Below, in pieces: positions 1 through 64,000 of a DNA stretch of 64,000 bases. Both the position numbers and the translations under genes were made by a program. The stretch comes from Acidobacteriota bacterium (GTDB lineage: Bacteria > Acidobacteriota > Thermoanaerobaculia > Multivoradales > J023). The stretch covers positions 1 to 64,000 of the forward strand of contig JAJCXO010000285.1 in assembly GCA_029263395.1 (NCBI GenBank), in the 5' to 3' direction. Numbering within the stretch: the first letter of the stretch is position 1; each line of letters opens with the position of its first letter. The notes beneath the pieces are model-generated. The model made no database searches. It had not been told where the DNA came from and saw only the letters and a program-made list of their open reading frames with translations.

Positions 1-10
1 CCTTAGCCAT
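1..10 (-). CDS. Start of a gene cut by the left window edge
   Basis: On the minus strand an ATG at position 10 reads Met-Ala-Lys before the window ends. A good ribosome binding site, AGGAGAG (minus strand, positions 24 to 18), sits 7 bases upstream of it. That spacing makes a real start codon plausible, but nothing can be said of the product. It would lie downstream of, and in the same direction as, the response regulator at 148-525. Confidence 0.5.
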
Positions 11-147
11 AGCAGTTCTCTCCTATCTTAAAAATATGGGGTGTGCGAGGGTGGGAACCGAGGAGGTCTGCATGGGTACATGCGTGCCCCGGCGCAAACC
101 GACGCTAACACGGAACGGCCGGCCGCGCACTGAGCCGATTAAGCTGC

Positions 148-525
148 CTAGTTGCGGGCGCCTCGCAGCGCCCGCACCAGCTTGGGTACATCCCGACCGG
201 CTTCACCTTTTGGCAGGATCTGATCGGCTGAAGCTCCAATATCGATCATCCGGCTCTTGTGGATCGGACTCGCGGCATACTTGGTGTAGAACACGATCGC
301 AACCTCCTGGCTCCAGGCTCGGATCCAGTCGTAAACTGTCTCTCCTGAAGGGTCCATGTCGAAATCCAATGTCACTCCCTCGGGCTGGAAGTGACTCAAC
401 AGCTGGATCAACCCTGGTCGGGAGGCTACTGAGTTGAGGATCTCGATAGTGTGCGCATCGTCCCTCAGGTAGAGCTCGAGGAGCTCGGTCACCCCGGGTT
501 CATCGTCGATCAACAGAATTCGCAT
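148..525 (-). CDS. Single-domain response regulator (receiver only)
   Basis: A 125-residue protein made of one receiver (CheY-like) domain with no output domain. Visible receiver residues are the acidic pair D7-D8 in LLIDDEPG, the probable phosphoacceptor D54 in VTLDFDMD, T81 in VFYTKY and K106 in ILPKGE. A ribosome site AGAGGA lies 9 bases before the ATG. It sits 70 bases downstream of the giant histidine kinase on the same strand, so it is probably that kinase's phosphorylation target. How the signal leaves a receiver-only protein is not shown here; such proteins usually act by protein-protein contact. Receiver identity is firm, partnership is inferred. Confidence 0.85.
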   Translation of the reverse strand: MRILLIDDEPGVTELLELYLRDDAHTIEILNSVASRPGLIQLLSHFQPEGVTLDFDMDPSGETVYDWIRAWSQEVAIVFYTKYAASPIHKSRMIDIGASADQILPKGEAGRDVPKLVRALRGARN

Positions 526-595
526 GGTGGAGATCCTCTAGCAGGCTGGTTCACGCTGCGGCGGTGATTCATATCACGCCCGCTGCCGTGTACGA

Positions 596-3500
596 TCAGG
601 CTAGGTTTTCTTCGAGGAAAGGCAAAAAAAGCGCGAATATGGATCCACCACGTGGCACGTTGAAGATCTGTATCTGGCCTTGTAGAAGATCGGTGTAAAG
701 CTTGGCCGAGTAAAGCCCCAAGCCCAAACCGGCAACACGCTGAGCGGCAGCTCCACGGAAAAACGGCTCGAACACCCGGGGACGTTCACTGGACGGTATC
801 CCCGGCCCCTGGTCTTCGATCCGAACCTCGATGCCTTTGTTCGATGACTCGGTAGTGACCCGGACACGACCGCCGAGAGGGCTGTATTTCACCGCATTAA
901 CCATCAAATTGAGCAAGATGTCGTACACCTTGGTCTCGTCGGTCACCAGCAGGCTGTTCCGGTCCTGGTCTTCGGTTGGCTCCGGATAGTCGATCTGCAC
1001 GCTCTTGGGCTTGGCTTCACGCCGCACCGTGCGCACCACCTCATAAACCAGACGGGCAACCGCCACCTCACTCAACTCGACGCTGATCTCGCGGTCCGAC
1101 AAGCTCAAAATGCTGTCGACGATCGCGTCCATATGCCGCGCCTGGCGTAGCAGCTGACGATACTTGTCGTGGCGGTGCTCTTCGAATTTCTCCAGCCGGC
1201 CATCCGCCAAAACCTTGAGATCCGAGCGCATCAAATAGATCGGTGATCCCAGGTTGTGCGCCACGATCGAGAACAGACGCCCCTTGAGCTCTTCCTGCTC
1301 AACCGCGGCACGACGATAAACCAACGCTTGCAGCGGCACCGACCACGCCAGACGCTGGGCTTCGAAACGCTGAAAGCCGGTCACCTCGAGGTTGCGCCAG
1401 GAGAAGATGTAGAAGCCGAGATACCCCGGCTCTCCCGGGCTGCCGGCAATGGTGTTGACCCGCCAGGTTCGGTCCTTGTGGATGGCCGTCGCCAGATCAT
1501 GGATGGTGCGAGCTCCAAGCTCCTGAAATTGATCCAACTCGAACCACTCCGCCGAAACCCAGCTGGGGAGCTCAGTCTCCGCCGAGATCTCACGAACCTC
1601 CCCCGGTCTCTCGCCACCCTCAGCCACCGCCTCACCACCATCGCTGGAAGCCTCACAACCATCGCGGAACCAATAGCCCAACACCGCTTCATCTTTCTCG
1701 TTGCGCACCAGGAACACTGCTTCCAACGGCTCGGCGAGCAGTAACAGGCGGGTAAAGAGATTGGTGAAGGCCGTCAGCGCCAACAACTTCTCTTCCCTGA
1801 GATCTTGCAGGCCTTCACTGCTGAAGCGCGAGATCGGCTCGATCTCTTTGAAACAATGTGCCTCCACCGTCAACTGGAAGTCCTGCAGCAGCGCGACGTT
1901 TTCCGCTTCCAGCAGAATCGTGTCCCAATGCTCGACCAAACGTCGCACCAGACGCGCCTCGCGTGCGGCGAGATCACCCGAATGATCGGACAGCAGTCGA
2001 TCGACACCAGACCGCCAAATCCGCCACTCTCGACGCACCCGATCGAAGTCCTCGAACCGTAAATGGGTCATCACCGGGTCGACCCATTGGTCGTTGTACT
2101 TTTGGACATAGTAGTTCTGGATCGCATCCAACAACGGCCGCAACTCAGCCAGCTTGGCATAGGTTGGACAGTAAGAAAAACGACGTCCGGCGGGCGGTGG
2201 CTGCCATGTACCTTCGCTGGCAAGCTCTCTCAGATCGTAAAGATCCTTGACCTCGAGCAGCGGGATCAGCGCTTGAAAATACTGTGGGGTCTGTTCGAGG
2301 TATTCCTTATCCGGACCGCGACTAGTCGGCCACTGGCGATCCATCAGTTGTTTCAACGTAGTGATCAATTCGGTCAGGGGTGCGCCTTCTTCGAGCCCAC
2401 GATCCAGGCGCCCGGCGAGACGGATAATCTGGTCGGGACGCAGCTCACGTTGAGGCTCTGTGGTGACTTCCTGCCCGGTCTCGAGGGTTGCGGCCTCGCT
2501 CTTCATTGCCTCCCACTGATCCGCGAGGATCAGATACATCGCCTGGCGCAGGCCGTAACCTTGCAACAGGTAGCTGACGTAGAACGGCTCGACATGGCGA
2601 TCCCGCAATAGCAGACACAGGATGCGGCCGATCTGCAGCACCACCGGACTGGGATCGATCTGCTGCACTTGCTCAGGCCGTAGACGCAGCCGCGAAAACA
2701 AGCTCCTGAGCAGCCAGCCGAGATCAGCCTCCCGCGCTTCCCCGGGCTCGAACATCCGCTGCTTTTCCACCCACGGCCAGCCGAACAGTAGCCGCTCGAT
2801 ATATTGCAACGTCTTGTACTGGATCAGGCCGTGAGAATCCTCCAGGAAGTGCCGGAGTAGACTCTCGGGATGGGACATCGGATCTTCGTCTGCGGTGACG
2901 CTGCCGAGCGTCAACCATTGCCGCAACATGATCTTGTCCTCGATCTCGCGCAGGAAAGAGCGTATCCAAAACAGCTGGACGCGGCGGTTAGCGATCGATG
3001 CCGGCGTATCCCAGCGTTTGCCACACTGTTGCAGTAAGTGCACCGACGCCAGGTAGAGTCGACTGTCAGCCAGAATCGCCCGCATCCCCTGTGGCACCCC
3101 CGCTCGATCCTCAGCTGGCCGACGATCCTGGAAGAGTCGGCGCAACAAGGCGGTCATCTCGCCGGTGGGCTCATAAGAACTATTGCCGGCCTCCAACAGC
3201 CAGTCGATCGCTTCCAGCACCTGCGCCGTCTCCTGGCGTGGATACCGTGTGCTCTGCCGGATAAAACGGTGGCGCAGGTGGCCCTCTTCGACATGGTACG
3301 CCCGCCACCGAGAGAGCCGGTCTTCCTGCTGCTCCGCGTCGAGCTGATCGAGTTCACGATCAAAGGCGCCCAACATCTTCGGTCGATCGATCAGCCGCAG
3401 ACCACAAAAACGATTCTCGAAGGCGCAGGCGTAAACCCGCATCAGCACATCAGGGCCATCGTCAGGCTGGCGTGGTGGCGCAGCGACGAACAACCCAATT

Positions 3501-6412
3501 TTGAAGCCGTTCTCCGATGACTGCTCGTGACGCAACGGGTCTTGGCGGAACGAATACGTCTCGAGGTGGCGGCCGTCGAGATCGAGAGCATAAATGTGGG
3601 CATCGTGGGATCCCACCAGTACGCGATAAAAATGTGTCCGCCGATGATCACCCGCCTGATCGGGAGCAACTGTCTGGATGCTGCGCACCGAGTCGCCGGT
3701 ACTGAACGCCCACACCGGGCCGAGACGGGGCTCGAAGGATGGCCCGAGGATCTGCAGCCCAATCGCGGTACCGTCGCTCGCCACCACCACATGGCGCCGT
3801 TCCGGCCCAGTTACCAACATCGAGGTGATTGGCCCGCTGCACACCGACGAGGACGCGATCGGCTCCAACAACGGACCACTACCATTGTCATGCCACTGCA
3901 GCAGACAGAGTTGCCCAGATGCCAAGGCGGCCAGCACCAGGGGGACGCCCTGGCCCAGCGCCCATTCGGCCATGAACCATTCCATGTGCAGGATCGCCAA
4001 GGATTTGGGGCTGATCTCCCCAGCACCGTTGCCAAGCTCCACCAACGGCGTTGGCTGACCGAGGATGTGAATGCGGCCATGCGAGTCTCCCCACAGCAGC
4101 GTGGGCGTACCGCCGTCACCACCCACCGGTACGGTCGCAAACGCCGTCGCATCAATCGGTTGACTGTTGAGACCGACAATTTCACGGCAGCTGGGTGAGC
4201 TGCGCCGAGCTTCTGCCACGGTTGGTGGCACGTCCGCCAGCGCCAGCCGCAACACCGGCCCGCGCGAGAAGCTCAACAAGAGATCCTCGCCATAAACCTC
4301 CGCCGCCCGCACGGTACCTTTGTCGTCTTCTGCCGGCACCGGTATCAGGCAGTGCCCGTCACCTTCTCCGTCCAACAGCCAAAGCTCACCCTGATAGTTC
4401 GCCGCCACGAATCGGATGTGCTCAGGCTCAGCTTCCCAAAAGGGTCCACCGTCCACCGTCGGCAATGGGGTGAAGGTCATTACTTCGCCGAGCAGACCGG
4501 TCGACGCTGGCTTGAACTCGGTGAGGAATACTGGATCATGACGACGAGCGATGAGGATCGAGCGATAGACCACCCGTTCGTCGTAAAGACTTGGATCTGT
4601 CGAACAAGCAAGCTCCAGAAAACAGCTCTGCTTCTTTTTGGAGAAGGTTCCTGGATCGAGCACAAACTTACGAATCCGAGTGATGTGCTCTTCGATCTCA
4701 GCCTGACGACGCAACATGTCCTCACCCGCAGCGGGTCGATCCAACAGCTTGAGCTGGATGCGACGCAACGCTTGAATCATACCGATCGCCACATACCGTG
4801 GCGTACGGCGAGCCAACACGTCCCACACCAGCAGAAACAGCTTGCGCCATTCATTATCGGATCGACACTCGCGGCCGAGTCGAGGGATGAGCTCGAGCAG
4901 GGTGTGCTTATCTCGTTTTGGGTCAGCATCGAAATCCCGCGAATCGGTGGTTCGATCTCGCCAATAGACCGAGAACAAGGCCACCTGCTGCAAGAAGTCG
5001 AGCAGCTCTTCGAGCGAAGAAGCCTCTTCGAGCATCCGTTGCCCGATCTGCCGGGCCTGCTTCCGGAGTCGCCAGCGCAGGCGGAAGAGATGCCAGCGCA
5101 CTTCGTTGTTGCCCAGGCCGAAGACGACAGGCAGCTCGGCTCCGTCATCGTTGATGGCAGGTAGGCTGCACATGGCGTAGACCCGGTCGGGTAAAACCTC
5201 GTCGGACACGTTCTTGTAGCCGGAGATCAGCGCCGTCGGCCAGTCCATTTCCGGTACTTGGCGCGGGAACAGGCCGAAACCACCAGCCTCCGGTCGACGC
5301 ACACCAGACGGCCGAAAGATACGTATCCGGCCTGCCAGGGTGGACACCGCCACGCCGTGCCAGCCGGCCATCGGCTGTCGATCGTCGTTGGTCTCGGGCA
5401 GGTTGAGGACGCTCAAGGTGAGATTTTTGGTTTTGCCGACCACTAGGCGGCCATGACAACGCGCCCTGCCGGGCTCCTCCGGCGTGTCATAAATCACCAA
5501 AAGGTGACGTAAGGTCGTGGCGAGCACCCCACGGTGGGGGTAAGTGCGCCGGAACCGACCGGTCTCCGGATCGCGATAGTTGACATCCGACAGCGGACGC
5601 ATCTGCAGAATCGGTGACAGGCGACCGCTCCAGACCTGCTGCTGGTGACGGGTTCTTTCTTCGAGACCCTCGGCTGTGACCCGGAAGGGTTGGGAGGGCG
5701 ACTCACGCTCGAAGCTATGGAGCTCAAACCGGCCGGTTGCCACAAACAACTGATCACCGATCCCGGATCCCTCGTGCGCGTCCGCACGGTCGATCGCCAA
5801 CGCCGTGATCCGATACGGCAGTTCCTCACGCCATGCGAGCCTCGGCTCATCACCACCCAGGGACCATTGGAACAGCTCGTTGTAAAACTCATGCTGGGCA
5901 ATCGCCAATAACGTCTCGGAGGCCGGGTCGTATGTCAGCCGACGGATCGAGCGCCCGTGTGAGCCTGGTAGCCGAATCAACTCCAAACGGCGGACGTCCT
6001 CCTCTAGAAGCCGCCGTCGCACTTGCTCGAGGTCGACCAACCAAGCGCCGTGACCGCGGGTGGCCAACACCACTCCGAACCCTTGGTGGTGAGACACGAT
6101 CTGAATATCATCCACCACTCGATCAGCGCCATCGGCAGCGGGAACCCCCGGCAACTCGCACCACCGTGGCCTCTCTGGGTGCTCGATATCGAGCTCCGAG
6201 GCATACCAACAGCCAAGTTTGTCGCCAGCGACCACCAGATGGCGATAACCCGACGCATCGAGCGGATGACTGGCAAGGCTGCGAATCTCATGGCGAGCTA
6301 CAAACAACGTCTGGCCGTCGTCAAAGCCACGCTGGTAGATCCGTTCGCTGAGACGGGTCAGCTCCGCCCATCTCTCGTAGAATTCGAGAGGGTCAGCACC
6401 TTGTTCGGGCAT
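596..6412 (-). CDS. Giant soluble sensor histidine kinase with beta-propeller-like sensory region
   Basis: About 1,938 residues. The last 220 residues are a histidine kinase core: H box FSIVAHNLGSP with the likely phosphohistidine near 1719, N box LNLMVNAVKYSP near 1839, G1 box EDQGPGIP, F box VFEPFF and G2 box GLGLGLYSAK. A GAF-like stretch appears to precede it. The first roughly 1,100 residues contain scattered beta-strand repeats resembling WD/PQQ propeller blades, for example near VGSHDAHIYALDLDGR, followed by a long helical region. I see no membrane segment or signal peptide, so it should act in the cytoplasm. The reading frame opens 18 codons earlier at 6466, but the ATG at 6412 has a strong GGGGAGG site 6-7 bases upstream and is preferred. 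The residue after the H-box histidine is Asn, where Glu or Asp is usual. The input signal is unknown. Confidence 0.85.
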   Translation of the reverse strand: MPEQGADPLEFYERWAELTRLSERIYQRGFDDGQTLFVARHEIRSLASHPLDASGYRHLVVAGDKLGCWYASELDIEHPERPRWCELPGVPAADGADRVVDDIQIVSHHQGFGVVLATRGHGAWLVDLEQVRRRLLEEDVRRLELIRLPGSHGRSIRRLTYDPASETLLAIAQHEFYNELFQWSLGGDEPRLAWREELPYRITALAIDRADAHEGSGIGDQLFVATGRFELHSFERESPSQPFRVTAEGLEERTRHQQQVWSGRLSPILQMRPLSDVNYRDPETGRFRRTYPHRGVLATTLRHLLVIYDTPEEPGRARCHGRLVVGKTKNLTLSVLNLPETNDDRQPMAGWHGVAVSTLAGRIRIFRPSGVRRPEAGGFGLFPRQVPEMDWPTALISGYKNVSDEVLPDRVYAMCSLPAINDDGAELPVVFGLGNNEVRWHLFRLRWRLRKQARQIGQRMLEEASSLEELLDFLQQVALFSVYWRDRTTDSRDFDADPKRDKHTLLELIPRLGRECRSDNEWRKLFLLVWDVLARRTPRYVAIGMIQALRRIQLKLLDRPAAGEDMLRRQAEIEEHITRIRKFVLDPGTFSKKKQSCFLELACSTDPSLYDERVVYRSILIARRHDPVFLTEFKPASTGLLGEVMTFTPLPTVDGGPFWEAEPEHIRFVAANYQGELWLLDGEGDGHCLIPVPAEDDKGTVRAAEVYGEDLLLSFSRGPVLRLALADVPPTVAEARRSSPSCREIVGLNSQPIDATAFATVPVGGDGGTPTLLWGDSHGRIHILGQPTPLVELGNGAGEISPKSLAILHMEWFMAEWALGQGVPLVLAALASGQLCLLQWHDNGSGPLLEPIASSSVCSGPITSMLVTGPERRHVVVASDGTAIGLQILGPSFEPRLGPVWAFSTGDSVRSIQTVAPDQAGDHRRTHFYRVLVGSHDAHIYALDLDGRHLETYSFRQDPLRHEQSSENGFKIGLFVAAPPRQPDDGPDVLMRVYACAFENRFCGLRLIDRPKMLGAFDRELDQLDAEQQEDRLSRWRAYHVEEGHLRHRFIRQSTRYPRQETAQVLEAIDWLLEAGNSSYEPTGEMTALLRRLFQDRRPAEDRAGVPQGMRAILADSRLYLASVHLLQQCGKRWDTPASIANRRVQLFWIRSFLREIEDKIMLRQWLTLGSVTADEDPMSHPESLLRHFLEDSHGLIQYKTLQYIERLLFGWPWVEKQRMFEPGEAREADLGWLLRSLFSRLRLRPEQVQQIDPSPVVLQIGRILCLLLRDRHVEPFYVSYLLQGYGLRQAMYLILADQWEAMKSEAATLETGQEVTTEPQRELRPDQIIRLAGRLDRGLEEGAPLTELITTLKQLMDRQWPTSRGPDKEYLEQTPQYFQALIPLLEVKDLYDLRELASEGTWQPPPAGRRFSYCPTYAKLAELRPLLDAIQNYYVQKYNDQWVDPVMTHLRFEDFDRVRREWRIWRSGVDRLLSDHSGDLAAREARLVRRLVEHWDTILLEAENVALLQDFQLTVEAHCFKEIEPISRFSSEGLQDLREEKLLALTAFTNLFTRLLLLAEPLEAVFLVRNEKDEAVLGYWFRDGCEASSDGGEAVAEGGERPGEVREISAETELPSWVSAEWFELDQFQELGARTIHDLATAIHKDRTWRVNTIAGSPGEPGYLGFYIFSWRNLEVTGFQRFEAQRLAWSVPLQALVYRRAAVEQEELKGRLFSIVAHNLGSPIYLMRSDLKVLADGRLEKFEEHRHDKYRQLLRQARHMDAIVDSILSLSDREISVELSEVAVARLVYEVVRTVRREAKPKSVQIDYPEPTEDQDRNSLLVTDETKVYDILLNLMVNAVKYSPLGGRVRVTTESSNKGIEVRIEDQGPGIPSSERPRVFEPFFRGAAAQRVAGLGLGLYSAKLYTDLLQGQIQIFNVPRGGSIFALFLPFLEENLA

Positions 6413-6627
6413 CGAGTCCTCCCCCCTGGCCGGTGAGAAAGTCGGGCGGATCACCGATAAGCTCATGGTGCAAATTCATCGTCCGCAAGAGATCAGGTCC
6501 GCTGAGGAGACACCTCACTACGGACGACAGCATATAACACCGCCATTACCGACGGCATGCGTGTCGAGGACCTCAGGCCGGTCGGGTGCTGGGGCTCACT
6601 GCCGTGCCTATCCAAAATATCGGAATC

Positions 6628-6653
6628 GTTGGGCGCACAGCCGTGCGCCCAAC
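6628..6653. repeat. Perfect GC-rich palindrome, intergenic
   Basis: An 11-bp perfect inverted repeat (GTTGGGCGCAC / GTGCGCCCAAC) with a 4-base loop lies between the kinase start and the thiolase stop. The core GGCGCACAGCCGTGCGCC recurs on the other strand at 41505-41522. It lacks a T-run on either side, so it is a poor intrinsic terminator and looks more like a dispersed REP-type palindrome. The stem could still end thiolase transcription. Confidence 0.6.
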
Positions 6654-6691
6654 AAGGGAAGCTCAGGTTAAACGGGGCCTGACGTGCCTCG

Positions 6692-7876
6692 TCAAACCCG
6701 CTCGACCAACGCTGCCAGCCCCATGCCACCGGACACACACAGCGTCGCGATACCCCAACGACCCCCGCGATGCTCCAAACCATGCAACAGGGTCACCAAG
6801 ATCCGGGCGCCAGTACAACCGATCGGATGGCCGAGGGCGATAGCGCCGCCATCGGGATTGACCCGTTCGGGATCAAACGGCAGCTCCGCCAGACAGGCCA
6901 ACACCTGGCAGGCGAACGCTTCGTTGAGCTCCACATGATCGATTTCGTCGAACGTCAGGTTATTGCGCTCGAGCAACGTCTTGACCGCCGGCACGGGACC
7001 GATACCCATGATCCGCGGCTCGACGCCCACCACTTCCCAATCCCGCAAGTACCCGGCAACAGGCAAGGCGAGTTCCTCGGCGGCGGACTCGGAGGCAACA
7101 AGCAAGGCGGCAGCACCGTCGGTGATGCCGGACGCGTTACCCGGCGTCACCCGCCCCCCTTCCCGGAACACCGGCCGCAACTTGGCCAACGAACCTTCGA
7201 CCACTCCGTCACGCGGATGCTCATCGCTGCTGACCACAACCTCTTGCCGTCGCTGCTTGACTGTGATCGGCTCGATCTCGGACTCGAAACGTCCCGCCTG
7301 GCGGGCACGCTCGCACCGATTCTGGCTGAGTACCGCCCAGGAGTCCGACGCCTGGCGATCGATACCGGTCTCCTCGGCAAGCTCCTCCGCCGTCTCCCCC
7401 ATCACCAGGCCGGAAAGCGGATCGTTGAAGCCGTCGCGGTACATGCCGTCACTCAACTCGGCGTGGCCGAGCCGATAACCCGACCGCGCCTGCGGCAACA
7501 TATAGGGCGTGTTCGACATGCTTTCGGTTCCACCGACCAGCACCACTTCCGCTTCGCCGAGCAGAATTGCGCGAGCTGCCGACAACGTTGCTTGCAGCCC
7601 TGAGCCGCAGGCCTGGTTGACCGTAAAAGCAGGACTCGACTCCGGCACGCCCGCACGGTAGCCGATTTGGCGAGCGGTGTTGGGCCCACCGCCGGCTTGC
7701 CGACCGTGCCCAAAAATCACTTGGTCAATACGCTCGGCGAGACACACCGAACGTTCGATCGCGGCCTCGGCGGCAGCAGTGCCGAGATCGGCCGCCGACA
7801 GTGAAGCCAACACGCCGCCAAACTTACCGATCGGCGTGCGTACTGGCCCACTGAGGACAAGAGGAGGACGCTTCAA
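6692..7876 (-). CDS. Thiolase (acetyl-CoA acetyltransferase family)
   Basis: A 394-residue enzyme of normal thiolase length. It carries all active-site elements: nucleophile C90 in NQACGSG, H350 in GHPIGCTGAR and the acid/base C380 in CVSGGMG near the C-terminus. Thiolases of this family either cleave 3-ketoacyl-CoA in beta-oxidation or condense two acetyl-CoA; the sequence alone does not decide. The start is a TTG two bases after the stop of the enoyl-CoA hydratase gene, with no in-frame ATG near, so the two are almost surely co-transcribed and translationally coupled. The pairing with a hydratase favours a role in acyl-CoA degradation or short-chain acyl-CoA metabolism. Confidence 0.93.
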   Translation of the reverse strand: MKRPPLVLSGPVRTPIGKFGGVLASLSAADLGTAAAEAAIERSVCLAERIDQVIFGHGRQAGGGPNTARQIGYRAGVPESSPAFTVNQACGSGLQATLSAARAILLGEAEVVLVGGTESMSNTPYMLPQARSGYRLGHAELSDGMYRDGFNDPLSGLVMGETAEELAEETGIDRQASDSWAVLSQNRCERARQAGRFESEIEPITVKQRRQEVVVSSDEHPRDGVVEGSLAKLRPVFREGGRVTPGNASGITDGAAALLVASESAAEELALPVAGYLRDWEVVGVEPRIMGIGPVPAVKTLLERNNLTFDEIDHVELNEAFACQVLACLAELPFDPERVNPDGGAIALGHPIGCTGARILVTLLHGLEHRGGRWGIATLCVSGGMGLAALVERV

Positions 7877-7878
7877 GA

Positions 7879-8694
7879 CTACCGGCCCGTGAACTCGGGC
7901 TTTTGCTTCCCGACGTAGGCGTTCAGGCCAATACCGGCATCGTCGCTCTCGAACAGCTGCTGTTGCAGCTCACGCTCGATCGCCAGACCGGACTCGAACG
8001 GTACTTCCGCGCCACTCTGCACCGCCCGCTTGATGCGACCGGCAGCCTTCGACGCGGTGTTCGGCGGACAGAACTTACAGGCGTACTCGTGGATCTGGGC
8101 GCGCCAGGCGTCAAAGTCCTCGGCGTCGAAGATGTCGTTGACCAAGCCGTAGTCCTTGGACTGATCGAGCGTCAACAAGCCACCGGTCACCATCAGCTCG
8201 ATCGCCCGGCTTTTGCCGATCATGCGCGCCAGGCGTTGGGTGCCACCGGTGCCGGGGAGCACACCGAGGGTGATCTCGGGCAGGCCAAGCTTGCCACAAT
8301 CTTTGCCACCGATCCGACGGGCGAGGCGCAGGTCCGCAGCCATCGCAATTTCGAGCCCACCACCGACGGTGTGCCCATTGAGTGCGGCAATCACCAACTT
8401 CGGCGTCTGCTCCAGGCGATTCAACGTCTCGTTGGCGTGCAGGCAGAAGTAGTACTTGAAGCGCGGCTCAGCGGTCTGCAACATGTTGATGTTGGCGCCG
8501 GCACAGAAGAACTTCTCACCCGCGCCGGTGATCACGATCACGTGCACGTCGTTGTCGAACCGTGCTTTGAGGATGCCGTCATCCAGATCGCGCATCATCT
8601 CGTGGGTGTAACCGTTGACCGGTGGATCGTCGAGGGTGAGGTAGGCGACGCCGTCGCGAGTTTCGTATTGCACCAAGGTTTTACGGTCAGTCAT
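7879..8694 (-). CDS. Enoyl-CoA hydratase/isomerase (crotonase family)
   Basis: A 271-residue crotonase-fold protein. The oxyanion-hole segments are visible (FCAGANINML and GHTVGGGLEIAMAAD), followed by the GLPEITLGVLPGTGG block that holds a catalytic glutamate. It should hydrate trans-2-enoyl-CoA in the cytoplasm. The ribosome site AAGGA lies 8 bases before the ATG. It is the first gene of a two-gene operon with the thiolase. Related crotonases act on many acyl-CoA substrates, including benzoyl-CoA-derived ones, so the exact substrate is open. Confidence 0.92.
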   Translation of the reverse strand: MTDRKTLVQYETRDGVAYLTLDDPPVNGYTHEMMRDLDDGILKARFDNDVHVIVITGAGEKFFCAGANINMLQTAEPRFKYYFCLHANETLNRLEQTPKLVIAALNGHTVGGGLEIAMAADLRLARRIGGKDCGKLGLPEITLGVLPGTGGTQRLARMIGKSRAIELMVTGGLLTLDQSKDYGLVNDIFDAEDFDAWRAQIHEYACKFCPPNTASKAAGRIKRAVQSGAEVPFESGLAIERELQQQLFESDDAGIGLNAYVGKQKPEFTGR

Positions 8695-8822
8695 CTTGAA
8701 TTCCTTATAAATGGGTGCTCGATTCGGAAGCCGCGACCAGGCTGGCGCTCGAGTCAGAGCACGTTGTCATTGCGTTCTACTGCTGTGAGGGTTGTGTTGG
8801 CTGGAATCAGTGTTGGTTGGAA

Positions 8823-9845
8823 TCAGACCCCGGCCTGTTGTTCCACCTCTGACGTATATTCGCCAAATGTCGCCTTACCGTTACACATCGAGCGATGGCG
8901 GAAGGCATCCTGAGCAGCAGGCACGTTGTCGGCTTTGCCGAGCCAGGCCTGCAGCGTCGACGCCTGGAGCGCTCGTCCGTAGGAAAAGCTGACATTCCAA
9001 GGCAGGTTGCCGAGCTTGTTGATCTCGTTGAGATGGACTGTGGCCTCGATGTCGCTCTGGCCGCCGGACAGGAACACGATCCCCGGCACCGCCGCCGGCA
9101 CGTGACGACGGAAACACTGCACGGTCATCTCCGCAACTTGCTCCTTCGACGCCGGCACCGCACAGTCCGAGCCTGAAATCACCATATTTGGCTTGAGCAG
9201 AATCTGCTCGAGGGGTACCCGCTGCTCATAAAGCGCACCGAACACCTGATGTAAGGTCCGCGACGTGACCTCGAAGCAGCGCTCGATCGTGTGTGAGCCG
9301 TCCATCAGAACCTCGGGTTCGACAATCGGCACCAGACCACCTTCGACACACAGCGAGGCGTACCGCGCCAGGGCATGGGCATTGGCCTCGAGGCAATATC
9401 GACTCGGAATGTCGTTGCCGATCGTGATCACCGCCCGCCACTTGGCGAAGCGAGCACCGAGCTCTCTGTACTCCATGATCCGATCGCGCAGGCCATCGAG
9501 GCCTTCGGTCACCTTCTCATCGTCGGTACCGGACAGCGCCTTGGCACCAGTGTCGACCTTGATCCCGGGATGGATCCCGCGGGACGCCAGCAGCTCAGGG
9601 AACGGCGTGCCATCGGCACTCGACTGGCGGATGGTCTCGTCATACAGAATGACGCCCGAAATGTGGTTTTCGACCTCGCTGGTGGTGAACAACAGGTCAC
9701 GGTAGGCACGGCGATTTTCTGCGCTCGAAGGGACAGCGATGGTATCGAAGCGCTTGGCGATGGTGCCGGTGCTTTCATCCGCGGCCAAGATGCCCTTGCC
9801 CTTGGCGACCAGCTCGCGAGCTACAGCATTCAGCTCGTTCGACAT
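8823..9845 (-). CDS. Class I fructose-bisphosphate aldolase
   Basis: A 340-residue aldolase of the animal/plant-like class I type. It cleaves fructose 1,6-bisphosphate to dihydroxyacetone phosphate and glyceraldehyde 3-phosphate in glycolysis and the reverse in gluconeogenesis. The Schiff-base lysine is K218 in LLKPNMV. K135 in FAKWRAV and the acidic PIVEPEVL block are also conserved, as is LSGGQSDIEAT. A strong GGAGGAAG site lies 6 bases before the ATG. The C-terminus ends in QQAGV rather than the terminal tyrosine of the vertebrate enzymes. It is monocistronic, separated from its neighbours by 128 and 233 bases. Confidence 0.95.
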   Translation of the reverse strand: MSNELNAVARELVAKGKGILAADESTGTIAKRFDTIAVPSSAENRRAYRDLLFTTSEVENHISGVILYDETIRQSSADGTPFPELLASRGIHPGIKVDTGAKALSGTDDEKVTEGLDGLRDRIMEYRELGARFAKWRAVITIGNDIPSRYCLEANAHALARYASLCVEGGLVPIVEPEVLMDGSHTIERCFEVTSRTLHQVFGALYEQRVPLEQILLKPNMVISGSDCAVPASKEQVAEMTVQCFRRHVPAAVPGIVFLSGGQSDIEATVHLNEINKLGNLPWNVSFSYGRALQASTLQAWLGKADNVPAAQDAFRHRSMCNGKATFGEYTSEVEQQAGV

Positions 9846-10064
9846 GAAACTTCCTCCGAAGTCCCCACCTCTAAGCTCGGGTGGCAGCCTCTCGGAGCCG
9901 AGACGACACTCGCGAGGCCTGGGGACGATGGTTTGCCGGGGGCGATAGTTGATCGCCGCTAGATTGATAGGCGTGTGTTGGATCTTACGCGCTCATAGGG
10001 AGCTATGCTGACAATTCTACATGCTATCCTGCGCCGCTACGAACGAATTCCTCGAGGCTGAATT

Positions 10065-10082
10065 ATGCGAGTCGTGTCATGA
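10065..10082 (+). promoter_or_regulatory. Possible five-codon upstream minicistron
   Basis: ATG CGA GTC GTG TCA TGA starts 7 bases after a GAGG ribosome site. Its TGA overlaps the ATG of the MBL hydrolase gene. The ribosome site is better placed for this minicistron than for the hydrolase, so the hydrolase may be translated by reinitiation. Only sequence geometry supports this. Confidence 0.3.
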
Positions 10083-10957
10083 AGCTGGGCTCCCTGCAAC
10101 TGACCTTGGTTAACGATGGCATTTTCCGCCTCGATGGCGGCAGCATGTTCGGCGCTGTGCCACGGACGCTGTGGGAAAAGGTCAAGCCAGCGGACGATCA
10201 TCATCGCATCCGGATGGCCACCAACAGCCTGTTGGTCGAGCGAGGCTCGGATCTGTTGTTGATCGACACCGGCATCGGCGGGCGCGGCGACGCACGCTTC
10301 CGCAAGATGTTCGGCCTCGACGAGCATGCCGAACGGTTACCCGCGGCCATCCACAACGCCGGTTATGCAATCGGCGACGTCACCCATGTGCTGCTCACCC
10401 ATCTGCACTTTGACCACTGCGGCTGGAACACCCTAGACAACGCCGCGGGACACCCCGCTCCAACCTTCCCCAACGCCCGCTACTGGCTGGAGCGCGGCGA
10501 AGTCGAACACGCTCGGCATCCCAATCCCCGCGATCGTTCGAGCTACGATCCCCGCAACTGGGAACCGCTGTTCGAGGCCGGCGTGGTGGAGCTCTTCGAC
10601 GACCAGGCTGAGCCCATTCCCGGTGTCGAGGCCCGCAAGGCGCCAGGGCACAACGCCGACATGTGTATCGTCTTGCTCGATGGCGGTGACGGCCAATCCA
10701 GCACCGAAGCGACGACCGACACCAATGCTGTCTGGTGGGCCGACCTGGTCCCGACAGTGGCCCATGTACCGTATCCATGGATCATGGGTTTCGACCTCTT
10801 TCCCGTCACAACGATGGAGAACAAACGGAAGTGGTTGCCCAAAGCAGCCGCCGGAAACTGGCTGTGCTTCTTCGGCCACGAGGCCGACGAGCCGATCGGG
10901 CGCCTAGTCGAGTCCAAGCCGGGGCGTTATGCCGCCATACCGGTCGCGACCCCGTAA
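10079..10957 (+). CDS. MBL-fold metallo-hydrolase
   Basis: A 292-residue metallo-beta-lactamase-fold protein. The zinc-binding signature LTHLHFDHCGW lies around residues 105-115, with a later histidine in APGHNADM and a C-terminal FFGHEAD that matches the last metal histidine position. The family includes lactonases, glyoxalase II-like thioesterases and other hydrolases; the substrate cannot be told. No signal peptide is visible, so it is cytoplasmic. It is 30 bases upstream of the 1,184-residue gene on the same strand, which suggests co-transcription. Confidence 0.9.
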   Translation: MKLGSLQLTLVNDGIFRLDGGSMFGAVPRTLWEKVKPADDHHRIRMATNSLLVERGSDLLLIDTGIGGRGDARFRKMFGLDEHAERLPAAIHNAGYAIGDVTHVLLTHLHFDHCGWNTLDNAAGHPAPTFPNARYWLERGEVEHARHPNPRDRSSYDPRNWEPLFEAGVVELFDDQAEPIPGVEARKAPGHNADMCIVLLDGGDGQSSTEATTDTNAVWWADLVPTVAHVPYPWIMGFDLFPVTTMENKRKWLPKAAAGNWLCFFGHEADEPIGRLVESKPGRYAAIPVATP

Positions 10958-10987
10958 ACCTAAACTCTACCTGAGAGAGACCTGTCG

Positions 10988-13900
10988 ATGCCTGCGAGGA
11001 CTGAGCGACGCCCCTTACATTTTGATCTCGCCCACCTGAGCTCTGAGGTTGAGTACACCCTCCACGTCGGTGTCGACGAACACCCGCTGAAGCGGCATGA
11101 CGACCGTTCGAGAGCCGCGGCACAGGAGCACAGCCCGGGGCTGGCGCTGGTGCCCGAAACCCGCCTCACCCACTGGGTGGAGGACGTCGAACTACCGGCC
11201 CAGAACGTGATCTTGCTGCTCGTCACGTGTCCGTCAGCGGTCGAAGGTGCCAAGCTCGACACCCTGGTCCTCAGCCGGCTCTACGTACCGATCGCCGCCC
11301 GACGCCGAGCATGGTCGACATTCAACGCCCGACCGCGGGGTTCGAGCCACCCCAAGCTCGCCTGGTATGGCGTCGAGGGAACCGTTGACGACGACGCAGT
11401 GGCGGTGGAACTCGACGACCTGTCGTCGGCCATGGAAGCCGCCATGGCGGTAGTTTTCATGCACCCGGATCTCGCCAACCTGGACCCCGACACGGCTGCG
11501 CTGGTCCTCAACCACATCTACTATTCGAACGGCATCGGGGACCTGGCGTCGAGCATCCAAGAGCAGGCCGAGCAGCATCAACACCAGCCCTACCGACCCA
11601 ATTGGGTGATCGAGGCCGGCTGGCGCAACCTCGACGGCACGACGGTCGAGAGCATCACCATCCCCGATCCGGTCACCCGAGAGCCCGTCACGATCGACAA
11701 CCCCAAACGGTACGCCACCTCGCCACAAACCAAAGAGTGGGCCCAGGGGGTCATGGTCTCAGCCCTGAACAACTGCAAAAACGACCCCGAGTTACAGTCG
11801 ACCCCGAGCCGAGCAGGCTGCTATAGCGTGCAGACTGGCGCACCGGTTGAAGTCCAGGACGGCGAGGGTCCAGGCAGTGAACCCACGGCTGCCCAGGCCA
11901 AGACCGCCCAGGCAACAACCGCCGGCAGCGCCGGCAGCGAGTGGACCGTGTCCCCGAGCAGCAAAAACGGCGGGATGCAAGTCTCAGGCGACGTCTCCTT
12001 CGACAACGGCCAGTTGGCAGTCGACATTACCAACTGGTTTCTGCGCTGGCTGTCGGTCTCGGTGCAGTTCCAAGGCCAGCAAGGCGAGCTCCTGACCGTC
12101 GACGACTGGACCGACGTACCACCGATGGACTCCTCGGGCCTTGCCGGTGTCTACGAGGACGGCAGCACCAAATACCTCGGCATGCTCTCGTCGGTCAACA
12201 CCATCATGGGGGTCCCGCTCGAACCTCAGCCGAGCACCCTGCGCTTCGATTGGCCAGAAAACGCCTCCAGTGCCACCCTGCTCATCGGCAGCCTGGGGTT
12301 TCTGCAAGGCAGTGCCGACAACCCGCCCTACACCGGCTCCTGGAACCCTCGCGTGTGTGTGCCAGGGTTCGCGATGACCTCGGTGTTCAACCTGGGCATC
12401 CCGATGATCTTCATGGTTGCTGGCGCCAAGGTCGAGGCGACGGAGATGAACGAGGTTGCCCAGCTGGCGCTCAGTGACGTGCTGGTGGCCGTCGAGCAAA
12501 TGATCAACCTGACCGCAGCCGGCCTCAGCGGCAACGCCAGCCCCCAAACCTTGCTGACGATCCTGGTCAACACCTTGATGCCCATCGTGCTGTCGAGCTC
12601 GTTGGCGCTTGCTGCCTGGGTGGCGGCCAAAGTCAGCGTCGCGATGCTGGAGAAGAGCATCCCGGTCCTCGGCTGGATCGTGGAGGGTGCCAGTTTCGTC
12701 GCCGGCATCACAACGATCCTCGAATGTACCACCGAGCTTTTTCTCGCCCCCGCCCTCTACGGGGTCGACATCAGCCGACAAATGGATGTCGATGTCACCG
12801 TTGACCCGGATCCCGAACACCAAGGGCAGTGGCCGAGCACCGCCACCCACTATCAGGTCAAGGCCATTTACAGCGACGGCAAAGTGTTACAGGTCAACGG
12901 CCAGATGGACGCCACCACTCAGGACGGGCCGATCACCGTCCGCTTCAGTAACGTGCCGGCGGGCGGTCTGCTGCGGTTTATCGCGGCGTTCTACTCGGAA
13001 ACCGATTGGCTGGCAGGGCAAGGCGTGTGGCCCAATCCCGAGTCGGTGGATCAGCAGAACGGCTGCGTGCCCGCATTACCCACCGACGGCGGCGATGTGA
13101 TGCAGGTGCCAAGCCCTTCCGACACAGTCAATTTTGCAATCAAAGAGAACCTCGTACCGCTCGACGCCGACACCTATTACCACCCCAAGGAAGAGTTGAT
13201 CTACAGTGGCGGTGAACGCCAGTGGTCAAGCGCGACGTTTTACCTCCGAGACAACGTCCAACAGCTCATAACCGACCTCGACGCCCAAGATCTCAGCGCT
13301 CTTCAGCAGCCCTTCGCCGACCAAGACTTCCCGCTGTCGAACGACACCTCGATCACGGTGGTGGTGGCCGGCCAACGCTGGCTTATGGTCGATCCCGACA
13401 GTGTGCTGGCTTACCATGTCGCTTACCTGACCGACACGGCTGGCACCGTCAACGAACTGGAAGTCGACCCGGTCAACGCCGAAACCGTCACAGCCCTCAG
13501 TGGCTCCAATGTCGGCGCCAACCTCGGCGCCTTGATCGGCATCAGCTTCAGCCAAGCGACGAGCAGCGTCGGGTACACCTGGCAGGGCTCCGAGCAGGGC
13601 CTCGCCGATTGCGGCGGCGGTCCGATCGACACCGGCCTGGTGTACGCCTTTCAGAATATCTCCCAAGGGGCCCAGCCGCAGTCGGCGCTGCGCTTCGTTT
13701 CGTGCGCACTCACCATGCCCCAGCCCTATCTGCTCTACGACCTCAACGGCCCGGCCTCCGGCGACGGTTACAACTTCTACCTCGATCCGCGTGGTGGCGC
13801 CGACAACCTCTACTGCCTGCGCAAGGTGATCCTCGACCAGCAGAGCGGGACGTTCGACCTCGAACCCAGCGGCGACTGTTGGGGACGCTTCGGCGAGCAG

Positions 13901-14542
13901 CTCGACAGCATGGTGGTGCATCCTTCCGGCTACGTGGCCGGCATCAACACTGCCAACAGTCGACTCGAGGTGCTCCGGATCCCACCCCAGGGATACGCCA
14001 CCGACAGCGATGCCCCCGCCGCCTTGGTGCTGGCCGGCCCAGGCGATCGGGTCGGCCTACTGCAGCAGCCGGTGGCGGTGACCGCCTCCAGTGACGGCCG
14101 ACTGCTGATCTTGGAAGGTGGCTCGACGCCGCGCATCCAGGCCATGGACACCAGCGGCAATCCGGTGTTCTGTTTCGCCAGTGACAACAGTCCGCCGAAC
14201 GGCGCCAGTCCACCGGCGGGTGCACCGAGCGGCACTTCCGCCACCATGGGCCTTAAGGACGAAGGCACCGCGGTGACCTACCTCGACCTCGGAGTCGAAA
14301 CCAAGGGTTATCTCTACGTCCTCAAAACCCTCAATGCCGGGGATCAGGTCGATGACTACCGCCTCGACATCTACGACCCCCAAGGGGCCTTCGTCTCGCA
14401 AACCCAGGGTCTCAACGCGGCCAAAATAGTTGTCGACCTGTGGCGCAATCTGATGTCAGTCAACTTCCGCAACCTGTACAACCAAAGCGGCCGCTCCGAG
14501 CCTTCGATCAGCGAATGGATCCCATCCACCCCTGAAGGCTAG
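10988..14542 (+). CDS. Unrecognised 1,184-residue protein with a central hydrophobic helical block
   Basis: I do not recognise this family. No signal peptide is visible. Residues 1-270 contain no motif I know. Residues about 290-320 are a low-complexity Gln/Ala/Thr linker. Around residues 455-592 there is a long hydrophobic, Ala/Leu/Val-rich helical stretch (for example IPMIFMVAGAKV and LSSSLALAAWVAAKV) inside an otherwise polar, beta-rich protein. The region near 1010-1060 resembles an NHL or propeller blade (QPVAVTASSDGRLLILEGG). It follows the MBL hydrolase by 30 bases and precedes the pentapeptide-repeat gene by 74 bases. The helical block could insert in or associate with membranes, but this is speculation. 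Codon usage looks like that of the neighbours. Confidence 0.8.
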   Translation: MPARTERRPLHFDLAHLSSEVEYTLHVGVDEHPLKRHDDRSRAAAQEHSPGLALVPETRLTHWVEDVELPAQNVILLLVTCPSAVEGAKLDTLVLSRLYVPIAARRRAWSTFNARPRGSSHPKLAWYGVEGTVDDDAVAVELDDLSSAMEAAMAVVFMHPDLANLDPDTAALVLNHIYYSNGIGDLASSIQEQAEQHQHQPYRPNWVIEAGWRNLDGTTVESITIPDPVTREPVTIDNPKRYATSPQTKEWAQGVMVSALNNCKNDPELQSTPSRAGCYSVQTGAPVEVQDGEGPGSEPTAAQAKTAQATTAGSAGSEWTVSPSSKNGGMQVSGDVSFDNGQLAVDITNWFLRWLSVSVQFQGQQGELLTVDDWTDVPPMDSSGLAGVYEDGSTKYLGMLSSVNTIMGVPLEPQPSTLRFDWPENASSATLLIGSLGFLQGSADNPPYTGSWNPRVCVPGFAMTSVFNLGIPMIFMVAGAKVEATEMNEVAQLALSDVLVAVEQMINLTAAGLSGNASPQTLLTILVNTLMPIVLSSSLALAAWVAAKVSVAMLEKSIPVLGWIVEGASFVAGITTILECTTELFLAPALYGVDISRQMDVDVTVDPDPEHQGQWPSTATHYQVKAIYSDGKVLQVNGQMDATTQDGPITVRFSNVPAGGLLRFIAAFYSETDWLAGQGVWPNPESVDQQNGCVPALPTDGGDVMQVPSPSDTVNFAIKENLVPLDADTYYHPKEELIYSGGERQWSSATFYLRDNVQQLITDLDAQDLSALQQPFADQDFPLSNDTSITVVVAGQRWLMVDPDSVLAYHVAYLTDTAGTVNELEVDPVNAETVTALSGSNVGANLGALIGISFSQATSSVGYTWQGSEQGLADCGGGPIDTGLVYAFQNISQGAQPQSALRFVSCALTMPQPYLLYDLNGPASGDGYNFYLDPRGGADNLYCLRKVILDQQSGTFDLEPSGDCWGRFGEQLDSMVVHPSGYVAGINTANSRLEVLRIPPQGYATDSDAPAALVLAGPGDRVGLLQQPVAVTASSDGRLLILEGGSTPRIQAMDTSGNPVFCFASDNSPPNGASPPAGAPSGTSATMGLKDEGTAVTYLDLGVETKGYLYVLKTLNAGDQVDDYRLDIYDPQGAFVSQTQGLNAAKIVVDLWRNLMSVNFRNLYNQSGRSEPSISEWIPSTPEG

Positions 14543-14616
14543 GCTCGGACACCGCAACTGCTTGGACACATCTACAGCTCGAACACAGCAACAGCTCGCA
14601 CCCCTGAGGAGTCCCG

Positions 14617-16485
14617 ATGACCACCAACGACGATCTTACCTATGCCGGCTCATGGAGCAGCGGGGTCTTGGCATATCTCAGCTATTCCAATTGGGTCCAC
14701 CTCAATCTGACGCTCTCCAGCTCCGGACAACTGGTGTTCAATCACAACCCGCAGGCTACCTTCAACTACTATCGCACCGACGATGGTCGCTACCTGCTGC
14801 AGAACCCTGCCGACGGCCAATTTGTGGTCGGCAGCTTGGTGACCGTGGATGGCCAACAGGTCATGCGTTATGACGCCACCGCCGACACAGCCGCTGCGAC
14901 CTCTTTTGCAATCGTCTTTTCACAAACCGGCAAACCCACTTACTTCACCGACGACCAGGGCTACAAGTTCTCTTATTACGTTGATGCCTATCCGTGGAAT
15001 CCCAGCCTAACGGATGCTCAGACACTCTACGGTCGCACGACGATCCCCGATGGCTACAGCGACTATTTCTTTCGCAGCCGCTGGATGGCGCCGACCCTCG
15101 ATGCCGAAACCCTGAGCCGCTTCATGACCGATCGGTTGAGCCCGGGCGATTCCGCCACCTACGCCAGAGCGATCCCTTGGATCTGGGTCACGGCCGCGCC
15201 GTTCGACTTCAGTGGCTGGCATTTAGTCAATTGTTCCTGGGCCAACGCGTCGTTTGGCGCCGCCAACCTGGCCCAATGTCGGTTGGACGGCTGTAACTTC
15301 GATTCGGCTGAGATGGCAGGCACCGACCTGAGTGGCGCCGAGCTGACCGGTGGCAACCTGGCCCATCTCGATCTGACCCAACTCCAGCTCGCCGGCACCA
15401 CCTTCGTTCATCAGGCTAAAAACCAGCCGCAACCTTTCTCGTTCGTTGGCTCGACGCTCGACATCAGCATCTTGGGCAACGACTGGAGCTACTGCAACCT
15501 GAAAAGCGCCACGCTGCTCGGCCTGACCCCGGGAATAAACCTCGCCAATTTGCAAGCGCAGGGGTCCACCCTCGACGACCAAGTCCTCGATGACGCCATC
15601 CTCAGCCACGCAAACTTCCAGGCCGCCTCCCTGGTCGACGTCAACCTGTCCGGGGCAACCCTCGTCCACGCCGACTTCTCTCCCGGCTCGAACGGCGCCG
15701 TCACCAACCTCACCGACGCGAGTCTGCATGGTGCCGACTTGCAGAACGCCAACCTGCAGAGTGCCATCCTGGTGGGGTGCAACCTCGCCGGCGCCAATCT
15801 AGAGAGCGCCGACTTGACCGGTGCCCAACTCGGCGGCCAAGAGCAGGAGATTGGCGCCGCCTTCTCCTACGCCTACATGGCCAACACGATCTTGGACAAA
15901 ACCAATCTCTACTCCGCCGACTTCTCCTACGCGACTTTCTACGGTGCTGGTGCATCCGTCGCCGAAACCTCGACCATGGAGCAGACGAAATTCGGTAACG
16001 CCTATCTCGCCGGCCTCAACTTGGCTGGTGCCAACCTTCAAGGTGCCAACTTCACTGGCGCCTGCATGGTCAACTGCGACCTGAGTGGCGTCGATCTCAG
16101 CCCCAGCGACGAGGGTAGCAACCCTTCGATCCTCGCGGGTGCCAGCCTCCAAGGGGCCAATTTCACCGGTGCAAATCTCGCCGGAGCCAATCTCCAGAAT
16201 GCCGCGGTGGCCTTCGCAGATGGCTCGATCACCGCCAGTCACTGCGATGGTTATGGCAGCCTGTCCCCCGCGGCACCGCTCACTTTCGGTCCGACCACCG
16301 GTCTCGACTGCAACTCGATCAAGAGCGACACCATCTGTCCCAACGGGTCAACGCTAGAGGACAATCTGGAATCCTTGGGCGTCAGCTCCTGTGACGACCT
16401 GACTCCGCAACAATGGCAAGAGATCCTCACCGCTCCGGGCGCCCCCGGGAACTGGACCGCTCAGTCTTGTGCCGCCCCACAATGA
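14617..16485 (+). CDS. Pentapeptide-repeat protein with unknown N-terminal domain
   Basis: 622 residues with no signal peptide. The first about 190 residues are aromatic and beta-rich with repeated Tyr/Trp (for example AYLSYSNWVHLNLT), of no family I recognise. From about residue 200 to 535 there are many A(D/N)LxG/A pentapeptides such as ANLQGANFTGA and ADLTGAQLGG, which fold into a right-handed quadrilateral beta-helix. The last about 85 residues contain four cysteines and no repeats. Pentapeptide proteins range from gyrase mimics to structural adaptors, and no specific role is visible. A GAGGAG site lies 6 bases before the ATG. It probably belongs with the preceding 1,184-residue gene, with which it shares an aromatic/beta-rich style. 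Confidence 0.88.
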   Translation: MTTNDDLTYAGSWSSGVLAYLSYSNWVHLNLTLSSSGQLVFNHNPQATFNYYRTDDGRYLLQNPADGQFVVGSLVTVDGQQVMRYDATADTAAATSFAIVFSQTGKPTYFTDDQGYKFSYYVDAYPWNPSLTDAQTLYGRTTIPDGYSDYFFRSRWMAPTLDAETLSRFMTDRLSPGDSATYARAIPWIWVTAAPFDFSGWHLVNCSWANASFGAANLAQCRLDGCNFDSAEMAGTDLSGAELTGGNLAHLDLTQLQLAGTTFVHQAKNQPQPFSFVGSTLDISILGNDWSYCNLKSATLLGLTPGINLANLQAQGSTLDDQVLDDAILSHANFQAASLVDVNLSGATLVHADFSPGSNGAVTNLTDASLHGADLQNANLQSAILVGCNLAGANLESADLTGAQLGGQEQEIGAAFSYAYMANTILDKTNLYSADFSYATFYGAGASVAETSTMEQTKFGNAYLAGLNLAGANLQGANFTGACMVNCDLSGVDLSPSDEGSNPSILAGASLQGANFTGANLAGANLQNAAVAFADGSITASHCDGYGSLSPAAPLTFGPTTGLDCNSIKSDTICPNGSTLEDNLESLGVSSCDDLTPQQWQEILTAPGAPGNWTAQSCAAPQ

Positions 16486-16591
16486 TCCCTGCTGCAAGGT
16501 CGCAATCCACCGGTCCTTGCGTTAGATTCCAATCCTTCAGACTGACATCACAGACCCGGCACCGATAAGTAGACCTGGCAAGGAGACGAAG

Positions 16592-17992
16592 GTGGCGAAC
16601 GAATTCGACCTGATTGTGATTGGCAGTGGCCCCGGTGGCTACGTGGCTGCGATCCGTGCGGCCCAACTCGGGCTACGCAGCGCGGTGGTCGAGAAGGACC
16701 CCAAATTCGGCGGTACCTGCCTACATCGCGGCTGCATCCCCACCAAGGCATTGCTCCACACCGCCTCGACTCTGGACGAGATCCGCAACGCGGCGGACAT
16801 CGGCATCGACGTGCCGCAGCCTGCGATCAACCTGCAAAAAGTGCATGCCTACAAGAACCAAGTGGTGGCCAAAAACGCCGGCGGCATCGAGTTCCTGTTC
16901 CGCAAGAATAAGATCGCCGGCATTCACGGCTTCGGCCGGCTTACTGGCCCCAACGAAGTCACCGTTGAACACGAGGGCGCCGCAACCGTCTACACCGCCC
17001 GCAATATCTTGATCGCCACCGGCTCAGTGCCGCGTGACATCCCGATTGCACCGGTCGACGGCCAACGGATCATCTCCTCAGATCATGCCCTGGAACTCAC
17101 CGATCGCATCCCGAAGTCGATGGTGGTGCTGGGAGCGGGTGCCGTCGGCACCGAGTTCGCGTCGATTTATGCCTCCTTTGGCTCCGAGGTCACGCTGGTC
17201 GAGATGTTGCCACGCATGTTGCCGATCGAAGACGAAGAAGTCTCGGCGGAGCTACGCAAGGCATTCCGTAAGCGGCGGATCAAGGTGATGACCGAAACTG
17301 CCTTGAAGGAAGCTAACGTCACCGAAGCTGGCGTTTCGCTGCGGCTCGAAAAAGGTCGCGGTGGCGAAGCCACCCTCGACGCCGAGCTGCTGCTGGTTGC
17401 CGTCGGCCGTGCGCCGGTGAGCGCCGGCATCGGTCTCGAGGAACAGGGCATCAAAACCGAACGTGGCTACGTTGAGGTCAATGGCTTCATGCAGACCTCC
17501 CTGCCCCACGTTTACGCCATCGGCGATGTTGTCAACACTCCGTGGCTGGCCCACGTCGCGTCCAGCGAAGGTATCTTGGCCGCCGAACACATGGCCGGGC
17601 AGGAAGTCCGCGAAATGACCTATGACCGGGTACCGTCATGCACTTACTGCACACCCGAAGTAGCGAGCGTTGGTCTGACCGAAGCCGCTGCCCGCGAAAA
17701 AGGTTACGACGTCGCCGTGGGTAAATTCCCGTTCTCGGCCCTCGCCAAGGCGGCAATCCTGCGTCATACCGAAGGCTTTGTGAAGATCGTCCGCGAGGCG
17801 AAGTATGATGAGGTGCTCGGCGTTCATATCATTGGCGCCCACGCTACCGACCTCATCGCCGAGGCCTGCGTCGCACTGCAGATCGAATCGACCACTGAGG
17901 AGCTGTTCCGCACCATGCATGCCCATCCGACATTGTCGGAAGCAGTCATGGAAGCGGCCCACGCCGCCTACGGCCACAGCATCCATTCTTAA
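16592..17992 (+). CDS. lpdA: Dihydrolipoyl dehydrogenase (E3)
   Basis: A 466-residue flavoprotein that reoxidises the dihydrolipoyl arm of 2-oxoacid dehydrogenase complexes, passing electrons to NAD+. The FAD motif GSGPGGYVAAIRA is at the N-terminus, the redox disulfide is in GGTCLHRGCIPTK, the NAD motif is GAGAVGTEFASIYASFG, and the C-terminal HAHPTLSEAVMEA carries the His-Glu catalytic pair. There is no N-terminal lipoyl domain. The start is GTG at 16592 with AGGAG 6 bases upstream. It is 18 bases from the E2 gene, so they form an operon. No E1 subunit is present in the window. Confidence 0.95.
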   Translation: MANEFDLIVIGSGPGGYVAAIRAAQLGLRSAVVEKDPKFGGTCLHRGCIPTKALLHTASTLDEIRNAADIGIDVPQPAINLQKVHAYKNQVVAKNAGGIEFLFRKNKIAGIHGFGRLTGPNEVTVEHEGAATVYTARNILIATGSVPRDIPIAPVDGQRIISSDHALELTDRIPKSMVVLGAGAVGTEFASIYASFGSEVTLVEMLPRMLPIEDEEVSAELRKAFRKRRIKVMTETALKEANVTEAGVSLRLEKGRGGEATLDAELLLVAVGRAPVSAGIGLEEQGIKTERGYVEVNGFMQTSLPHVYAIGDVVNTPWLAHVASSEGILAAEHMAGQEVREMTYDRVPSCTYCTPEVASVGLTEAAAREKGYDVAVGKFPFSALAKAAILRHTEGFVKIVREAKYDEVLGVHIIGAHATDLIAEACVALQIESTTEELFRTMHAHPTLSEAVMEAAHAAYGHSIHS

Positions 17993-18010
17993 AATAAGAC
18001 CGGAGATTCC

Positions 18011-19447
18011 ATGGCTACCGAAGTCCTGATGCCCCAGATGGGAGAGTCGATCGCCGAAGGCACCATCACCCGATGGTTGGCCAAAGTTGGTGACTCCGTG
18101 GAACGCGACGAGCCTTTGCTCGAGATATCGACCGACAAAGTAGACGCCGAGATCCCCAGCCCGGCGTCGGGCGTGTTGCTCGAAATTCGCCGCTTGGACG
18201 GCGAGACCGTGCCGGTCAACGAGACCTTGGGCCTGGTGGGTGAAGCGGGCGAAAAACGAGATCCGGAGCAGCAGTCGACCGAAACTCAAGTGCTCACCGA
18301 AGACCAGCTCGCCGCGATGCAGGCTGGAATGATGCCCGAGGAGGCGGACGACGTCGCGGACGGTGAAATGACCCTCGAGCAGCGCATTCGCCAATTCTCC
18401 AGCCCACTGGTGCGCTCGATCGCCAAGAAAGAGGGCGTCGATCTACAGCAGGTTCAAGGCAGCGGCATCCACGGCCGAGTGACAAAAAAAGATATCTTGG
18501 CATATCTCGAGCAACGGGCCCGGGGCGAAGTACCGGCAGCTGCCGAGCCGGCCGCAACCCGGGAGACCATGACTCAGCCTATTGCCCCCGCTGCGCCGGC
18601 TCCGACACCAGCCGCGCCCGCACCGGCGGCGCCGACAGCGACACCAGCTGCCGCCACGCCGGCCCCTGCCAGCGCCCCTGCAACACGGTCGGTCGACGGT
18701 TTCTCGGTTCCTGCCTATGTTGCCGGCGAGAACATCGAGATCGAGCCGATGTCCAAAATCCGGCAGATCACCGCCGCCCACATGGCTTACTCCAAGGCGA
18801 CTTCGGCCCATGTGACAACGGTTTTCCACGTCGACATGTCAAAAGTGGCGCGTCTTCGTCAACGGGCCAAGTCCGGCTTCCTACGCGACACCGGCACCAA
18901 GCTGACCTACATGCCGTTCATCTTCAAGGCGGTGTGTAAGGGACTGCGCAAGTTTCCGCAACTCAACGCCGCCATCCACGGCACCGACATCGTCTACAAG
19001 AAGGACATCAACCTCGGCATGGCGGTGGCTCTCGAACACGGTTTGATCGTACCGGTCCTCCGTCGGGCCGACGACCTGAGCCTCAAAGGCTTGGCCCGCA
19101 CCGCCAACGACTTGGCAGACCGCTCTCGCAACAAGAAGCTCAAGCCCGAGGAAATTGGCGGTGGCACCTTCACCATCACCAACCCGGGAGTCTTCGGCAG
19201 CCTCTTTGGCACGCCGGTGATCAATCAACCGCAGGTTGGGATCCTCGGCATCGGCACGATCGAAAAGCGCCCGATCGTCCTCACCGATGCTGACGGCGGC
19301 GACATGATCGCCATCCGCACCATGTGCTACTTCGCCCTCACCTTCGACCACCGCCTGATCGACGGCTCCGACGCCGACTACTTCATGCTGGCAATCAAGG
19401 CGACACTCGAAAACGACGACTGGGAAGAGCTAGCGGCGTTTCTCTAG
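18011..19447 (+). CDS. 2-oxoacid dehydrogenase complex, dihydrolipoamide acyltransferase (E2)
   Basis: 478 residues. One lipoyl domain lies at the N-terminus with the lipoylated lysine in EISTDKVDAE. A peripheral subunit-binding domain follows at about 135-175 (SPLVRSIAKKEGVDL). Then there is an Ala/Pro-rich flexible linker and the acyltransferase domain ending in TFDHRLIDGSDAD, with the catalytic His and Asp. It transfers the acyl group from E1-bound thiamine diphosphate to CoA. Pyruvate, 2-oxoglutarate and branched-chain E2 proteins are hard to tell apart by eye; I leave the symbol blank. CGGAG lies 5 bases before the ATG. The stop is 4 bases from the stop of the convergent regulator gene. 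Confidence 0.93.
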   Translation: MATEVLMPQMGESIAEGTITRWLAKVGDSVERDEPLLEISTDKVDAEIPSPASGVLLEIRRLDGETVPVNETLGLVGEAGEKRDPEQQSTETQVLTEDQLAAMQAGMMPEEADDVADGEMTLEQRIRQFSSPLVRSIAKKEGVDLQQVQGSGIHGRVTKKDILAYLEQRARGEVPAAAEPAATRETMTQPIAPAAPAPTPAAPAPAAPTATPAAATPAPASAPATRSVDGFSVPAYVAGENIEIEPMSKIRQITAAHMAYSKATSAHVTTVFHVDMSKVARLRQRAKSGFLRDTGTKLTYMPFIFKAVCKGLRKFPQLNAAIHGTDIVYKKDINLGMAVALEHGLIVPVLRRADDLSLKGLARTANDLADRSRNKKLKPEEIGGGTFTITNPGVFGSLFGTPVINQPQVGILGIGTIEKRPIVLTDADGGDMIAIRTMCYFALTFDHRLIDGSDADYFMLAIKATLENDDWEELAAFL

Positions 19448-19451
19448 GCCT

Positions 19452-20237
19452 TCAGAGGTGGCCAAGACCAGGCATCTCGTCCAAGAGCTTCGCTGCGCGG
19501 TAGACACTGCGCTCTGAGATCTCGAGCTCGCGAGCAATTTCCGCCTTCGAAACTCCTGACTCCAGAAGCTCATCGATCCTCTTCAGCCGGAGAGAATTGA
19601 GCTTCATCAGGTGCCCCTTCTTCTTCCGTCCACCGATCTTCTTTCCGCCCCGTTTTCTGGTGCGGCGGCCCTGGGAGGGGGTCGTGAGCTCGTCGGATTG
19701 GCGAATCTGGGGTCTGGAATCGGCAGGGAAGCGAAGGTTTTGCGGACTTGAAGCGAGGCCGTGTTCTACAGACGGGAGAGACTTGGCAGCCAGTAACGCT
19801 ATCGAAAACAAAATTAGGGCAAACAGCGCCGCCATCGCGAAAGCACGTCTGAAAGGAGCCCGGTCGTTTTTCGGAGATGGGAGGGCAGGCGATTCGCCGG
19901 ATGCTGTGTCCCCCGCCACGTCTCTCGGCTGTTCGGAGAGGGTGGCTATGAAGCGATAGCCTCTCCGATGAACTGTTTGGATGATCCTAGAGCTCTGAGC
20001 GTCGTCTCCTAGCGCGCGCCGAAGTTCGCTCAGAGTTTGGCGGACCGAATCGGTGGAGACGTAGGGGATTTTCCAAGCGCGATCAACAAGCTCATTGCTA
20101 CTGACGACTCCAGGGGCTTCCTCGATGAGAGTCGCCAGAACGCGGAAAGTCTGAGGGCGGAGATGGACTTCTCCCTCAGGTCCAATAAGTCTGCCGAGCT
20201 GCCCGTCGAATTCAAAGGCTTCGAACCGGTAAGACAT
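19452..20237 (-). CDS. CadC-like membrane-anchored winged-helix regulator with a second C-terminal HTH
   Basis: 261 residues. Residues about 1-100 form an OmpR/PhoB-type winged helix (LRPQTFRVLATLIE, TVHRRGYRFIA). One membrane helix follows near residues 134-155 (FAMAALFALILFSIALLAAK). After a basic linker (RRTRKRGGKKIGGRKKKG) there is a Hin/resolvase-like helix-turn-helix (GVSKAEIARELEISERSVYRA). In CadC-type regulators the C-terminal part is normally a periplasmic sensor; here a second DNA-binding-like motif and a basic patch stand in its place, which is odd topologically. The ATG at 20237 is preferred over the one at 20276 because GGAGGGAGG lies just upstream of it. It faces away from the exported protein at 20452 and might control it. 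Confidence 0.82.
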   Translation of the reverse strand: MSYRFEAFEFDGQLGRLIGPEGEVHLRPQTFRVLATLIEEAPGVVSSNELVDRAWKIPYVSTDSVRQTLSELRRALGDDAQSSRIIQTVHRRGYRFIATLSEQPRDVAGDTASGESPALPSPKNDRAPFRRAFAMAALFALILFSIALLAAKSLPSVEHGLASSPQNLRFPADSRPQIRQSDELTTPSQGRRTRKRGGKKIGGRKKKGHLMKLNSLRLKRIDELLESGVSKAEIARELEISERSVYRAAKLLDEMPGLGHL

Positions 20238-20451
20238 TTTTGCTCCCTCCCTCCAGGCTGATGGGACGGAAATCACATTCCGTTCATGAAATTCCTAGGT
20301 GTTCACACAACATTTAGCCTTCTCTTAGGGTTTCATAACCCTTTTGCCGAGTGGGCTGATTACGGTTTTGAGCGAGCAATCTCGCCGGCCGTGCACGTGA
20401 CACTACGGTGAGTGGCATGGAGCCAGCTCAGCAAACAGTGGGAGAAACCCA

Positions 20452-21555
20452 ATGAGTCATCCACAGTATCAAACAGTAACACTGCTCTCCTTAGTACTAC
20501 TCCTTCTGTCTGGGACGGCCGCCATCGCCCAGACCAACCCAGTTGAGGACCACGCCTTCCTTTGGCGAGGGTTCACCCATGAATGGGATACCCGCAATCA
20601 TAGGATCGACCGGCTGGGTAGCTGGATGTCGATGAACTGCGACGATACCGGCTGCGATGGAGACGCCAACCACTCTGCGTCAACAGGTACTGCCGTAGAT
20701 GATGCCGATTTCGTCACCGCCTTTACCGAGTTGAGTACCCCTGTGGCCGGCATGAAAACAGGTCTTATCCAATATTCGATCTCTGGAATCGACGGTCAAC
20801 TGAGCTCGGGCACCCGCCACGTCACAGTGACTGCACCAGCCAACATGCAGAATCGAGACCGTTACAGAGCCTTCCTGAACGGCTTCCATCTGGAGAGATT
20901 GAGCGGAGAGTCAAAGAAGCTCGATCGATTGAAGATCCTTCTCACCAATCTCAACTATGTCAACGGAAGTCTCGAGTTCGATATCGAGTGGGCCCTGAAG
21001 ATGGATTGTCGATTCCTGGTATCGCCTGAATGCATCGGGTCCAATGTTTGGGACTACCGTCTCCAGGTCCGGTTCTTTCTGATGGCTGGAGACGTCGGCG
21101 AAGTGGCCTTCAGCAACTCGAACCCTCAACACGACTATGTCTGGGACGGCGGTCCCTTCGCTACGCAGGTGACCCGTGGAGACGTCCAAATGTCAGACGT
21201 CATCGCTTCAACTGCCGTAGCGACGTTCAACCATGGAACGGTCGGCATCCGAGGCTTCAATCTCAACCTCGACACCGATCACCACATGTACGAAACCGCA
21301 GTTCGTGTGAAATCGATTGTCTACGATGCTGTTCAAAGCAGCGTGTCGTACAACGCCGACGCATTCTTCGCCCAATGGCAAGAAGAAATGGCAGGCCCGT
21401 TTGACCCGTTCACCTTCCAGGTAGCGGGCGAGGCTACCCAAATGGAGTTGTGGACTTCCCTCATCCAGCTCTCCGATGCCGAAATCAACGGCAACTGGGC
21501 AGCGGGTTCGGTGAATAGCGAAGACGATCCCGAAGCTATTCCGGTAAGTTTCTAG
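20452..21555 (+). CDS. Exported protein of unknown function
   Basis: 367 residues. A clear signal peptide (hydrophobic LLSLVLLLLSGTAAIA, cleavage after about AIAQ) directs it out of the cytoplasm. The mature part is beta-rich and contains only a few cysteines (CDDTGCDGD, CRFLVSPECIG). I recognise no family. The ATG is preceded by GGGAG at 9 bases. Divergent to the CadC-like regulator with about 215 bases between them, which would hold both promoters. Confidence 0.75.
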   Translation: MSHPQYQTVTLLSLVLLLLSGTAAIAQTNPVEDHAFLWRGFTHEWDTRNHRIDRLGSWMSMNCDDTGCDGDANHSASTGTAVDDADFVTAFTELSTPVAGMKTGLIQYSISGIDGQLSSGTRHVTVTAPANMQNRDRYRAFLNGFHLERLSGESKKLDRLKILLTNLNYVNGSLEFDIEWALKMDCRFLVSPECIGSNVWDYRLQVRFFLMAGDVGEVAFSNSNPQHDYVWDGGPFATQVTRGDVQMSDVIASTAVATFNHGTVGIRGFNLNLDTDHHMYETAVRVKSIVYDAVQSSVSYNADAFFAQWQEEMAGPFDPFTFQVAGEATQMELWTSLIQLSDAEINGNWAAGSVNSEDDPEAIPVSF

Positions 21556-21571
21556 ACCCTCGAGTCGTTTC

Positions 21572-21597
21572 GTCCCGGGCTCTCAGGAGTCCGGGAC
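21572..21597 (+). terminator. Hairpin after the exported-protein gene
   Basis: An 11-bp stem with one G-T pair (GTCCCGGGCTC / GAGTCCGGGAC) around a TCAG loop begins 16 bases after the stop codon at 21555. There is no T-run after it, so it may be a weak or factor-aided terminator or protect the mRNA 3' end. Confidence 0.5.
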
Positions 21598-22183
21598 CCC
21601 ACCTAAACAACAGGTCATTAAAGCGTCAGCCTCGCCGTCTCCCTTGCCGCACCTATTCGCCCAGCAACACAACCGGATACGCCACCTTCGTGGGCGGCAA
21701 AGAGCAGGCATCGTCCAGCCAACTTTCAACTGAATGGGTACAGCGGCGGCCGTCTGTCTCCGACAGTATGTTTGCGGAGAGAGATTGTGCTAATATTTTT
21801 CCAAGCTACTCACCACGATTCCACCGGGATGTGGAGCTAGGCCAAGAGGGATGCTAATGCTTGGGGCAACGGCGGCGCCAGCCGGCAACGTTGCACAACC
21901 AGTCGCAACGTCTAGTCGAGAGTTTGTGGCCAACGTCTGCGAAGCCCGCGATTCTTTGTCAAGACCACAATATGGTTGAGCCCATTTAGACCTGAGCCTA
22001 GCTAGACAGCTGGATAGGCGGTGAGTTTCCAAATCTGAAAGGAGGTCGATCAGCTGAAATCGCAAGGATGTATTCGAAACAAGTCCAGCGCCGTCGATAC
22101 CGAGGCTCGGAATCAAAGATGATCCGGTCTCGATCGAGTATTTGAGTGAAGATCAATTCGACTCTAAACCTGACAGGAATACT
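21598..22183. other. Stretch without a supported gene
   Basis: About 585 bases, visibly less GC-rich in part than the neighbours. A minus-strand reading frame at 21790-22116 has no ribosome site and no recognisable protein features. A Shine-Dalgarno-like AAAGGAGGTCG near 22038 is not followed by a usable start. The last bases hold the ribosome site AGGAA of the next gene. I see nothing else in it. Confidence 0.6.
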
Positions 22184-22618
22184 ATGAAAACTAAAAATAT
22201 ATCTACAATGCGTCTTGCCGTTGTCTGCAGCTTGATCCTTTCCCTACTGACGCTGCCGGCGTTCTCTCAACCGACGATAACGCTTCCAGACTGCGATGCA
22301 GTATGCGACTGTGATGCCGATTGCAATACGCGGTGTATTCCCGATGCACAGAACGAGGAAAGTACCTGCGGAGATGAAGGGATATGCGAGGACTCTTCGT
22401 CTTGTCCGACGACAAACCCACCAAACCTGTGTACCTCTGCCAGTCCTCCCACGTCGTGCCCTGCCGCCGCCTGCCCGGTCTCTCTGATCGGTTGGACCAA
22501 CATGTTTGGTAGCTGCACCAATGTGGACTCACACGGTTGCGTCGAGGAGTGTTTGCTGTGGTGTAATGAAACAACCGGTGCCTTCTGCACAGACACCAAC
22601 AGCTGCGCTATCCAGTAG
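22184..22618 (+). CDS. Small exported cysteine-rich protein
   Basis: 144 residues. A signal peptide (MRLAVVCSLILSLLTLPAFSQ) is followed by a mature part of about 115 residues that contains 17 cysteines, starting with a dense CDAVCDCDADCNTRC cluster and ending with CVEECLLWC and CTDTNSC. Such density suggests disulfide cross-linking outside the cell. I recognise no family. The ATG at 22184 has AGGAA 6 bases upstream and is chosen over the longer frame from 22142, which would put 14 polar residues before the signal peptide. It stands alone between the exported-protein region and the toxin-antitoxin region. Confidence 0.7.
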   Translation: MKTKNISTMRLAVVCSLILSLLTLPAFSQPTITLPDCDAVCDCDADCNTRCIPDAQNEESTCGDEGICEDSSSCPTTNPPNLCTSASPPTSCPAAACPVSLIGWTNMFGSCTNVDSHGCVEECLLWCNETTGAFCTDTNSCAIQ

Positions 22619-22636
22619 CACAAGAACCGGGCTGCC

Positions 22637-22692
22637 GTGACACGGGGCTGTCGTGACACGGGGCCGTGACACGGTGCCACCCGACTCGGTCA
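22637..22692 (+). repeat. Dispersed degenerate 27-bp repeat, one full and two partial copies
   Basis: The full copy at 22666-22692 begins GTGACACGGTGCCAC and ends GACTCGGTCA. Two partial copies (GTGACACGGGGC) start at 22637 and 22653. Further copies of the same element occur at 23973-24022 and 27294-27320. The ends GTGAC and GTCA(C) form a short inverted repeat. All copies are intergenic. Confidence 0.65.
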
Positions 22693-22722
22693 GATCCTAG
22701 CTCCCAGCCTGCCATACGATCT

Positions 22723-22989
22723 CTAGGTGGAGTCCGGCAAAGGACCGTAAGCTCGCTCTGCCAGTTCGGGGCCGAGGGTGAGGTCGAAGAGACTAAGGCG
22801 GACTTCTTCAGGGCTCGCCATGACGAGATCGCGATTCATCTCGATGGCCTCGAACACCAGCTGAATCTTGCGTCCCGCGGGCATGCGCCGGTAGATCTCC
22901 AGCTGCACCGCCTCAGCTTCGGGATCGGTGTCCGGCGAGAGGGTTGGATACTTCGACTCGTGAGGTTTGGCTGGTGCTGACCTCGGCAT
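22723..22989 (-). CDS. Small conserved-looking hypothetical protein
   Basis: 88 residues, no signal peptide. The pattern IYRRMPAGRKIQLVFEAIEM followed by SPEEVRLSLFDLTLGPELAERAYGP resembles small proteins often found near toxin-antitoxin or nucleotidyltransferase genes, from memory only. Compared with that remembered pattern the middle (between DLVM and ASPEE) seems shortened by several residues. There is no obvious ribosome site at the ATG. It lies between repeat copies in the accessory region, and could be a degraded member. Function unknown. Confidence 0.5.
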   Translation of the reverse strand: MPRSAPAKPHESKYPTLSPDTDPEAEAVQLEIYRRMPAGRKIQLVFEAIEMNRDLVMASPEEVRLSLFDLTLGPELAERAYGPLPDST

Positions 22990-23201
22990 AGATTTAACGA
23001 TAACAGCTCATCAAGGAATCCGGAGTACCTTGCCGCGGCGATAGCAGTTGTGCGGCTGGGTGATGTGGTTGAGTCGGTGGTCGTCAGCCTCGTCCGCCAC
23101 CAACAGCCATCTTGGCAGTGGTATCATGAAACTCTGACTTGTGTGGAGTGTGAAAAGCACGGTGAGGGCGGCGACAGGAACAGAGGAATCCGGAGGCACT
23201 G

Positions 23202-23486
23202 ATGGGAATGCGATTCTCGGCGACGGTTTCGGTCAAAGATCTACAGCACGATACGGGCGCGATTCTCGAGGAACTGGGCGCGTCGAATCAGCCGACCGCA
23301 GTGGTCCAAGATGATCGGGCGGCGGCGGTTCTCGTAAGCATCGGTGCCTGGGAGAAGGCCGAAGCGGAGCGCGAGCTGTTACAGAGGTTGGCGAAAGGGG
23401 AAACCGAGATCGCGTCAGGTGCAAGTCACGATCTCGATGAGGTGCTGGCTGAGGCCGATCGGCTCCTGCATACACGCAGCGCCTAA
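23202..23486 (+). CDS. Phd/YefM-type antitoxin, apparently orphan
   Basis: 94 residues. The N-terminal part (MRFSATVSVKDLQ, then AVVQDDRAAAVLVSIGAWEKAE) matches the DNA-binding fold of Phd/YefM antitoxins, which repress their own operon and neutralise a partner toxin through the C-terminal tail. GGAGG lies 6 bases before the ATG. A toxin gene (RelE, Doc or PIN type) should follow or precede directly. Downstream there is instead a TPR gene fragment starting at the stop codon, so the toxin seems lost. It could still act in trans on another toxin. Confidence 0.78.
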   Translation: MGMRFSATVSVKDLQHDTGAILEELGASNQPTAVVQDDRAAAVLVSIGAWEKAEAERELLQRLAKGETEIASGASHDLDEVLAEADRLLHTRSA

Positions 23487-23875
23487 ACGCAACCGGTGAC
23501 CTCGAGGGCGCACGCAAGCTCCTGATGGAGCTGCTGCACGCCGACCTTCGCTGTCTCGACGCCCACGCTCACCTCGGCAACTTTGCCTTCGACCACCTAC
23601 CAAACGACGCGATCCGTCACTACGAAGCGGGCGTCCGGATCGGCGAACTCTCCTTCGACGCCCATTTCAGTGGTGTGTTGCCCTGGGGCTTCATCGACAA
23701 CCGCCCCTACTTGCGCTGCCTTCACGGCTACGGCCTATGTCTCTGGCGGCTCAAGCGCGTCGAAGAGGCCGCGACAGTGCTCGAGCGCCTGCTCTGGCTC
23801 AATCCGACCGACAATCAGGGCGTGCGGTTCCTGGTCGGGCCGGTGAGAAAGGGCGAGGAATGGGAGCCAGAGTAA
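23486..23875 (+). pseudogene. C-terminal remnant of a TPR-type protein
   Basis: An ATG at 23525 would give 116 residues (HYEAGVRIGEL, LHGYGLCLWRLKRVEEAATV, LERLLWLNPTDNQGVRFLV) that look like the end of a longer tetratricopeptide protein. The same frame remains plausible protein upstream to the antitoxin stop codon (NATGDLEGARKLL), with no start or ribosome site there. This suggests that only the 3' part of an ancestral gene remains, joined to the antitoxin gene by recombination. Expression as a short protein from 23525 is possible but unlikely. Confidence 0.6.
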
Positions 23876-24413
23876 CGTCCTTCTCTTGTCGCCGCGTACG
23901 AGCATGCACAGAACTCGCATAGCGGCCTTGGAACTACTATAAGACCCTGAGTAGGGCCTGCTACACGGTGGCGTGACGCGGTGCCACTCGTCTCGGTCAC
24001 GCGGTGCCATCCGTCTCGGTCAAGCCTCGCGGCGCCACATCATCGCTGAATGTCCGGGTATGTGCCGGATGAGCACTCGCGCCACATTGCCAATCGCTGG
24101 CATGTACAACAACCGGCAACGTGCCGACTACCCATTCACTGGCAAGGAAGCGTCACTCCGCATCGTGGATTGTCCAATCTTCGGCAAATGATCCACTGGC
24201 TGAACGTCAACGGATACGTTTCCCTAGCAACTGCTCACCGCTGACGGTCGCAATGCCTTCCCTACTTGACAAATCATGAGCTTGGCTGAGCGAGCAACTA
24301 ACAATTCCCAGGGAAGTGGACCGTGCGCAAGGTGCGAGATCGTCCCGAACCTCCTAAGACAGTAAATCAACCTAACAAGCGCCGCTAAATCTCCCTTCAA
24401 GAATGATTTCCAC
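23876..24413. other. Gene-free stretch with repeat copies
   Basis: About 540 bases with no supported gene. It holds the tandem repeat copies at 23973-24022. A TTGACA at about 24266 has no matching -10 box at the right distance. The sequence is more AT-rich than the neighbouring genes, which fits decayed or foreign DNA. Confidence 0.6.
23973..24022 (+). repeat. Dispersed 27-bp repeat, two overlapping tandem copies
   Basis: Copies at 23973-23999 (GTGACGCGGTGCCAC...) and 23996-24022 (GTCACGCGGTGCCAT...) share the joining GTCA. Both end in CTCGGTCA like the copy at 22666-22692. Head-to-tail arrangement suggests duplication of the element. Confidence 0.65.
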
Positions 24414-24442
24414 TTGACTAGATGCTTTCAAGAATCTATGAT
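24414..24442 (+). promoter_or_regulatory. Sigma-70-like promoter, probably giving a leaderless mRNA
   Basis: TTGACT at 24414-24419 and TATGAT at 24437-24442 are separated by 17 bases. The expected transcription start, 7-9 bases on, falls on or just before the ATG at 24451. No ribosome site precedes that ATG, which fits leaderless translation. Confidence 0.6.
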
Positions 24443-24450
24443 GGCTAATC

Positions 24451-25389
24451 ATGAGACGAAAGAAGGTCCAACGACGCTTGTTCTCGATCGCGGAAGTTCG
24501 GACCGCCCTCACCGCTCATCGTGCGAAGGTTGGAGCAAGGCTCGACGAACGGGTAAACCGAGAGGGCGGCGCGTCGTTCAGTTATCAATCCCAGTTCGAC
24601 CACATGGACCGGGAGCTGTCGACGATCGAAAACGGTTTGATCACCGCTGAAGACCGGCATGTCCGCAAGCAGGTCCAGATCGAAAAGCTGCGGCAGCAGA
24701 GCAAGACATTCACGACCGAGCTCTACCGCAAGCAAACCTCGGCACGCGCGGTACTGACCGGCCTCTACGGCACCGACCACGGTTTCGAGCTCGGAGCGCT
24801 CACCGGCAAGACACCACAGGTGGCGCACAGCCTCATCCAACAGGTGGACCAGACGATCAAGCTGCTCCGTCACCCCGAGCTGCCGCTGCCACCACCGATC
24901 ATCGCCGGCGTCGCCCCCGACTTCACCCTGCTGGCAGATGACCTCGAAGCCGCCTTGACGTCCCTCGAGACCTCCCGGATCGAGTATCAACAAACGCTCA
25001 AAGAAGCGGACCAAACCCGCAGCCTCACCCAAGCCGCCATCACCGCCTGCGATCGTATCTTCCAACCCGTGGTCAGCTCCCTCGAAAGTACCTTCCGCCT
25101 AGCTGGCGAAACCGAACTCGCCAGCCGCATCCGCACCAGCTCACGGCGCGTCACCCGTCGCCAGGCCGTGCCTGAGAAGACGGCGGAAGAAGGCTCGAAG
25201 CTGGAAACCGGGGCGACGTTGGATGACAACGTGTTGGGTGAGAACGTGTCGGGTGACGACGTGCAGATCGATGCTACCGCCTCGCCAGCCCAGCTCGAAG
25301 CCTCGCCGTCCGAGTCGACCGTGATCAGGCAGTCACCACGCTTCCGTCACGCCAAATCTCCCAGGACGGTCCTCTTACGTCCTGGGTAA
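24451..25389 (+). CDS. Unrecognised helical protein with disordered tail
   Basis: 312 residues, no signal peptide or membrane helix. The N-terminus is strongly basic (MRRKKVQRRLFSIAEV). Residues about 40-220 are mostly helical with heptad-like spacing, probably coiled coil (RKQVQIEKLRQQSKTF, TLKEADQTRSLTQAA). Residues after about 235 are low-complexity and acidic, ending in a basic stretch. I do not recognise a family. It sits alone in the accessory region with its own strong promoter directly at the ATG. An 8-bp hairpin (CCCAGGAC / GTCCTGGG, 25360-25386) overlaps the 3' end of the gene. Confidence 0.7.
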   Translation: MRRKKVQRRLFSIAEVRTALTAHRAKVGARLDERVNREGGASFSYQSQFDHMDRELSTIENGLITAEDRHVRKQVQIEKLRQQSKTFTTELYRKQTSARAVLTGLYGTDHGFELGALTGKTPQVAHSLIQQVDQTIKLLRHPELPLPPPIIAGVAPDFTLLADDLEAALTSLETSRIEYQQTLKEADQTRSLTQAAITACDRIFQPVVSSLESTFRLAGETELASRIRTSSRRVTRRQAVPEKTAEEGSKLETGATLDDNVLGENVSGDDVQIDATASPAQLEASPSESTVIRQSPRFRHAKSPRTVLLRPG

Positions 25390-25558
25390 TCTAGCGAGGA
25401 TTGCGGAGTCTTCGACCTTAGAATCCGAAAAGGCTGACTATCGAATCTCAAGGTTCAACGGTGGATGTACTCATGCCGAGATCTCCAAGAGGACTAAATT
25501 CCCTTGGGTTCGTCGCCGTGAGCATGGCAAAGCGGGGCCAGCCCTCGGCGGCGGTTGA

Positions 25559-25587
25559 TTGAGATCAGCAGAGAGCTCGGATACACT
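25559..25587 (+). promoter_or_regulatory. Sigma-70-like promoter of the HicB-like/VapC pair
   Basis: TTGAGA at 25559-25564 and TACACT at 25582-25587 with a 17-base spacer. The predicted start near 25594 gives a leader of about 37 bases before the ATG at 25631, long enough for the GAGGAAG ribosome site seen there. Confidence 0.5.
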
Positions 25588-25630
25588 GAGTAAGTTCGTC
25601 CAGAACGACGATCGAGCTGAGGAAGAACCT

Positions 25631-25930
25631 ATGACCTACAACGCCATCGTCGAGAATACCGGGCCTAGCGGCTACACCGCGAGCATCCTGGGGTGGCCTG
25701 GCTGCACGGTAAAAGGGGCTACGAAGGACGAGGCGCTGACACGGCTGCGTCAGGCGATCGCCAACCGTCTCTCCCGAGTGGAGATCGTCCCGATCGAGGT
25801 CGACGTTCCCCAGAACGGTCATCCTCTGGCCAAGTTCGCCGGCATGTTCAAGGACGACGAACTGCTCGATCAGTTCCTCCTGGACATGGCAGACTATCGG
25901 CGAGAGGTGGATACCGATAGGGCGGAGTAG
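25631..25930 (+). CDS. HicB-like antitoxin
   Basis: 99 residues. The N-terminal part (YNAIVENTGPSGYTASILGWPGCTVKGATKDEAL) is the partially degraded RNase H-like HicB fold, and the tail (FAGMFKDDELLDQFLLDMADYR) is the usual toxin-binding extension. In this family HicB-like proteins can be paired with PIN-domain toxins; here a VapC start follows 9 bases downstream. The ATG at 25631 has a GAGGAAG site and is chosen over the longer frame from 25559, whose first codons overlap the promoter. The protein is intact although its partner toxin is not. Confidence 0.8.
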   Translation: MTYNAIVENTGPSGYTASILGWPGCTVKGATKDEALTRLRQAIANRLSRVEIVPIEVDVPQNGHPLAKFAGMFKDDELLDQFLLDMADYRREVDTDRAE

Positions 25931-25939
25931 CCATTCCCC

Positions 25940-26257
25940 GTGGCTCTCTTCGTCTTAGACACGGACCACGTCACTCTCTTCCAGCGAGCTCACCCTTTGG
26001 TGCGGGAGCGGGTGCTCGCACGGGCACCGGGAAGCGTCGTCACGACCGTGGTGACGGTTGAATCGTGCCTTCGATATTGTCCTGGTCAAAAAACCAAACG
26101 TCGACACTTTCATCGGACAGGCTGGGCAGGAAGTGCCCGGAGCCACGCGCTCCTGAGAAGTCGACCCATTCAACCCGCACCTCAAACCGCCCGTCATGCA
26201 GCCGAGCTACTCGATCCTCTGGTTCGCAACGCATCGAAGGGCCAGCTCCGAGGATGA
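25940..26257 (+). pseudogene. VapC-type PIN-domain toxin, truncated
   Basis: From the GTG at 25940 the first 41 codons (LFVLDTDHVTLFQRAHPLV ... TVVTVE) are a normal VapC N-terminus, with the first PIN aspartate in LDTDH and the conserved glutamate of VTVE. The family match stops at 26062. The frame then runs on to 26257 through antisense sequence of the next gene, giving a Arg/His-rich tail unlike any PIN domain. A normal toxin has about 130 residues and needs more acidic residues from the missing part, so this one should lack RNase activity. Confidence 0.8.
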
Positions 26258-27233
26258 GATTTCCCTCCTCGCTGAGAGTCTCGGCCAACACGGCACCTGT
26301 CGGAATATCGACTAACAAAACACCAATCCCACCTCGCTGAATACTGGGGCTAGCCGGGCCTCCGCCATGTGGATGGCTGAAGAACTCCACCATCAGGGTA
26401 TCGCCAGCACCCCTATGCAGCGCGCTCGGGAAATACGTGGATCCGGTTAAGAAACTTCTGATGAAATCGCCATCCAGGCTGTACTCATCGATGGACCAGA
26501 CACTCGCATTCTCCTCGAGCCCTACGACATAAAGCCGGTCCCCCTTGACCACTAGGGGTCCGCGGAGACTCGAACCTGGACCCCTGGGCTCGAAAGGCAA
26601 AACCAACTGTTGATGTTCGAGGTTTTGCCCACTGAAGTGGACCAACTCCTTGACCAAAAGGCTCCCCTGAGGACCTTCAAGCTGTCCAAGGACGGTGGCC
26701 CACAGCGACGTTGTGCTCTCCACGGTCATGTCGAAGAGGCTCAATCTCTCGTCATAGGTAATCGTTGGCGACAACTCCGGCGTGGGTAGGGTTCTACGGG
26801 AGACGACCCGTCCGGTTCCATCGAGCCGAGAGACTTCGAGCCCATCTAACACCCACACCGTTCTATCTGGGTCGACCGCGAGTAAACGAGCGGTTACTCC
26901 GAGGCTATCGAGTATGTTCCGCGCCCACGGGATTCCAGTTGTCCCTTGATAGACAAAGCCCACTTCATCAAAAAATCTAGACGCGACCAAAACATCACAA
27001 TCCTGACCGACGACAAAGGGTGTGCCGGACCTGCGGCTAATAAAACGGCTAGGCGGAACAATCGTTTCTATGATGGATTCCGAATCCGTATCGAACAACT
27101 CAATCCTCGACCCATCGACGGTGTACCGGTTGATCGGTATCTTCTCGGCGAAAGCCGCAGGCAGAAAAACGAGCCCGATCAAACCGATCCATACTAAGAC
27201 TTTCTTTCTAAATCCCCTCTGTTGCCAAATCAC
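26040..27233 (-). pseudogene. Exported protein, truncated at its C-terminus
   Basis: 397 codons. A signal peptide (VLVWIGLIGLVFLPAAFA) is followed by a probable beta-propeller-type part (GDRLYVVGLEENASVWSIDEYS). Residues from about 340 begin the same domain that is present twice in the 29841-32651 protein (DGRFEVRVEWVDFSGARGSG ... VWFFDQDN). In those full copies the next residues are W-E-(M/L)-LVKVLDG, but here the match ends at 26076 and the frame finishes IEGTIQPSPRS in sequence that is antisense to vapC. The gene has therefore lost at least the last about 60 residues. It might still be exported in shortened form. Confidence 0.7.
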
Positions 27234-27293
27234 CTTCCCCGATCTTATTGGACAGTTCGGCTATGCGGCCTGCTCGAGAGTCGATTGAGGTCC

Positions 27294-27320
27294 GTCACGC
27301 GGTGACATCCGGCTCAGTCG
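27294..27320 (+). repeat. Dispersed 27-bp repeat, divergent copy
   Basis: GTCACGCGGTGACATCCGGC followed by TCAGTCG matches the 23996-24022 copy at most positions. It lies between the start of the truncated exported-protein gene and the stop of the DUF6624 gene. Confidence 0.55.
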
Positions 27321-27351
27321 TGTGGTCTATCGAATTTCAAGGTTGAAGAGT

Positions 27352-28320
27352 TCAAAACTCCAGCCGAATCTCGGGCACTTTATCCCCATTCCTAGCTTTG
27401 AAGCGCTCGAGGTACTCCGCCAGCGGCTGCATTCCCAATTCGGCCCGCCGCTCGTCGACTTTTTCAGGGTCTTCGAGCGGGGATAACGCCATCCCAGTGC
27501 CGTCTGGCGAGCCCCCGAGCTGCGAACCATAACGCTGCTTGCGACCGAGACGGAGCTGAGATCGGTCGTATAACAATGCGAACGATCCGCCCTTGCCGGT
27601 CGCTTTGGCTGCCTTCTCGAGCAGGGGCAACGCAGTCAGCATGAGAGGCAGGTCACTACTGTGCTGGACAATGAGGAATGCCGCCTGCGATGCGTCACCG
27701 CCGAAACGATCTCGATCGATCCAGCCGATGTCGGCGATCAATTGTTTCAGGTAGGCCACATTGTCCTGGTCGATGGCTGAGATGATCTCCCAATCGTCGG
27801 GGCCGAGGTCCGATTTGCGTCTCAGCTCCTGATCCTTCTCCATACGTACCGCCAACTCGGCTTGCAGCGCTTCGAGACGTTCGGGAGAAACTGCGGCGCT
27901 ACCGAGAGCAATCGGTTTCACATCGAACGCATCTGGACGTTTGGCGAGGCGCTGATATCGAACCGTTTCCGGTTCTGTGTCTTGGCGATACTGAGCGGTC
28001 AGCGTTAGGGTCTCACCTTCCAGGCTGAACCGAAACGGGATCCTGTTGCCGTGGACGCTACGGACCAGAGCACCGTCCTTCTGGCCCAACACCGGATCGA
28101 TCCGATCCAGCTGCCCATCTATGAGAACCGCACATTGGGTCGCGGAAATCTCGAGAATCTTGGAACGTTCCGCCGAGTCACCCATCCGTTTCCAGACACC
28201 GTGTAACTGGGCGTCCACAGCCTCGAAGTCCTGAGTGGCTGATCCTGCAGACTCAGCTGTCAAGCAGAGCGGCGCCAGTATCCATAACAATCCAAAGAAC
28301 GCTACGTGGGTTCGCATCAT
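27352..28320 (-). CDS. Exported DUF6624-family protein
   Basis: 322 residues with a signal peptide (VAFFGLLWILAPLCLTAESA). The N-terminal third is a small beta domain. The C-terminal half has the DUF6624 pattern: DNVAYLKQLIADIGWIDRDRFG, then ASQAAFLIVQHSSDLPLML and later ALLYDRSQLRLGRKQRYGSQ. The biochemical role of this family is unknown to me. AGGAG lies 3 and 6 bases before two adjacent ATG codons. It is separated by about 265 bases from the ATPase gene upstream. Confidence 0.8.
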   Translation of the reverse strand: MMRTHVAFFGLLWILAPLCLTAESAGSATQDFEAVDAQLHGVWKRMGDSAERSKILEISATQCAVLIDGQLDRIDPVLGQKDGALVRSVHGNRIPFRFSLEGETLTLTAQYRQDTEPETVRYQRLAKRPDAFDVKPIALGSAAVSPERLEALQAELAVRMEKDQELRRKSDLGPDDWEIISAIDQDNVAYLKQLIADIGWIDRDRFGGDASQAAFLIVQHSSDLPLMLTALPLLEKAAKATGKGGSFALLYDRSQLRLGRKQRYGSQLGGSPDGTGMALSPLEDPEKVDERRAELGMQPLAEYLERFKARNGDKVPEIRLEF

Positions 28321-28584
28321 CGACTCCTAGATGAGATCTTAGAGGAAGTGCAGGGTGCTTGCACCCGCACCAAGGCAGCATTAATGCCTAGCAGGCTAAC
28401 AGACGAGTAGCCCGCATCCGCCTGATCGTTTCGCTTCGCAGGCGAGGCTTGGCCCGGACGCTGGATGCATCCCCTGCTGAGGATCTCTCAGATGACCGAA
28501 TCCTCATGGATGCGTGACCGATACCGACGCTAAGAGGACGTCGAGATCAAGCTAGGCGCGACTGACCGAGTAGATGCCCAGCCG

Positions 28585-29697
28585 TCATACCAGACCGCTG
28601 AGGAACTCGGTCGCAACACAGACTCGGGTCCCGTCTGGAGTTAGGTAGTCCTTCGACCCCGTGGCCGAGATCTGCCATGCCTCGCACTCGGGAAAACGAG
28701 CCTTGAGATACTTGAGCCCGCCGTCGATCGGGCGGTCGGACCATTTGCATTCGATCAGCCAAATGGGCTTCAGACCCTCGGTGACGACGAAGTCGACCTC
28801 GCGGCCGTCGGTGTCGCGGAAGTAACGTAGGTCGAGATCGCGACCCTGGGTGTCCTGCTGGTGATGAACCCACTTGAGCAGGTGACAGGCGACGAAGTTC
28901 TCGAAACGGGCGGGCGGATCCGAGACCAGGGTCCAGTCGAAGTGATAGTGCTTCTGCGCCTTCTTGATGGCTCGGATTTTCGGCGCGCCGAAAGGTGAGA
29001 GGCGGAAGAGGGCATAAAGGCGCTCGAGGATATTGAGCCAACTAGCGACGGTTTTGTGGCTCAATTGGAGGTCCTCGCGTAAGGCGTTGAGCGACAAGGT
29101 CGAACCTACCAGCTCTGGGAGACGCAGCATCAACAGCTCTAGGTTGCCGAGATCACGCACCTGCTCGAGACTCACTAGCTCCTCACGGATCAAGAGGTTG
29201 CGGTACTCGCGCGACCAGCGTCTGGACTCGACCTCGGAACCCTCGAACCACGGCTCGGGGAAGCCGCCCAGGGTCATCAGGTCCTGCAGCTCGCTCCGAG
29301 TCTCGAGGCCAAGCTCGGCCATCGACAAGGGATGCAAACGCAATAAGTGATAGCGCCCTTGGAGCGAGTCGCCCGAGTATCGGTAGAGATCGAGGCGAGC
29401 ACTGCCGGTGACCAGAATGCGTTGCGCCTCATGTCGGACGTCGTAAAGTCCCTTCAAGTAGTTGCGCCAGGTTCGGTATTTGTGGATCTCGTCGAAAATC
29501 CACAGCGGCGAGTTGGGGAGCTCGCGTTTCAAGATGCGCTCGCGATGCTCAGGCACATCCCAATTGAGATAGCCCCCTTCCGCGCCGGGCAGGCTGTGGG
29601 CCAGGGTGGTCTTGCCCACTTGGCGTGGACCAGCGACGAAAACCATCTTGCGCTCGAGATCGCGCTCGATCTGGGACTTTAGATACCGCTCCTGCAT
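28585..29697 (-). CDS. AAA ATPase with DUF4143 C-terminal domain
   Basis: 370 residues. Walker A is GPRQVGKTT near residue 23-31, Walker B is PLWIFDEIHK, and VTGSARLDLYR is the sensor-1 region of AAA_14 ATPases. The C-terminal DUF4143 region is PD-(D/E)XK nuclease-like, with the acidic/Glu-x-Lys pattern (GREVDFVV, WLIECKWS). Members are common in accessory DNA and archaea-like loci; no function is established. The gene has no ribosome site and its -10 box is so close that the mRNA is probably leaderless. An inverted repeat overlaps the promoter, which suggests autoregulation. Confidence 0.88.
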   Translation of the reverse strand: MQERYLKSQIERDLERKMVFVAGPRQVGKTTLAHSLPGAEGGYLNWDVPEHRERILKRELPNSPLWIFDEIHKYRTWRNYLKGLYDVRHEAQRILVTGSARLDLYRYSGDSLQGRYHLLRLHPLSMAELGLETRSELQDLMTLGGFPEPWFEGSEVESRRWSREYRNLLIREELVSLEQVRDLGNLELLMLRLPELVGSTLSLNALREDLQLSHKTVASWLNILERLYALFRLSPFGAPKIRAIKKAQKHYHFDWTLVSDPPARFENFVACHLLKWVHHQQDTQGRDLDLRYFRDTDGREVDFVVTEGLKPIWLIECKWSDRPIDGGLKYLKARFPECEAWQISATGSKDYLTPDGTRVCVATEFLSGLV

Positions 29698-29703
29698 GAG
29701 GAC

Positions 29704-29732
29704 ACGATACTGAGGATTTAACCCCTAGTCAA
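29704..29732 (-). promoter_or_regulatory. Sigma-70-like promoter of the AAA ATPase, probably leaderless
   Basis: On the minus strand TTGACT (29732-29727) and TATCGT (29709-29704) are 17 bases apart. The start of transcription expected 7 bases later coincides with the ATG at 29697. It lies inside one arm of the inverted repeat at 29710-29773. Confidence 0.55.
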
Positions 29733-29773
29733 AAAAACTCACGGTTATTCTGGACTAGGGGTGAATTCCTCAG
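29710..29773. promoter_or_regulatory. Long inverted repeat, possible operator
   Basis: Two 21-base arms (29710-29730 and 29753-29773) pair at 19 of 21 positions, with a 22-base spacer. The arm core is GACTAGGGG. The gene-proximal arm covers the promoter spacer. The arrangement fits a dimeric repressor site or the end of a mobile element. No similar arms were noticed elsewhere in the window. Confidence 0.6.
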
Positions 29774-29840
29774 TCATGACGCGCCCAGGTGCTTCGGTCG
29801 CTAGAGAGGTTCTAGCCGGTAGCCCTGATTCTGAGAATCA

Positions 29841-32651
29841 CTATGGGCAAGTCTGGAAAGCATTGATGTCGGTAATCGCGTCAGCCGCCTGACCCAACGG
29901 GTTGGCGTAGGTTTTGACCTCGTCGGTGAGGGTATCGGTGACGGTGACCGTGTACTCGACGTCCGTCGACGCGGCGGCGAAGACCCAGAAGTTGTCGTTG
30001 ATGTCACAGCCATCGAGCACTTTGACCAGCAGTTCCCAGTTGTCTTCGCTGAAGAAGTAGAAGAGCCCAGAGTCGTCGCTCTTGGCCAGACCGGCTCTGG
30101 GGATGGAGACTTCGCTGCCAGTGCCAAAGCCGTCGTCGAAGTCACGCCATTCGATATCGACCTGAAACCGACCACCCTCCCCGAGACAGAAGGTCTCATC
30201 GTCTACGACGCAGTTTGGCGGCAGTGGATTCTCACAATCCTGGAACGCAAGGGTATCGTTCAGCGCAGGCGCCGCGACGCCCAATGGGTTAGTGTAAATC
30301 TGGACGTTGCCGCAGCTGGTGTCGGTAACGGTAGTGGTGACTTCGACGTTGGTGGCGGCAGCCTGGAAAACCCAGAAGTGATTGTTGATGACACGGCCAT
30401 CGAGCACTTTGACCAACATCTCCCAATTGGCACGGTCGAAGAACTGCGCCACTGCCGAGTCCCGTGAGGCGAGCAACGCACCGTCCTCCGTCTCAGTGGG
30501 GACAACTGCCACTTTGCCTGGGCCGGTCAACCCTTCGAAGTCGCGCCACTGGACCTCCACTCGGAATCGGCCGTTTTGCAGCATCATGTCTTGTTGATTG
30601 CTGACCTGTCGAAGATCCCAAACCCCGCCGCCGAAGCTTCCGGCGTAAACCGTCGAGGGAGTGGCTGGGTCGATCGCCAACGCATAGACCGGTAAGTCTT
30701 GTAGACCGTCGTTGAGCGGCAACCATTGGTTGCCACCGTCGGTGCTCTTGAAAACCACCGTTTCATTGTCGGCCTGCGAATCTTCATTCGTCCCGATGTA
30801 AAGCGTCCCCGACCCATCGATCGCGATCGTTTCGACCGTGGTGAAATTTTCCAGGCCATTGTTGACTTCGAACCAGTGCTCACCGCCATCGGTGCTCTTG
30901 AACGCTCCACCGATGTCCAGGCCACCATCCAATCCAGCGTAAACCGTCGAGGGATTTCGGGGGTCAACCAACAACGACTCAACCCGGGCGGAATCGGGCT
31001 GATTGGTCAACCCTTCAATGAACAGCTCCCAATGGTCGCCGCTGTCGGTACTCTTGTAGATACCGCGGAACGCCCCTGCATACAGCGTCGATGGAGTGGC
31101 TGGGTCGATCGCCAAGGCCCAGATCTGATCCGAGCCGAAGGCGAGCCCCTCGTTGATCGCGGTCCAGGTGTCACCACTATCCATGGTGCGAAAGATGCCA
31201 CCACCGCCGCTCTCCGGATCAAACGTTCCGGCATAAAGTGTCGTGGGTTGCTGCGGATCGACCGCCAGGGCCTGGAAGCTGTGCCCCGGCAGCCCACCGC
31301 TGAGTGCGCTCCAGTGGTTACCACCGTTGAGACTCTTGTAGATCTTGCCGGCAGTTCCCGCATAAAGCGTGGATGGGGTCTCGGGATCGATCGCCAAGGC
31401 AAGCACCCGACTGTCGGCGAGGCCAGCGCTGGCGGCGACCCAGTGTTCACCACCATCGGTACTACGGAATGCTCCAGCTTGGGTTCCGGCGTAGAGAGTT
31501 GTCGGGGTTTGCGGATCGATCACCAAGGCTCGCACCCGACCATTGGCTAGCCCCTCGTTGGCAACCGCCCACAGGCTGCCGCTATTGATGCTCTTGGAGA
31601 CACCGCCACCAACTCCTCCAACGTACAACGTCGACGGCGTCAGCGGATCGATCGCCACGATAGCGGTCAAAGGATTGATCAGCCCATGGCTGACCTCAGT
31701 CCAACTTGCACCGCTGTCGACACTCTTGAAGACTCCAGCAATAGCACCGAACCGTCCTGCAAACAGTGTGGAGGGAGTCTGAGGATCAATCGCCAATGAC
31801 TCAACCACACCGCCGTCGAATTCACTGCCGGTAGCACTCCAGTGGGCACCTCCATCGAGGCTCTTGTAGACCTGACCGCCAGGTCCAGAAAAGCTGGTTT
31901 GGGCGGTGCCGGCATAAAGGATGGTTGGGGTCTGGGGATCGATAGCCAAGGAAACCACTTGCCCTTCACCCAAGCCCTCGCTGACAGAGGTCCAGTGACT
32001 TCCCCCATCGGTGCTCTTGAACACTTCGGCAGTCCCCACAAATGGAAACGTCCCGGCATAAACCGTGGCGGGAGTCAACGGATCAATCGCCAAGACTTCG
32101 ACCAAGGCACCTTCAGGCAGTCCGACATTGACCGCGCTCCAATGGCCGCCACCATCCACGCTCTTGAAGATGCCGAGACCGAAGCGTCCTGCATAGATCG
32201 TGGTTGGGGTCTGGGGATCGATCGCCAGGGTACGAACGTCGGGGCTCGGCGGCGAGGTCTTGTGGTTCCGGTCAAAATCAAAGAGACCGCCATTGACGGC
32301 GACCCACTGACTTCCACCATCCGTGGTTTTGAAGATGCCTTCAAAAAAGGTTGCAGCGTAGAGGGTCGCGGGCGTTTGCGGATCGATCGCCAGCGCCTGG
32401 ATGTCCAGATCGCTCAAACCCTGGTTGACGGCCATCCATTGGCCGCCACCATCGGTGCTCTTGAAAACCCCGACCGGGGTCCCGACATAAAGTGTCGAGG
32501 GGCTTTGTGGGTCGATCACCAAGGCGTTGATCTTTCCTCCGAACGGACCGTTCGAAGTCCATACGTCGAGACCCGCTTCGGCGACACCACCGAATACCAC
32601 CGCCAAGCCAAGTGTGATTGCAACGATTCGAGAGTGGATCACCGTGCGCAT
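29841..32651 (-). CDS. Exported BNR/sortilin-like propeller protein with two C-terminal repeat domains
   Basis: 936 residues with a signal peptide (IVAITLGLAVVFGGVAEA). Residues about 25-690 hold 14 repeats of the type IDPxTPxTLYAGT...GVFKSTDGGxxW, each about 45-50 residues and carrying the Asp-box-like S-x-D-x-G-x-x-W; 14 blades would make two seven-bladed propellers. The C-terminus has two copies of a domain of about 110 residues that starts GRF-x-V-(E/D)-(V/I)-x-WRDF, contains WE(M/L)LVKVLDG and NxFWVF, and ends with NPLG and F-Q-x-C. AGGAGGT lies 6 bases before the ATG. Asp-box propellers usually bind glycans or cell-surface partners; enzymatic function is not evident. Confidence 0.85.
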   Translation of the reverse strand: MRTVIHSRIVAITLGLAVVFGGVAEAGLDVWTSNGPFGGKINALVIDPQSPSTLYVGTPVGVFKSTDGGGQWMAVNQGLSDLDIQALAIDPQTPATLYAATFFEGIFKTTDGGSQWVAVNGGLFDFDRNHKTSPPSPDVRTLAIDPQTPTTIYAGRFGLGIFKSVDGGGHWSAVNVGLPEGALVEVLAIDPLTPATVYAGTFPFVGTAEVFKSTDGGSHWTSVSEGLGEGQVVSLAIDPQTPTILYAGTAQTSFSGPGGQVYKSLDGGAHWSATGSEFDGGVVESLAIDPQTPSTLFAGRFGAIAGVFKSVDSGASWTEVSHGLINPLTAIVAIDPLTPSTLYVGGVGGGVSKSINSGSLWAVANEGLANGRVRALVIDPQTPTTLYAGTQAGAFRSTDGGEHWVAASAGLADSRVLALAIDPETPSTLYAGTAGKIYKSLNGGNHWSALSGGLPGHSFQALAVDPQQPTTLYAGTFDPESGGGGIFRTMDSGDTWTAINEGLAFGSDQIWALAIDPATPSTLYAGAFRGIYKSTDSGDHWELFIEGLTNQPDSARVESLLVDPRNPSTVYAGLDGGLDIGGAFKSTDGGEHWFEVNNGLENFTTVETIAIDGSGTLYIGTNEDSQADNETVVFKSTDGGNQWLPLNDGLQDLPVYALAIDPATPSTVYAGSFGGGVWDLRQVSNQQDMMLQNGRFRVEVQWRDFEGLTGPGKVAVVPTETEDGALLASRDSAVAQFFDRANWEMLVKVLDGRVINNHFWVFQAAATNVEVTTTVTDTSCGNVQIYTNPLGVAAPALNDTLAFQDCENPLPPNCVVDDETFCLGEGGRFQVDIEWRDFDDGFGTGSEVSIPRAGLAKSDDSGLFYFFSEDNWELLVKVLDGCDINDNFWVFAAASTDVEYTVTVTDTLTDEVKTYANPLGQAADAITDINAFQTCP

Positions 32652-32976
32652 GTCTACCTCCTGGAGTTAACCGAGTCTCTTCCTGAAGTTAATGCGAGAT
32701 CGATCGCCGAAACGGTCCAAAATAATTGGAGAGATTCACTCTCCGGCCTCGTGCCGCTAGCTAGATCCCGTCTAGAAACGCCGGTTGCCGGTCGCCCCCT
32801 GTGGACTGCGCGCGCTGCTGCGTAACTCGCCTCGGCGCCTTAATGTCCTCCAACCCTCTTGGTTACAATAGTTTAGAGGGCTAGGAGCTGTTTTCTTGCT
32901 CATACATACTCGCTGCGTGCTCGCTCCACAGAGGGCTCTCAGGAAGGCGAGAAACGGGTTTCTGGATGGACTCTAG
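32652..32976. other. Intergenic region without a gene
   Basis: About 325 bases upstream of the propeller-protein gene and downstream of the prolyl oligopeptidase gene. It contains the strong ribosome site AGGAGGT of the former. Short inverted segments around AGTTAA are present near 32665-32690. I see no gene, clear promoter boxes or terminator. Confidence 0.55.
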
Positions 32977-35157
32977 CTAAGGCCGGCCGGTCTGCGGTGC
33001 CGGCGAGGCGACCTGAGGTGGCCAGCGTAAGCCGAGTTGCCAGGCCATGAAACTCAGGACGTCCGCCGCATCACGCTGACGTAATGCCAGCGGTTTGCCC
33101 CGGCCATGCCCTACGTCACCTTCGACCCACAACAGGATCGGCTCCTGCTCGCTGTCGCTGGAGGTTGCCGACTGCAACCGCGCCGCCATTTTACGGGCAT
33201 GCAGCGGGTGGACCCGACTGTCATTGGCGCCGGCGGTCAGCAGCACCGCGGGATACTCGGTGCCCTTTTGGACGTTTTGATACGGCGAGTACTCGAGCAG
33301 GAAGGGCAGCTGCTCCGCATTCTCAGCAGAACCGTACTCCGGCACCCAGAACCGTGCCATGAGGAAATGCTGATAACGCAGCATATCGAGCAGCGGTACC
33401 GCGGACAGCACGGCGGAGAACAACTCCGGCCGTTGGACCAACGCGGCACCGGTCAGCAGCCCGCCGTTGGAACCACCGAGGATGCCGAGCTGATCGGGGT
33501 TGGTGTAGTTGTGCTTGATCAACCATTCAGCAGCACCAATGAAGTCGTCAAAAACATTCTGCTTCTGATCGAGCATGCCGGCGCGATGCCAGTCTTCACC
33601 AAACTCACCACCACCCCGCAGATTAGGCATCGCGTACACCCCACCGGCTTCCAGCCAAGGGAAGTTACGGGCCGAGAAACGTGGTGTCATCGAGACACTG
33701 AACCCACCATAACCGGACAACATGGTCGGGTTTTTGCCGTTGCGCTTCAGGCCCTTACGGTGGACGATGAACATCGGCACCTCGGTGCCATCCCTGGAGG
33801 TATAAAACACCTGCTCGACGACGATCTGTGTCGGGTCGACCGGCACGTCCGGCCGGGCCCATAAGGACCGCTCGCCGGATTCGAGATCAACCCGGTAGAT
33901 GGAATCGGGCTCGTTGAAACTCTCGAAGCTAATGAAAGCCTCACTACGATCGGGTTCAGTCGCCAGGCTGGCGGTCCCGATTCCCGGCAACTCGAGGTTG
34001 CCCTTCGACTGCCCCTCGAGATCGAACAGTGCGATGCGGGTCGAGGCTTTGTCGAGGTAATCCACTGCCAACCGCCCCTTGGCGACCGAAACGCTCTGGA
34101 TCACCGCGTCGCGACGCTCTGGCACCAATTCCCGCCAGTTCTCAGGCGTAGAGTTCGCCGGATCAACGGCGACAATCCGGCCGTTCGGAGCGTCCAATGT
34201 CGTCTGTAGGAACAGCTTGCCATCAGCAAAAATCGGCGAGGTCTGTGCGGTCGCACCTACGATGACATCCACCTTTTCGAGCTCGCCGGTCTGTCGCCAC
34301 TTGGCAAAGTCGTAGAGCCAAAGATCATTCGACTCGGTGCTGGTGAAGTAGACCACCGCCAACCATTTAGCCTCTGGATCGACCGCTGGGTAGGGTCCCC
34401 AGGTGGTGGCCAGGGGACCTTCTTTGAATTGTTCGAAGATCACCGGATCTTGACGATGATGGCGCCCGACCTGGTGGAACTTGATTTGGCCGGAATAGGG
34501 ATCGTCTGCGTCCGCCAAGCGGCGGTAGATGAAGCCGGAAGCGTCCGGCAGCCAAAAGATGCTGCGCACCTGACCGGGAATCTCGTCCGCCAACCACTCA
34601 CCGTCGTCAACCCGCATCAGGTAGCAGGTGGCTTTCTCGTCGCCGCCACGGTAGAGGCCGAAGGCAATCCACTCGCCGTCTTGACTCGGCTCGAACCAAG
34701 CCAACGCCGTGAGACCATCCGCGTCTAGAAGATTAGGGTCGAGCAGGCGTCGAGGCTCGCCATCGTGGCCTTCCCGCACGTAGAGCACGGGTTGCGATTC
34801 GTCGCCCCGGCGTTCGGAGTTGAAGTAACGATTCCCCCGCACGTCAGGCGAACCGACGTTACCTACGGTCAAGAGCTCTTTGAGCCGCTGTTCGATTTGA
34901 TTGCGCCCCACCAGATTGTCGAGCACGTCCCGAGTATGCGAGTTCTGGCTCTCTGTCCATTCGGCAACCCGTGCATCGAGGGCTGGGCTAGGCTCTTCGA
35001 GCTCTGGGGCATCACTGCCCTCGAGCCACCTGTAGGGATCCACCAACTCGACGCCGTGCAGCGTCTCTTGGACGGGCTCGACCGTCGTCGGCGGCGCATC
35101 GGCAATACCGGGGAGGGCGACCAGAAAGATGGCCACAAAAAAGAACAGTGGGCGCAT
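32977..35157 (-). CDS. Exported prolyl oligopeptidase (peptidase family S9A)
   Basis: 726 residues. A signal peptide (MRPLFFFVAIFLVALPGIADA) is followed by the seven-bladed propeller part and a C-terminal alpha/beta hydrolase domain. The catalytic serine lies in GGSNGGLL (about residue 560), the aspartate in NDSRVHPLHA (about 645) and the histidine in DVGHGRGKP (about 683). S9A enzymes cleave short peptides after proline, here probably in the periplasm. The ATG at 35157 with AGGAG 8 bases upstream is chosen; the longer frame from 35196 would add 13 residues before the signal peptide. Confidence 0.92.
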   Translation of the reverse strand: MRPLFFFVAIFLVALPGIADAPPTTVEPVQETLHGVELVDPYRWLEGSDAPELEEPSPALDARVAEWTESQNSHTRDVLDNLVGRNQIEQRLKELLTVGNVGSPDVRGNRYFNSERRGDESQPVLYVREGHDGEPRRLLDPNLLDADGLTALAWFEPSQDGEWIAFGLYRGGDEKATCYLMRVDDGEWLADEIPGQVRSIFWLPDASGFIYRRLADADDPYSGQIKFHQVGRHHRQDPVIFEQFKEGPLATTWGPYPAVDPEAKWLAVVYFTSTESNDLWLYDFAKWRQTGELEKVDVIVGATAQTSPIFADGKLFLQTTLDAPNGRIVAVDPANSTPENWRELVPERRDAVIQSVSVAKGRLAVDYLDKASTRIALFDLEGQSKGNLELPGIGTASLATEPDRSEAFISFESFNEPDSIYRVDLESGERSLWARPDVPVDPTQIVVEQVFYTSRDGTEVPMFIVHRKGLKRNGKNPTMLSGYGGFSVSMTPRFSARNFPWLEAGGVYAMPNLRGGGEFGEDWHRAGMLDQKQNVFDDFIGAAEWLIKHNYTNPDQLGILGGSNGGLLTGAALVQRPELFSAVLSAVPLLDMLRYQHFLMARFWVPEYGSAENAEQLPFLLEYSPYQNVQKGTEYPAVLLTAGANDSRVHPLHARKMAARLQSATSSDSEQEPILLWVEGDVGHGRGKPLALRQRDAADVLSFMAWQLGLRWPPQVASPAPQTGRP

Positions 35158-35241
35158 GATGAAATCTCCTGTTGAGCGCGGAAAGACGGCCAGCATGGCA
35201 ATCTGGAGATTGTATCAGCCCGAAACCAGCGCTCAGCCCTG

Positions 35242-36345
35242 TCAGCTGGTGACTCGCCGCATCACCCACTCGACTGGGCCACGCTGAAAGCGTCGACGCC
35301 AAAGGTGTGCAAAAAAGACCGACAAGACAGAAAACACCATTGCCGCGAGCGCCGCGAAGGGAGCGGACTGTCCGCCCAATCGCCCCAACGCTTCGAGGGT
35401 TCCCATGCCGACCAGCACATGGGCAACATACAGAGTCAAAGCCAGTTGGCCGGTCGAGATCAACGGCCGCAACCAGGGTGCGCCTGGATGACGCTCTGTC
35501 AACCCGACGCAGGCGGTGATGACCACCACCGCCACCCCGCCGCCAGCCAGTACATACAGTGGCATGGGTGGCATCGGCGCGGTGCCGAAAACCGCCTTCA
35601 CGTCCTTTGCCGTAGCGGCACTCGCCCCTTTCGAAAACACGCCAATCGCAACCCGTGAAAGCGTTTCCGCGGCAGCAGCGATGCCGACTCCCGTCCACAA
35701 AGTCCGCCGTCGAACGTTGGCATCACGCAAATTCAGACGCCCCAAAACCATGCCGAGCAGCAGGAACGCCGTCCATGGGAAAACCGGATGGAAGCCATTG
35801 AAGAAGAGGTGGCGAACCATGCCTTGTGGCGTCCATAAACCATCATAGGCAAGAGTCTCCCAATCCCATCCCTGCTCGTAGTCGAAGAAGCTGAGCAACA
35901 CGACAAACATCAGGCTGCAGCCTGCGGCAGCCCAGATCAGGTGACGCCGAGGCGCCGCAAGCAGCAGCGCCCCAACCGTGATGTAGACACCGTAAAAGTG
36001 CAGGATGTCAGCTGGCCAAATCGGTGTGTAGAACAAGCCGACCACCAACAGAAAGAGAGCACGTTTGAGCAACGCGACACGCTGCCGGGCCAATGTTGCC
36101 AGATCGTTTTGCGCGCGAGCTCGCGCTGACAACAGGGACAAACCGACGCCGGCCAGTACGACAAAGGTTGCTGCTGCCCTGCCTTCGAGCAGTGCCATCA
36201 GATCCAGCAACGGATGCGGCCCAGACTGGTCTGCTCCGGTTGCGATTTTGAAATTGACCACCACCATGCCAAACACAGCCAGGGCCCGGGCCACATCAAA
36301 ACCGTCAATTCGTTGGGTCATGTGCGTCTTACGCCCAGAGTCCAT
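35242..36345 (-). CDS. DUF418/DUF1624-type polytopic membrane protein
   Basis: 367 residues with about 9-10 membrane helices. The N-terminus RIDGFDVARALAVFGMVVVNF and the C-terminus RRRFQRGPVEWVMRRVT are typical of DUF418 proteins, which share a fold with membrane acyltransferases of the heparan-N-acetyltransferase type. The acyl acceptor is unknown. Start choice is uncertain: neither the ATG at 36345 nor that at 36321 has a well-spaced ribosome site. It is divergent from the exported TPR gene at 36454. Confidence 0.85.
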   Translation of the reverse strand: MDSGRKTHMTQRIDGFDVARALAVFGMVVVNFKIATGADQSGPHPLLDLMALLEGRAAATFVVLAGVGLSLLSARARAQNDLATLARQRVALLKRALFLLVVGLFYTPIWPADILHFYGVYITVGALLLAAPRRHLIWAAAGCSLMFVVLLSFFDYEQGWDWETLAYDGLWTPQGMVRHLFFNGFHPVFPWTAFLLLGMVLGRLNLRDANVRRRTLWTGVGIAAAAETLSRVAIGVFSKGASAATAKDVKAVFGTAPMPPMPLYVLAGGGVAVVVITACVGLTERHPGAPWLRPLISTGQLALTLYVAHVLVGMGTLEALGRLGGQSAPFAALAAMVFSVLSVFFAHLWRRRFQRGPVEWVMRRVTS

Positions 36346-36453
36346 CCTTTGTTTGCCTTTGACAGCGATACCGGTTGGCGAAAGCGCCAGCGCATCGTCG
36401 GGCTATGATGTACATTCTGGCTAACGTAGCCCCCGTGATGTGAAAGGACTCCC

Positions 36454-38058
36454 ATGATGACTCTCCGAGCGCTCCTGGTTCTCTTCTGCCTGACCACCCC
36501 GCAGCTGGCTCTGGCGTCCACTCCTGAAGCGGACGCCAGACTCGGCAAGACGGACTTCCCAACGTCTGGCTCCGCTGGCGCACAAGCTCACTTTTTGCGT
36601 GGCCTACTCAACCTCCACAGCTTCGAATACAACGACGCACGTCAGGCGTTTCAGAAAGCGCGGGAGATCGAGCCCGGTTTTGCCATGGCCGCCTGGGGCG
36701 AAGCCATGACTCAGAACTTTCCGATCTGGCTGCGAGAAGATTTAGCAGCGGGCCGGCAAGCCCTAGACAGCTTGGCTCCAACCGCCGAAGAGCGACTGGC
36801 TCTGGCGCCGACAGAACGAGAAAAGGGTTATCTACGTGCGGTCGAGCTCCTGTTCGGGGACGGCGACAAACGACAACGAGACCACGCTTACCGCGACGCG
36901 ATGGCGGCCCTGGCTGAACAGTTCCCCAACGATCTGGATGCCGCCGCGTTTCATGCTCTGGCGATCCTCGGGACCTGTCATGAAGGCCGCGATATCCCGA
37001 CCTACATGCAGGCAGCGTCGGTGGCCGAAGAGGTCTTCAGCAAGAACCCGGAGCATCCCGGAGCCGCCCACTACATGATCCACTCTTACGACGACCCGGT
37101 GCACGCACCGCTGGGGCTGCGCCCGGCACGGGTCTACGCTGAGATTGCTCCGGCCGCCACCCATGCCCTCCACATGCCGTCCCATATTTTTCTGGCCCTC
37201 GGCTTGTGGGAAGAAACCGCAGCCTCGAACGAAGACTCGTGGCAGGCATCCATCGACAAAGTCGAACGCGAAGGGCTGCCGGTGGACCGCAAGAGCTTCC
37301 ATGCGCTGTTGTGGCTCGAGTACGCCTACCTGCAGATGGGTCGTCATGATGAGGCCCGGAAGCTGCTCACCATCATCGAGCAGGACAACCGGACGAGCGG
37401 TTCGAAACACACTCGGTCCTATCTCGCCACCATGCGCGCCCACTACCTGGTAGAAACCGGGCGCTGGCACGAGACCATCGACGTTCCCGAACTCGACGAT
37501 CTCGAGCTGACCTCAGTGGCAACGGTACTGCTCATGCAAGGCATGGCAGCGTTGCATGAGGGTGACATCGAGACTGCCACGGCACACCTGGCGGACTTGC
37601 GCCAACGCCGCCAACAGGTGATCGCCGACGCGACAGAGGGTCAGCCCACCGACGGCTACGCCCCGTCAGTCAAGCTCCGCACCCTGGAGGCCCAGATCAT
37701 GGAACTCGAGCTGGGTGGTTTGGTCCATCTCGCCCGAGGAGAAGTCGATCAGGGCCTCGAGCAGCTCGCCCAGGCGGCTGAACTCGAACAAGATGCCAGC
37801 TTCGGCTTTGGTCCACCAACACCTGCCAAACCCGCCCTCGAACTATATGGCGAAGCACTGCTCGATCTCGGACGAGCCGTAGAGGCTCGCGAGCAGTTGG
37901 AGAAAGCCCTGGCCCGTGCGCCACGACGAACTCACTCACTGCAAGCCTTGGCTCGCGCCACCGAGGCCCTGACGGACGAAGATCTGACCGCCCACACTCC
38001 AACAACGCACCATGAGCTTGGCCATCGATGCGACACCGCCAGCGATGCCACACCCTGA
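36454..38058 (+). CDS. Exported tetratricopeptide-repeat protein
   Basis: 534 residues with a signal peptide (LRALLVLFCLTTPQLALA). TPR-like helix pairs run through most of it, starting with AHFLRGLLNLHSFEYNDARQAF. The central block AAHYMIHSYDDPVHAPLGLR and HALHMPSHIFLALGLWEE is a conserved signature of a group of secreted TPR proteins of unknown role; it is rich in histidine and could bind metal. AAAGGA lies 5 bases before the ATG. It converges with the barrel-protein gene 33 bases further on. Confidence 0.85.
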   Translation: MMTLRALLVLFCLTTPQLALASTPEADARLGKTDFPTSGSAGAQAHFLRGLLNLHSFEYNDARQAFQKAREIEPGFAMAAWGEAMTQNFPIWLREDLAAGRQALDSLAPTAEERLALAPTEREKGYLRAVELLFGDGDKRQRDHAYRDAMAALAEQFPNDLDAAAFHALAILGTCHEGRDIPTYMQAASVAEEVFSKNPEHPGAAHYMIHSYDDPVHAPLGLRPARVYAEIAPAATHALHMPSHIFLALGLWEETAASNEDSWQASIDKVEREGLPVDRKSFHALLWLEYAYLQMGRHDEARKLLTIIEQDNRTSGSKHTRSYLATMRAHYLVETGRWHETIDVPELDDLELTSVATVLLMQGMAALHEGDIETATAHLADLRQRRQQVIADATEGQPTDGYAPSVKLRTLEAQIMELELGGLVHLARGEVDQGLEQLAQAAELEQDASFGFGPPTPAKPALELYGEALLDLGRAVEAREQLEKALARAPRRTHSLQALARATEALTDEDLTAHTPTTHHELGHRCDTASDATP

Positions 38059-38091
38059 GTGCCGAGTCTTCACCCTGACCTGGAAGCCGAG

Positions 38092-39474
38092 CTACCAGTC
38101 GAAGTAATAACGCACCTCGAGAGCGATGCTGGTGGCATCGGTGTCTGGATCGAGACCGGACTCCAACGCTGCCGGACGCTGTGACTCCAGCTGCACCGCT
38201 TCGAGCCCGAGCCGGAGATCGGGGCGCGGCTCCCAGAAAAAAGCGAGGGTCCAGGCTTCACCGTCGCCGTTGTTGTTGTCGACACCAGAGCCGTCGCGAT
38301 CGACGGTCTCGAAGGTGTCGTAACGCAGGGTGGTTCGGAACACACTGGGGTGCCACGACGCCAGCAGATAGGCGGCCTCGATGTCCGCCTGGGCATTGAA
38401 GAAATTCGGATCCCCCATGCCGGTTGAACCCTGCAGGAATTCACCCACCAGCACGAAGGTGTCGTCTAGACGCAGTTCGCCGCTGAGCAGGTCGAACTCG
38501 GTGCGCCAGGCATACTCACCACGGTGCAACTCGCGATCTCCACGATTATCCATGCGGGTGTACTGCAACACCGCACGATCGGCCCGCCGCCAGCGGAAAA
38601 ATCCGGCCCAACCCGCCCGATCATCCAAGTCGTCGCCGTAAGGCTTGGATCCATCGTCACGCTGTGCCGCAAAGCCGCCCCCGGGCTGCAACGAGTTCAG
38701 TGGCGGCAGGGGTACCACTTCACCGAACGCGGTCAAGCGATCCCCCATCGACCAGCCACGCCACGCCAACAGGGCACCATTGGCATCATTGCCACCGAAC
38801 ACCGAGGCACCCACACGCAACTCATCCTGGCTACCGGCAACCACCTGGTACTCCGTGAACAAGCCGGTCAGTCGCATCTCTTCGCCAATCCAAGTATTGA
38901 GCGCCGAAAAGGTCAGTGTGTAGGGTGATGACCAAGCAAACTCGGTATTCTCACGCGACGTGGGCAGGATGAAGTGGCCGAGCTGCAGGGCCAGTGAGCT
39001 CTTGTCTCCAGCCGGTATCGAAGCATGTAGAAACGCTTCGATCACCCCGAGTTCTCGGCCGTCCACTCGTTGCGGTTCGGCGCGCCCTCTCACATGAACG
39101 TAGGCGCCGAAAAACGGCGACGGCTGCCAATCCAAAGCCAGGTGCAGTTGTCCCGTGGCATCAATCGTGGTGTCGTCCGGACGGTCGGCGCCAAGGCTAG
39201 AGACACCGAATCCTCCTTCGCGCCAAGAGGGTTGAGAGCGGATCGAAGTGCCGCGAGCGGCGACGTAACCGTTGATGGTGAGGTCTCCCGCCTCGGCTTG
39301 GGAACCTCCCAAACCAACGAACAGACCCCACGCAGTGATCGTCAGCATCCGGCTCGACAAGACTCGGCGTAGGGGGGGTACTCGGTGAGGAGGTATCTGA
39401 CGGTGCAGGTGGCCGAACAGTTCAAACAACGGGGCGGCAACGAAGGATTGGTTTCGGGTCTTAGTACCGAACAT
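38092..39474 (-). CDS. Outer-membrane beta-barrel (porin-like) protein
   Basis: About 460 residues. A signal-like segment (MLTITAWGLFVGLGGSQAEA) is followed by many alternating hydrophobic strands, and the chain ends in VRYYFDW with a terminal aromatic residue, as in outer-membrane barrels. Acidic loops (VDRDGSGVDNNNGDGEAW) resemble calcium-binding or extracellular loops. It is reminiscent of phosphate-selective porins, but I cannot assign a substrate. The start is uncertain: the frame opens at 39531, ATG codons lie at 39474 and 39348, and none has a clear ribosome site. The signal peptide fits best with a start near 39348-39390. Confidence 0.72.
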   Translation of the reverse strand: MFGTKTRNQSFVAAPLFELFGHLHRQIPPHRVPPLRRVLSSRMLTITAWGLFVGLGGSQAEAGDLTINGYVAARGTSIRSQPSWREGGFGVSSLGADRPDDTTIDATGQLHLALDWQPSPFFGAYVHVRGRAEPQRVDGRELGVIEAFLHASIPAGDKSSLALQLGHFILPTSRENTEFAWSSPYTLTFSALNTWIGEEMRLTGLFTEYQVVAGSQDELRVGASVFGGNDANGALLAWRGWSMGDRLTAFGEVVPLPPLNSLQPGGGFAAQRDDGSKPYGDDLDDRAGWAGFFRWRRADRAVLQYTRMDNRGDRELHRGEYAWRTEFDLLSGELRLDDTFVLVGEFLQGSTGMGDPNFFNAQADIEAAYLLASWHPSVFRTTLRYDTFETVDRDGSGVDNNNGDGEAWTLAFFWEPRPDLRLGLEAVQLESQRPAALESGLDPDTDATSIALEVRYYFDW

Positions 39475-39690
39475 GTGGCTCGCTCGTCGTAACGGTTGAA
39501 TCGAAGAGGGTAGGGCGTCAGGTCTACTCAAGGCTCGTCCGCCAAGTTATATGTATCTGGGTGCCCCTTGGATGCACCCTAGGTCCTCGGCGTTACCCAA
39601 CCCTACTTTGCAACCCACTCGAAGCCCGTAACCGCCTGCACTGGAGTATCCTCGGGGGCAAGTTCTGCCATTGAGACCCTTGGAGCTCCC

Positions 39691-40740
39691 ATGTCGTATT
39701 CCCAAACCGTGTCGCCCCTCAAACCCGCATCTTTCCTCGACACCGCTTTGACCCGAGACGCCGGCATCGAGATCCCACTGATCTGCGGTGCCATGTATCC
39801 GTGCAGCAACCCGGAATTGGTTGCAGCAGCGTCAGAGGCTGGGGGTCTTGGTGTGGTCCAACCGTTGTCCTTGGTCTATGTCCATGGATACGACTTCCGT
39901 GACGGACTGCGCAAGATCCGGCAGCTCACCGAACGCCCCATCGGGCTCAACGTCATTGTCGAACGATCGTCCAAGGTTTACCTCGACCGCATGAAGGCTT
40001 ATGTCGACATAGCCATCGAGGAGGGTGTGCGATTCTTCGTCACGTCGCTCGGCAAACCTGATTGGGTCGTGAAGCGCGCCCATGCGGTCGGCGGTAAGGT
40101 CTACCACGACGTCACCGAACGGAAGTGGGCAATGAAGTCTCTCGAGGCCGACATCGACGGGCTGATCGCTGTCAACTCGCGGGCTGGTGGGCATGCCGGC
40201 ACCAGGACAGCCGGTCAACTCATCGATGAGCTTGGTGACCTCGACATCCCGATCGTCGGGGCCGGAGGTATCGGTGACGAACATGACTTCGTCGACGTTT
40301 TGCAACAAGGGTACGCTGGGGTACAGATGGGCACCCGATTCATCGCTACGACAGTGTGCACCGCTCACCAAGACTACAAACAGGCAATCGTCGATGCCGA
40401 GGAAGGAGACATCGTCCTCACCGAACGTATCAGCGGCGTGCCGGTTGCGGTCATTCGGACGCCATACCTCGAGCAAGTCGGCACCAAAGCGGGACCGGTT
40501 GCACGTTGGATGCTGCGAGGGCGTCGCACCAAACACTGGATGCGAATGGCCTATTCGTTGCAGTCGTTGTGGAAACTCAAACAGTCATCACTGCGACGAT
40601 TCTCGTCCAAGGACTTCCTGCAAGCCGGTAAAAGCGTCGCTGGTGTTCGAGCCATCGAGTCGACAGGGGACATCATCAGTCGTTTTGCTGAAACCGCCCG
40701 GCAGCATGAAATCGAGTTGTCTGTCGCAGCTGCTGGATAG
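39691..40740 (+). CDS. Nitronate monooxygenase-family flavoprotein
   Basis: 349 residues, TIM-barrel FMN enzyme. Typical blocks are LICGAMYPCSNPELVAAAS and GGLGVVQPL at the N-terminus, NSRAGGHAG in the centre, and VGAGGIGD and GVQMGTRFIAT for phosphate binding of FMN. The family oxidises alkyl nitronates such as propionate-3-nitronate; related members act as enoyl reductases, so the substrate is not certain. GGAG lies 5-6 bases before the ATG. No signal peptide. The V4R-like gene follows after about 160 bases. Confidence 0.9.
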   Translation: MSYSQTVSPLKPASFLDTALTRDAGIEIPLICGAMYPCSNPELVAAASEAGGLGVVQPLSLVYVHGYDFRDGLRKIRQLTERPIGLNVIVERSSKVYLDRMKAYVDIAIEEGVRFFVTSLGKPDWVVKRAHAVGGKVYHDVTERKWAMKSLEADIDGLIAVNSRAGGHAGTRTAGQLIDELGDLDIPIVGAGGIGDEHDFVDVLQQGYAGVQMGTRFIATTVCTAHQDYKQAIVDAEEGDIVLTERISGVPVAVIRTPYLEQVGTKAGPVARWMLRGRRTKHWMRMAYSLQSLWKLKQSSLRRFSSKDFLQAGKSVAGVRAIESTGDIISRFAETARQHEIELSVAAAG

Positions 40741-40901
40741 TGCAGGCGCCGATCCGGCATGCTAAAGTCTGACGGAGGGATCGCTAATTCACCACTTACT
40801 TGCCCGCAACTGTGTCCGGGTTGTTTAAGCCTACTCTGGTGACACAGAAGTCTGCCGAGGTCGAGACGATTTCGTGCGGTGCGTTCGACGAGGATTCGCA
40901 A

Positions 40902-41441
40902 ATGACACAATTCAAGGCCCGCTCTCCGAATGTCGAGGTACTCGGCGAAATCGTCCTCGCTTTCGTCAATGTGATGGGTGCTTTCAAGCGTATCGCCCTG
41001 GGCATTCTGGAAGAGAACGGTATCTCCGATCCACAAACCGATGCCTGGTACTCCCAACAAGCGTGGCTCGACTCGTTTCAGAAAATTGCCGAGCAGGTTG
41101 GCCCCAATACGCTCTACCAGATCGGACGGCAGATCCCGCAACAGCACTACTTTCCTCCTGGCGTCGATTCGATCGAAACGGTACTCGGAACTCTCGACGA
41201 GGCCTACCGTCAATCGCATCGTGGCGGCGAGGTCGGCCACTATCACTTCCAAGTGATCGGCCTGCGGAGCGGCAAGATGACCTGCGATAACCCTTACCCG
41301 TGTGATTTTGACCGCGGCATCATCCAGGCCCTTGTGGAGCGCTTCGAGCCGCAAGGCTCGTTGGTTGATGTCCGGCACGAAGACAACGCGCCGTGCAAGA
41401 AGTCTGGCGCGAACTCTTGCATCTACACGATCAGCTGGTAG
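40902..41441 (+). CDS. Conserved V4R/heme-NO-binding-like protein with paired cysteines
   Basis: 179 residues, cytoplasmic. Features are VEVLGEIVLAFVNVMGAF near the N-terminus, GPNTLYQIGRQIP in the middle, then CDNPYPCDFDRGII and a C-terminal PCKKSGANSCIYTISW. The final Cys-x-x-x-Gly...Cys-x-Tyr pattern resembles V4R (4-vinyl reductase) and related small-molecule-binding domains. Four cysteines near the end could bind metal. I infer a sensory or binding role, not an enzymatic one. The ATG at 40902 has a GAGGA site 8 bases upstream and is preferred to a TTG at 40800. Confidence 0.7.
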   Translation: MTQFKARSPNVEVLGEIVLAFVNVMGAFKRIALGILEENGISDPQTDAWYSQQAWLDSFQKIAEQVGPNTLYQIGRQIPQQHYFPPGVDSIETVLGTLDEAYRQSHRGGEVGHYHFQVIGLRSGKMTCDNPYPCDFDRGIIQALVERFEPQGSLVDVRHEDNAPCKKSGANSCIYTISW

Positions 41442-41498
41442 CGACCTTCACAAGGTCGTCTCTGAGCGCCAAAGAACAGCCGGACGGGCAAGACTCAG

Positions 41499-41525
41499 GG
41501 TAGGGGCGCACGGCTGTGCGCCTTT
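41499..41525. repeat. GC-rich palindrome between convergent genes
   Basis: The stem GGCGCAC / GTGCGCC (41505-41522) with a 4-base loop, preceded by GGGTAG, lies between two convergent genes. Its inner 18 bases are the reverse complement of those in the 6628-6653 palindrome. A TTTG follows on the plus strand. It can serve as a two-way terminator and looks like a dispersed palindromic element. Confidence 0.6.
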
Positions 41526-41552
41526 GTTGCTCAGGCCCTCGTGCGGGACCAC

Positions 41553-43169
41553 CTACTGCCAGGCCGAAACGTCACCGCTCTCAAAGCCATCCGAGAATAC
41601 GAACTCGTTTCGAGGGTTGTCGAGTAGCCCGTAGTCCTGGAACGGTGACGCGGGATGAAGACGCATGTCGTCGGGCGGAGTCGGCATGGCCTCCCAGGTC
41701 GCCGGATGGTCCGGCGGACTCCGATCGGTATGCGCCTGCGAGCAGCGATAGAGCACTGAGTCGTACGTCACGTAATCCCCGACTTCGTAAAACACAGGGA
41801 CGCCATTGCGATCGACATCGGTCCAAATCTCGAGCAATAGGTAGTCGAAGTCAACGGCAAAACCCGAGTCCATGAACCGGACGGGTTGAATCGGCGCGTG
41901 CAGATTGCCGCTGGCCAACACATTGTCGCCAGCTGCGGCGAAGAAGGACTGGGGTCCCTCCCAGACGTTGCTGGTCAACTCGATCGGGTTGATGACGTTG
42001 AAGATCCGAAAGACCTGGTTGAAATCGGTTGCGCCGGGATCGAGCTCGTCGTAATGAAAGTTGATCTCACGAAAGCTATTGTCGTTGATGCGATAGGTCG
42101 TAACGCCATCGCCGCTCTGGTGGATGTAGGCACCAAAATGCCGGCTGTGTGAGAAGTAGTTGTGGTGAATGTGTGAGACATCCGAGGCCGAATGCACATC
42201 ACCTGCCCAGTTTTTGCCGAAGAACATTAAGAATTTGTCGGCACCACCGATCACCAGATTGTTGTAGAACTCGACGCTGCCTTCCCGTTGATCGTACTGA
42301 ATGCCGTTGTCTTGAAAGCTCTGAAACGGATTCTTCCAGTCGAGCGCACCGAAGGCAAAGACGTTGTGATGGATCTTGCTGCCCGCTGCGAGATGACCAA
42401 ACTGCCCAATCTCGGTACCCGTGCGGAGCACCCGATTGTTGTAGACCTCGAGTTCGATCAACTTGTGCTGTGGCTGGGCTTGCGTCGATCCGAGATACAT
42501 CCCCTCGCTTCCGACATCGTGGATGTAGTTGTCGTGGATCTTGACTCGTGACATGTGAGCGTCACCGCTGTCGTTCGTCTTGAAGTTGAACCCAGCAAAG
42601 CCGACACGAGTCACCTCGAGAAACTCGATCTCGAAGTTGGTTGCACCGCCGCCGACGCCAAGGCCCGAGTTACCCTCGTCTTCCAACTCGTCGTTGATGT
42701 AGATGCCGTAACGACCGCGGCTCTGGGCATAACCGCCGACATGCCCAGGGAAATCGACATGCCCGGTTTGGGCATCCTCATCGTAACGGCCGGTCAGCAT
42801 CCAGTTGGATCCACCATTGATGGAGGACACATAGTGGAAGTCGAGCCCACCTATGCGGACCTGCCCCCCTGAATTGGTGATCACCAGCGGCCGATCCGGG
42901 GTGCGCTGAGGCAGGTTGCCAAGATTGAGGAATCGATAGTGAGCCGCTGGAATGTAGAGACGATCGAGCTGCTGCCAATCAACCTCGGGAAACGAAGCCT
43001 GGAGGTCCGGGAAGTACATGCCGCCGTTGCCACTCGGTCCGGGAAGGGTCAGAGTTGTCAACTCGCCGGCCTGAGAAGTGCTGGTTAGCACTGGGAGAAC
43101 ACTGATCAACAGCGCACAAACGTGCCCTGCCCAACCACGAGCCCCAAGGGGGGAATCACCGCGTTTCAT
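41553..43169 (-). CDS. Exported parallel beta-helix protein with C-terminal tag
   Basis: 538 residues with a signal peptide (HVCALLISVLPVLTSTSQA). Residues about 140-400 contain repeated N/H-rich rungs (IHDNYIHDVGSEGMYLG, IHHNYFSHSRHFGAYIHQ) typical of right-handed parallel beta-helices such as polysaccharide lyases. A small carbohydrate-binding-like segment (VGDYVTYDSVLYRCSQAH ... ATWEAM) follows, as in CBM5/12. The protein ends FSDGFESGDVSAWQ, a C-terminal tag shared with the divergent neighbour. The ATG at 43169 has GGAG 5 bases upstream and is preferred to a GTG at 43175. Substrate unknown, perhaps a polysaccharide. Confidence 0.82.
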   Translation of the reverse strand: MKRGDSPLGARGWAGHVCALLISVLPVLTSTSQAGELTTLTLPGPSGNGGMYFPDLQASFPEVDWQQLDRLYIPAAHYRFLNLGNLPQRTPDRPLVITNSGGQVRIGGLDFHYVSSINGGSNWMLTGRYDEDAQTGHVDFPGHVGGYAQSRGRYGIYINDELEDEGNSGLGVGGGATNFEIEFLEVTRVGFAGFNFKTNDSGDAHMSRVKIHDNYIHDVGSEGMYLGSTQAQPQHKLIELEVYNNRVLRTGTEIGQFGHLAAGSKIHHNVFAFGALDWKNPFQSFQDNGIQYDQREGSVEFYNNLVIGGADKFLMFFGKNWAGDVHSASDVSHIHHNYFSHSRHFGAYIHQSGDGVTTYRINDNSFREINFHYDELDPGATDFNQVFRIFNVINPIELTSNVWEGPQSFFAAAGDNVLASGNLHAPIQPVRFMDSGFAVDFDYLLLEIWTDVDRNGVPVFYEVGDYVTYDSVLYRCSQAHTDRSPPDHPATWEAMPTPPDDMRLHPASPFQDYGLLDNPRNEFVFSDGFESGDVSAWQ

Positions 43170-43365
43170 AACCACTCCGATTCACACCGGTCCGATTCGG
43201 TATAGGTTGAATTCAACTGACGAGTACAAGGGCCAGAAATTATACATAGCAAATTGCAGATAGGCGAACACATTAAATACTGGATCAGGTTGATGTAGCC
43301 CCCAGTGCTTGTAGTAATCTGGCTAGGTTCAGGTGCAATTTTACCGACAACAGAAGGAGATGATC

Positions 43366-45036
43366 TTGAAATTGAAGCTGCCGTTGGTGGCAGGCCTTGT
43401 CCTGCTCTGTGTCCTGGCGATTGCCATCGCCATTCCTTCGACCGTGCCTTCCATGGGCGGTAAGACACCAGAATCCACAGACGGGACGATAGCTGCATCG
43501 TCTGCTCGTGGTGAGCGAGTAGCCGCCGTCACCGCTTCGCTGTCCCAGCTCGCGCAGTCGCCAGTTCAGGCTCTGCGCCCAACGCGTGAAGGCGAAGAAG
43601 ATTCCAGGATCGAGTCTGCCTACTCGGAAGACGAGATTCTGGAGCTGATCGAGCAGGCCCATCAGATGCCTGCAGACCCCGATGTTCACCGACTCGGCGA
43701 AGGGCCGAGCGGCGGAGTCGGTTTCACCGCCGGTACCAGCTTCGACAGCATCGATATCTCGGAGTGCTGTGGCTCGGGAACGCTCAACCCGCCCGATCCC
43801 GAGATCGCTGTGGGTCAAGACCACATTGTTGCGGCGGTTAATGCATCCCTCGAGATCTACGACAAGTCGGGGACGTCCCTCCTCGGGCCGCTCTCTCTCG
43901 AGACCTTCTTCCAGTCCCTTGGTTTGGGCTGCACAATCTTCGCCTTCGATCCGAACGCGATCTATGACGAAAATGCAGACCGCTACATCATCGGCGCGGA
44001 CGGCAATGGCACGGAGTATTGTGTGGCAGTCAGTCAGACTGGAGACGCCACCGGCATGTACAATTTTTATGCTTTTCCAGTCAACGTCGGCGGTGACTTT
44101 TTCGATTACCCCCATATCGGCGTCGGCGTCGACGCGATATACGTCGGTTCCAACATGTTCGGAGGTGGTGAGGGTCGTATCTTCGCCTTCGAGAAAGCCG
44201 CCATGTACGCCGGGACTCCCGCCGCCTCGGCAACCCAGTTTTTGGGGTTTGACAACACGCCGCAACCGATGAAAATCCATGGGCCGGAACCCGCCGAAAG
44301 CAAGCACTACTTCGTCACCTCACGCAGCGGTAGCGGCGTCTTCCAGCTTTACTCTTGGGACGATCCCTTCGGCACCGACACCTTGGTTGATGAAGGCAGT
44401 CTCGACCTGCCGGCCTCGCATGGGGTCACCGTTGGCTTCGGCGTTGGCAGCCCGCAACTCGGAGGAGGCAGCATCAACAGCATCGGCCCACGTGCGCTCG
44501 ACTTCGAGTACCGCGACGGCTTCGGCTATCTGACGAACCTCGTATCGTGTAATCCTGGTGGCGGGACGGTCAACTGCGTACAGTGGGGGCAAATTGATGT
44601 GGCCACCGCTACCGTCGCGCAGGCCGGTGTCTTCGGTACCGATGGCGACTATCGCATCTTTCCAGACCTGGCCGTCAACGCCTGTGGCGACATGATGGTC
44701 GGCTACACCAAGTTGACCTCGAGCAGCCTTCCCAGTGTCTGGATGGCAGGCCGGCAGGCTTCCGACCCGCCGGGCACCATGCAGGGTGAAATAGAAATTA
44801 AAGCAGGTGAAGTCGCGTTCGGATCTTCTCGGTGGGGCGATTACACCGGCATGACGATCGACCCCGACGGCACAACCTTTTGGTATCTCGGCGAGTATTC
44901 CAAGGACATTCCAACCCAGCCCAGTTGGGGAACCTTCGTTGGTAGCGCGTCCTTTGATGACTGCACGCCCAATGGCCTCTTCGCGGACGGTTTCGAAGCC
45001 GGCGATACCTCCGGTTGGAGTAACACGAGCCCCTGA
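43366..45036 (+). CDS. Exported protein with C-terminal DGFEAGD tag
   Basis: About 556 residues. A signal peptide (KLPLVAGLVLLCVLAIAIA) is followed by a propeptide-like polar region and a mature domain with cysteines (ISECCGSG, GLGCTIF) and repeated beta strands (EIAVGQDHIVAAVNASLEIY, DRYIIGADGNG) that could form a propeller. It ends LFADGFEAGDTSGWSNTSP. AAGGAG at 43354-43359 is ideally spaced (6 bases) for the TTG at 43366; an ATG at 43360 is too close to it and a GTG at 43333 has no site. Divergent from the beta-helix gene with about 195 bases between. Function unknown. Confidence 0.8.
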   Translation: MKLKLPLVAGLVLLCVLAIAIAIPSTVPSMGGKTPESTDGTIAASSARGERVAAVTASLSQLAQSPVQALRPTREGEEDSRIESAYSEDEILELIEQAHQMPADPDVHRLGEGPSGGVGFTAGTSFDSIDISECCGSGTLNPPDPEIAVGQDHIVAAVNASLEIYDKSGTSLLGPLSLETFFQSLGLGCTIFAFDPNAIYDENADRYIIGADGNGTEYCVAVSQTGDATGMYNFYAFPVNVGGDFFDYPHIGVGVDAIYVGSNMFGGGEGRIFAFEKAAMYAGTPAASATQFLGFDNTPQPMKIHGPEPAESKHYFVTSRSGSGVFQLYSWDDPFGTDTLVDEGSLDLPASHGVTVGFGVGSPQLGGGSINSIGPRALDFEYRDGFGYLTNLVSCNPGGGTVNCVQWGQIDVATATVAQAGVFGTDGDYRIFPDLAVNACGDMMVGYTKLTSSSLPSVWMAGRQASDPPGTMQGEIEIKAGEVAFGSSRWGDYTGMTIDPDGTTFWYLGEYSKDIPTQPSWGTFVGSASFDDCTPNGLFADGFEAGDTSGWSNTSP

Positions 45037-45042
45037 TTTAGG

Positions 45043-45699
45043 CTAGACCAGTCCCAGCGAACGGGCTTCGAGAGCCGCCTGGGTACGATCGCTGACTCCC
45101 AGCTTGCCGAGGATCACCGTCATGTAGTTCTTGACGGTACCCTCGGCAAGGTAGAGCGACGCCGCAATCTCCTTGTTGGTCGCACCTCGAGCCAGCAGCC
45201 GCAGGATCGACAGTTCGCGATCCGAGAGCGGTTCTGGCAACTCGGGGGGTCGGCGACGGCGGGGCTCGAGCCGAGAGAATTCAGCCAGCACCTTAGCAGC
45301 GATCGAGGGCTGCAAGAACGATTCGCCTTGCGCCGCGGCGCGGATCGCCTCGACCAATTTTGCCGACGGCGAGTCCTTGAGCAAATAACCAGCGGCACCG
45401 AGTCGGAGCGCTTCGAAGACATCGTCATCGTCGTCGAAAGTTGTCAGCACAATGACTCTCACATCCGGATATTGTGCCCGGATCCGGCGAGTTGCCTCGA
45501 CCCCGCCCAGCACCGGCATACGTAAGTCCATCAACACCACATGCGGTTGGAGTTGCCCAGTGAGGTCGAGGCCCTGTGCGCCGTTGCTCGCCTCACCGAT
45601 CACGACGATGTCGTCGTGGACTGAAAGCAGGGTTGCGAGGCCTTCCCGAAACAGAGCCTGGTCATCCACCAGCAACACACGAACCCTATGGTCACTCAC
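45043..45699 (-). CDS. NarL/FixJ-family response regulator
   Basis: 218 residues. A receiver domain with D12-D13 and phosphoacceptor D58 in LMDLRMP, T in VLTTFDDDDD and K in LLKDSPSA is followed by a LuxR-type helix-turn-helix (LSDRELSILRLLARGATNKEIAASLYLAEGTVKNYM). It should activate or repress transcription when phosphorylated by the kinase encoded directly upstream. The GTG start at 45699 overlaps the kinase stop in GTGA, so the pair is translationally coupled. The longer frame to 45732 lies within the kinase gene and is unlikely. Confidence 0.93.
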   Translation of the reverse strand: MSDHRVRVLLVDDQALFREGLATLLSVHDDIVVIGEASNGAQGLDLTGQLQPHVVLMDLRMPVLGGVEATRRIRAQYPDVRVIVLTTFDDDDDVFEALRLGAAGYLLKDSPSAKLVEAIRAAAQGESFLQPSIAAKVLAEFSRLEPRRRRPPELPEPLSDRELSILRLLARGATNKEIAASLYLAEGTVKNYMTVILGKLGVSDRTQAALEARSLGLV

Positions 45700-46913
45700 G
45701 TTGGGATCTCCACCGCAAGAGATAGACCGCAATCCGGCGCAGACTCGAGCTCGAAATGACCGGCGAGCTGGCGCACCCGCTCCTGCACCCCGAGCAATCC
45801 GAACCCACCGGTAGGATCGACCGTTCCGACGCCATCGTCTCGCACTTCGAGACGAACCATTTCCCGACTGCGGTAGTCCAGGACCACCTCAACACGCTCA
45901 GCGTTAGCATGCTTTCGAATATTGGTCATCCCTTCTTGAGCAGTACGATATAGGACCAAGGCAGCCGCCGAAGAAATATTCCTGGGCTCACCGAGTACTT
46001 GCAAGAAGGTCTCCGGATCAGCTTCCTCCGGTCGAGCCAACAGCTCTTTGAGAGCCTCTCCCAGCTGGCGTCCAGCGAGCGGTGACGACCGTAGGCTCGA
46101 GACCGACTGTCGGATCTCGGTCAACCCCTGTTGCGTCAAACCCTGAGCCTTATCCAGTGCATCTCTGGCCTTTACGGGATCCCGGTCGAGCATCGCCTTG
46201 GCAGCCTCCAACTGGATATGCACCACAGTGAGATAGTGCCCTACGCTATCGTGGATCTCACGCGCCAGCCTGCTCCGCTCACGCTCCGCAGCCAACTCCT
46301 CGGCTTCCACGGCAAACTCCGACAACTTATGGTTTGCCGTCAACAGCTCGTCGCTCAGCCGTTGGCTCTTGATTCGTGCAGAAACCTCACGCAAAGCAAT
46401 ATCGGTAAACAACAGCACGAAGGCGACCGCGGCTGAGACCCCGATCACCGCACTCGGGACAGACCTCCACCCACCCAACGAATAAACGTGAACTCCGATG
46501 ATGGCCAGACTGATCAACGCAACCACAGCCGTACCGAAGGGCCGCAGGTAAATGCGGCCCTGGGCGACTAATGGCATGAACACCAGCCACTCGACACTGA
46601 AGACGCCCTGGCGCGCAAAAAGCCATGCCAACAACCCCGTCAACATGAACTGGAGAGCGAAGAAACCCCAGACGACACGCTTCGACGGCGACGCCCATCG
46701 ACCTTCGCCGAACCGAAGGCTCAGCAGCGTGCAGCCAATACCGATCCCTCCGATCGCCAAGTAGAACGTCCAGGGAGCTCGGTTGGCCTCCAATGAGGAC
46801 ACGCCGACCCCCAACAACATCACCAACGCCACTACGTAGCTGCGGCGTTGCCGTGACTCCCTGGCGCTCGGCAATAAGACTGGCTGATCGGCGCGCTCGG
46901 CTGTGACAGTCAA
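45696..46913 (-). CDS. NarX/DesK-type membrane sensor histidine kinase
   Basis: About 405 residues. Five to six membrane helices occupy roughly residues 25-175 (for example VVALVMLLGVGVSSL and FALQFMLTGLLAWLFA) without an evident periplasmic domain. A coiled coil leads to the HisKA_3 phosphorylation site EIHDSVGHYLTVVHIQLE (His near 221), then a HATPase domain with VRDDGVG and GGFGLLGVQERV. It phosphorylates the overlapping NarL-type regulator. A TTG at 46913, just after the stop of the upstream membrane-protein gene, is the likeliest start; the longer frame to 47036 overlaps that gene by 120 bases. The membrane protein before it may supply the stimulus. Confidence 0.88.
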   Translation of the reverse strand: MTVTAERADQPVLLPSARESRQRRSYVVALVMLLGVGVSSLEANRAPWTFYLAIGGIGIGCTLLSLRFGEGRWASPSKRVVWGFFALQFMLTGLLAWLFARQGVFSVEWLVFMPLVAQGRIYLRPFGTAVVALISLAIIGVHVYSLGGWRSVPSAVIGVSAAVAFVLLFTDIALREVSARIKSQRLSDELLTANHKLSEFAVEAEELAAERERSRLAREIHDSVGHYLTVVHIQLEAAKAMLDRDPVKARDALDKAQGLTQQGLTEIRQSVSSLRSSPLAGRQLGEALKELLARPEEADPETFLQVLGEPRNISSAAALVLYRTAQEGMTNIRKHANAERVEVVLDYRSREMVRLEVRDDGVGTVDPTGGFGLLGVQERVRQLAGHFELESAPDCGLSLAVEIPT

Positions 46914-46915
46914 GT

Positions 46916-47674
46916 TCAGGCATGCTCCGTTGCAGGCACCGCCTCGCCCATCGGCGTCGTATCTCCCAACTTGCGGCGATAATGCCGCTGCCAAAGGAAC
47001 GTCGCTGGGACGCCGACCGCGGCTGGCAAGATCCACGGTAACACACCAGCCAAACCCGTCACCTGAAGATCGAAGAGCCGACTCGCTCCGAAGACCGCAA
47101 AGGCAGTGTGAAAACCGATTCCGGCACCAAGAGTAGAACGTAGATGGGCATAAAACCAGGCTCGGCGGGAAGTATCTTTGCCGGTGATATAGCGCAGGAT
47201 TCCCACCCCACTTCCCAGGCCAATCGGAGACATCACGATCAACAAGACCGAGTTACTGGTCGGCTGAATCACAGCTAAGGCTACGATCAGCAGACTTGCT
47301 GCGATAGCTGCCCCCGCCAAACCACGATTGAACCACGTATCAAGCTGCATCGGGTCAGGCTTGGCCTCGAGCACCTTGATGGAGTGACGCAGGATGACGA
47401 AGGTCACGAGCCCCAGGTAAGCCAACATCGCGATCGATGCCAAGCCAGCAAGATTCTGAGCTGTGAGGCCGCGCCCGACGATGAGCCAGACCAGCACTGC
47501 ACACGACGCCATCGCCGAAGCCGTGACGCCGTAGCCGCAAACCACGAAGACCTTACCGGCACGACGATGAACATAACCGCCCTTCCGGCTGAAAACTGGG
47601 AACCAGAAAGCGATGAGACCGGTGAATCCGAGGATGACATGCGCCCAACGAAGGATCTCGCGCAACAAATCCAT
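46916..47674 (-). CDS. Polytopic membrane protein, DUF2306-like
   Basis: 252 residues with about 7 membrane helices. The N-terminal RWAHVILGFTGLIAFWFPVFSRKGGYVHRRAGKVFV, with paired histidines and a GG-x-x-HRRAG turn, resembles DUF2306-type membrane proteins. AAGGAG lies 8 bases before the ATG. Its stop is 2 bases from the kinase start, so the three genes form an operon. It could act as an accessory sensor for the kinase, but that is inferred from position only. Confidence 0.78.
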   Translation of the reverse strand: MDLLREILRWAHVILGFTGLIAFWFPVFSRKGGYVHRRAGKVFVVCGYGVTASAMASCAVLVWLIVGRGLTAQNLAGLASIAMLAYLGLVTFVILRHSIKVLEAKPDPMQLDTWFNRGLAGAAIAASLLIVALAVIQPTSNSVLLIVMSPIGLGSGVGILRYITGKDTSRRAWFYAHLRSTLGAGIGFHTAFAVFGASRLFDLQVTGLAGVLPWILPAAVGVPATFLWQRHYRRKLGDTTPMGEAVPATEHA

Positions 47675-47930
47675 GACATCTGCTCCTTAGTCCATAAACA
47701 CAGAGGATCGTCCCGCTGTGCAAACAGCACTTTGCCGCGCCAAGGGTCACGATCTCAGGTGCCGATCGTCACCCATAAGGTCATGTCATGCCGCTCACAT
47801 GCCATTAGGCAACACATCATCCGATTCGTATAAGATGGTCGTATCAGAAGACTCAGAGGTCCCTAGGCGAGTCACCCAGAGTCGCTGGCCTCGAGAACCC
47901 CGAACCGGTCGACCTGAAATAAGGCTCAGC

Positions 47931-48602
47931 GTGAAGAACATTCTGCGTTGGCTTCTTTGGTTATGGCTCTGCGGGGTCGTGTGGGCGGCCTTCTTCTACG
48001 CGCCCATCTCGGCAGGCTTTGCCGGTCTCGACGGTCAAAGTCCGCAATCGAGCCGCATCGTGTTCTTCCACGTACCGATGGCGGTGGCTTCATTCTTCGG
48101 CTTCTTGGCCGGTGCTTGGTGGAGTGCACTCTATCTTTGGAAGCGTAAGCCAGAATCCGATCTTGCCGGCGTGGCGGCAATCGAGGTGAGTTTGCTGTTT
48201 TGCGTCTTAGCCACCGTCACGGGTGCAGTCTGGTCTCGCGTCCAATGGGGTGCCTACTGGAATTGGGATCCGCGGCAGACATCAATGGCACTCGCGCTGG
48301 TGTTCTACGCTGCATACCTGACGTTACGCGGCGCTATCGAAGACCCCGAGACGCGGGCCAGGATCTCGGCGTCCTATGCCGTGTTGGGTTTTATCGTGGC
48401 CCCGTTTCTCTACTTCATCATGCCCCGTATGGCCAGTTTTTCGTTACATCCCAAGCCCGGTGGCGCGGAGATGGAGGCCAGCATCGGCCTGGTGGTCGTC
48501 GCCGGAATCGTCGGCTTTACCGCCTTGTTCTTCTGGATGCAGAACCTGAGATATCGGGTGCTGGCGATCGAAGAACGCTCCGCGCAGATGATGATGGACT
48601 AA
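47931..48602 (+). CDS. ccmC: CcmC, heme-handling membrane protein of cytochrome c maturation
   Basis: 223 residues with six membrane helices. The WWD signature WGAYWNWDPRQTSMA lies at about residues 105-120, flanked by the conserved histidines (FFHVPMA and FSLHPKPGG). CcmC delivers heme to CcmE in the periplasmic face of the inner membrane. The GTG at 47931 has AAGG 6 bases upstream; an upstream frame opening at 47718 would add 71 Arg-rich residues that do not resemble CcmC. It is the first of four ccm genes here. ccmA and ccmB are not in the window. Confidence 0.92.
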   Translation: MKNILRWLLWLWLCGVVWAAFFYAPISAGFAGLDGQSPQSSRIVFFHVPMAVASFFGFLAGAWWSALYLWKRKPESDLAGVAAIEVSLLFCVLATVTGAVWSRVQWGAYWNWDPRQTSMALALVFYAAYLTLRGAIEDPETRARISASYAVLGFIVAPFLYFIMPRMASFSLHPKPGGAEMEASIGLVVVAGIVGFTALFFWMQNLRYRVLAIEERSAQMMMD

Positions 48603-48648
48603 CTGCCCTAACGGGTGATGCAGCAACAGCCCAAAGGGGTATCGAATC

Positions 48649-48765
48649 ATGAATGAAGGTGGCGTACTCTGGCTCGCAGCAGTCAACTTGATCATCTGGA
48701 CCGGTTTATTCTTCTATCTGCTTAGTCTGGAACGAAAGATCCGTCAGCAGGAGAAAGACTCATGA
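48649..48765 (+). CDS. ccmD: CcmD, tiny heme-exporter subunit
   Basis: 38 residues: one membrane helix (VLWLAAVNLIIWTGLFFYLL) followed by a charged cytoplasmic tail (SLERKIRQQEKDS), the standard CcmD form. It stabilises the CcmC-CcmE complex. AAAGGGG lies about 9 bases before the ATG. Its stop overlaps the CcmE start in ATGA. It is easy to miss because of its size. Confidence 0.85.
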   Translation: MNEGGVLWLAAVNLIIWTGLFFYLLSLERKIRQQEKDS

Positions 48766-49172
48766 AATCCAACAAGAAAGTCTACTACCTCGTCGGTACA
48801 GTGTTGCTTGTGCTTTTTGCCGGCTTCTCCTACTCCGAGTTCAGAGGAGCACTCACACCCTACGTGTCGTATGACAAGGCACGCGAAGCACCGCGTACCG
48901 TGCAGGTTGCTGGTGGCTTGGAGAAAGGGTCGAATTCCTACGACGAAGAGGCAGGCTTGATGCGCTTCACCCTGGTGGAAGCCGAGACTGAGCAGACACT
49001 TGCCATCCGCTATGAGGGTGTGAAGCCAGCCAACTTCGAAGACGCCATCAGTATTGTCGCGATTGGTGAATTCGACGCTCAGGCCGAAGAATTTGCTGCC
49101 AAACAGCTGTTGGTGAAGTGTCCGTCCAAGTACCAGGGATTGGAGAGCGTCGAGACCAAGACGTACGGCTGA
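48762..49172 (+). CDS. ccmE: CcmE heme chaperone, CxxxY variant
   Basis: 136 residues. One N-terminal membrane anchor (VYYLVGTVLLVLFAGFSY) is followed by the OB-fold periplasmic domain (TLAIRYEGVKPANFEDAISIVAIGEF). In classical CcmE the covalent heme ligand is a histidine in HxxxY; here the segment is KCPSKY, so C120 takes its place and Y124 is kept. This CxxxY form is known from the so-called System I* of some deltaproteobacteria and archaea, where CcmG and CcmH are also missing; none of these follows here either. It is overlapped by ccmD upstream and followed by ccmF after 2 bases. Confidence 0.9.
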   Translation: MKSNKKVYYLVGTVLLVLFAGFSYSEFRGALTPYVSYDKAREAPRTVQVAGGLEKGSNSYDEEAGLMRFTLVEAETEQTLAIRYEGVKPANFEDAISIVAIGEFDAQAEEFAAKQLLVKCPSKYQGLESVETKTYG

Positions 49173-49174
49173 TC

Positions 49175-51448
49175 ATGTTCGAGGCACTATCTCACCTCTA
49201 CTTGCCTGGCGCAGTCACCATCTGGTGTGCCGTCTTTTTCGGTTTAGCGTCGTTCTGGGGCTACGTTCAAGCTGGCCAAGCTGGCCAAGCTAGCCAAGGC
49301 TCGCTAGCCTTCGCCCGCCGGGGTTATTACTTCTTCGCCGGCTCTATCGTGCTTTCTGCCTTCGTCCTATTCCTATGTTTTATGCGACGCGATTTCCGGA
49401 TCGAGTACGTGTACCAGTATTCGGGGCTCGATCTGGCGGCACATTTTCAACTCGCAGCATTCTGGGCTGGCCAGAAGGGTAGCTTCCTGATCTGGCTGTT
49501 GTGGGCCGCATTGCTCGGCCTGCCGCTGGGTCGCTCTGCCGGTCGCGACGAACCGACGGTGATGGCAGTTTATCTCCTGACTCTGTTCGGCTTACTCTTC
49601 ATCCTAGTACGCGAAAATCCATTCGTGATGCTCGAAGAGGCGCCTTTTGATGGCGCTGGGCTAAATCCGCTGCTGCAGGATGATTGGATGGTGATCCATC
49701 CACCGATCATGTTTGTCGGTTATGCCGCCGCGGCGATACCGTTCGCTTTTGCCGCCGCTGGCATGTGGAGACGCAACACGTCGAATTGGGCGGCACGCGC
49801 CTTTCCGTGGGCGTTGGGTGGCTTCTTGGTCCTTGGTACCGCAATCCTCATGGGTGGCTATTGGGCCTACAAAACCCTCGGCTGGGGCGGCTACTGGGGT
49901 TGGGATCCCGTAGAGAACGCATCACTCATCCCGTGGCTATTGGGCATCGTCTTGATTCACGGTCTCTACCTGGAGCGTACAAAAGGCCGGTTTCGGCGTT
50001 CCAACCTGGTGGTCGCCTGCTTGCTTTACCTTTCGGTGCTTTACGGCACATTCCTCACTCGCTCCGGGGTCTTGGCGGACTTCTCCGTCCACAGCTTCGT
50101 TGATCTTGGCATCTCCGGATGGTTGGTTGCTCTGATGGCTTTCTTCGCCTTCACGTCGATGTACCTACTGTTGACCCGCCTACCCGGTGTTCAAACATCG
50201 ACGAACGAAGACCCATTCCTCTCCCGTGGTTTCGCGTTGGTGGCCTCGGCAGTTACGGTTGGTATTTCGGCTTTTGTGATCGCCATCGGCACCTCGGCAC
50301 CGCTGCTGACAAAATTTATGGAGAATCCTGGCCAGGTTGGCCCCGAGTTCTATAACCGTGTCAATCTACCCTTGGCGCTGATTATTGCCGTGTTGTTGAC
50401 AGCGGTCCCCTTCCTCACTTGGAAGGGCGTACCAGCCGCGCAATTGCTCCGAAAACTCTTGCCCAGCTTCGGTTTCGCCCTGGTGGCCACCATCGTTGCG
50501 GTGGCCAGTGGTGTCGAATCCCTGTTCCACATCGTCTTCGTCTTCTGCGCCTCTTCGGCGCTCGCTGCAAACCTGCACAAGGTCATCGATCTGATTCGCA
50601 GCCGAACCTTGGTGACCAGCGGTGGTTATCTCTCTCACGTTGGTGTCGGAATCATGTTCCTCGGCGTCCTAGCATCCTCGGCCTATGATCAAAGCGCCAA
50701 GGTAACCCTCGAGCAGGGTGTCGAGCAGCGGGTCGGAGAGGATCTGACGTTGACCTTCGTACGCTATCTGCCGCGGCAAGGCAAAGAGAAGGAACGGATG
50801 GAAGTCAAAGTTGTCCGTGACGACGGCTTCACTTACAACGCCTATCCCAAGTTTTTCCTCAACGATCGCACCAAGCAGCTGATGGTCAATCCTCACATCA
50901 AGAAGGTACCGCTGCAGGACTTCTACATCTCGCCGATTCAATACGAGCCGGGTCAACCGCCAGGAGTCGACCATCGCATGCAACTCGCCCGTGGCGAAAC
51001 CGCGACGATCGAAGACCTGACAGTGCGCTTCATCGACTACAACTTGCAGAACACCGGCAACCCCTCCGTGGCCCTGGCTAGCGGAGACGTGGTAACTCTC
51101 GGCGCGGATCTCGAGATCAGCCGCAATGGACAAGTCCTGCCGGCGACAGCGATTTATCGCTTTTCTTCGTTCGGCCAAGTCGAAACACCGCCGATCGAGC
51201 TACCGGGCGGAGGTTGGTTGGCGATGACCGGAATTCATCCCGGTGTCGGCAAAGTGCAACTCGACATCGCGGGCATTGAGTCTGAGCCACAGCTTGCCAA
51301 GCTGTCGATCGATGTAACCCGCAAACCCCTGATCAACATGGTTTGGTACGGACTCTATGTCGTACTCTTCGGCGGTCTCTTGTCGACCTGGAAGCGCATC
51401 AAGGGAGCGCGCCAAGTGGATGTGATTGCAGCCAAGACCGCTGCCTGA
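49175..51448 (+). CDS. ccmF: CcmF, heme lyase core of cytochrome c maturation
   Basis: 757 residues with about 14-15 membrane helices. HPPIMFVGYAAAAIPFAFA lies near residue 174-192, and the WWD heme-handling signature GYWAYKTLGWGGYWGWDPVENAS near 228-250, followed by LIPWLLG. The C-terminal third is a large soluble periplasmic part. CcmF joins heme from CcmE to apocytochrome CxxCH motifs. The ATG at 49175 lies 2 bases after the ccmE stop. A frame opening at 49118 would overlap ccmE by 55 bases and is rejected. In System I* the usual CcmH partner is absent. Confidence 0.93.
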   Translation: MFEALSHLYLPGAVTIWCAVFFGLASFWGYVQAGQAGQASQGSLAFARRGYYFFAGSIVLSAFVLFLCFMRRDFRIEYVYQYSGLDLAAHFQLAAFWAGQKGSFLIWLLWAALLGLPLGRSAGRDEPTVMAVYLLTLFGLLFILVRENPFVMLEEAPFDGAGLNPLLQDDWMVIHPPIMFVGYAAAAIPFAFAAAGMWRRNTSNWAARAFPWALGGFLVLGTAILMGGYWAYKTLGWGGYWGWDPVENASLIPWLLGIVLIHGLYLERTKGRFRRSNLVVACLLYLSVLYGTFLTRSGVLADFSVHSFVDLGISGWLVALMAFFAFTSMYLLLTRLPGVQTSTNEDPFLSRGFALVASAVTVGISAFVIAIGTSAPLLTKFMENPGQVGPEFYNRVNLPLALIIAVLLTAVPFLTWKGVPAAQLLRKLLPSFGFALVATIVAVASGVESLFHIVFVFCASSALAANLHKVIDLIRSRTLVTSGGYLSHVGVGIMFLGVLASSAYDQSAKVTLEQGVEQRVGEDLTLTFVRYLPRQGKEKERMEVKVVRDDGFTYNAYPKFFLNDRTKQLMVNPHIKKVPLQDFYISPIQYEPGQPPGVDHRMQLARGETATIEDLTVRFIDYNLQNTGNPSVALASGDVVTLGADLEISRNGQVLPATAIYRFSSFGQVETPPIELPGGGWLAMTGIHPGVGKVQLDIAGIESEPQLAKLSIDVTRKPLINMVWYGLYVVLFGGLLSTWKRIKGARQVDVIAAKTAA
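49271..49297 (+). repeat. 9-base tandem repeat inside ccmF
   Basis: Three copies of GC(T)GGCCAA-type units (GCTGGCCAA twice, GCTAGCCAA once) encode Ala-Gly-Gln/Ala-Ser-Gln in the loop after the first membrane helix. In-frame, so copy-number change would only alter loop length. Confidence 0.6.
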
Positions 51449-51451
51449 GCC

Positions 51452-51471
51452 GACCGAAGATCTCTTCGGTC
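51452..51471. terminator. Hairpin between convergent ccmF and metallophosphoesterase genes
   Basis: A perfect 8-bp stem GACCGAAG / CTTCGGTC with the loop ATCT lies between the convergent stop codons and touches the stop of the minus-strand gene. No T-run on either side. It probably serves both strands. Confidence 0.6.
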
Positions 51472-52213
51472 AGATTCCTAGCGCTAGACGGTCTGCCAAC
51501 ACCTTCGGCAGACCAGACTTGACGATCCGTTCTTGGGCCTTGGAGATTGCGTAGTCTACGCGATGCCAACGGACCGTTCGGGTCTCGCTGTCATAGGTGA
51601 TGTACGCGGCCCGGGGATCTCGGTCTCTGGGCTGGCCGATCGAGCCAGGATTCAAGAGGTAACGTTTACCTTCTTCTAGCTTGAGCGTAAACGACTCCCC
51701 TTGGACCACCGCAACCTCGATGCCTTTGGGCTGCTGCACGAACAACGATGGGATATGGGTGTGCCCGAAGAACACAACCTCGGCGTTGTAGTTGGTAAAG
51801 ATCTCGTAAGCATCATAGATCGAGAAGACATAGGTGTCTTCGTCTAGAGGAGAGCCGTGGCAGATATGCAGATGCTCTTCGATTTCCATTGGCCCTAGAG
51901 GCATCTGACGCACATACCGCATGTTGGCTGGAGTCAGTCGGTCGGCTGTCCAGCGCGCAGCGGCTAGTGCAGGCTGATTGAAATTGGAACCGTCTTCCAA
52001 GCCACAGACCACTTTGTCGTGATTGCCGCGGACAACTTCGACCGGCCCTTCCAAATTCTTGACCGCCTCGACAACTTGGTTGGGACCTGCGCCGTAACCA
52101 ACCAGGTCTCCCAAAACCAAGGTGGTATCGAATCGCTTACGCCGGACACGCCGCAGCACGGCCGCAAACGCGTCCCAGTTGCCGTGCATGTCGGACAGAA
52201 TTAGATACCGCAA
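51470..52213 (-). CDS. Calcineurin-like metallophosphoesterase
   Basis: 247 residues. All metal-binding blocks are seen in order: SDMHGNWDA, LGDLVGYGAGP, VRGNHDKVV and FFGHTHIP, with LLNPGSIGQPRDRDP at the end as in YfcE-type enzymes. It hydrolyses phosphomonoester or phosphodiester bonds; substrate unknown. The start is a TTG overlapping the shikimate kinase stop by 13 bases, so translation is coupled. Last gene of the minus-strand run. Confidence 0.9.
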   Translation of the reverse strand: MRYLILSDMHGNWDAFAAVLRRVRRKRFDTTLVLGDLVGYGAGPNQVVEAVKNLEGPVEVVRGNHDKVVCGLEDGSNFNQPALAAARWTADRLTPANMRYVRQMPLGPMEIEEHLHICHGSPLDEDTYVFSIYDAYEIFTNYNAEVVFFGHTHIPSLFVQQPKGIEVAVVQGESFTLKLEEGKRYLLNPGSIGQPRDRDPRAAYITYDSETRTVRWHRVDYAISKAQERIVKSGLPKVLADRLALGI

Positions 52214-52758
52214 CTTCTCTCTCTAAGTAAGTGCTCGATTCTAGCAGCAACAGTGTGTGCTGTGGCTTCTGGCGGGCTTGTCACCCGCAGATCCGCCATC
52301 CTATAAGTGTCGAGCCGACGTGTGTAGAGTTCTCGGATCTGTTCTTCGCCAAGATACAGAGGTCGATCAGATTTTACGCTGCGTGCAAGCCTTGCAAGGA
52401 TCGTTTCCAACCCAGGATCGAGCCAAATGCTGAGACCCAAACGGCGGATAACCTCCCGATTGCGCTCGAACACCATGGCACCACCACCTGTGGCGATGAC
52501 GCCATGTTCAACGGCTTCGGTCTGACGGAGGCATTGATACTCGAGGTCTCGAAACGCCTGCTCCCCACGATGATCGAAGATAGCGCGCACCGATTCGCCC
52601 GCTTTCTCCTCGATCACAGCATCGAGATCGACAAAAGATCGTTCGAGCAAACGCGCCAGACGACTTCCGACAGAAGTTTTACCGGAAGCCATGAAGCCGA
52701 CTAAATAGAGTCGTGCCGTACTTGGCGGTGTGGTTTCGTCAGGACTTGCGCTGACCAT
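52201..52758 (-). CDS. aroK: Shikimate kinase
   Basis: 185 residues. The P-loop GFMASGKTSVG, the FVDLDAVIEEKAG shikimate/Mg site, RGEQAFRDLE and the ATGGGAMV block are all normal for the family, followed by SDRPLY and the lid arginines RRLDTYR. It phosphorylates shikimate at the 3-hydroxyl in the aromatic amino acid pathway. The ATG at 52758 lies inside the end of the NSS small-subunit gene (20-base overlap). A longer frame to 52827 would almost cover that gene and is rejected. Confidence 0.9.
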   Translation of the reverse strand: MVSASPDETTPPSTARLYLVGFMASGKTSVGSRLARLLERSFVDLDAVIEEKAGESVRAIFDHRGEQAFRDLEYQCLRQTEAVEHGVIATGGGAMVFERNREVIRRLGLSIWLDPGLETILARLARSVKSDRPLYLGEEQIRELYTRRLDTYRMADLRVTSPPEATAHTVAARIEHLLRERSCGI

Positions 52759-52864
52759 CTGTCTTGCGCTTCTCTTGTTTGATTGCCCGAAACAAGAGAA
52801 GCACAAAACCTCCCCAAACCAGTCCACAGATTAGAACCATCATCGTTGTTGCTATCGGCGTCAT
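52739..52864 (-). CDS. Small membrane subunit of an NSS transporter (MetS-like)
   Basis: 41 residues, too short for most gene finders. One hydrophobic helix (TTMMVLICGLVWGGFVLLLF) is followed by a basic tail (RAIKQEKRKTDGQRKS). Its ATG overlaps the transporter stop codon in ATGA, the classic sign of coupled translation. Tiny partners of this kind are known for methionine/alanine importers of the NSS family (MetP/MetS of Corynebacterium). The position, length and topology fit; the substrate is not proven. Confidence 0.75.
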   Translation of the reverse strand: MTPIATTMMVLICGLVWGGFVLLLFRAIKQEKRKTDGQRKS

Positions 52865-54324
52865 GACGCTGCTCCTTTTGCTGCGCCTGCGCTGCTGCGA
52901 TTAGCCAACCATCGATTGGCCAGTAGGAGCAAGATCAAGGCGATCGCCCACTGCATCAGAACCGTGCCGACACTGAAGGGTTGCCAAGGATCGAGCCAAC
53001 CCTCGACATCCCAACCACGCGCTTCGTAGAGCCACCACACCATCAACGTCACAGCCTCGATTGGCACCAGAATACCGACGATCACCACCCACCACCGGCC
53101 GATGCGAAGATCGCTATGGTCACCATTAATCACGTCATTGCGCAAGCGTTCGAGCCCAAAACGGGATGCCGCAATCGCAAAGAACAGCCCCGACAGCATT
53201 AAGCCGACGCCCCACACCCAGTCTTGGTTCTTGAATACATCGAGCGACAACGCGGATGGCATACCTAAAACCAGCCCTGCCCCACCGGCACAAAGCAACG
53301 CTGGGCGACGACTCATACCCATATCGATCAGCACTCGGGTGGCGAGCTCGAGCATGGCGATCAAGCTAGTCAAAGCGGCGAAAGACAAGGCGCCGAAAAA
53401 AAGTACCATGAACAGGCCGCCGGCCGGCATTTCGGCAAACAGCTGCGGCATCCAGATGAACGTCAAGCCTTCGTTACCAGCGCCTACAATGTCTTGCTGA
53501 GCGGCAGGATTAATCGCGAAGACAGTGCACAGCACCATGATGCCGGCCAACAAAGACATCGAGTTATTGCCGAAACCGATCAAGAAGGCATTGAGAGCCA
53601 CGTCCTCCCGCGCCCTCATATAAATTGCATAGGTCAAGATCAAACCCCAGCCGGCACCGGTGTCCCAGGCATTCTGAGTCAACGCCTCGAGCCAGATCTT
53701 GGGGCTGCCCAACGCCTGCCAGTCCGGTGTGAATAGGAACTCGAGCCCTCTCGATGCACCCGGCAGGGTCACTGCTCGCACAGCCAAGATCAAAACCATC
53801 GCTGCCAGCGTCGGTATCAATATCTTGGCAACTCGTTCGATGCCCCGGACGCCGAACCAGACGACTGCAATGCCAAGACCGAGAGCCAGAAAGTGCGTAC
53901 CGATGGCCTTTGGCGTACCGGCAAACGAATTCCACAACGCCTCGGCCTCACCTTGCCCCTTGAGCCCACCGGTCACCGCAGCAGCGAGAAAACGAAAGCA
54001 CCAGCCGGTGACAACGGAATAGTAGAACATGATGGCGCTGGCACAGATCGCAACAAAACCGCCCATCCACGCAAAGTTGGGGCCGGCCGTTTCGACAAAA
54101 GCACCAATAGCCCCACGTCGTGTCCGTTTGCCGAAGGAGAATTCGACGATCATTAGTGGTATCGACCACAGGAAGAGGAAGACGACCCAGGCGACCAGGA
54201 AACTCCCTCCCCCATTCGACGCCGCAATCCGGGGGAAGCGCCAGATATTGCCTGTTCCGACCGCCATCCCGAGAGTCGCGATGATCAAGCCCCAACGACT
54301 GCCAAACTCTTCTACGCGACTCAT
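52861..54324 (-). CDS. Sodium-dependent transporter of the NSS (SNF) family
   Basis: 487 residues with 11-12 membrane helices. The N-terminal sodium/substrate site WGLIIATLGMAVGTGNIWRFP is the LeuT signature with the unwound TM1. TM6 has NAWDTGAGWGLILTYA, and TM8 has FFGALSFAALTSLIAMLE. It imports an amino acid with sodium; the small partner subunit downstream points to the methionine/alanine branch. AAGGAGAG lies 7 bases before the ATG. It begins 32 bases after thiE. Confidence 0.92.
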   Translation of the reverse strand: MSRVEEFGSRWGLIIATLGMAVGTGNIWRFPRIAASNGGGSFLVAWVVFLFLWSIPLMIVEFSFGKRTRRGAIGAFVETAGPNFAWMGGFVAICASAIMFYYSVVTGWCFRFLAAAVTGGLKGQGEAEALWNSFAGTPKAIGTHFLALGLGIAVVWFGVRGIERVAKILIPTLAAMVLILAVRAVTLPGASRGLEFLFTPDWQALGSPKIWLEALTQNAWDTGAGWGLILTYAIYMRAREDVALNAFLIGFGNNSMSLLAGIMVLCTVFAINPAAQQDIVGAGNEGLTFIWMPQLFAEMPAGGLFMVLFFGALSFAALTSLIAMLELATRVLIDMGMSRRPALLCAGGAGLVLGMPSALSLDVFKNQDWVWGVGLMLSGLFFAIAASRFGLERLRNDVINGDHSDLRIGRWWVVIVGILVPIEAVTLMVWWLYEARGWDVEGWLDPWQPFSVGTVLMQWAIALILLLLANRWLANRSSAGAAKGAAS

Positions 54325-54356
54325 CTTGGCTCTCCTTGGCTTTATCTCAGAGCCGA

Positions 54357-54986
54357 TTATCCGGCTGCGGCCAGCAGGCGCTCGCTATTCTTGCCAACGT
54401 TACCTCGGCAGATCGCGCCGAGCACCGCTACCGAGTCCGCTCCAGCGGCCAACACCGAAGACAGGTTCGAGGCATCAATTCCACCGATAGCAACCAACGG
54501 CTTGCTCACTCGGCTCCGCACTTGACGCAGGAGGTCCAGCCCAACCACGGGGTCGGGGCGGTCCTTGCTCGCTGTCGGGAAAATCGGCCCGAGTGCCACG
54601 ACGTCGACCGCCGGATCAGCCTCCGCCGCCTCGGCCTGGGCTAGGTTGTGGGTAGACTGCCCAATCCAGGTACTTTGGTGAGTCAACACAGACCGAACCT
54701 TGCTGGGCGACAAGTCATGCTGACCAACATGGATACCGGCAACCGGAAACAAGGCTGCCAGGTCGACTCGATCGTCGATCCACAGCTTGGTGTTGTTTGC
54801 AACACGATTGATGCACTGCTCCACCAAAACAAAAAGCTGATCATCCGGCGTCTTTTTGGCCCGGATCTGGATCCATTCGACACCGCTTGCGGCCATCGTA
54901 CCCACCGCGGATGGGACATGCTCGAAGCCCAAGATGTCGACGTCGGCGATGGCATAAAGAGGCGGTGGAGAAAGCAGACCCGACAC
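54357..54986 (-). CDS. thiE: Thiamine-phosphate synthase
   Basis: 209 residues, TIM barrel. Family motifs are VEWIQIRAK near the N-terminus, LWIDDRVDLAALFPVAGIHVGQHDLS in the centre, GPIFPTASKD and VAIGGIDASN. It joins hydroxymethylpyrimidine diphosphate with the thiazole phosphate to make thiamine phosphate. The GTG start is 2 bases after the accC stop. No other thi gene is in the window; the link to carboxylase genes appears to be transcriptional convenience. Some residues (RAK-K for the usual RxK) are still compatible with activity. Confidence 0.9.
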   Translation of the reverse strand: MSGLLSPPPLYAIADVDILGFEHVPSAVGTMAASGVEWIQIRAKKTPDDQLFVLVEQCINRVANNTKLWIDDRVDLAALFPVAGIHVGQHDLSPSKVRSVLTHQSTWIGQSTHNLAQAEAAEADPAVDVVALGPIFPTASKDRPDPVVGLDLLRQVRSRVSKPLVAIGGIDASNLSSVLAAGADSVAVLGAICRGNVGKNSERLLAAAG

Positions 54987-54988
54987 TG

Positions 54989-56350
54989 CTAGGTGTCGAC
55001 TTTACTCTTGGCGTTGCGTTCGAAGAACTCTTCCATGAATCGGGTCGAGAGATCTCCACTACGGAACTTCTCGTCTTGCAAGATCTTCTTGTGGAGTGGG
55101 ATCGATGTTCGGATACCTTCGACAACAAAAAAGTCGAGTGCACGACGCGTGCGCTCGATCGCCTCGAGTCGATCTTTCCCTTGCACGATCAGCTTGCCGA
55201 CCATCGAATCGTAAAACGGTGGAATTATGTACTCCTGATAGGTATGCGTATCGATGCGCACACCAGGTCCACCTGGTAAGTGAAGCGTCGTGACCCGACC
55301 AGGTGAGGGCCTGAAGGTTTCAGGATCTTCAGCATTGATTCGACATTCGATGACATGCCCACGAGGTTTGAGGCCACTACGAAAGGACACAGCCGCACCG
55401 GCTGCTACCCGCAGTTGCTCCTTGACTAGATCAATACCCAGCACCATCTCAGTGACAGGATGCTCTACCTGGATGCGAGTGTTCATCTCCATGAAGTAGA
55501 AACTGCCATCTTGGTCTAGCAAGAATTCAATGGTGCCGGCGTTCTCGTATTTGACGGCCTTTGCCAGACGAACCGCTGCTTCACCCATCCGGTCTCTCAG
55601 ATCCTGATCTAGGGCGACCGACGGAGACTCCTCGATTAGCTTCTGATGGCGCCGCTGGATCGAGCACTCCCGTTCACCGAGATGCACCACATTGCCGTGG
55701 CTATCACCAAAGATTTGGAACTCGACATGGCGTGGCACAACCAGATACTTCTCGAGATACATCGAGCCATCACCGAAGGCGCGACTCGCTTCTTCGCTGG
55801 CGGTGGCAAACTGGGATTCGATATCGTCTGGATTGGTAACAATCCGCATCCCTCGGCCGCCACCTCCGGCCGATGCCTTGAGAATCACCGGATAACCGAT
55901 CTCGTCTGCCAACTGCCTCGCCTCTGTTGTGCTGGCGAGAGGCTTAGAGCTTCCCGGCAGCACAGGCACTCCGGCTTCGAGCGCGACCCGGCGGGCATTG
56001 GCCTTGTCACCCATTTGCCGGATCGTCTCAGGTCGCGGTCCGATCCAGGAGAGATTACATTCTGCCAGGACTTCTGCGAAGTGGGCGTTCTCTGCCAGAA
56101 ATCCATAACCTGGATGAATTGCTTCGGCGCCGGTAATCTCGGCCGCCGCGATCACGCTCGAGATATTCAGATAACTCTCGGTCGGCGGCGGAGGGCCGAT
56201 ACAAATGTCCTCGTCGGCATAGGTAACATGCAGGCTCTCATTGTCCGCGGTACTGTGCACAGCAACCGTAGCAATGCCCAACTCGCGGCAAGCTTGAATA
56301 ATCCGCAGAGCAATCTCTCCGCGGTTGGCGATGAGGATCTTTTTAAACAT
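54989..56350 (-). CDS. accC: Biotin carboxylase subunit of acetyl-CoA carboxylase
   Basis: 453 residues, ATP-grasp enzyme. [17 protein letters not shown] at the N-terminus, the glycine-rich [14 protein letters not shown] loop, [17 protein letters not shown], the [14 protein letters not shown] block and [14 protein letters not shown] are all intact. It carboxylates biotin on AccB using bicarbonate and ATP, the first step of fatty acid synthesis. Start ATG at 56350, with a GTG one codon upstream. It follows accB by 21 bases; carboxyltransferase genes accA/accD are elsewhere. Confidence 0.95.
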
Positions 56351-56371
56351 CACACAACGGGCTAGCTGATG

Positions 56372-56869
56372 CTAGCTCGGCTTGATGGCAAACAGCGGCT
56401 CGCCATATTCGACCGCTTGTGCGTTTTCGACGTAGATCTTGACGACGGTGCCGTCAACATCCGACTCGATTTCGTTCATCAGCTTCATCGCCTCGACGAT
56501 GCACAAGACTTCCCCCGCCTTGACCGCCTGGCCAACTTCGACAAACGACGGCGACTTCGGGTCTGGCGAACGATAGAACGTACCAACAATAGGCGAGTTC
56601 AAAATATGCGAGCCTGCTGGAACGTCACTTTCGACAACAGCTGCGCTCGGAGCAGGTGCAGCAGGTACCTCGGCTGGCCTCTCATGAGAAGGAGCCACAC
56701 TGACAACAGGCATGGTCGGCATGCTCATCTGAACGATATCGGATGTCGATTCGCCAGTCTTCTGGCCATCAATCTTGAGGCGGAACTCGGAATCTTCCAG
56801 CTCGATACCGCTCAGGCGATGACTAGCCACCTGATCGATGAGCTCTTTGATTTGCTCAAACGTCAACAC
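56372..56869 (-). CDS. accB: Biotin carboxyl carrier protein
   Basis: 165 residues. An N-terminal helical region ([20 protein letters not shown]) is followed by a Pro/Ala linker and the biotinyl domain with biotinylated K129 in [10 protein letters not shown] and the thumb [24 protein letters not shown] lies 7 bases before the GTG start at 56869. It is 58 bases downstream of the Roadblock gene and 21 bases upstream of accC, in one operon. Confidence 0.95.
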
Positions 56870-56927
56870 GATCGTACCTTTCCGTCGAGGGCGAAGAAGT
56901 CGGTTCGAGGGGTTAAACCCCAGGGAC

Positions 56928-57284
56928 TCAGATCAAATCCTCTTCGAATAGCAGCACCGCACGGCGCAGTTCGAAACGAGCTCGGCCAGCACTACCGTCA
57001 GCTCCAAGCACGAGCAGCAGGAAGTAATCTTCGGTCAAGGCGCCGATCATCAGAATGTAGCGATCGGTCGTCACAGAGAAATGCTGCACCTCACCCACCG
57101 ACAATTCTTGATGGTTCTGCGAAACAGCCCTAACCTGCGACATGAGCTCAGCCGATAAGAGCTCGAGGTCCAAGGATTCTTCCTTGGTATAGGACTCGAC
57201 CGAGATGCCATCCTTGGCAATCAACGCCAGGGCCAAGGCTCCGTCGATGCGTTCGGCCACTTTTTGAAGTCTTTCAGTGAACAT
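56928..57284 (-). CDS. Roadblock/LC7-domain protein
   Basis: 118 residues, a single Roadblock/LC7 (MglB-like) fold: [22 protein letters not shown], then a long helix, then [26 protein letters not shown]. Such proteins act as GTPase-activating partners or scaffolds for small Ras-like GTPases such as MglA in polarity and gliding. No GTPase gene is present in the window. It overlaps the end of the TPR gene by 11 bases, so the two are coupled, and it precedes accB. Confidence 0.82.
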
Positions 57285-59358
57285 GTTGTCCAGCGCGCAA
57301 GTGTTTGATGTAGTTGTCGAGGACCAAGATCTTCTTCGCTGTCAAGCCTTCGGGGATCTTGCCACTCTTGGTGCGAACTGCCAGCAGGTCTGCTGCGGTC
57401 AGACTTCTAGCGGTAGGCGCTGCGCGACCTTCGAGTTTTGCCAGCCCAGCGAGAGCGGCCCCATGGCCGGGATCTTGCTCGAGCACCTGTCGATAGATCC
57501 GCTGAGCCTCTTCCTGGTGGCCCTGCTGCAAGTATAAGTCCGCTAAGGTCGCAGATGCGGGCTCGGAGGGCACTGCGCTATCTGGCGTAGCTTCTTCAGC
57601 CACCTCAGCCACTGAGGACGCCGACTCGGAGAGTGGCGACTCTCCAAGCGCTGAATCTTCAAGCACTGAATCCTTGACCACAGACTCCGAAAGCATAACG
57701 CCGGCTGCCGCATCGTCAGAGATCTCGATATCCGCCGCCATAACTTCGGCTGGCGTCAAGTCATCCGATTCCGTATGCAGCATCGCGTCGAGATCGGGTG
57801 TTTCAGCCGGCACTGGCTCAGCTTCGATCTCTTGGCTGACGACGCTATCATCCTCAACCATTGCGTTAGAGTCGAGCTGAGCTTCCGGGTCGTCCGCTCG
57901 GGTTTCCGAGTCGTCCGCTCGGGTTTCCGAGTCTTCCGCTCGGAGTTCCCAGTCCTCTGCTCCGGCAGCCTCGAGCGACGATGGCTCACTGGTGCTCTCG
58001 TCGGTCTCTGAGTCTTCATCAACTAGACCCACAGTGGCAGTAGCTGCTGCGGTGGCCAAGGCAGCAACGCCGGCCATCCAACCTGAAGCAACATCTGCGT
58101 CTTCCTGAGAGTCATCCGCTGAATCAACTGCTGATTCCAACTCTCGTTCTTCTGAATCGGGTTCTTCTGAAGCTGGTTCAGCGGTTGACAAGCTCAGATC
58201 TGAGGTTGGACTCAAATCGGGCGACTGAGTCAAGTTCTTGGATAGGGTCAGGTCCCGCGATGGGCTCAGCTCCTCCGACGGCATCAGATCGGTCACTTGT
58301 GCATTGACCTGCACAGCTTCCGTCGTCTCCACCACGGCGTCAGCGTCCGACGTGATGCTCGAGTCCGAGGTGGAGTCAGAGACGACGGCGCTAGGTTGCA
58401 ACTCAGCACTCGTTTGCAACTCGCTAGTTTCTCGATCGTCGTCAGCTGCTGACTCCGATTTGACTACGGCCTCACTCAACCGAATCGAGAATATTCCCTC
58501 TTGGGCCAGTGCCGCCCAGTGCTGGTCGACATCTAACTGAGTCAAGCCCTCGAACGGATCTTGTAGTCGCTGAGAGGACGACATTCGATCGCGCCAGAGC
58601 GCTTCTAAGTCAGGCGTGGGTAGATCTTGGCTTTGGGGAAACGGGTTGGACCAAATCTCTTTGAGCGGCCGTCCGCTGAAAGCTGGCTCTGTCGACGTCA
58701 CCGGTGAAACCTCAAACGTTTCGTTGGTCGATGAGGGGACCGGGACAGAGTCGGCGACTGAAGATCCGAGGTCGGCTCGTGAGGTGTCTTCGGACACAGG
58801 AGCGTCGTCAGTGGCCGAAGCGCCGTCTTCCGGCACCAGCTCATAACTTTCGACACTCTCTTCGGCAACGCCCTTTTCGGTCACACTCGCTTCGGTGATG
58901 AACTCTTCCGATACGACGGTGGAAGCTTCGTCTGGCTGGTCAGTACGGAGTCGCTCGAGTCGATATTCGAGATGATCGAGCTCGGGATCACGCGAGTTCA
59001 GCAGACGATAGGTTTCCAGCCTGGCTCCCGCCCGCTCTGGATCACCTTGTTGCAGATAGGCATCCAGCAGCAATTTGTTGGCGACGATATGGGTCGGATC
59101 GCGGGCGATTACGGTCTCGAGCGCAGCGGCGGCTTCGTTGACCTGATCGAGTTCCAGGCGACAACGCCCCAGGGCCACCAGCGCAGACAGATCGTTGGGC
59201 CGATGCTCCAAACCCTTCTCGAGCACAGTAACCGCCTCCAACGTCTGGCCAAGCTTGCGGTGCTCGTCAGCGAGTTGAAGGAACAGTCGAGATGACGGCT
59301 CGCGCTCCCAGCGCAGCTTGAGATCATCGAGACGGTAGTTCTGGCCGGCGTCAGGCAT
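57274..59358 (-). CDS. TPR protein with long acidic low-complexity centre
   Basis: 694 residues, no signal peptide. Residues 1-145 hold about three TPRs (LFLQLADEHRKLGQTLEAVTVLEKGLEHRPND). Residues about 150-590 are Ser/Asp/Glu/Thr-rich and probably disordered, with locally repeated words (LSPSRDLTLSKNL, DSETRAD). A further TPR pair lies near 605-640 (LADLYLQQGHQEEAQRIYRQVLEQDP), and the C-terminus RTKSGKIPEGLTAKKILVL is basic. It looks like a scaffold. Coupled to the Roadblock gene, which suggests the two proteins work together. A promoter with an extended -10 box lies about 100 bases upstream. Confidence 0.85.
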   Translation of the reverse strand: MPDAGQNYRLDDLKLRWEREPSSRLFLQLADEHRKLGQTLEAVTVLEKGLEHRPNDLSALVALGRCRLELDQVNEAAAALETVIARDPTHIVANKLLLDAYLQQGDPERAGARLETYRLLNSRDPELDHLEYRLERLRTDQPDEASTVVSEEFITEASVTEKGVAEESVESYELVPEDGASATDDAPVSEDTSRADLGSSVADSVPVPSSTNETFEVSPVTSTEPAFSGRPLKEIWSNPFPQSQDLPTPDLEALWRDRMSSSQRLQDPFEGLTQLDVDQHWAALAQEGIFSIRLSEAVVKSESAADDDRETSELQTSAELQPSAVVSDSTSDSSITSDADAVVETTEAVQVNAQVTDLMPSEELSPSRDLTLSKNLTQSPDLSPTSDLSLSTAEPASEEPDSEERELESAVDSADDSQEDADVASGWMAGVAALATAAATATVGLVDEDSETDESTSEPSSLEAAGAEDWELRAEDSETRADDSETRADDPEAQLDSNAMVEDDSVVSQEIEAEPVPAETPDLDAMLHTESDDLTPAEVMAADIEISDDAAAGVMLSESVVKDSVLEDSALGESPLSESASSVAEVAEEATPDSAVPSEPASATLADLYLQQGHQEEAQRIYRQVLEQDPGHGAALAGLAKLEGRAAPTARSLTAADLLAVRTKSGKIPEGLTAKKILVLDNYIKHLRAGQHVH
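57883..57966 (-). repeat. 21-base tandem repeat in the TPR gene
   Basis: Four imperfect 21-base units encode the heptads AEDWELR, AEDSETR, ADDSETR and ADDPEAQ in the acidic linker. The two middle units are nearly identical, so they are recent. In-frame, hence copy number can vary without breaking the gene. Confidence 0.65.
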
Positions 59359-59457
59359 CGGAGCTTCAGCAGAGACGGTGCGTGGATCTAGACCTTACCC
59401 ACGCTAGCGATCAGACATTATCGGTCGAGCGGCGATCGGACTTGCTGTAAAGAATGC

Positions 59458-59463
59458 ATTATA
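59458..59463 (-). promoter_or_regulatory. Extended -10 promoter of the TPR-Roadblock-accBC run
   Basis: On the minus strand TTGCTATAATG carries a perfect TATAAT preceded by TG-N (extended -10). The -35 region is weak (GGGCAG-like), which is common with extended -10 promoters. The start would lie near 59450, about 90 bases before the ATG at 59358. Confidence 0.5.
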
Positions 59464-59522
59464 GCAACCAGACCCCTAGCCTGCCCAGCCGTCGAGTGGC
59501 CGGTCTTCAAGAACGGTCCCGT

Positions 59523-60866
59523 CTAAGGTGCATTGACCCCAACATCTGTCATCGCAGTTCTAGACGTTCCATCCTCCCTATTGACTGTCACCGTGACTGT
59601 GATGGTTTCTCCTGCCACCGTTTCGGTCAACATCAAGAAGAGATCAATAGCCGCGTTTCCGTTAGCAACCGTCAACACCGCCCCGTCACTGTCCGTTTCG
59701 GTCCCGGCAACACGGAATCTCCCGACACTGCTCGTGCCGTTGGCAGTCTGCCGTGTTGCCTCGAACACAGCAATGACGCCCTGAATGCCTATGTTGCGAC
59801 TATTTAGAACATTGGCAACAAAGGACAGCGTCTGTTGGCCGACATTGATACTGCCTGGTGCGGTCGAGAATCGAACACGTTCCACATCGCCACGGACCAC
59901 GATCGAAACAGACGCCGCCTCGCTCGAACCCAGAAAGGCCTGGATTACCGCGGTTCCGAATTCGCCACTTGGGTTGAATGCCGCGGTTGCACGTCCACTC
60001 GAGTCCGTAGTAGGCGTTTCTGGATCCAGTGTACCGAAGGAAGCCAGTAACTGAATCTCAAACCCTGCGCCCAGAGGCACGTCATTCTCGTCACGAGCAA
60101 TTACCGTTATCTCGGACATTCCCGTTGCCGCGATGTTGTCTGGATTGGCGTTGATGATTAGATTCGGACGCTGATTCTCGATCGTGACTGTCGCCGTCAC
60201 CTCTTCGCTCGAACCGAAGGAGCCGGTGATGGTCACGGTCCCGGGTTGCTGCCCGCCGCACAGGAAGGTGCGGGCTTCGCTCGACGCAGAGGTCGTCAGC
60301 GTGACGCTGTTGGATCCACTACCACATGAACCCGAGTTATCGAAGAATCCCAAATCGGTCCGCAAGAGTACTGAGCCACCCGCTCCGAACAACGTACCAT
60401 CGGCATTGCGAGCCACCGCCGTCACGGTTGCTCTTTCGCCAAGACCCAAAACCGAAGGGCTGGCGGTGATCGAAAGTTGTGGCTGAGTCTCCGCTGTCTG
60501 GCCGATCAGCACGTCAACGGTGGAACTGGCTTCTCCTCCGCTCGCCGGGGTAGCGGTGATGGTGGCAGTCCCAGGACGCCCATCACTGATCAGATTTGCA
60601 GCCGCTCGTCCAGTGCCGTCCGATTCGACCAAGGTCGAGCTCAGAACACCCAAAGTCGTGGACAGAGTGATCTGTGTGCCCGGATTCAACGGATTACCGT
60701 CAGGCTTGAAGCCTGTCACCGTTAGCCGCGAGGACCCGCCACTCAGGTTGATCTGGGTAGGGCTGGCGGAGATCGAAAGTACGGTCCCGGTTGGCGCCAC
60801 GGGGTTGGCGCTGTCGCAAGCGAGCGCGCAGAAGAACAGGAGCAGGAGGAGGAATCTTTGTTTCAT
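59523..60866 (-). CDS. Lipoprotein with repeated Ig-like (Big_1/invasin-type) domains
   Basis: 447 residues. The N-terminus KQRFLLLLLFFCALACDSAN is a lipoprotein signal with lipobox ALAC. Four to five Ig-like domains of about 90 residues follow, each with the ISASP...L(G)xxxT(V/I)T(A/V) opening and a SSGRATAAF/GTAVI ending typical of Big_1. It should sit on the outer membrane or cell surface. Three internal cysteines are in one domain (GSCGSGSN, TFLCGG). Same orientation as the IPT/TIG lipoprotein upstream, from which a terminator separates it. Confidence 0.85.
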   Translation of the reverse strand: MKQRFLLLLLFFCALACDSANPVAPTGTVLSISASPTQINLSGGSSRLTVTGFKPDGNPLNPGTQITLSTTLGVLSSTLVESDGTGRAAANLISDGRPGTATITATPASGGEASSTVDVLIGQTAETQPQLSITASPSVLGLGERATVTAVARNADGTLFGAGGSVLLRTDLGFFDNSGSCGSGSNSVTLTTSASSEARTFLCGGQQPGTVTITGSFGSSEEVTATVTIENQRPNLIINANPDNIAATGMSEITVIARDENDVPLGAGFEIQLLASFGTLDPETPTTDSSGRATAAFNPSGEFGTAVIQAFLGSSEAASVSIVVRGDVERVRFSTAPGSINVGQQTLSFVANVLNSRNIGIQGVIAVFEATRQTANGTSSVGRFRVAGTETDSDGAVLTVANGNAAIDLFLMLTETVAGETITVTVTVNREDGTSRTAMTDVGVNAP

Positions 60867-60907
60867 CTCGAAGGCAGTATACGGAGTGAGCAGGCGGCAC
60901 GTCTAGA

Positions 60908-60940
60908 CAAAAACAGGCGATCGCCAAACGGCGATCGCCT
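60908..60940 (-). terminator. Intrinsic terminator after the IPT/TIG lipoprotein gene
   Basis: A perfect 11-bp stem AGGCGATCGCC / GGCGATCGCCT with a 4-base loop (60915-60940) is followed on the minus strand by GTTTTTG. It lies 42 bases after the stop at 60983 and is the clearest intrinsic terminator in the window. Confidence 0.8.
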
Positions 60941-60982
60941 ATCTCCGGCAGGCCCCCTCGGGCAGGTCTCCTCGAAGTAGCG

Positions 60983-62983
60983 TCAGGGGATGATGACGCT
61001 TGTCGTCGTAGAGGCCGATCCGATTGCGTTGGTTGCCGTCAGGGTTACCGTGTAGGTCCCTGCCGCAGCGTAGGTGTGCATGGTCGAGGACCCAGGAGTA
61101 GCACTCACGATGGTTCCGTCCCCGAAGTCCCACTGGATGGAAGTTACAGCCGGCGTCCCTGTAGAGGCATCCAACACTGTGACCGTCATACCAGCCACCG
61201 TGGAAGCGCCAATCCTAGGCGTCGGTGCCGTCGGCGCGACCGGATCCGCCCGACAGCTCGTGTCGTTCGGGATGTAGGTGAATGCCCCTGTGACCGTATC
61301 AGAGCAAGCCGTGTCGCGCGCTGTGACAACAATGTCGACTCTCTGATCGAGATAGCGCATGCCAGAAGCTCCACCACCCGTCGTGCAGGCCTCCTCGGGG
61401 AACGGTACCCGGAAAGACGGGATGTCCATCACCATGACGTCGCCAACTCCGTTACCTTCGTAGAAGGGGTCGGGATCAAGACTAGTGACCGCCACTCCAC
61501 CGGCACGTTCACCACCAAAGGTGACTTGCGGAGACAGATTCTGGCGATCGAAGCCGCTGCCGGTCATGGTCAGCCTGTCAGGTCCGAGCACCGAGCCCGT
61601 ATCAACATCGGCTGTCGTTGAGGTCACCGAAATCGAGCCGATCCGCGGCTCCACAGGCCGGTAGGTGAAGGTCAGACCAGAGTTGAAACTTTCGTTGGTT
61701 TCGATGTTGACGACAGTGAAGCCACCGGAAGGTCGGTTGCAGTTGGCGATTTCGACCGGGCCGATGGATCGCGCAACAATTTCGGTACCACTGACCGACA
61801 CAACTTGTTGTCCCCGACCACCGAAACTGACCGCAACTGGCCCCTCGAAGCCGTTGCCGAAAATCGTCACCAAATCACCACCGAAGTAGGTTCCCTCGCT
61901 CGGCGCAATGGTCGAGATGAACATCTCACCGCCGCCATATTGAAAAGCGTTGTCCCGGGTGGCGGTGAAGCCCGACCGGATATCGAACACTTCGATGCCG
62001 ACCGTAGCATTCAGGTTGGCAGAGTTCTGGCCGGTTGCGGGCGGACTGCGCACCAAGAGCCTGGTTGAGGTGATATCCAGTATCTCGGCTTCGATCCGAG
62101 ATCCGATACCAAAAAACACTTGAACTTCGGCTCCAAAAGCCTCTCCGAAAATCGTCACCGGCGTCCCGCCCTCGTTGGGGCCTGAACCCGGTGTGACCGA
62201 AATGATCTTCGGGATCAGCGGTGTCTGATTCCGTGTGTACGTGAAGGCATTTGCGAGGGTATCGGTTGCCGCTTCCTCCGTACCAAAATTGACCTCCAAG
62301 ACGAGGCCTACAGGCCGGTTTTGCCCGGACGGCAAATCGATCTGGGGCGTCAACACAGTGATGGAGTTGGTGCCAACACCAAGGATCTGCGCATTCAGGC
62401 CACCCAGGGTGACGCGCGCTGGAACGCTGAAACCGGTACCTTCGATCCGCACCTCAGTGCCACCAGCCGGCGGACCAAAATTGGGCACAAGACCACTGAT
62501 CGTGAGCGGAACCAATTCCGGAGCTTCGGCAACCTGCACGATCGTTTGCCCGCTGCTCTCCTCTATTTGCGCTCGGACGGTTGTGGTCTCCACCGGGGCG
62601 TTCAGCGTTGCCGTCGCGGTTCCGTTGGTGCCAAAAACGATCGCAATCGAATTGCCGATGGCACTCCCGGCCGCATTGGTTAGCGTGCCACTGGTTGTGG
62701 TCAGAACTGCAGTCGAGCCTTGCGGCACGAACTGGTTGTTGTCGGTCCGACGAGCAACAATGGTCACCGTCACCGGTATTCCACTATCCACCTCGATCGC
62801 TCGTGGATTAGCCGTCACCGTGATGGCGAAGCCGGTCGCAGAACCTCCTCCTTGCGGAGCCGCAGGATTCGGCGTCTGATCCGGCTCGGTTGGAGAGTCG
62901 GCGTCACAAGCCCCTAGAAACATTGCCAGAGCAATGATGGGGAGTGCCTTAAGCAGGTTGAATTTTGTCACTGAGCCTTTCAT
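60983..62983 (-). CDS. Lipoprotein with IPT/TIG domains and a C-terminal PKD domain
   Basis: 666 residues. Lipoprotein signal LLKALPIIALAMFLGACDAD with lipobox LGAC. After a Big_1-like domain (ITVTANPRAIEVDSGIPVTV) come about four IPT/TIG domains (ISGLVPNFGPPAGGTEVRIEGTGF, ISVTPGSGPNEGGTPVTIFG, ISTIAPSEGTYFGGDLVTIFG). The end is a PKD domain (WDFGDGTIVS ... HTYAAAGTYTVTLTATN). Surface or periplasmic adhesion or structural role. The ATG at 62983 has GGAG upstream and is preferred to ones at 63028. Co-directional with PilQ and the small lipoprotein, so probably one operon. Confidence 0.87.
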   Translation of the reverse strand: MKGSVTKFNLLKALPIIALAMFLGACDADSPTEPDQTPNPAAPQGGGSATGFAITVTANPRAIEVDSGIPVTVTIVARRTDNNQFVPQGSTAVLTTTSGTLTNAAGSAIGNSIAIVFGTNGTATATLNAPVETTTVRAQIEESSGQTIVQVAEAPELVPLTISGLVPNFGPPAGGTEVRIEGTGFSVPARVTLGGLNAQILGVGTNSITVLTPQIDLPSGQNRPVGLVLEVNFGTEEAATDTLANAFTYTRNQTPLIPKIISVTPGSGPNEGGTPVTIFGEAFGAEVQVFFGIGSRIEAEILDITSTRLLVRSPPATGQNSANLNATVGIEVFDIRSGFTATRDNAFQYGGGEMFISTIAPSEGTYFGGDLVTIFGNGFEGPVAVSFGGRGQQVVSVSGTEIVARSIGPVEIANCNRPSGGFTVVNIETNESFNSGLTFTYRPVEPRIGSISVTSTTADVDTGSVLGPDRLTMTGSGFDRQNLSPQVTFGGERAGGVAVTSLDPDPFYEGNGVGDVMVMDIPSFRVPFPEEACTTGGGASGMRYLDQRVDIVVTARDTACSDTVTGAFTYIPNDTSCRADPVAPTAPTPRIGASTVAGMTVTVLDASTGTPAVTSIQWDFGDGTIVSATPGSSTMHTYAAAGTYTVTLTATNAIGSASTTTSVIIP

Positions 62984-63036
62984 CGCGACTCTCCAGTTCA
63001 GGATCATCTGTCCTTGCTCTTTCATCACTCCGATGC

Positions 63037-63594
63037 CTAGAAAGCAGACAGGCTCGAAACGAATTCGATGGTTTGAGTCCGGGTAACGCTCGCGACCGAG
63101 GTTCCGCCCAAAGTTGTTCCAAACGCTCGGAAGCTGACGTTGAGCCTTACGGTTGTGTTGCCGGTTTCGCGATCGAAACCACCGTTGGCAATCAACAGGT
63201 CTGAGAGCGGCGGCACACGGGTCTGCTCGTTGGACATAATCGGAAAATTACTCAGGGTCAGGGTGCCACCGACAGGCACCGTACCGATGATGTTGAAAAC
63301 ATACGGTGGAGGGATCCGTGTTCCCGCATCGGCGCGCGCGAACGTCACTTCCAATGTACGAAGTTGCACATCCATCAGTGAAGAGGTTGCGCCGGATGGA
63401 TCAGCGACGATGCTGTTGACGCTGATCGCCGGAATGGTCACGGTTTCCGACTCTTCGACTCCAACCCGTAAAACGGTGCTGGTGAACTCAACTTCCAGAA
63501 GAACACCACCAGAATCGGTCTCTTCTGTGCGCTCTTCGCAACCGATCGCGAGAAAAGCGACGAGGAGCATGGATACTTTTGCTAGGGATCTCAC
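63037..63594 (-). CDS. Small lipoprotein of unknown function next to pilQ
   Basis: 185 residues. Signal AKVSMLLVAFLAIGCEER with lipobox AIGC. The mature part is beta-rich (VLLEVEFTSTVLRVGVEES, TTVRLNVSFRAFG). No family recognised. GGAGG lies 7 bases before the GTG start at 63594, itself 22 bases after pilQ. It probably works at the outer membrane together with the pilus machinery or the following IPT/TIG lipoprotein. Confidence 0.78.
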   Translation of the reverse strand: MRSLAKVSMLLVAFLAIGCEERTEETDSGGVLLEVEFTSTVLRVGVEESETVTIPAISVNSIVADPSGATSSLMDVQLRTLEVTFARADAGTRIPPPYVFNIIGTVPVGGTLTLSNFPIMSNEQTRVPPLSDLLIANGGFDRETGNTTVRLNVSFRAFGTTLGGTSVASVTRTQTIEFVSSLSAF

Positions 63595-63616
63595 TTTTGG
63601 CCTCCGGAAAGTCGAG

Positions 63617-64000
63617 CTACATCTGAACGATGCGCGGAGTGATGAAGATCATCAGCTCGTCGTTCTGGTCAATACGGGATCGATTCTTGAACAAGTGACC
63701 AAGAATCGGGATATTTGCCAGGCCGGGCAGCCTATCTTGGGATTGGTTGGCGGAAACTTCGTAAATTCCGCCAATGACAGCTGTTCCGCCATCGCGGACG
63801 ATAACTTTGGTTGAAGCCTCCCGCGTCGAGATCGGGGAGTTGGTTGCACCAACGACCGCCAAACCGGGCTGTGGCGATCTTTTGGCAACTGTGATTTCCA
63901 TCATCACTGTGCCTTCAGCAGTCACTTGCGGCGTCACGGTCAGTTGCAAGGTCGCATTGACGTATTGGACTGAGACCGTTCGGTTGGTGACCGTCTGAAT
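63617..64000 (-). CDS. pilQ: Type IV pilus secretin PilQ, C-terminal part (cut by window edge)
   Basis: The last about 127 residues of a secretin; the 5' part lies beyond position 64000. Visible are TLQLTVTPQVTAEGTVMMEI, REASTKVIVRDGGTAVIGGIY, RLPGLANIPILGHLFKNRS and ELMIFITPRIVQM, which are the secretin core signature including the VPxLGxIPxLGxLF-like motif. PilQ forms the outer-membrane channel for type IV pili. Upstream pilM-P genes are expected outside the window. Confidence 0.92.
   Translation of the reverse strand: MQTVTNRTVSVQYVNATLQLTVTPQVTAEGTVMMEITVAKRSPQPGLAVVGATNSPISTREASTKVIVRDGGTAVIGGIYEVSANQSQDRLPGLANIPILGHLFKNRSRIDQNDELMIFITPRIVQM

Follow-up and report, generated by a model that had tools for sequence, protein, structure and literature searches.

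Known CxxxY-type systems

The closest described relatives of the locus presented here belong to System I*, the CxxxY variant of cytochrome c maturation, which was described from 2006 to 2011 (Allen 2006 and Goddard 2010, via the reviews PMC3601427 and PMC3884852). The Ccm proteins of Desulfovibrio desulfuricans are reported to function in E. coli without CcmG and CcmH, with a Cys-type CcmE that binds heme covalently (PMC3601427), and for D. vulgaris CcmE the report is of ferric heme bound non-covalently through the same Cys (PMC3884852). In Methanosarcina acetivorans, CcmABCEF is given as a streamlined system in which C120 of the CXXXY motif is required and CcmE is heme-stained (PMC9084895). 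The 2011 review puts CcmH in about one-third of bacteria with a Cys-type CcmE, and states that bioinformatics had as of that year turned up nothing in System I* that would compensate (PMC3601427).

The ccmCDEF locus

The window is a 64,000-nucleotide stretch from an Acidobacteriota bacterium whose relatives carry the name Thermoanaerobaculia. It holds 4 ccm genes in open frames on the + strand, and very probably they belong to a functional System I* that works as proposed below. The features are as follows.

47931-48602, + strand: ccmC, GTG start, 223 residues, open frame, PF01578 at 83.8 bits; heme-handling WWD membrane protein
48649-48765, + strand: ccmD, 38 residues with a single transmembrane segment, open frame; TIGR04391 (CcmD_alt_fam) at 33.1 bits against a cut-off of 24
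48762-49172, + strand: ccmE, 136 residues, open frame, PF03100 at 62.7 bits (cut-off 24.6); CxxxY-type heme chaperone
49119-49133, + strand: codons of Cys120-Pro-Ser-Lys-Tyr124, putative heme-binding motif
49175-51448, + strand: ccmF, 757 residues, open frame, PF01578 at 108.3 bits and CcmF_C PF16327 at 87.8 bits, each above its cut-off; cytochrome c synthase
50690-51328, + strand: enlarged beta domain of CcmF, residues 506-718 of the predicted model, placed on the periplasmic side by analogy

The smaller genes were examined for how well they fit their families. CcmC has TIGR01191 as its best NCBIfam model, yet under the cut-off (97 versus 186 bits); in alignment, its His47 and His173 sit opposite His60 and His184 of the E. 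coli protein, and 3 of the 4 Trp residues compared are retained. CcmD passes the TIGR04391 cut-off and falls below that of Pfam (PF20077, 19.6 versus 23.5 bits). By a rough rule, a small transmembrane frame lies between ccmC and ccmE in 67 of the 79 loci having both. The ccmE start overlaps the ccmD stop by 4 bases (ATGA). Downstream of ccmF the window has neither ccmG nor ccmH, and the next genes, encoding a metallophosphoesterase, a shikimate kinase and an SNF-family transporter, are on the - strand.

CcmE Cys120 (codon TGT, 49119-49121) and Tyr124 (TAC, 49131-49133) align with E. coli His130 and Tyr134 at the same spacing. An HMM alignment of CcmE, whose 244 rows include repeats of one genome, has Cys and Tyr in 225 rows and His and Tyr in the remaining 19. 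The CcmE model has a mean pLDDT of 90.2, and its top 5 solved matches are all CcmE, including 2kct from D. vulgaris. The Cys is present in a 91% identical CcmE (L037) and in all 80 loci of one scan of relatives, a count biased by VKCPSKYQ being one of the 6 search peptides; an HMM search that used no motif led to 20 class members, and all 20 have it. A frameshift or a sequencing error as the source of Cys120 is rejected, the codon lying in an intact frame and the Cys being common to the relatives. An earlier note, made from the letters of this DNA, had described a ccmCDEF set with an intact ccmD, a KCPSKY Cys in place of the covalent-heme His with the Tyr kept, and no ccmG or ccmH following ccmF, and each of these stands.

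The remaining machinery in the genome

The assembly is 10.7 Mb in 291 contigs at 96.29% completeness, so a gene could be missing from it. It has one CcmE only, of the Cys type, and a second CcmE, the HxxxY form included, was searched for in this genome, not found, and rejected. The ccmAB genes are on a separate contig (C112), apart from ccmCDEF, and complete the ccmABCDEF core; their products are 61-70% identical to those of the ccmAB that precede ccmCDEF in 4 relatives (L038, L039, L042 and L046). Both score under the NCBI equivalog cut-offs (CcmA 114.6 versus 131.6 bits, CcmB 33.3 versus 156.2), and CcmB is over that of Pfam. For CcmH the genome gives no PF03918 match at E = 0.001 with all 22 candidates scored. 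For CcmG there is nothing over the TIGR00385 cut-off among 13 matches, the best at 57.0 versus 123.15 bits; this is a strict cut-off, which 2 of the 14 control genomes reach, and with 13 thioredoxin-like matches below it an unlinked CcmG-like protein is possible. A full-genome search as the earlier note proposed does find ccmA and ccmB, and neither a canonical second ccmE nor CcmH, and leaves the 13 lower-scoring CcmG matches standing. The assignment to the CxxxY system of Desulfovibrio and some archaea is supported by the single Cys-type CcmE and by a CcmH search that found none.

The genome has 2 DsbD_TM proteins over the cut-off, and 15 matches to one cytochrome c family, 10 of them over the cut-off, so substrates are likely present. 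System II as a fallback is rejected with no PF05140 match (ResB/CcsB) in the genome. A third PF01578 protein (C278, L005) is rejected as a Ccm part; it directly precedes a gene that we take from sequence and order to be hemA-like, the protein itself being presumably of the HemX type.

In CcmF, His175, His306, His262 and His488 match E. coli His173, His303, His261 and His491, whose roles we take to be those of the P-His and TM-His ligands, and the P-His, TM-His and WWD residues are conserved. The model has a pLDDT of 90.1 with a best match to 6zmq at Z = 36.5 over 570 residues; 6zmq and CcsBA were taken as the meaningful entries of its VIA-align list.

The proposed mechanism takes all of its chemistry from D. 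desulfuricans and M. acetivorans. CcmC and CcmD would load heme onto CcmE, where a vinyl group would probably be thioether-linked to Cys120 with Tyr124 as an axial ligand. The CcmAB ATPase would release holo-CcmE, and CcmF alone would accept the heme in its WWD/P-His site, then attach it to CXXCH apocytochromes. Dedicated CcmG and CcmH would play no part; a DsbD/CcdA protein, together with a general thioredoxin-like partner, would probably maintain the apocytochrome thiols in the reduced state.

Distribution in Acidobacteriota

The gene set is an already known System I* and is ordinary for its phylum. CcmE was typed in 151 Acidobacteriota genomes, a fetched subset (about 30 best-scoring plus one per genus) of the 242 genomes having CcmE among 396, and is CxxxY in 134 and HxxxY in 17. 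CcmH, scored on the best 9 candidates in many genomes, is in all 17 HxxxY genomes and in 93 of the 134 CxxxY genomes, with none in the other 41. Because so many CxxxY genomes keep CcmH, the Cys of CcmE and the loss of CcmH, 2 traits often told together, are separate. The missing ccmG and ccmH that the earlier note took as a mark of System I* are thus correctly described beside ccmF, but CcmH absence is not diagnostic. Nor is the Acidobacteriota setting, which that note saw as widening the known range, an exceptional one; with CxxxY as the usual form among the genomes typed, the counts suggest that System I* is usual in this phylum and not a peculiarity confined to sulfate reducers and archaea.

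Within the class of the window the split is complete, with 21 CxxxY genomes without CcmH and 12 HxxxY genomes with it among the 33 typed, our genome included. Two whole systems replacing each other within one class make a natural experiment on the purpose of CcmH.

The enlarged CcmF domain

The long C-terminal part of CcmF is a feature that the earlier note does not mention. In the model, residues 506-718 are mostly beta strands, between a helix at 479-503 and the last helix at 721-756. The CcmF comparison dropped 14 loci on contigs that duplicate others by length, L098 and L108 with no full intact copy, and loci without a full CcmF, keeping 65 of the 80 loci L037-L116; L116, with no ccmABC found beside its ccmE, was placed in the group of the window by tree position, bringing that group from 71 rows in the tree to 72 in the comparisons of tail and Trp. 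One CxxxY locus, L239, missed the CcmH pattern in the Trp comparison solely because its domain was reported in 2 pieces, with the motif in the other piece. It might be that this branch is a distinct form of System I* in which the beta domain, in place of CcmH, presents the apocytochrome or reduces it, and no Trp relay serves in heme reduction. We regard this as a tentative possibility.

The tail from TM-His2 to the C-terminus is 269 residues in our CcmF versus 156 in E. coli, with a median of 282.5 (range 176-376, n = 72) in the branch versus 155, 161 and 161 in the 3 other unfused groups. L179 and L191, having no aligned His488, were left out of these lengths; their post-WWD stretches are long (500 and 570 residues), and a CcmH match is absent in the genome of L179 and present in that of L191. 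In 11 CxxxY loci CcmH is fused to the end of the CcmF tail, so a CcmH module can be accommodated there. Where E. coli has W216, a proposed electron-relay Trp, our CcmF has Phe217, and the position is Trp in 3 of 72 branch rows versus 56 of 58 elsewhere. In a quick, midpoint-rooted tree with long branches flagged, the branch falls on one side of the root and the remaining 58 rows on the other, with support of 100 each.

Against this, 8 CxxxY CcmF rows whose genomes gave no CcmH match have short tails (145-170), so CcmH loss is possible without the long domain, and 4 loci having CcmH have tails of 215; 6 more rows with tails of 145-170 are from genomes with CcmH elsewhere. The simple account of the long domain as compensation for lost CcmH is weakened by the 8 and the 4. 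One branch member, L114, has a tail of 176. Of the 9 HxxxY rows, all with CcmH, 2 lack the Trp as well, and the rows compared contain no Desulfovibrio CcmF. The branch may also be one evolutionary event, leaving the link between the long domain and CcmH loss unreplicated. The fuller proposal, of a separate System I* branch in Thermoanaerobaculia-type Acidobacteriota, Zixibacteria and a few others with a self-sufficient CcmF synthase, a beta domain replacing CcmH and no Trp relay, we consider rather doubtful. The long domain and the lost Trp are testable sites for heme attachment by CcmF without CcmH.

A tblastn search of CcmF against plasmids gave 194 records, and coverage of the query stayed below 80% in each; among the 40 matches listed none aligned beyond residue 593 and none was from Desulfovibrio. 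In 12 loci of a sub-branch, a same-strand protein of 341 residues with no Pfam match is encoded downstream of ccmF (for example L091:6173-7195); the window does not have it.

Alternative readings of CcmE and CcmH

Holding of the heme by Cys120 non-covalently, as an axial thiolate rather than a thioether, is unlikely. The D. vulgaris report (PMC3884852) favors it, and the structure of that protein, 2kct, is among the matches to our model; the covalent binding reported in D. desulfuricans (PMC3601427) and the heme-stained M. acetivorans CcmE (PMC9084895) argue for the thioether.

That a CcmH exists, in the 4% that the assembly lacks or diverged beyond PF03918, is very improbable. The 291 contigs at 96.29% leave room for it, and among the 50 genomes behind window-like loci 4 give a CcmH match above the cut-off. 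On the other side, with the best 9 candidates scored in many genomes, there is no match in 21 of 21 typed CxxxY genomes of the class, including our own and 3 of 3 of the same family, nor in 43 of the 50 genomes behind named relatives, with 3 more having sub-threshold matches only. The 14 largest clusters of neighboring frames, drawn from the window together with as many as 86 relatives, include none that looks like a CcmH substitute; they are mostly opposite-strand genes of the window neighborhood and what, by eye, seem to be shadow frames of such genes.

Comparison with known systems

As a System I* locus, the window resembles D. desulfuricans and D. vulgaris, where the sources describe a CxxxY CcmE, no CcmH and no linked CcmG (PMC3601427, PMC3884852), and its CPSKY motif is one described as common in System I*. 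D. desulfuricans is also given a ccmD (PMC9084895). The window differs from Desulfovibrio in its phylum and in having ccmAB apart from ccmCDEF, and the enlarged periplasmic domain is listed as a feature of the window relative to Desulfovibrio, whose CcmF stood outside the comparison. The M. acetivorans system is likewise described with a CXXXY CcmE and no CcmH, but it lacks ccmD and has CcmF split in two, whereas the window has ccmD and a one-protein CcmF (PMC9084895).

With System I of E. coli our genome shares homologs of ccmA, B, C, D, E and F and the heme-site histidines, and it differs in the change of CcmE His130 to Cys, with no match to CcmH (LRCxxC) and no linked CcmG. The other Acidobacteriota CxxxY sets share the CxxxY CcmE with the window, but they run in the order E-F-H-A-B-C, encode a Cys-rich CcmH (motif CxCG(x)C), which is fused to CcmF in 11 of 34 loci, and have a CcmF domain that is mostly short.

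The ccm genes of the window and of its genome

The window encodes four + strand ccm genes, ccmD among them as the earlier note had it, and profile searches for the families agree.

47931-48602, + strand, ccmC
48649-48765, + strand, ccmD
48762-49172, + strand, ccmE
49175-51448, + strand, ccmF

CcmE Cys120 and Tyr124 align with E. coli His130 and Tyr134, which bears out the claim that a Cys replaces the heme-binding His with the Tyr kept. The predicted CcmE structure (mean pLDDT 90.2) combines an N-terminal helix with a beta domain, and its top five matches among solved structures are all CcmE, including Desulfovibrio vulgaris 2kct, which has a Cys at the same site. Before ccmC, on the - strand (46916-47674), a 252-aa protein with no Pfam match is predicted by eye to be of membrane type; its neighbors are a histidine kinase and a LuxR-type response regulator.

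The genome containing the window, G000 (10.68 Mb, 291 contigs, 96.29% complete), has one CcmE; a second, named in the earlier note as evidence against its reading, was searched for and only the single copy was found. The genome search also proposed there locates both ccmA and ccmB on another contig, C112, where they overlap each other at the contig edge (locus L002) with 61-70% identity to the ccmAB preceding ccmCDEF in the relatives' loci L038, L039, L042, and L046. Hence ccmAB and ccmCDEF are apart in G000 and adjacent in L038, from a relative of the same family. Positions 47674-47931, upstream of ccmC, are without ccmAB, and because none is seen before ccmC in the available upstream bases of L037, the closest relative (CcmE 91%), this separation probably characterizes the whole genus. 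Searching G000 gives no match to CcmH, whose gene the note found missing after ccmF, and no ResB. The CcmG profile has 13 matches, none reaching its cut-off (best 57.0 of 123.15 bits), a strict one that only 2 of 14 control genomes pass. Two DsbD_TM proteins are above cut-off, and one cytochrome c family has 15 matches, 10 of them above cut-off.

CcmE type, CcmH, and locus arrangement among relatives

Scanning named genomes with the window CcmE gives 80 loci, mostly from Acidobacteriota (many named Thermoanaerobaculia or Holophagae) plus Zixibacteria; KCPSKY is present in 80 of 80, a biased count given that the motif is among the six search peptides. The motif-free survey finds CcmE (PF03100) in 242 and CcmH (PF03918) in 191 of 396 Acidobacteriota genomes. 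Motifs were typed in 151 of the 242: 17 are HxxxY, all 17 with CcmH, and 134 are CxxxY, 93 with CcmH and 41 without. The window's class, with 33 typed genomes (its own included), divides without exception into 21 CxxxY lacking CcmH and 12 HxxxY having it. For the genomes behind named loci (50 of 80), CcmH has no match in 43, sub-cut-off matches only in 3, and matches above cut-off in 4.

Three locus arrangements are found. The first is HxxxY, ordered A-B-C-E-F-G-H where complete, and its CcmH has only the Cys pair of RCPxCQ (two Cys in the first 90 match residues, 9/9 loci, E. coli included). The second is CxxxY, ordered E-F-H-A-B-C, with a Cys-rich CcmH that has more Cys besides its CxCG(x)C motif, typically giving 5 within the first 90 match residues (L176, L181, L183, L186, L187, L197, L198, L205, L208-L210, L212-L215, L217-L219, L223-L225, L227, L234-L244, and L246). 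CxCG(x)C is seen in 33 of 34 such loci, and the 34th shows it in its other domain piece. In 11 of these loci (L186, L210, L219, L224, and L234-L240) CcmF runs on at its end into CcmH within a single open frame of 826-975 codons, and these fusions form one group in the CcmF tree with support 100. Some E-F-first loci have no CcmH at the locus; in L182, L191, L192, and L200 a small TM protein follows ccmF, which by eye we take to be CcmI-like. The third arrangement, that of the window, is CxxxY, ordered (A-B-)C-E-F, with CcmH absent at the locus. Between the first two arrangements, CcmE and CcmH seem to change type together.

In family f5, the genus of L169 (genome G318) is HxxxY with CcmH and that of L153 (G326) is CxxxY without it; different systems in two genera of one family point to the entire system having been replaced or transferred. 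In 12 relatives from the window's group (L091:6173-7195 and 11 more loci of a sub-branch), ccmF is followed on its own strand by a 341-aa protein that matches no Pfam family and is absent from the window.

The CcmF protein and its long C-terminal stretch

Four histidines of the window CcmF (His175, His262, His306, and His488) fall in the alignment at the E. coli heme-site histidines His173, His261, His303, and His491. The first three are kept in 130 of 130 compared rows, and position 488 has no aligned residue in 2. The CcmF model (mean pLDDT 90.1, pTM 0.85) matches the CcmF crystal structure 6zmq with Foldseek E = 4.0e-20, and by structural alignment with Z = 36.5 and rmsd 3.0 over 570 residues. 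In a quick, midpoint-rooted tree that carries a long-branch warning, the window's branch (72 rows) and the remaining 58 rows fall on opposite sides of the root, support 100 each, with HxxxY rows as one group within the latter. The CcmF of L053 (labelled Myxococcales) is nearly identical to that of L052 (Thermoanaerobaculia), and L053 is probably a misbinned contig.

PMC10663686 gives the P-His/TM-His scheme of CcmF and proposes E. coli W216 as one of two Trp relaying electrons from the TM heme. The window has Phe217 (49823-49825) there; Trp is absent from 69 of the 72 branch members (present in 3) versus present in 56 of the 58 others, where both non-Trp rows are HxxxY.

From TM-His2 to the C-terminus, the window's branch has a median of 282.5 residues (range 176-376, n = 72), with 269 in the window CcmF, where residues 506-718 are modelled as a mostly beta domain. 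The corresponding medians are 161 for HxxxY rows (n = 9), 161 for CxxxY rows with a separate CcmH (n = 22, range 151-215), 155 for CxxxY rows of E-F order whose locus lacks CcmH (n = 14), and 323 for the fused group because CcmH is counted in. The boldest reading is that the long domain may stand in for CcmH, but those 14 rows have short tails at CcmH-less loci, 8 from genomes with no CcmH match in the PF03918 survey and 6 from genomes with CcmH elsewhere, so CcmH-free systems in general do not need it.

Relation to known systems

By analogy with D. desulfuricans (PMC3601427) and M. acetivorans (PMC9084895), CcmCD would most likely load heme onto CcmE Cys120, CcmAB would release the heme-loaded CcmE, and CcmF alone would attach the heme. 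A D. vulgaris report cited in PMC3884852 puts in dispute whether the heme bond is covalent in all CcmE of the Cys type.

The window gene set is System I*, and for that set the earlier assignment holds. The review PMC3601427 describes this system, in which 25 of 36 genomes show CPSKY, the majority motif, and about one third have CcmH, so CcmH absence is not defining. It names delta-proteobacteria, Chloroflexi, and Firmicutes as hosts, with zero occurrences of the word Acidobacteria. Among titles, abstract openings, and passages covered, no paper on CcmE type in Acidobacteriota was found. The host range is therefore somewhat wider than that review states, and to this extent the suggestion that an Acidobacteriota host widens the setting stands, but with 134 of 151 typed genomes being CxxxY, System I* looks like the norm for the phylum.
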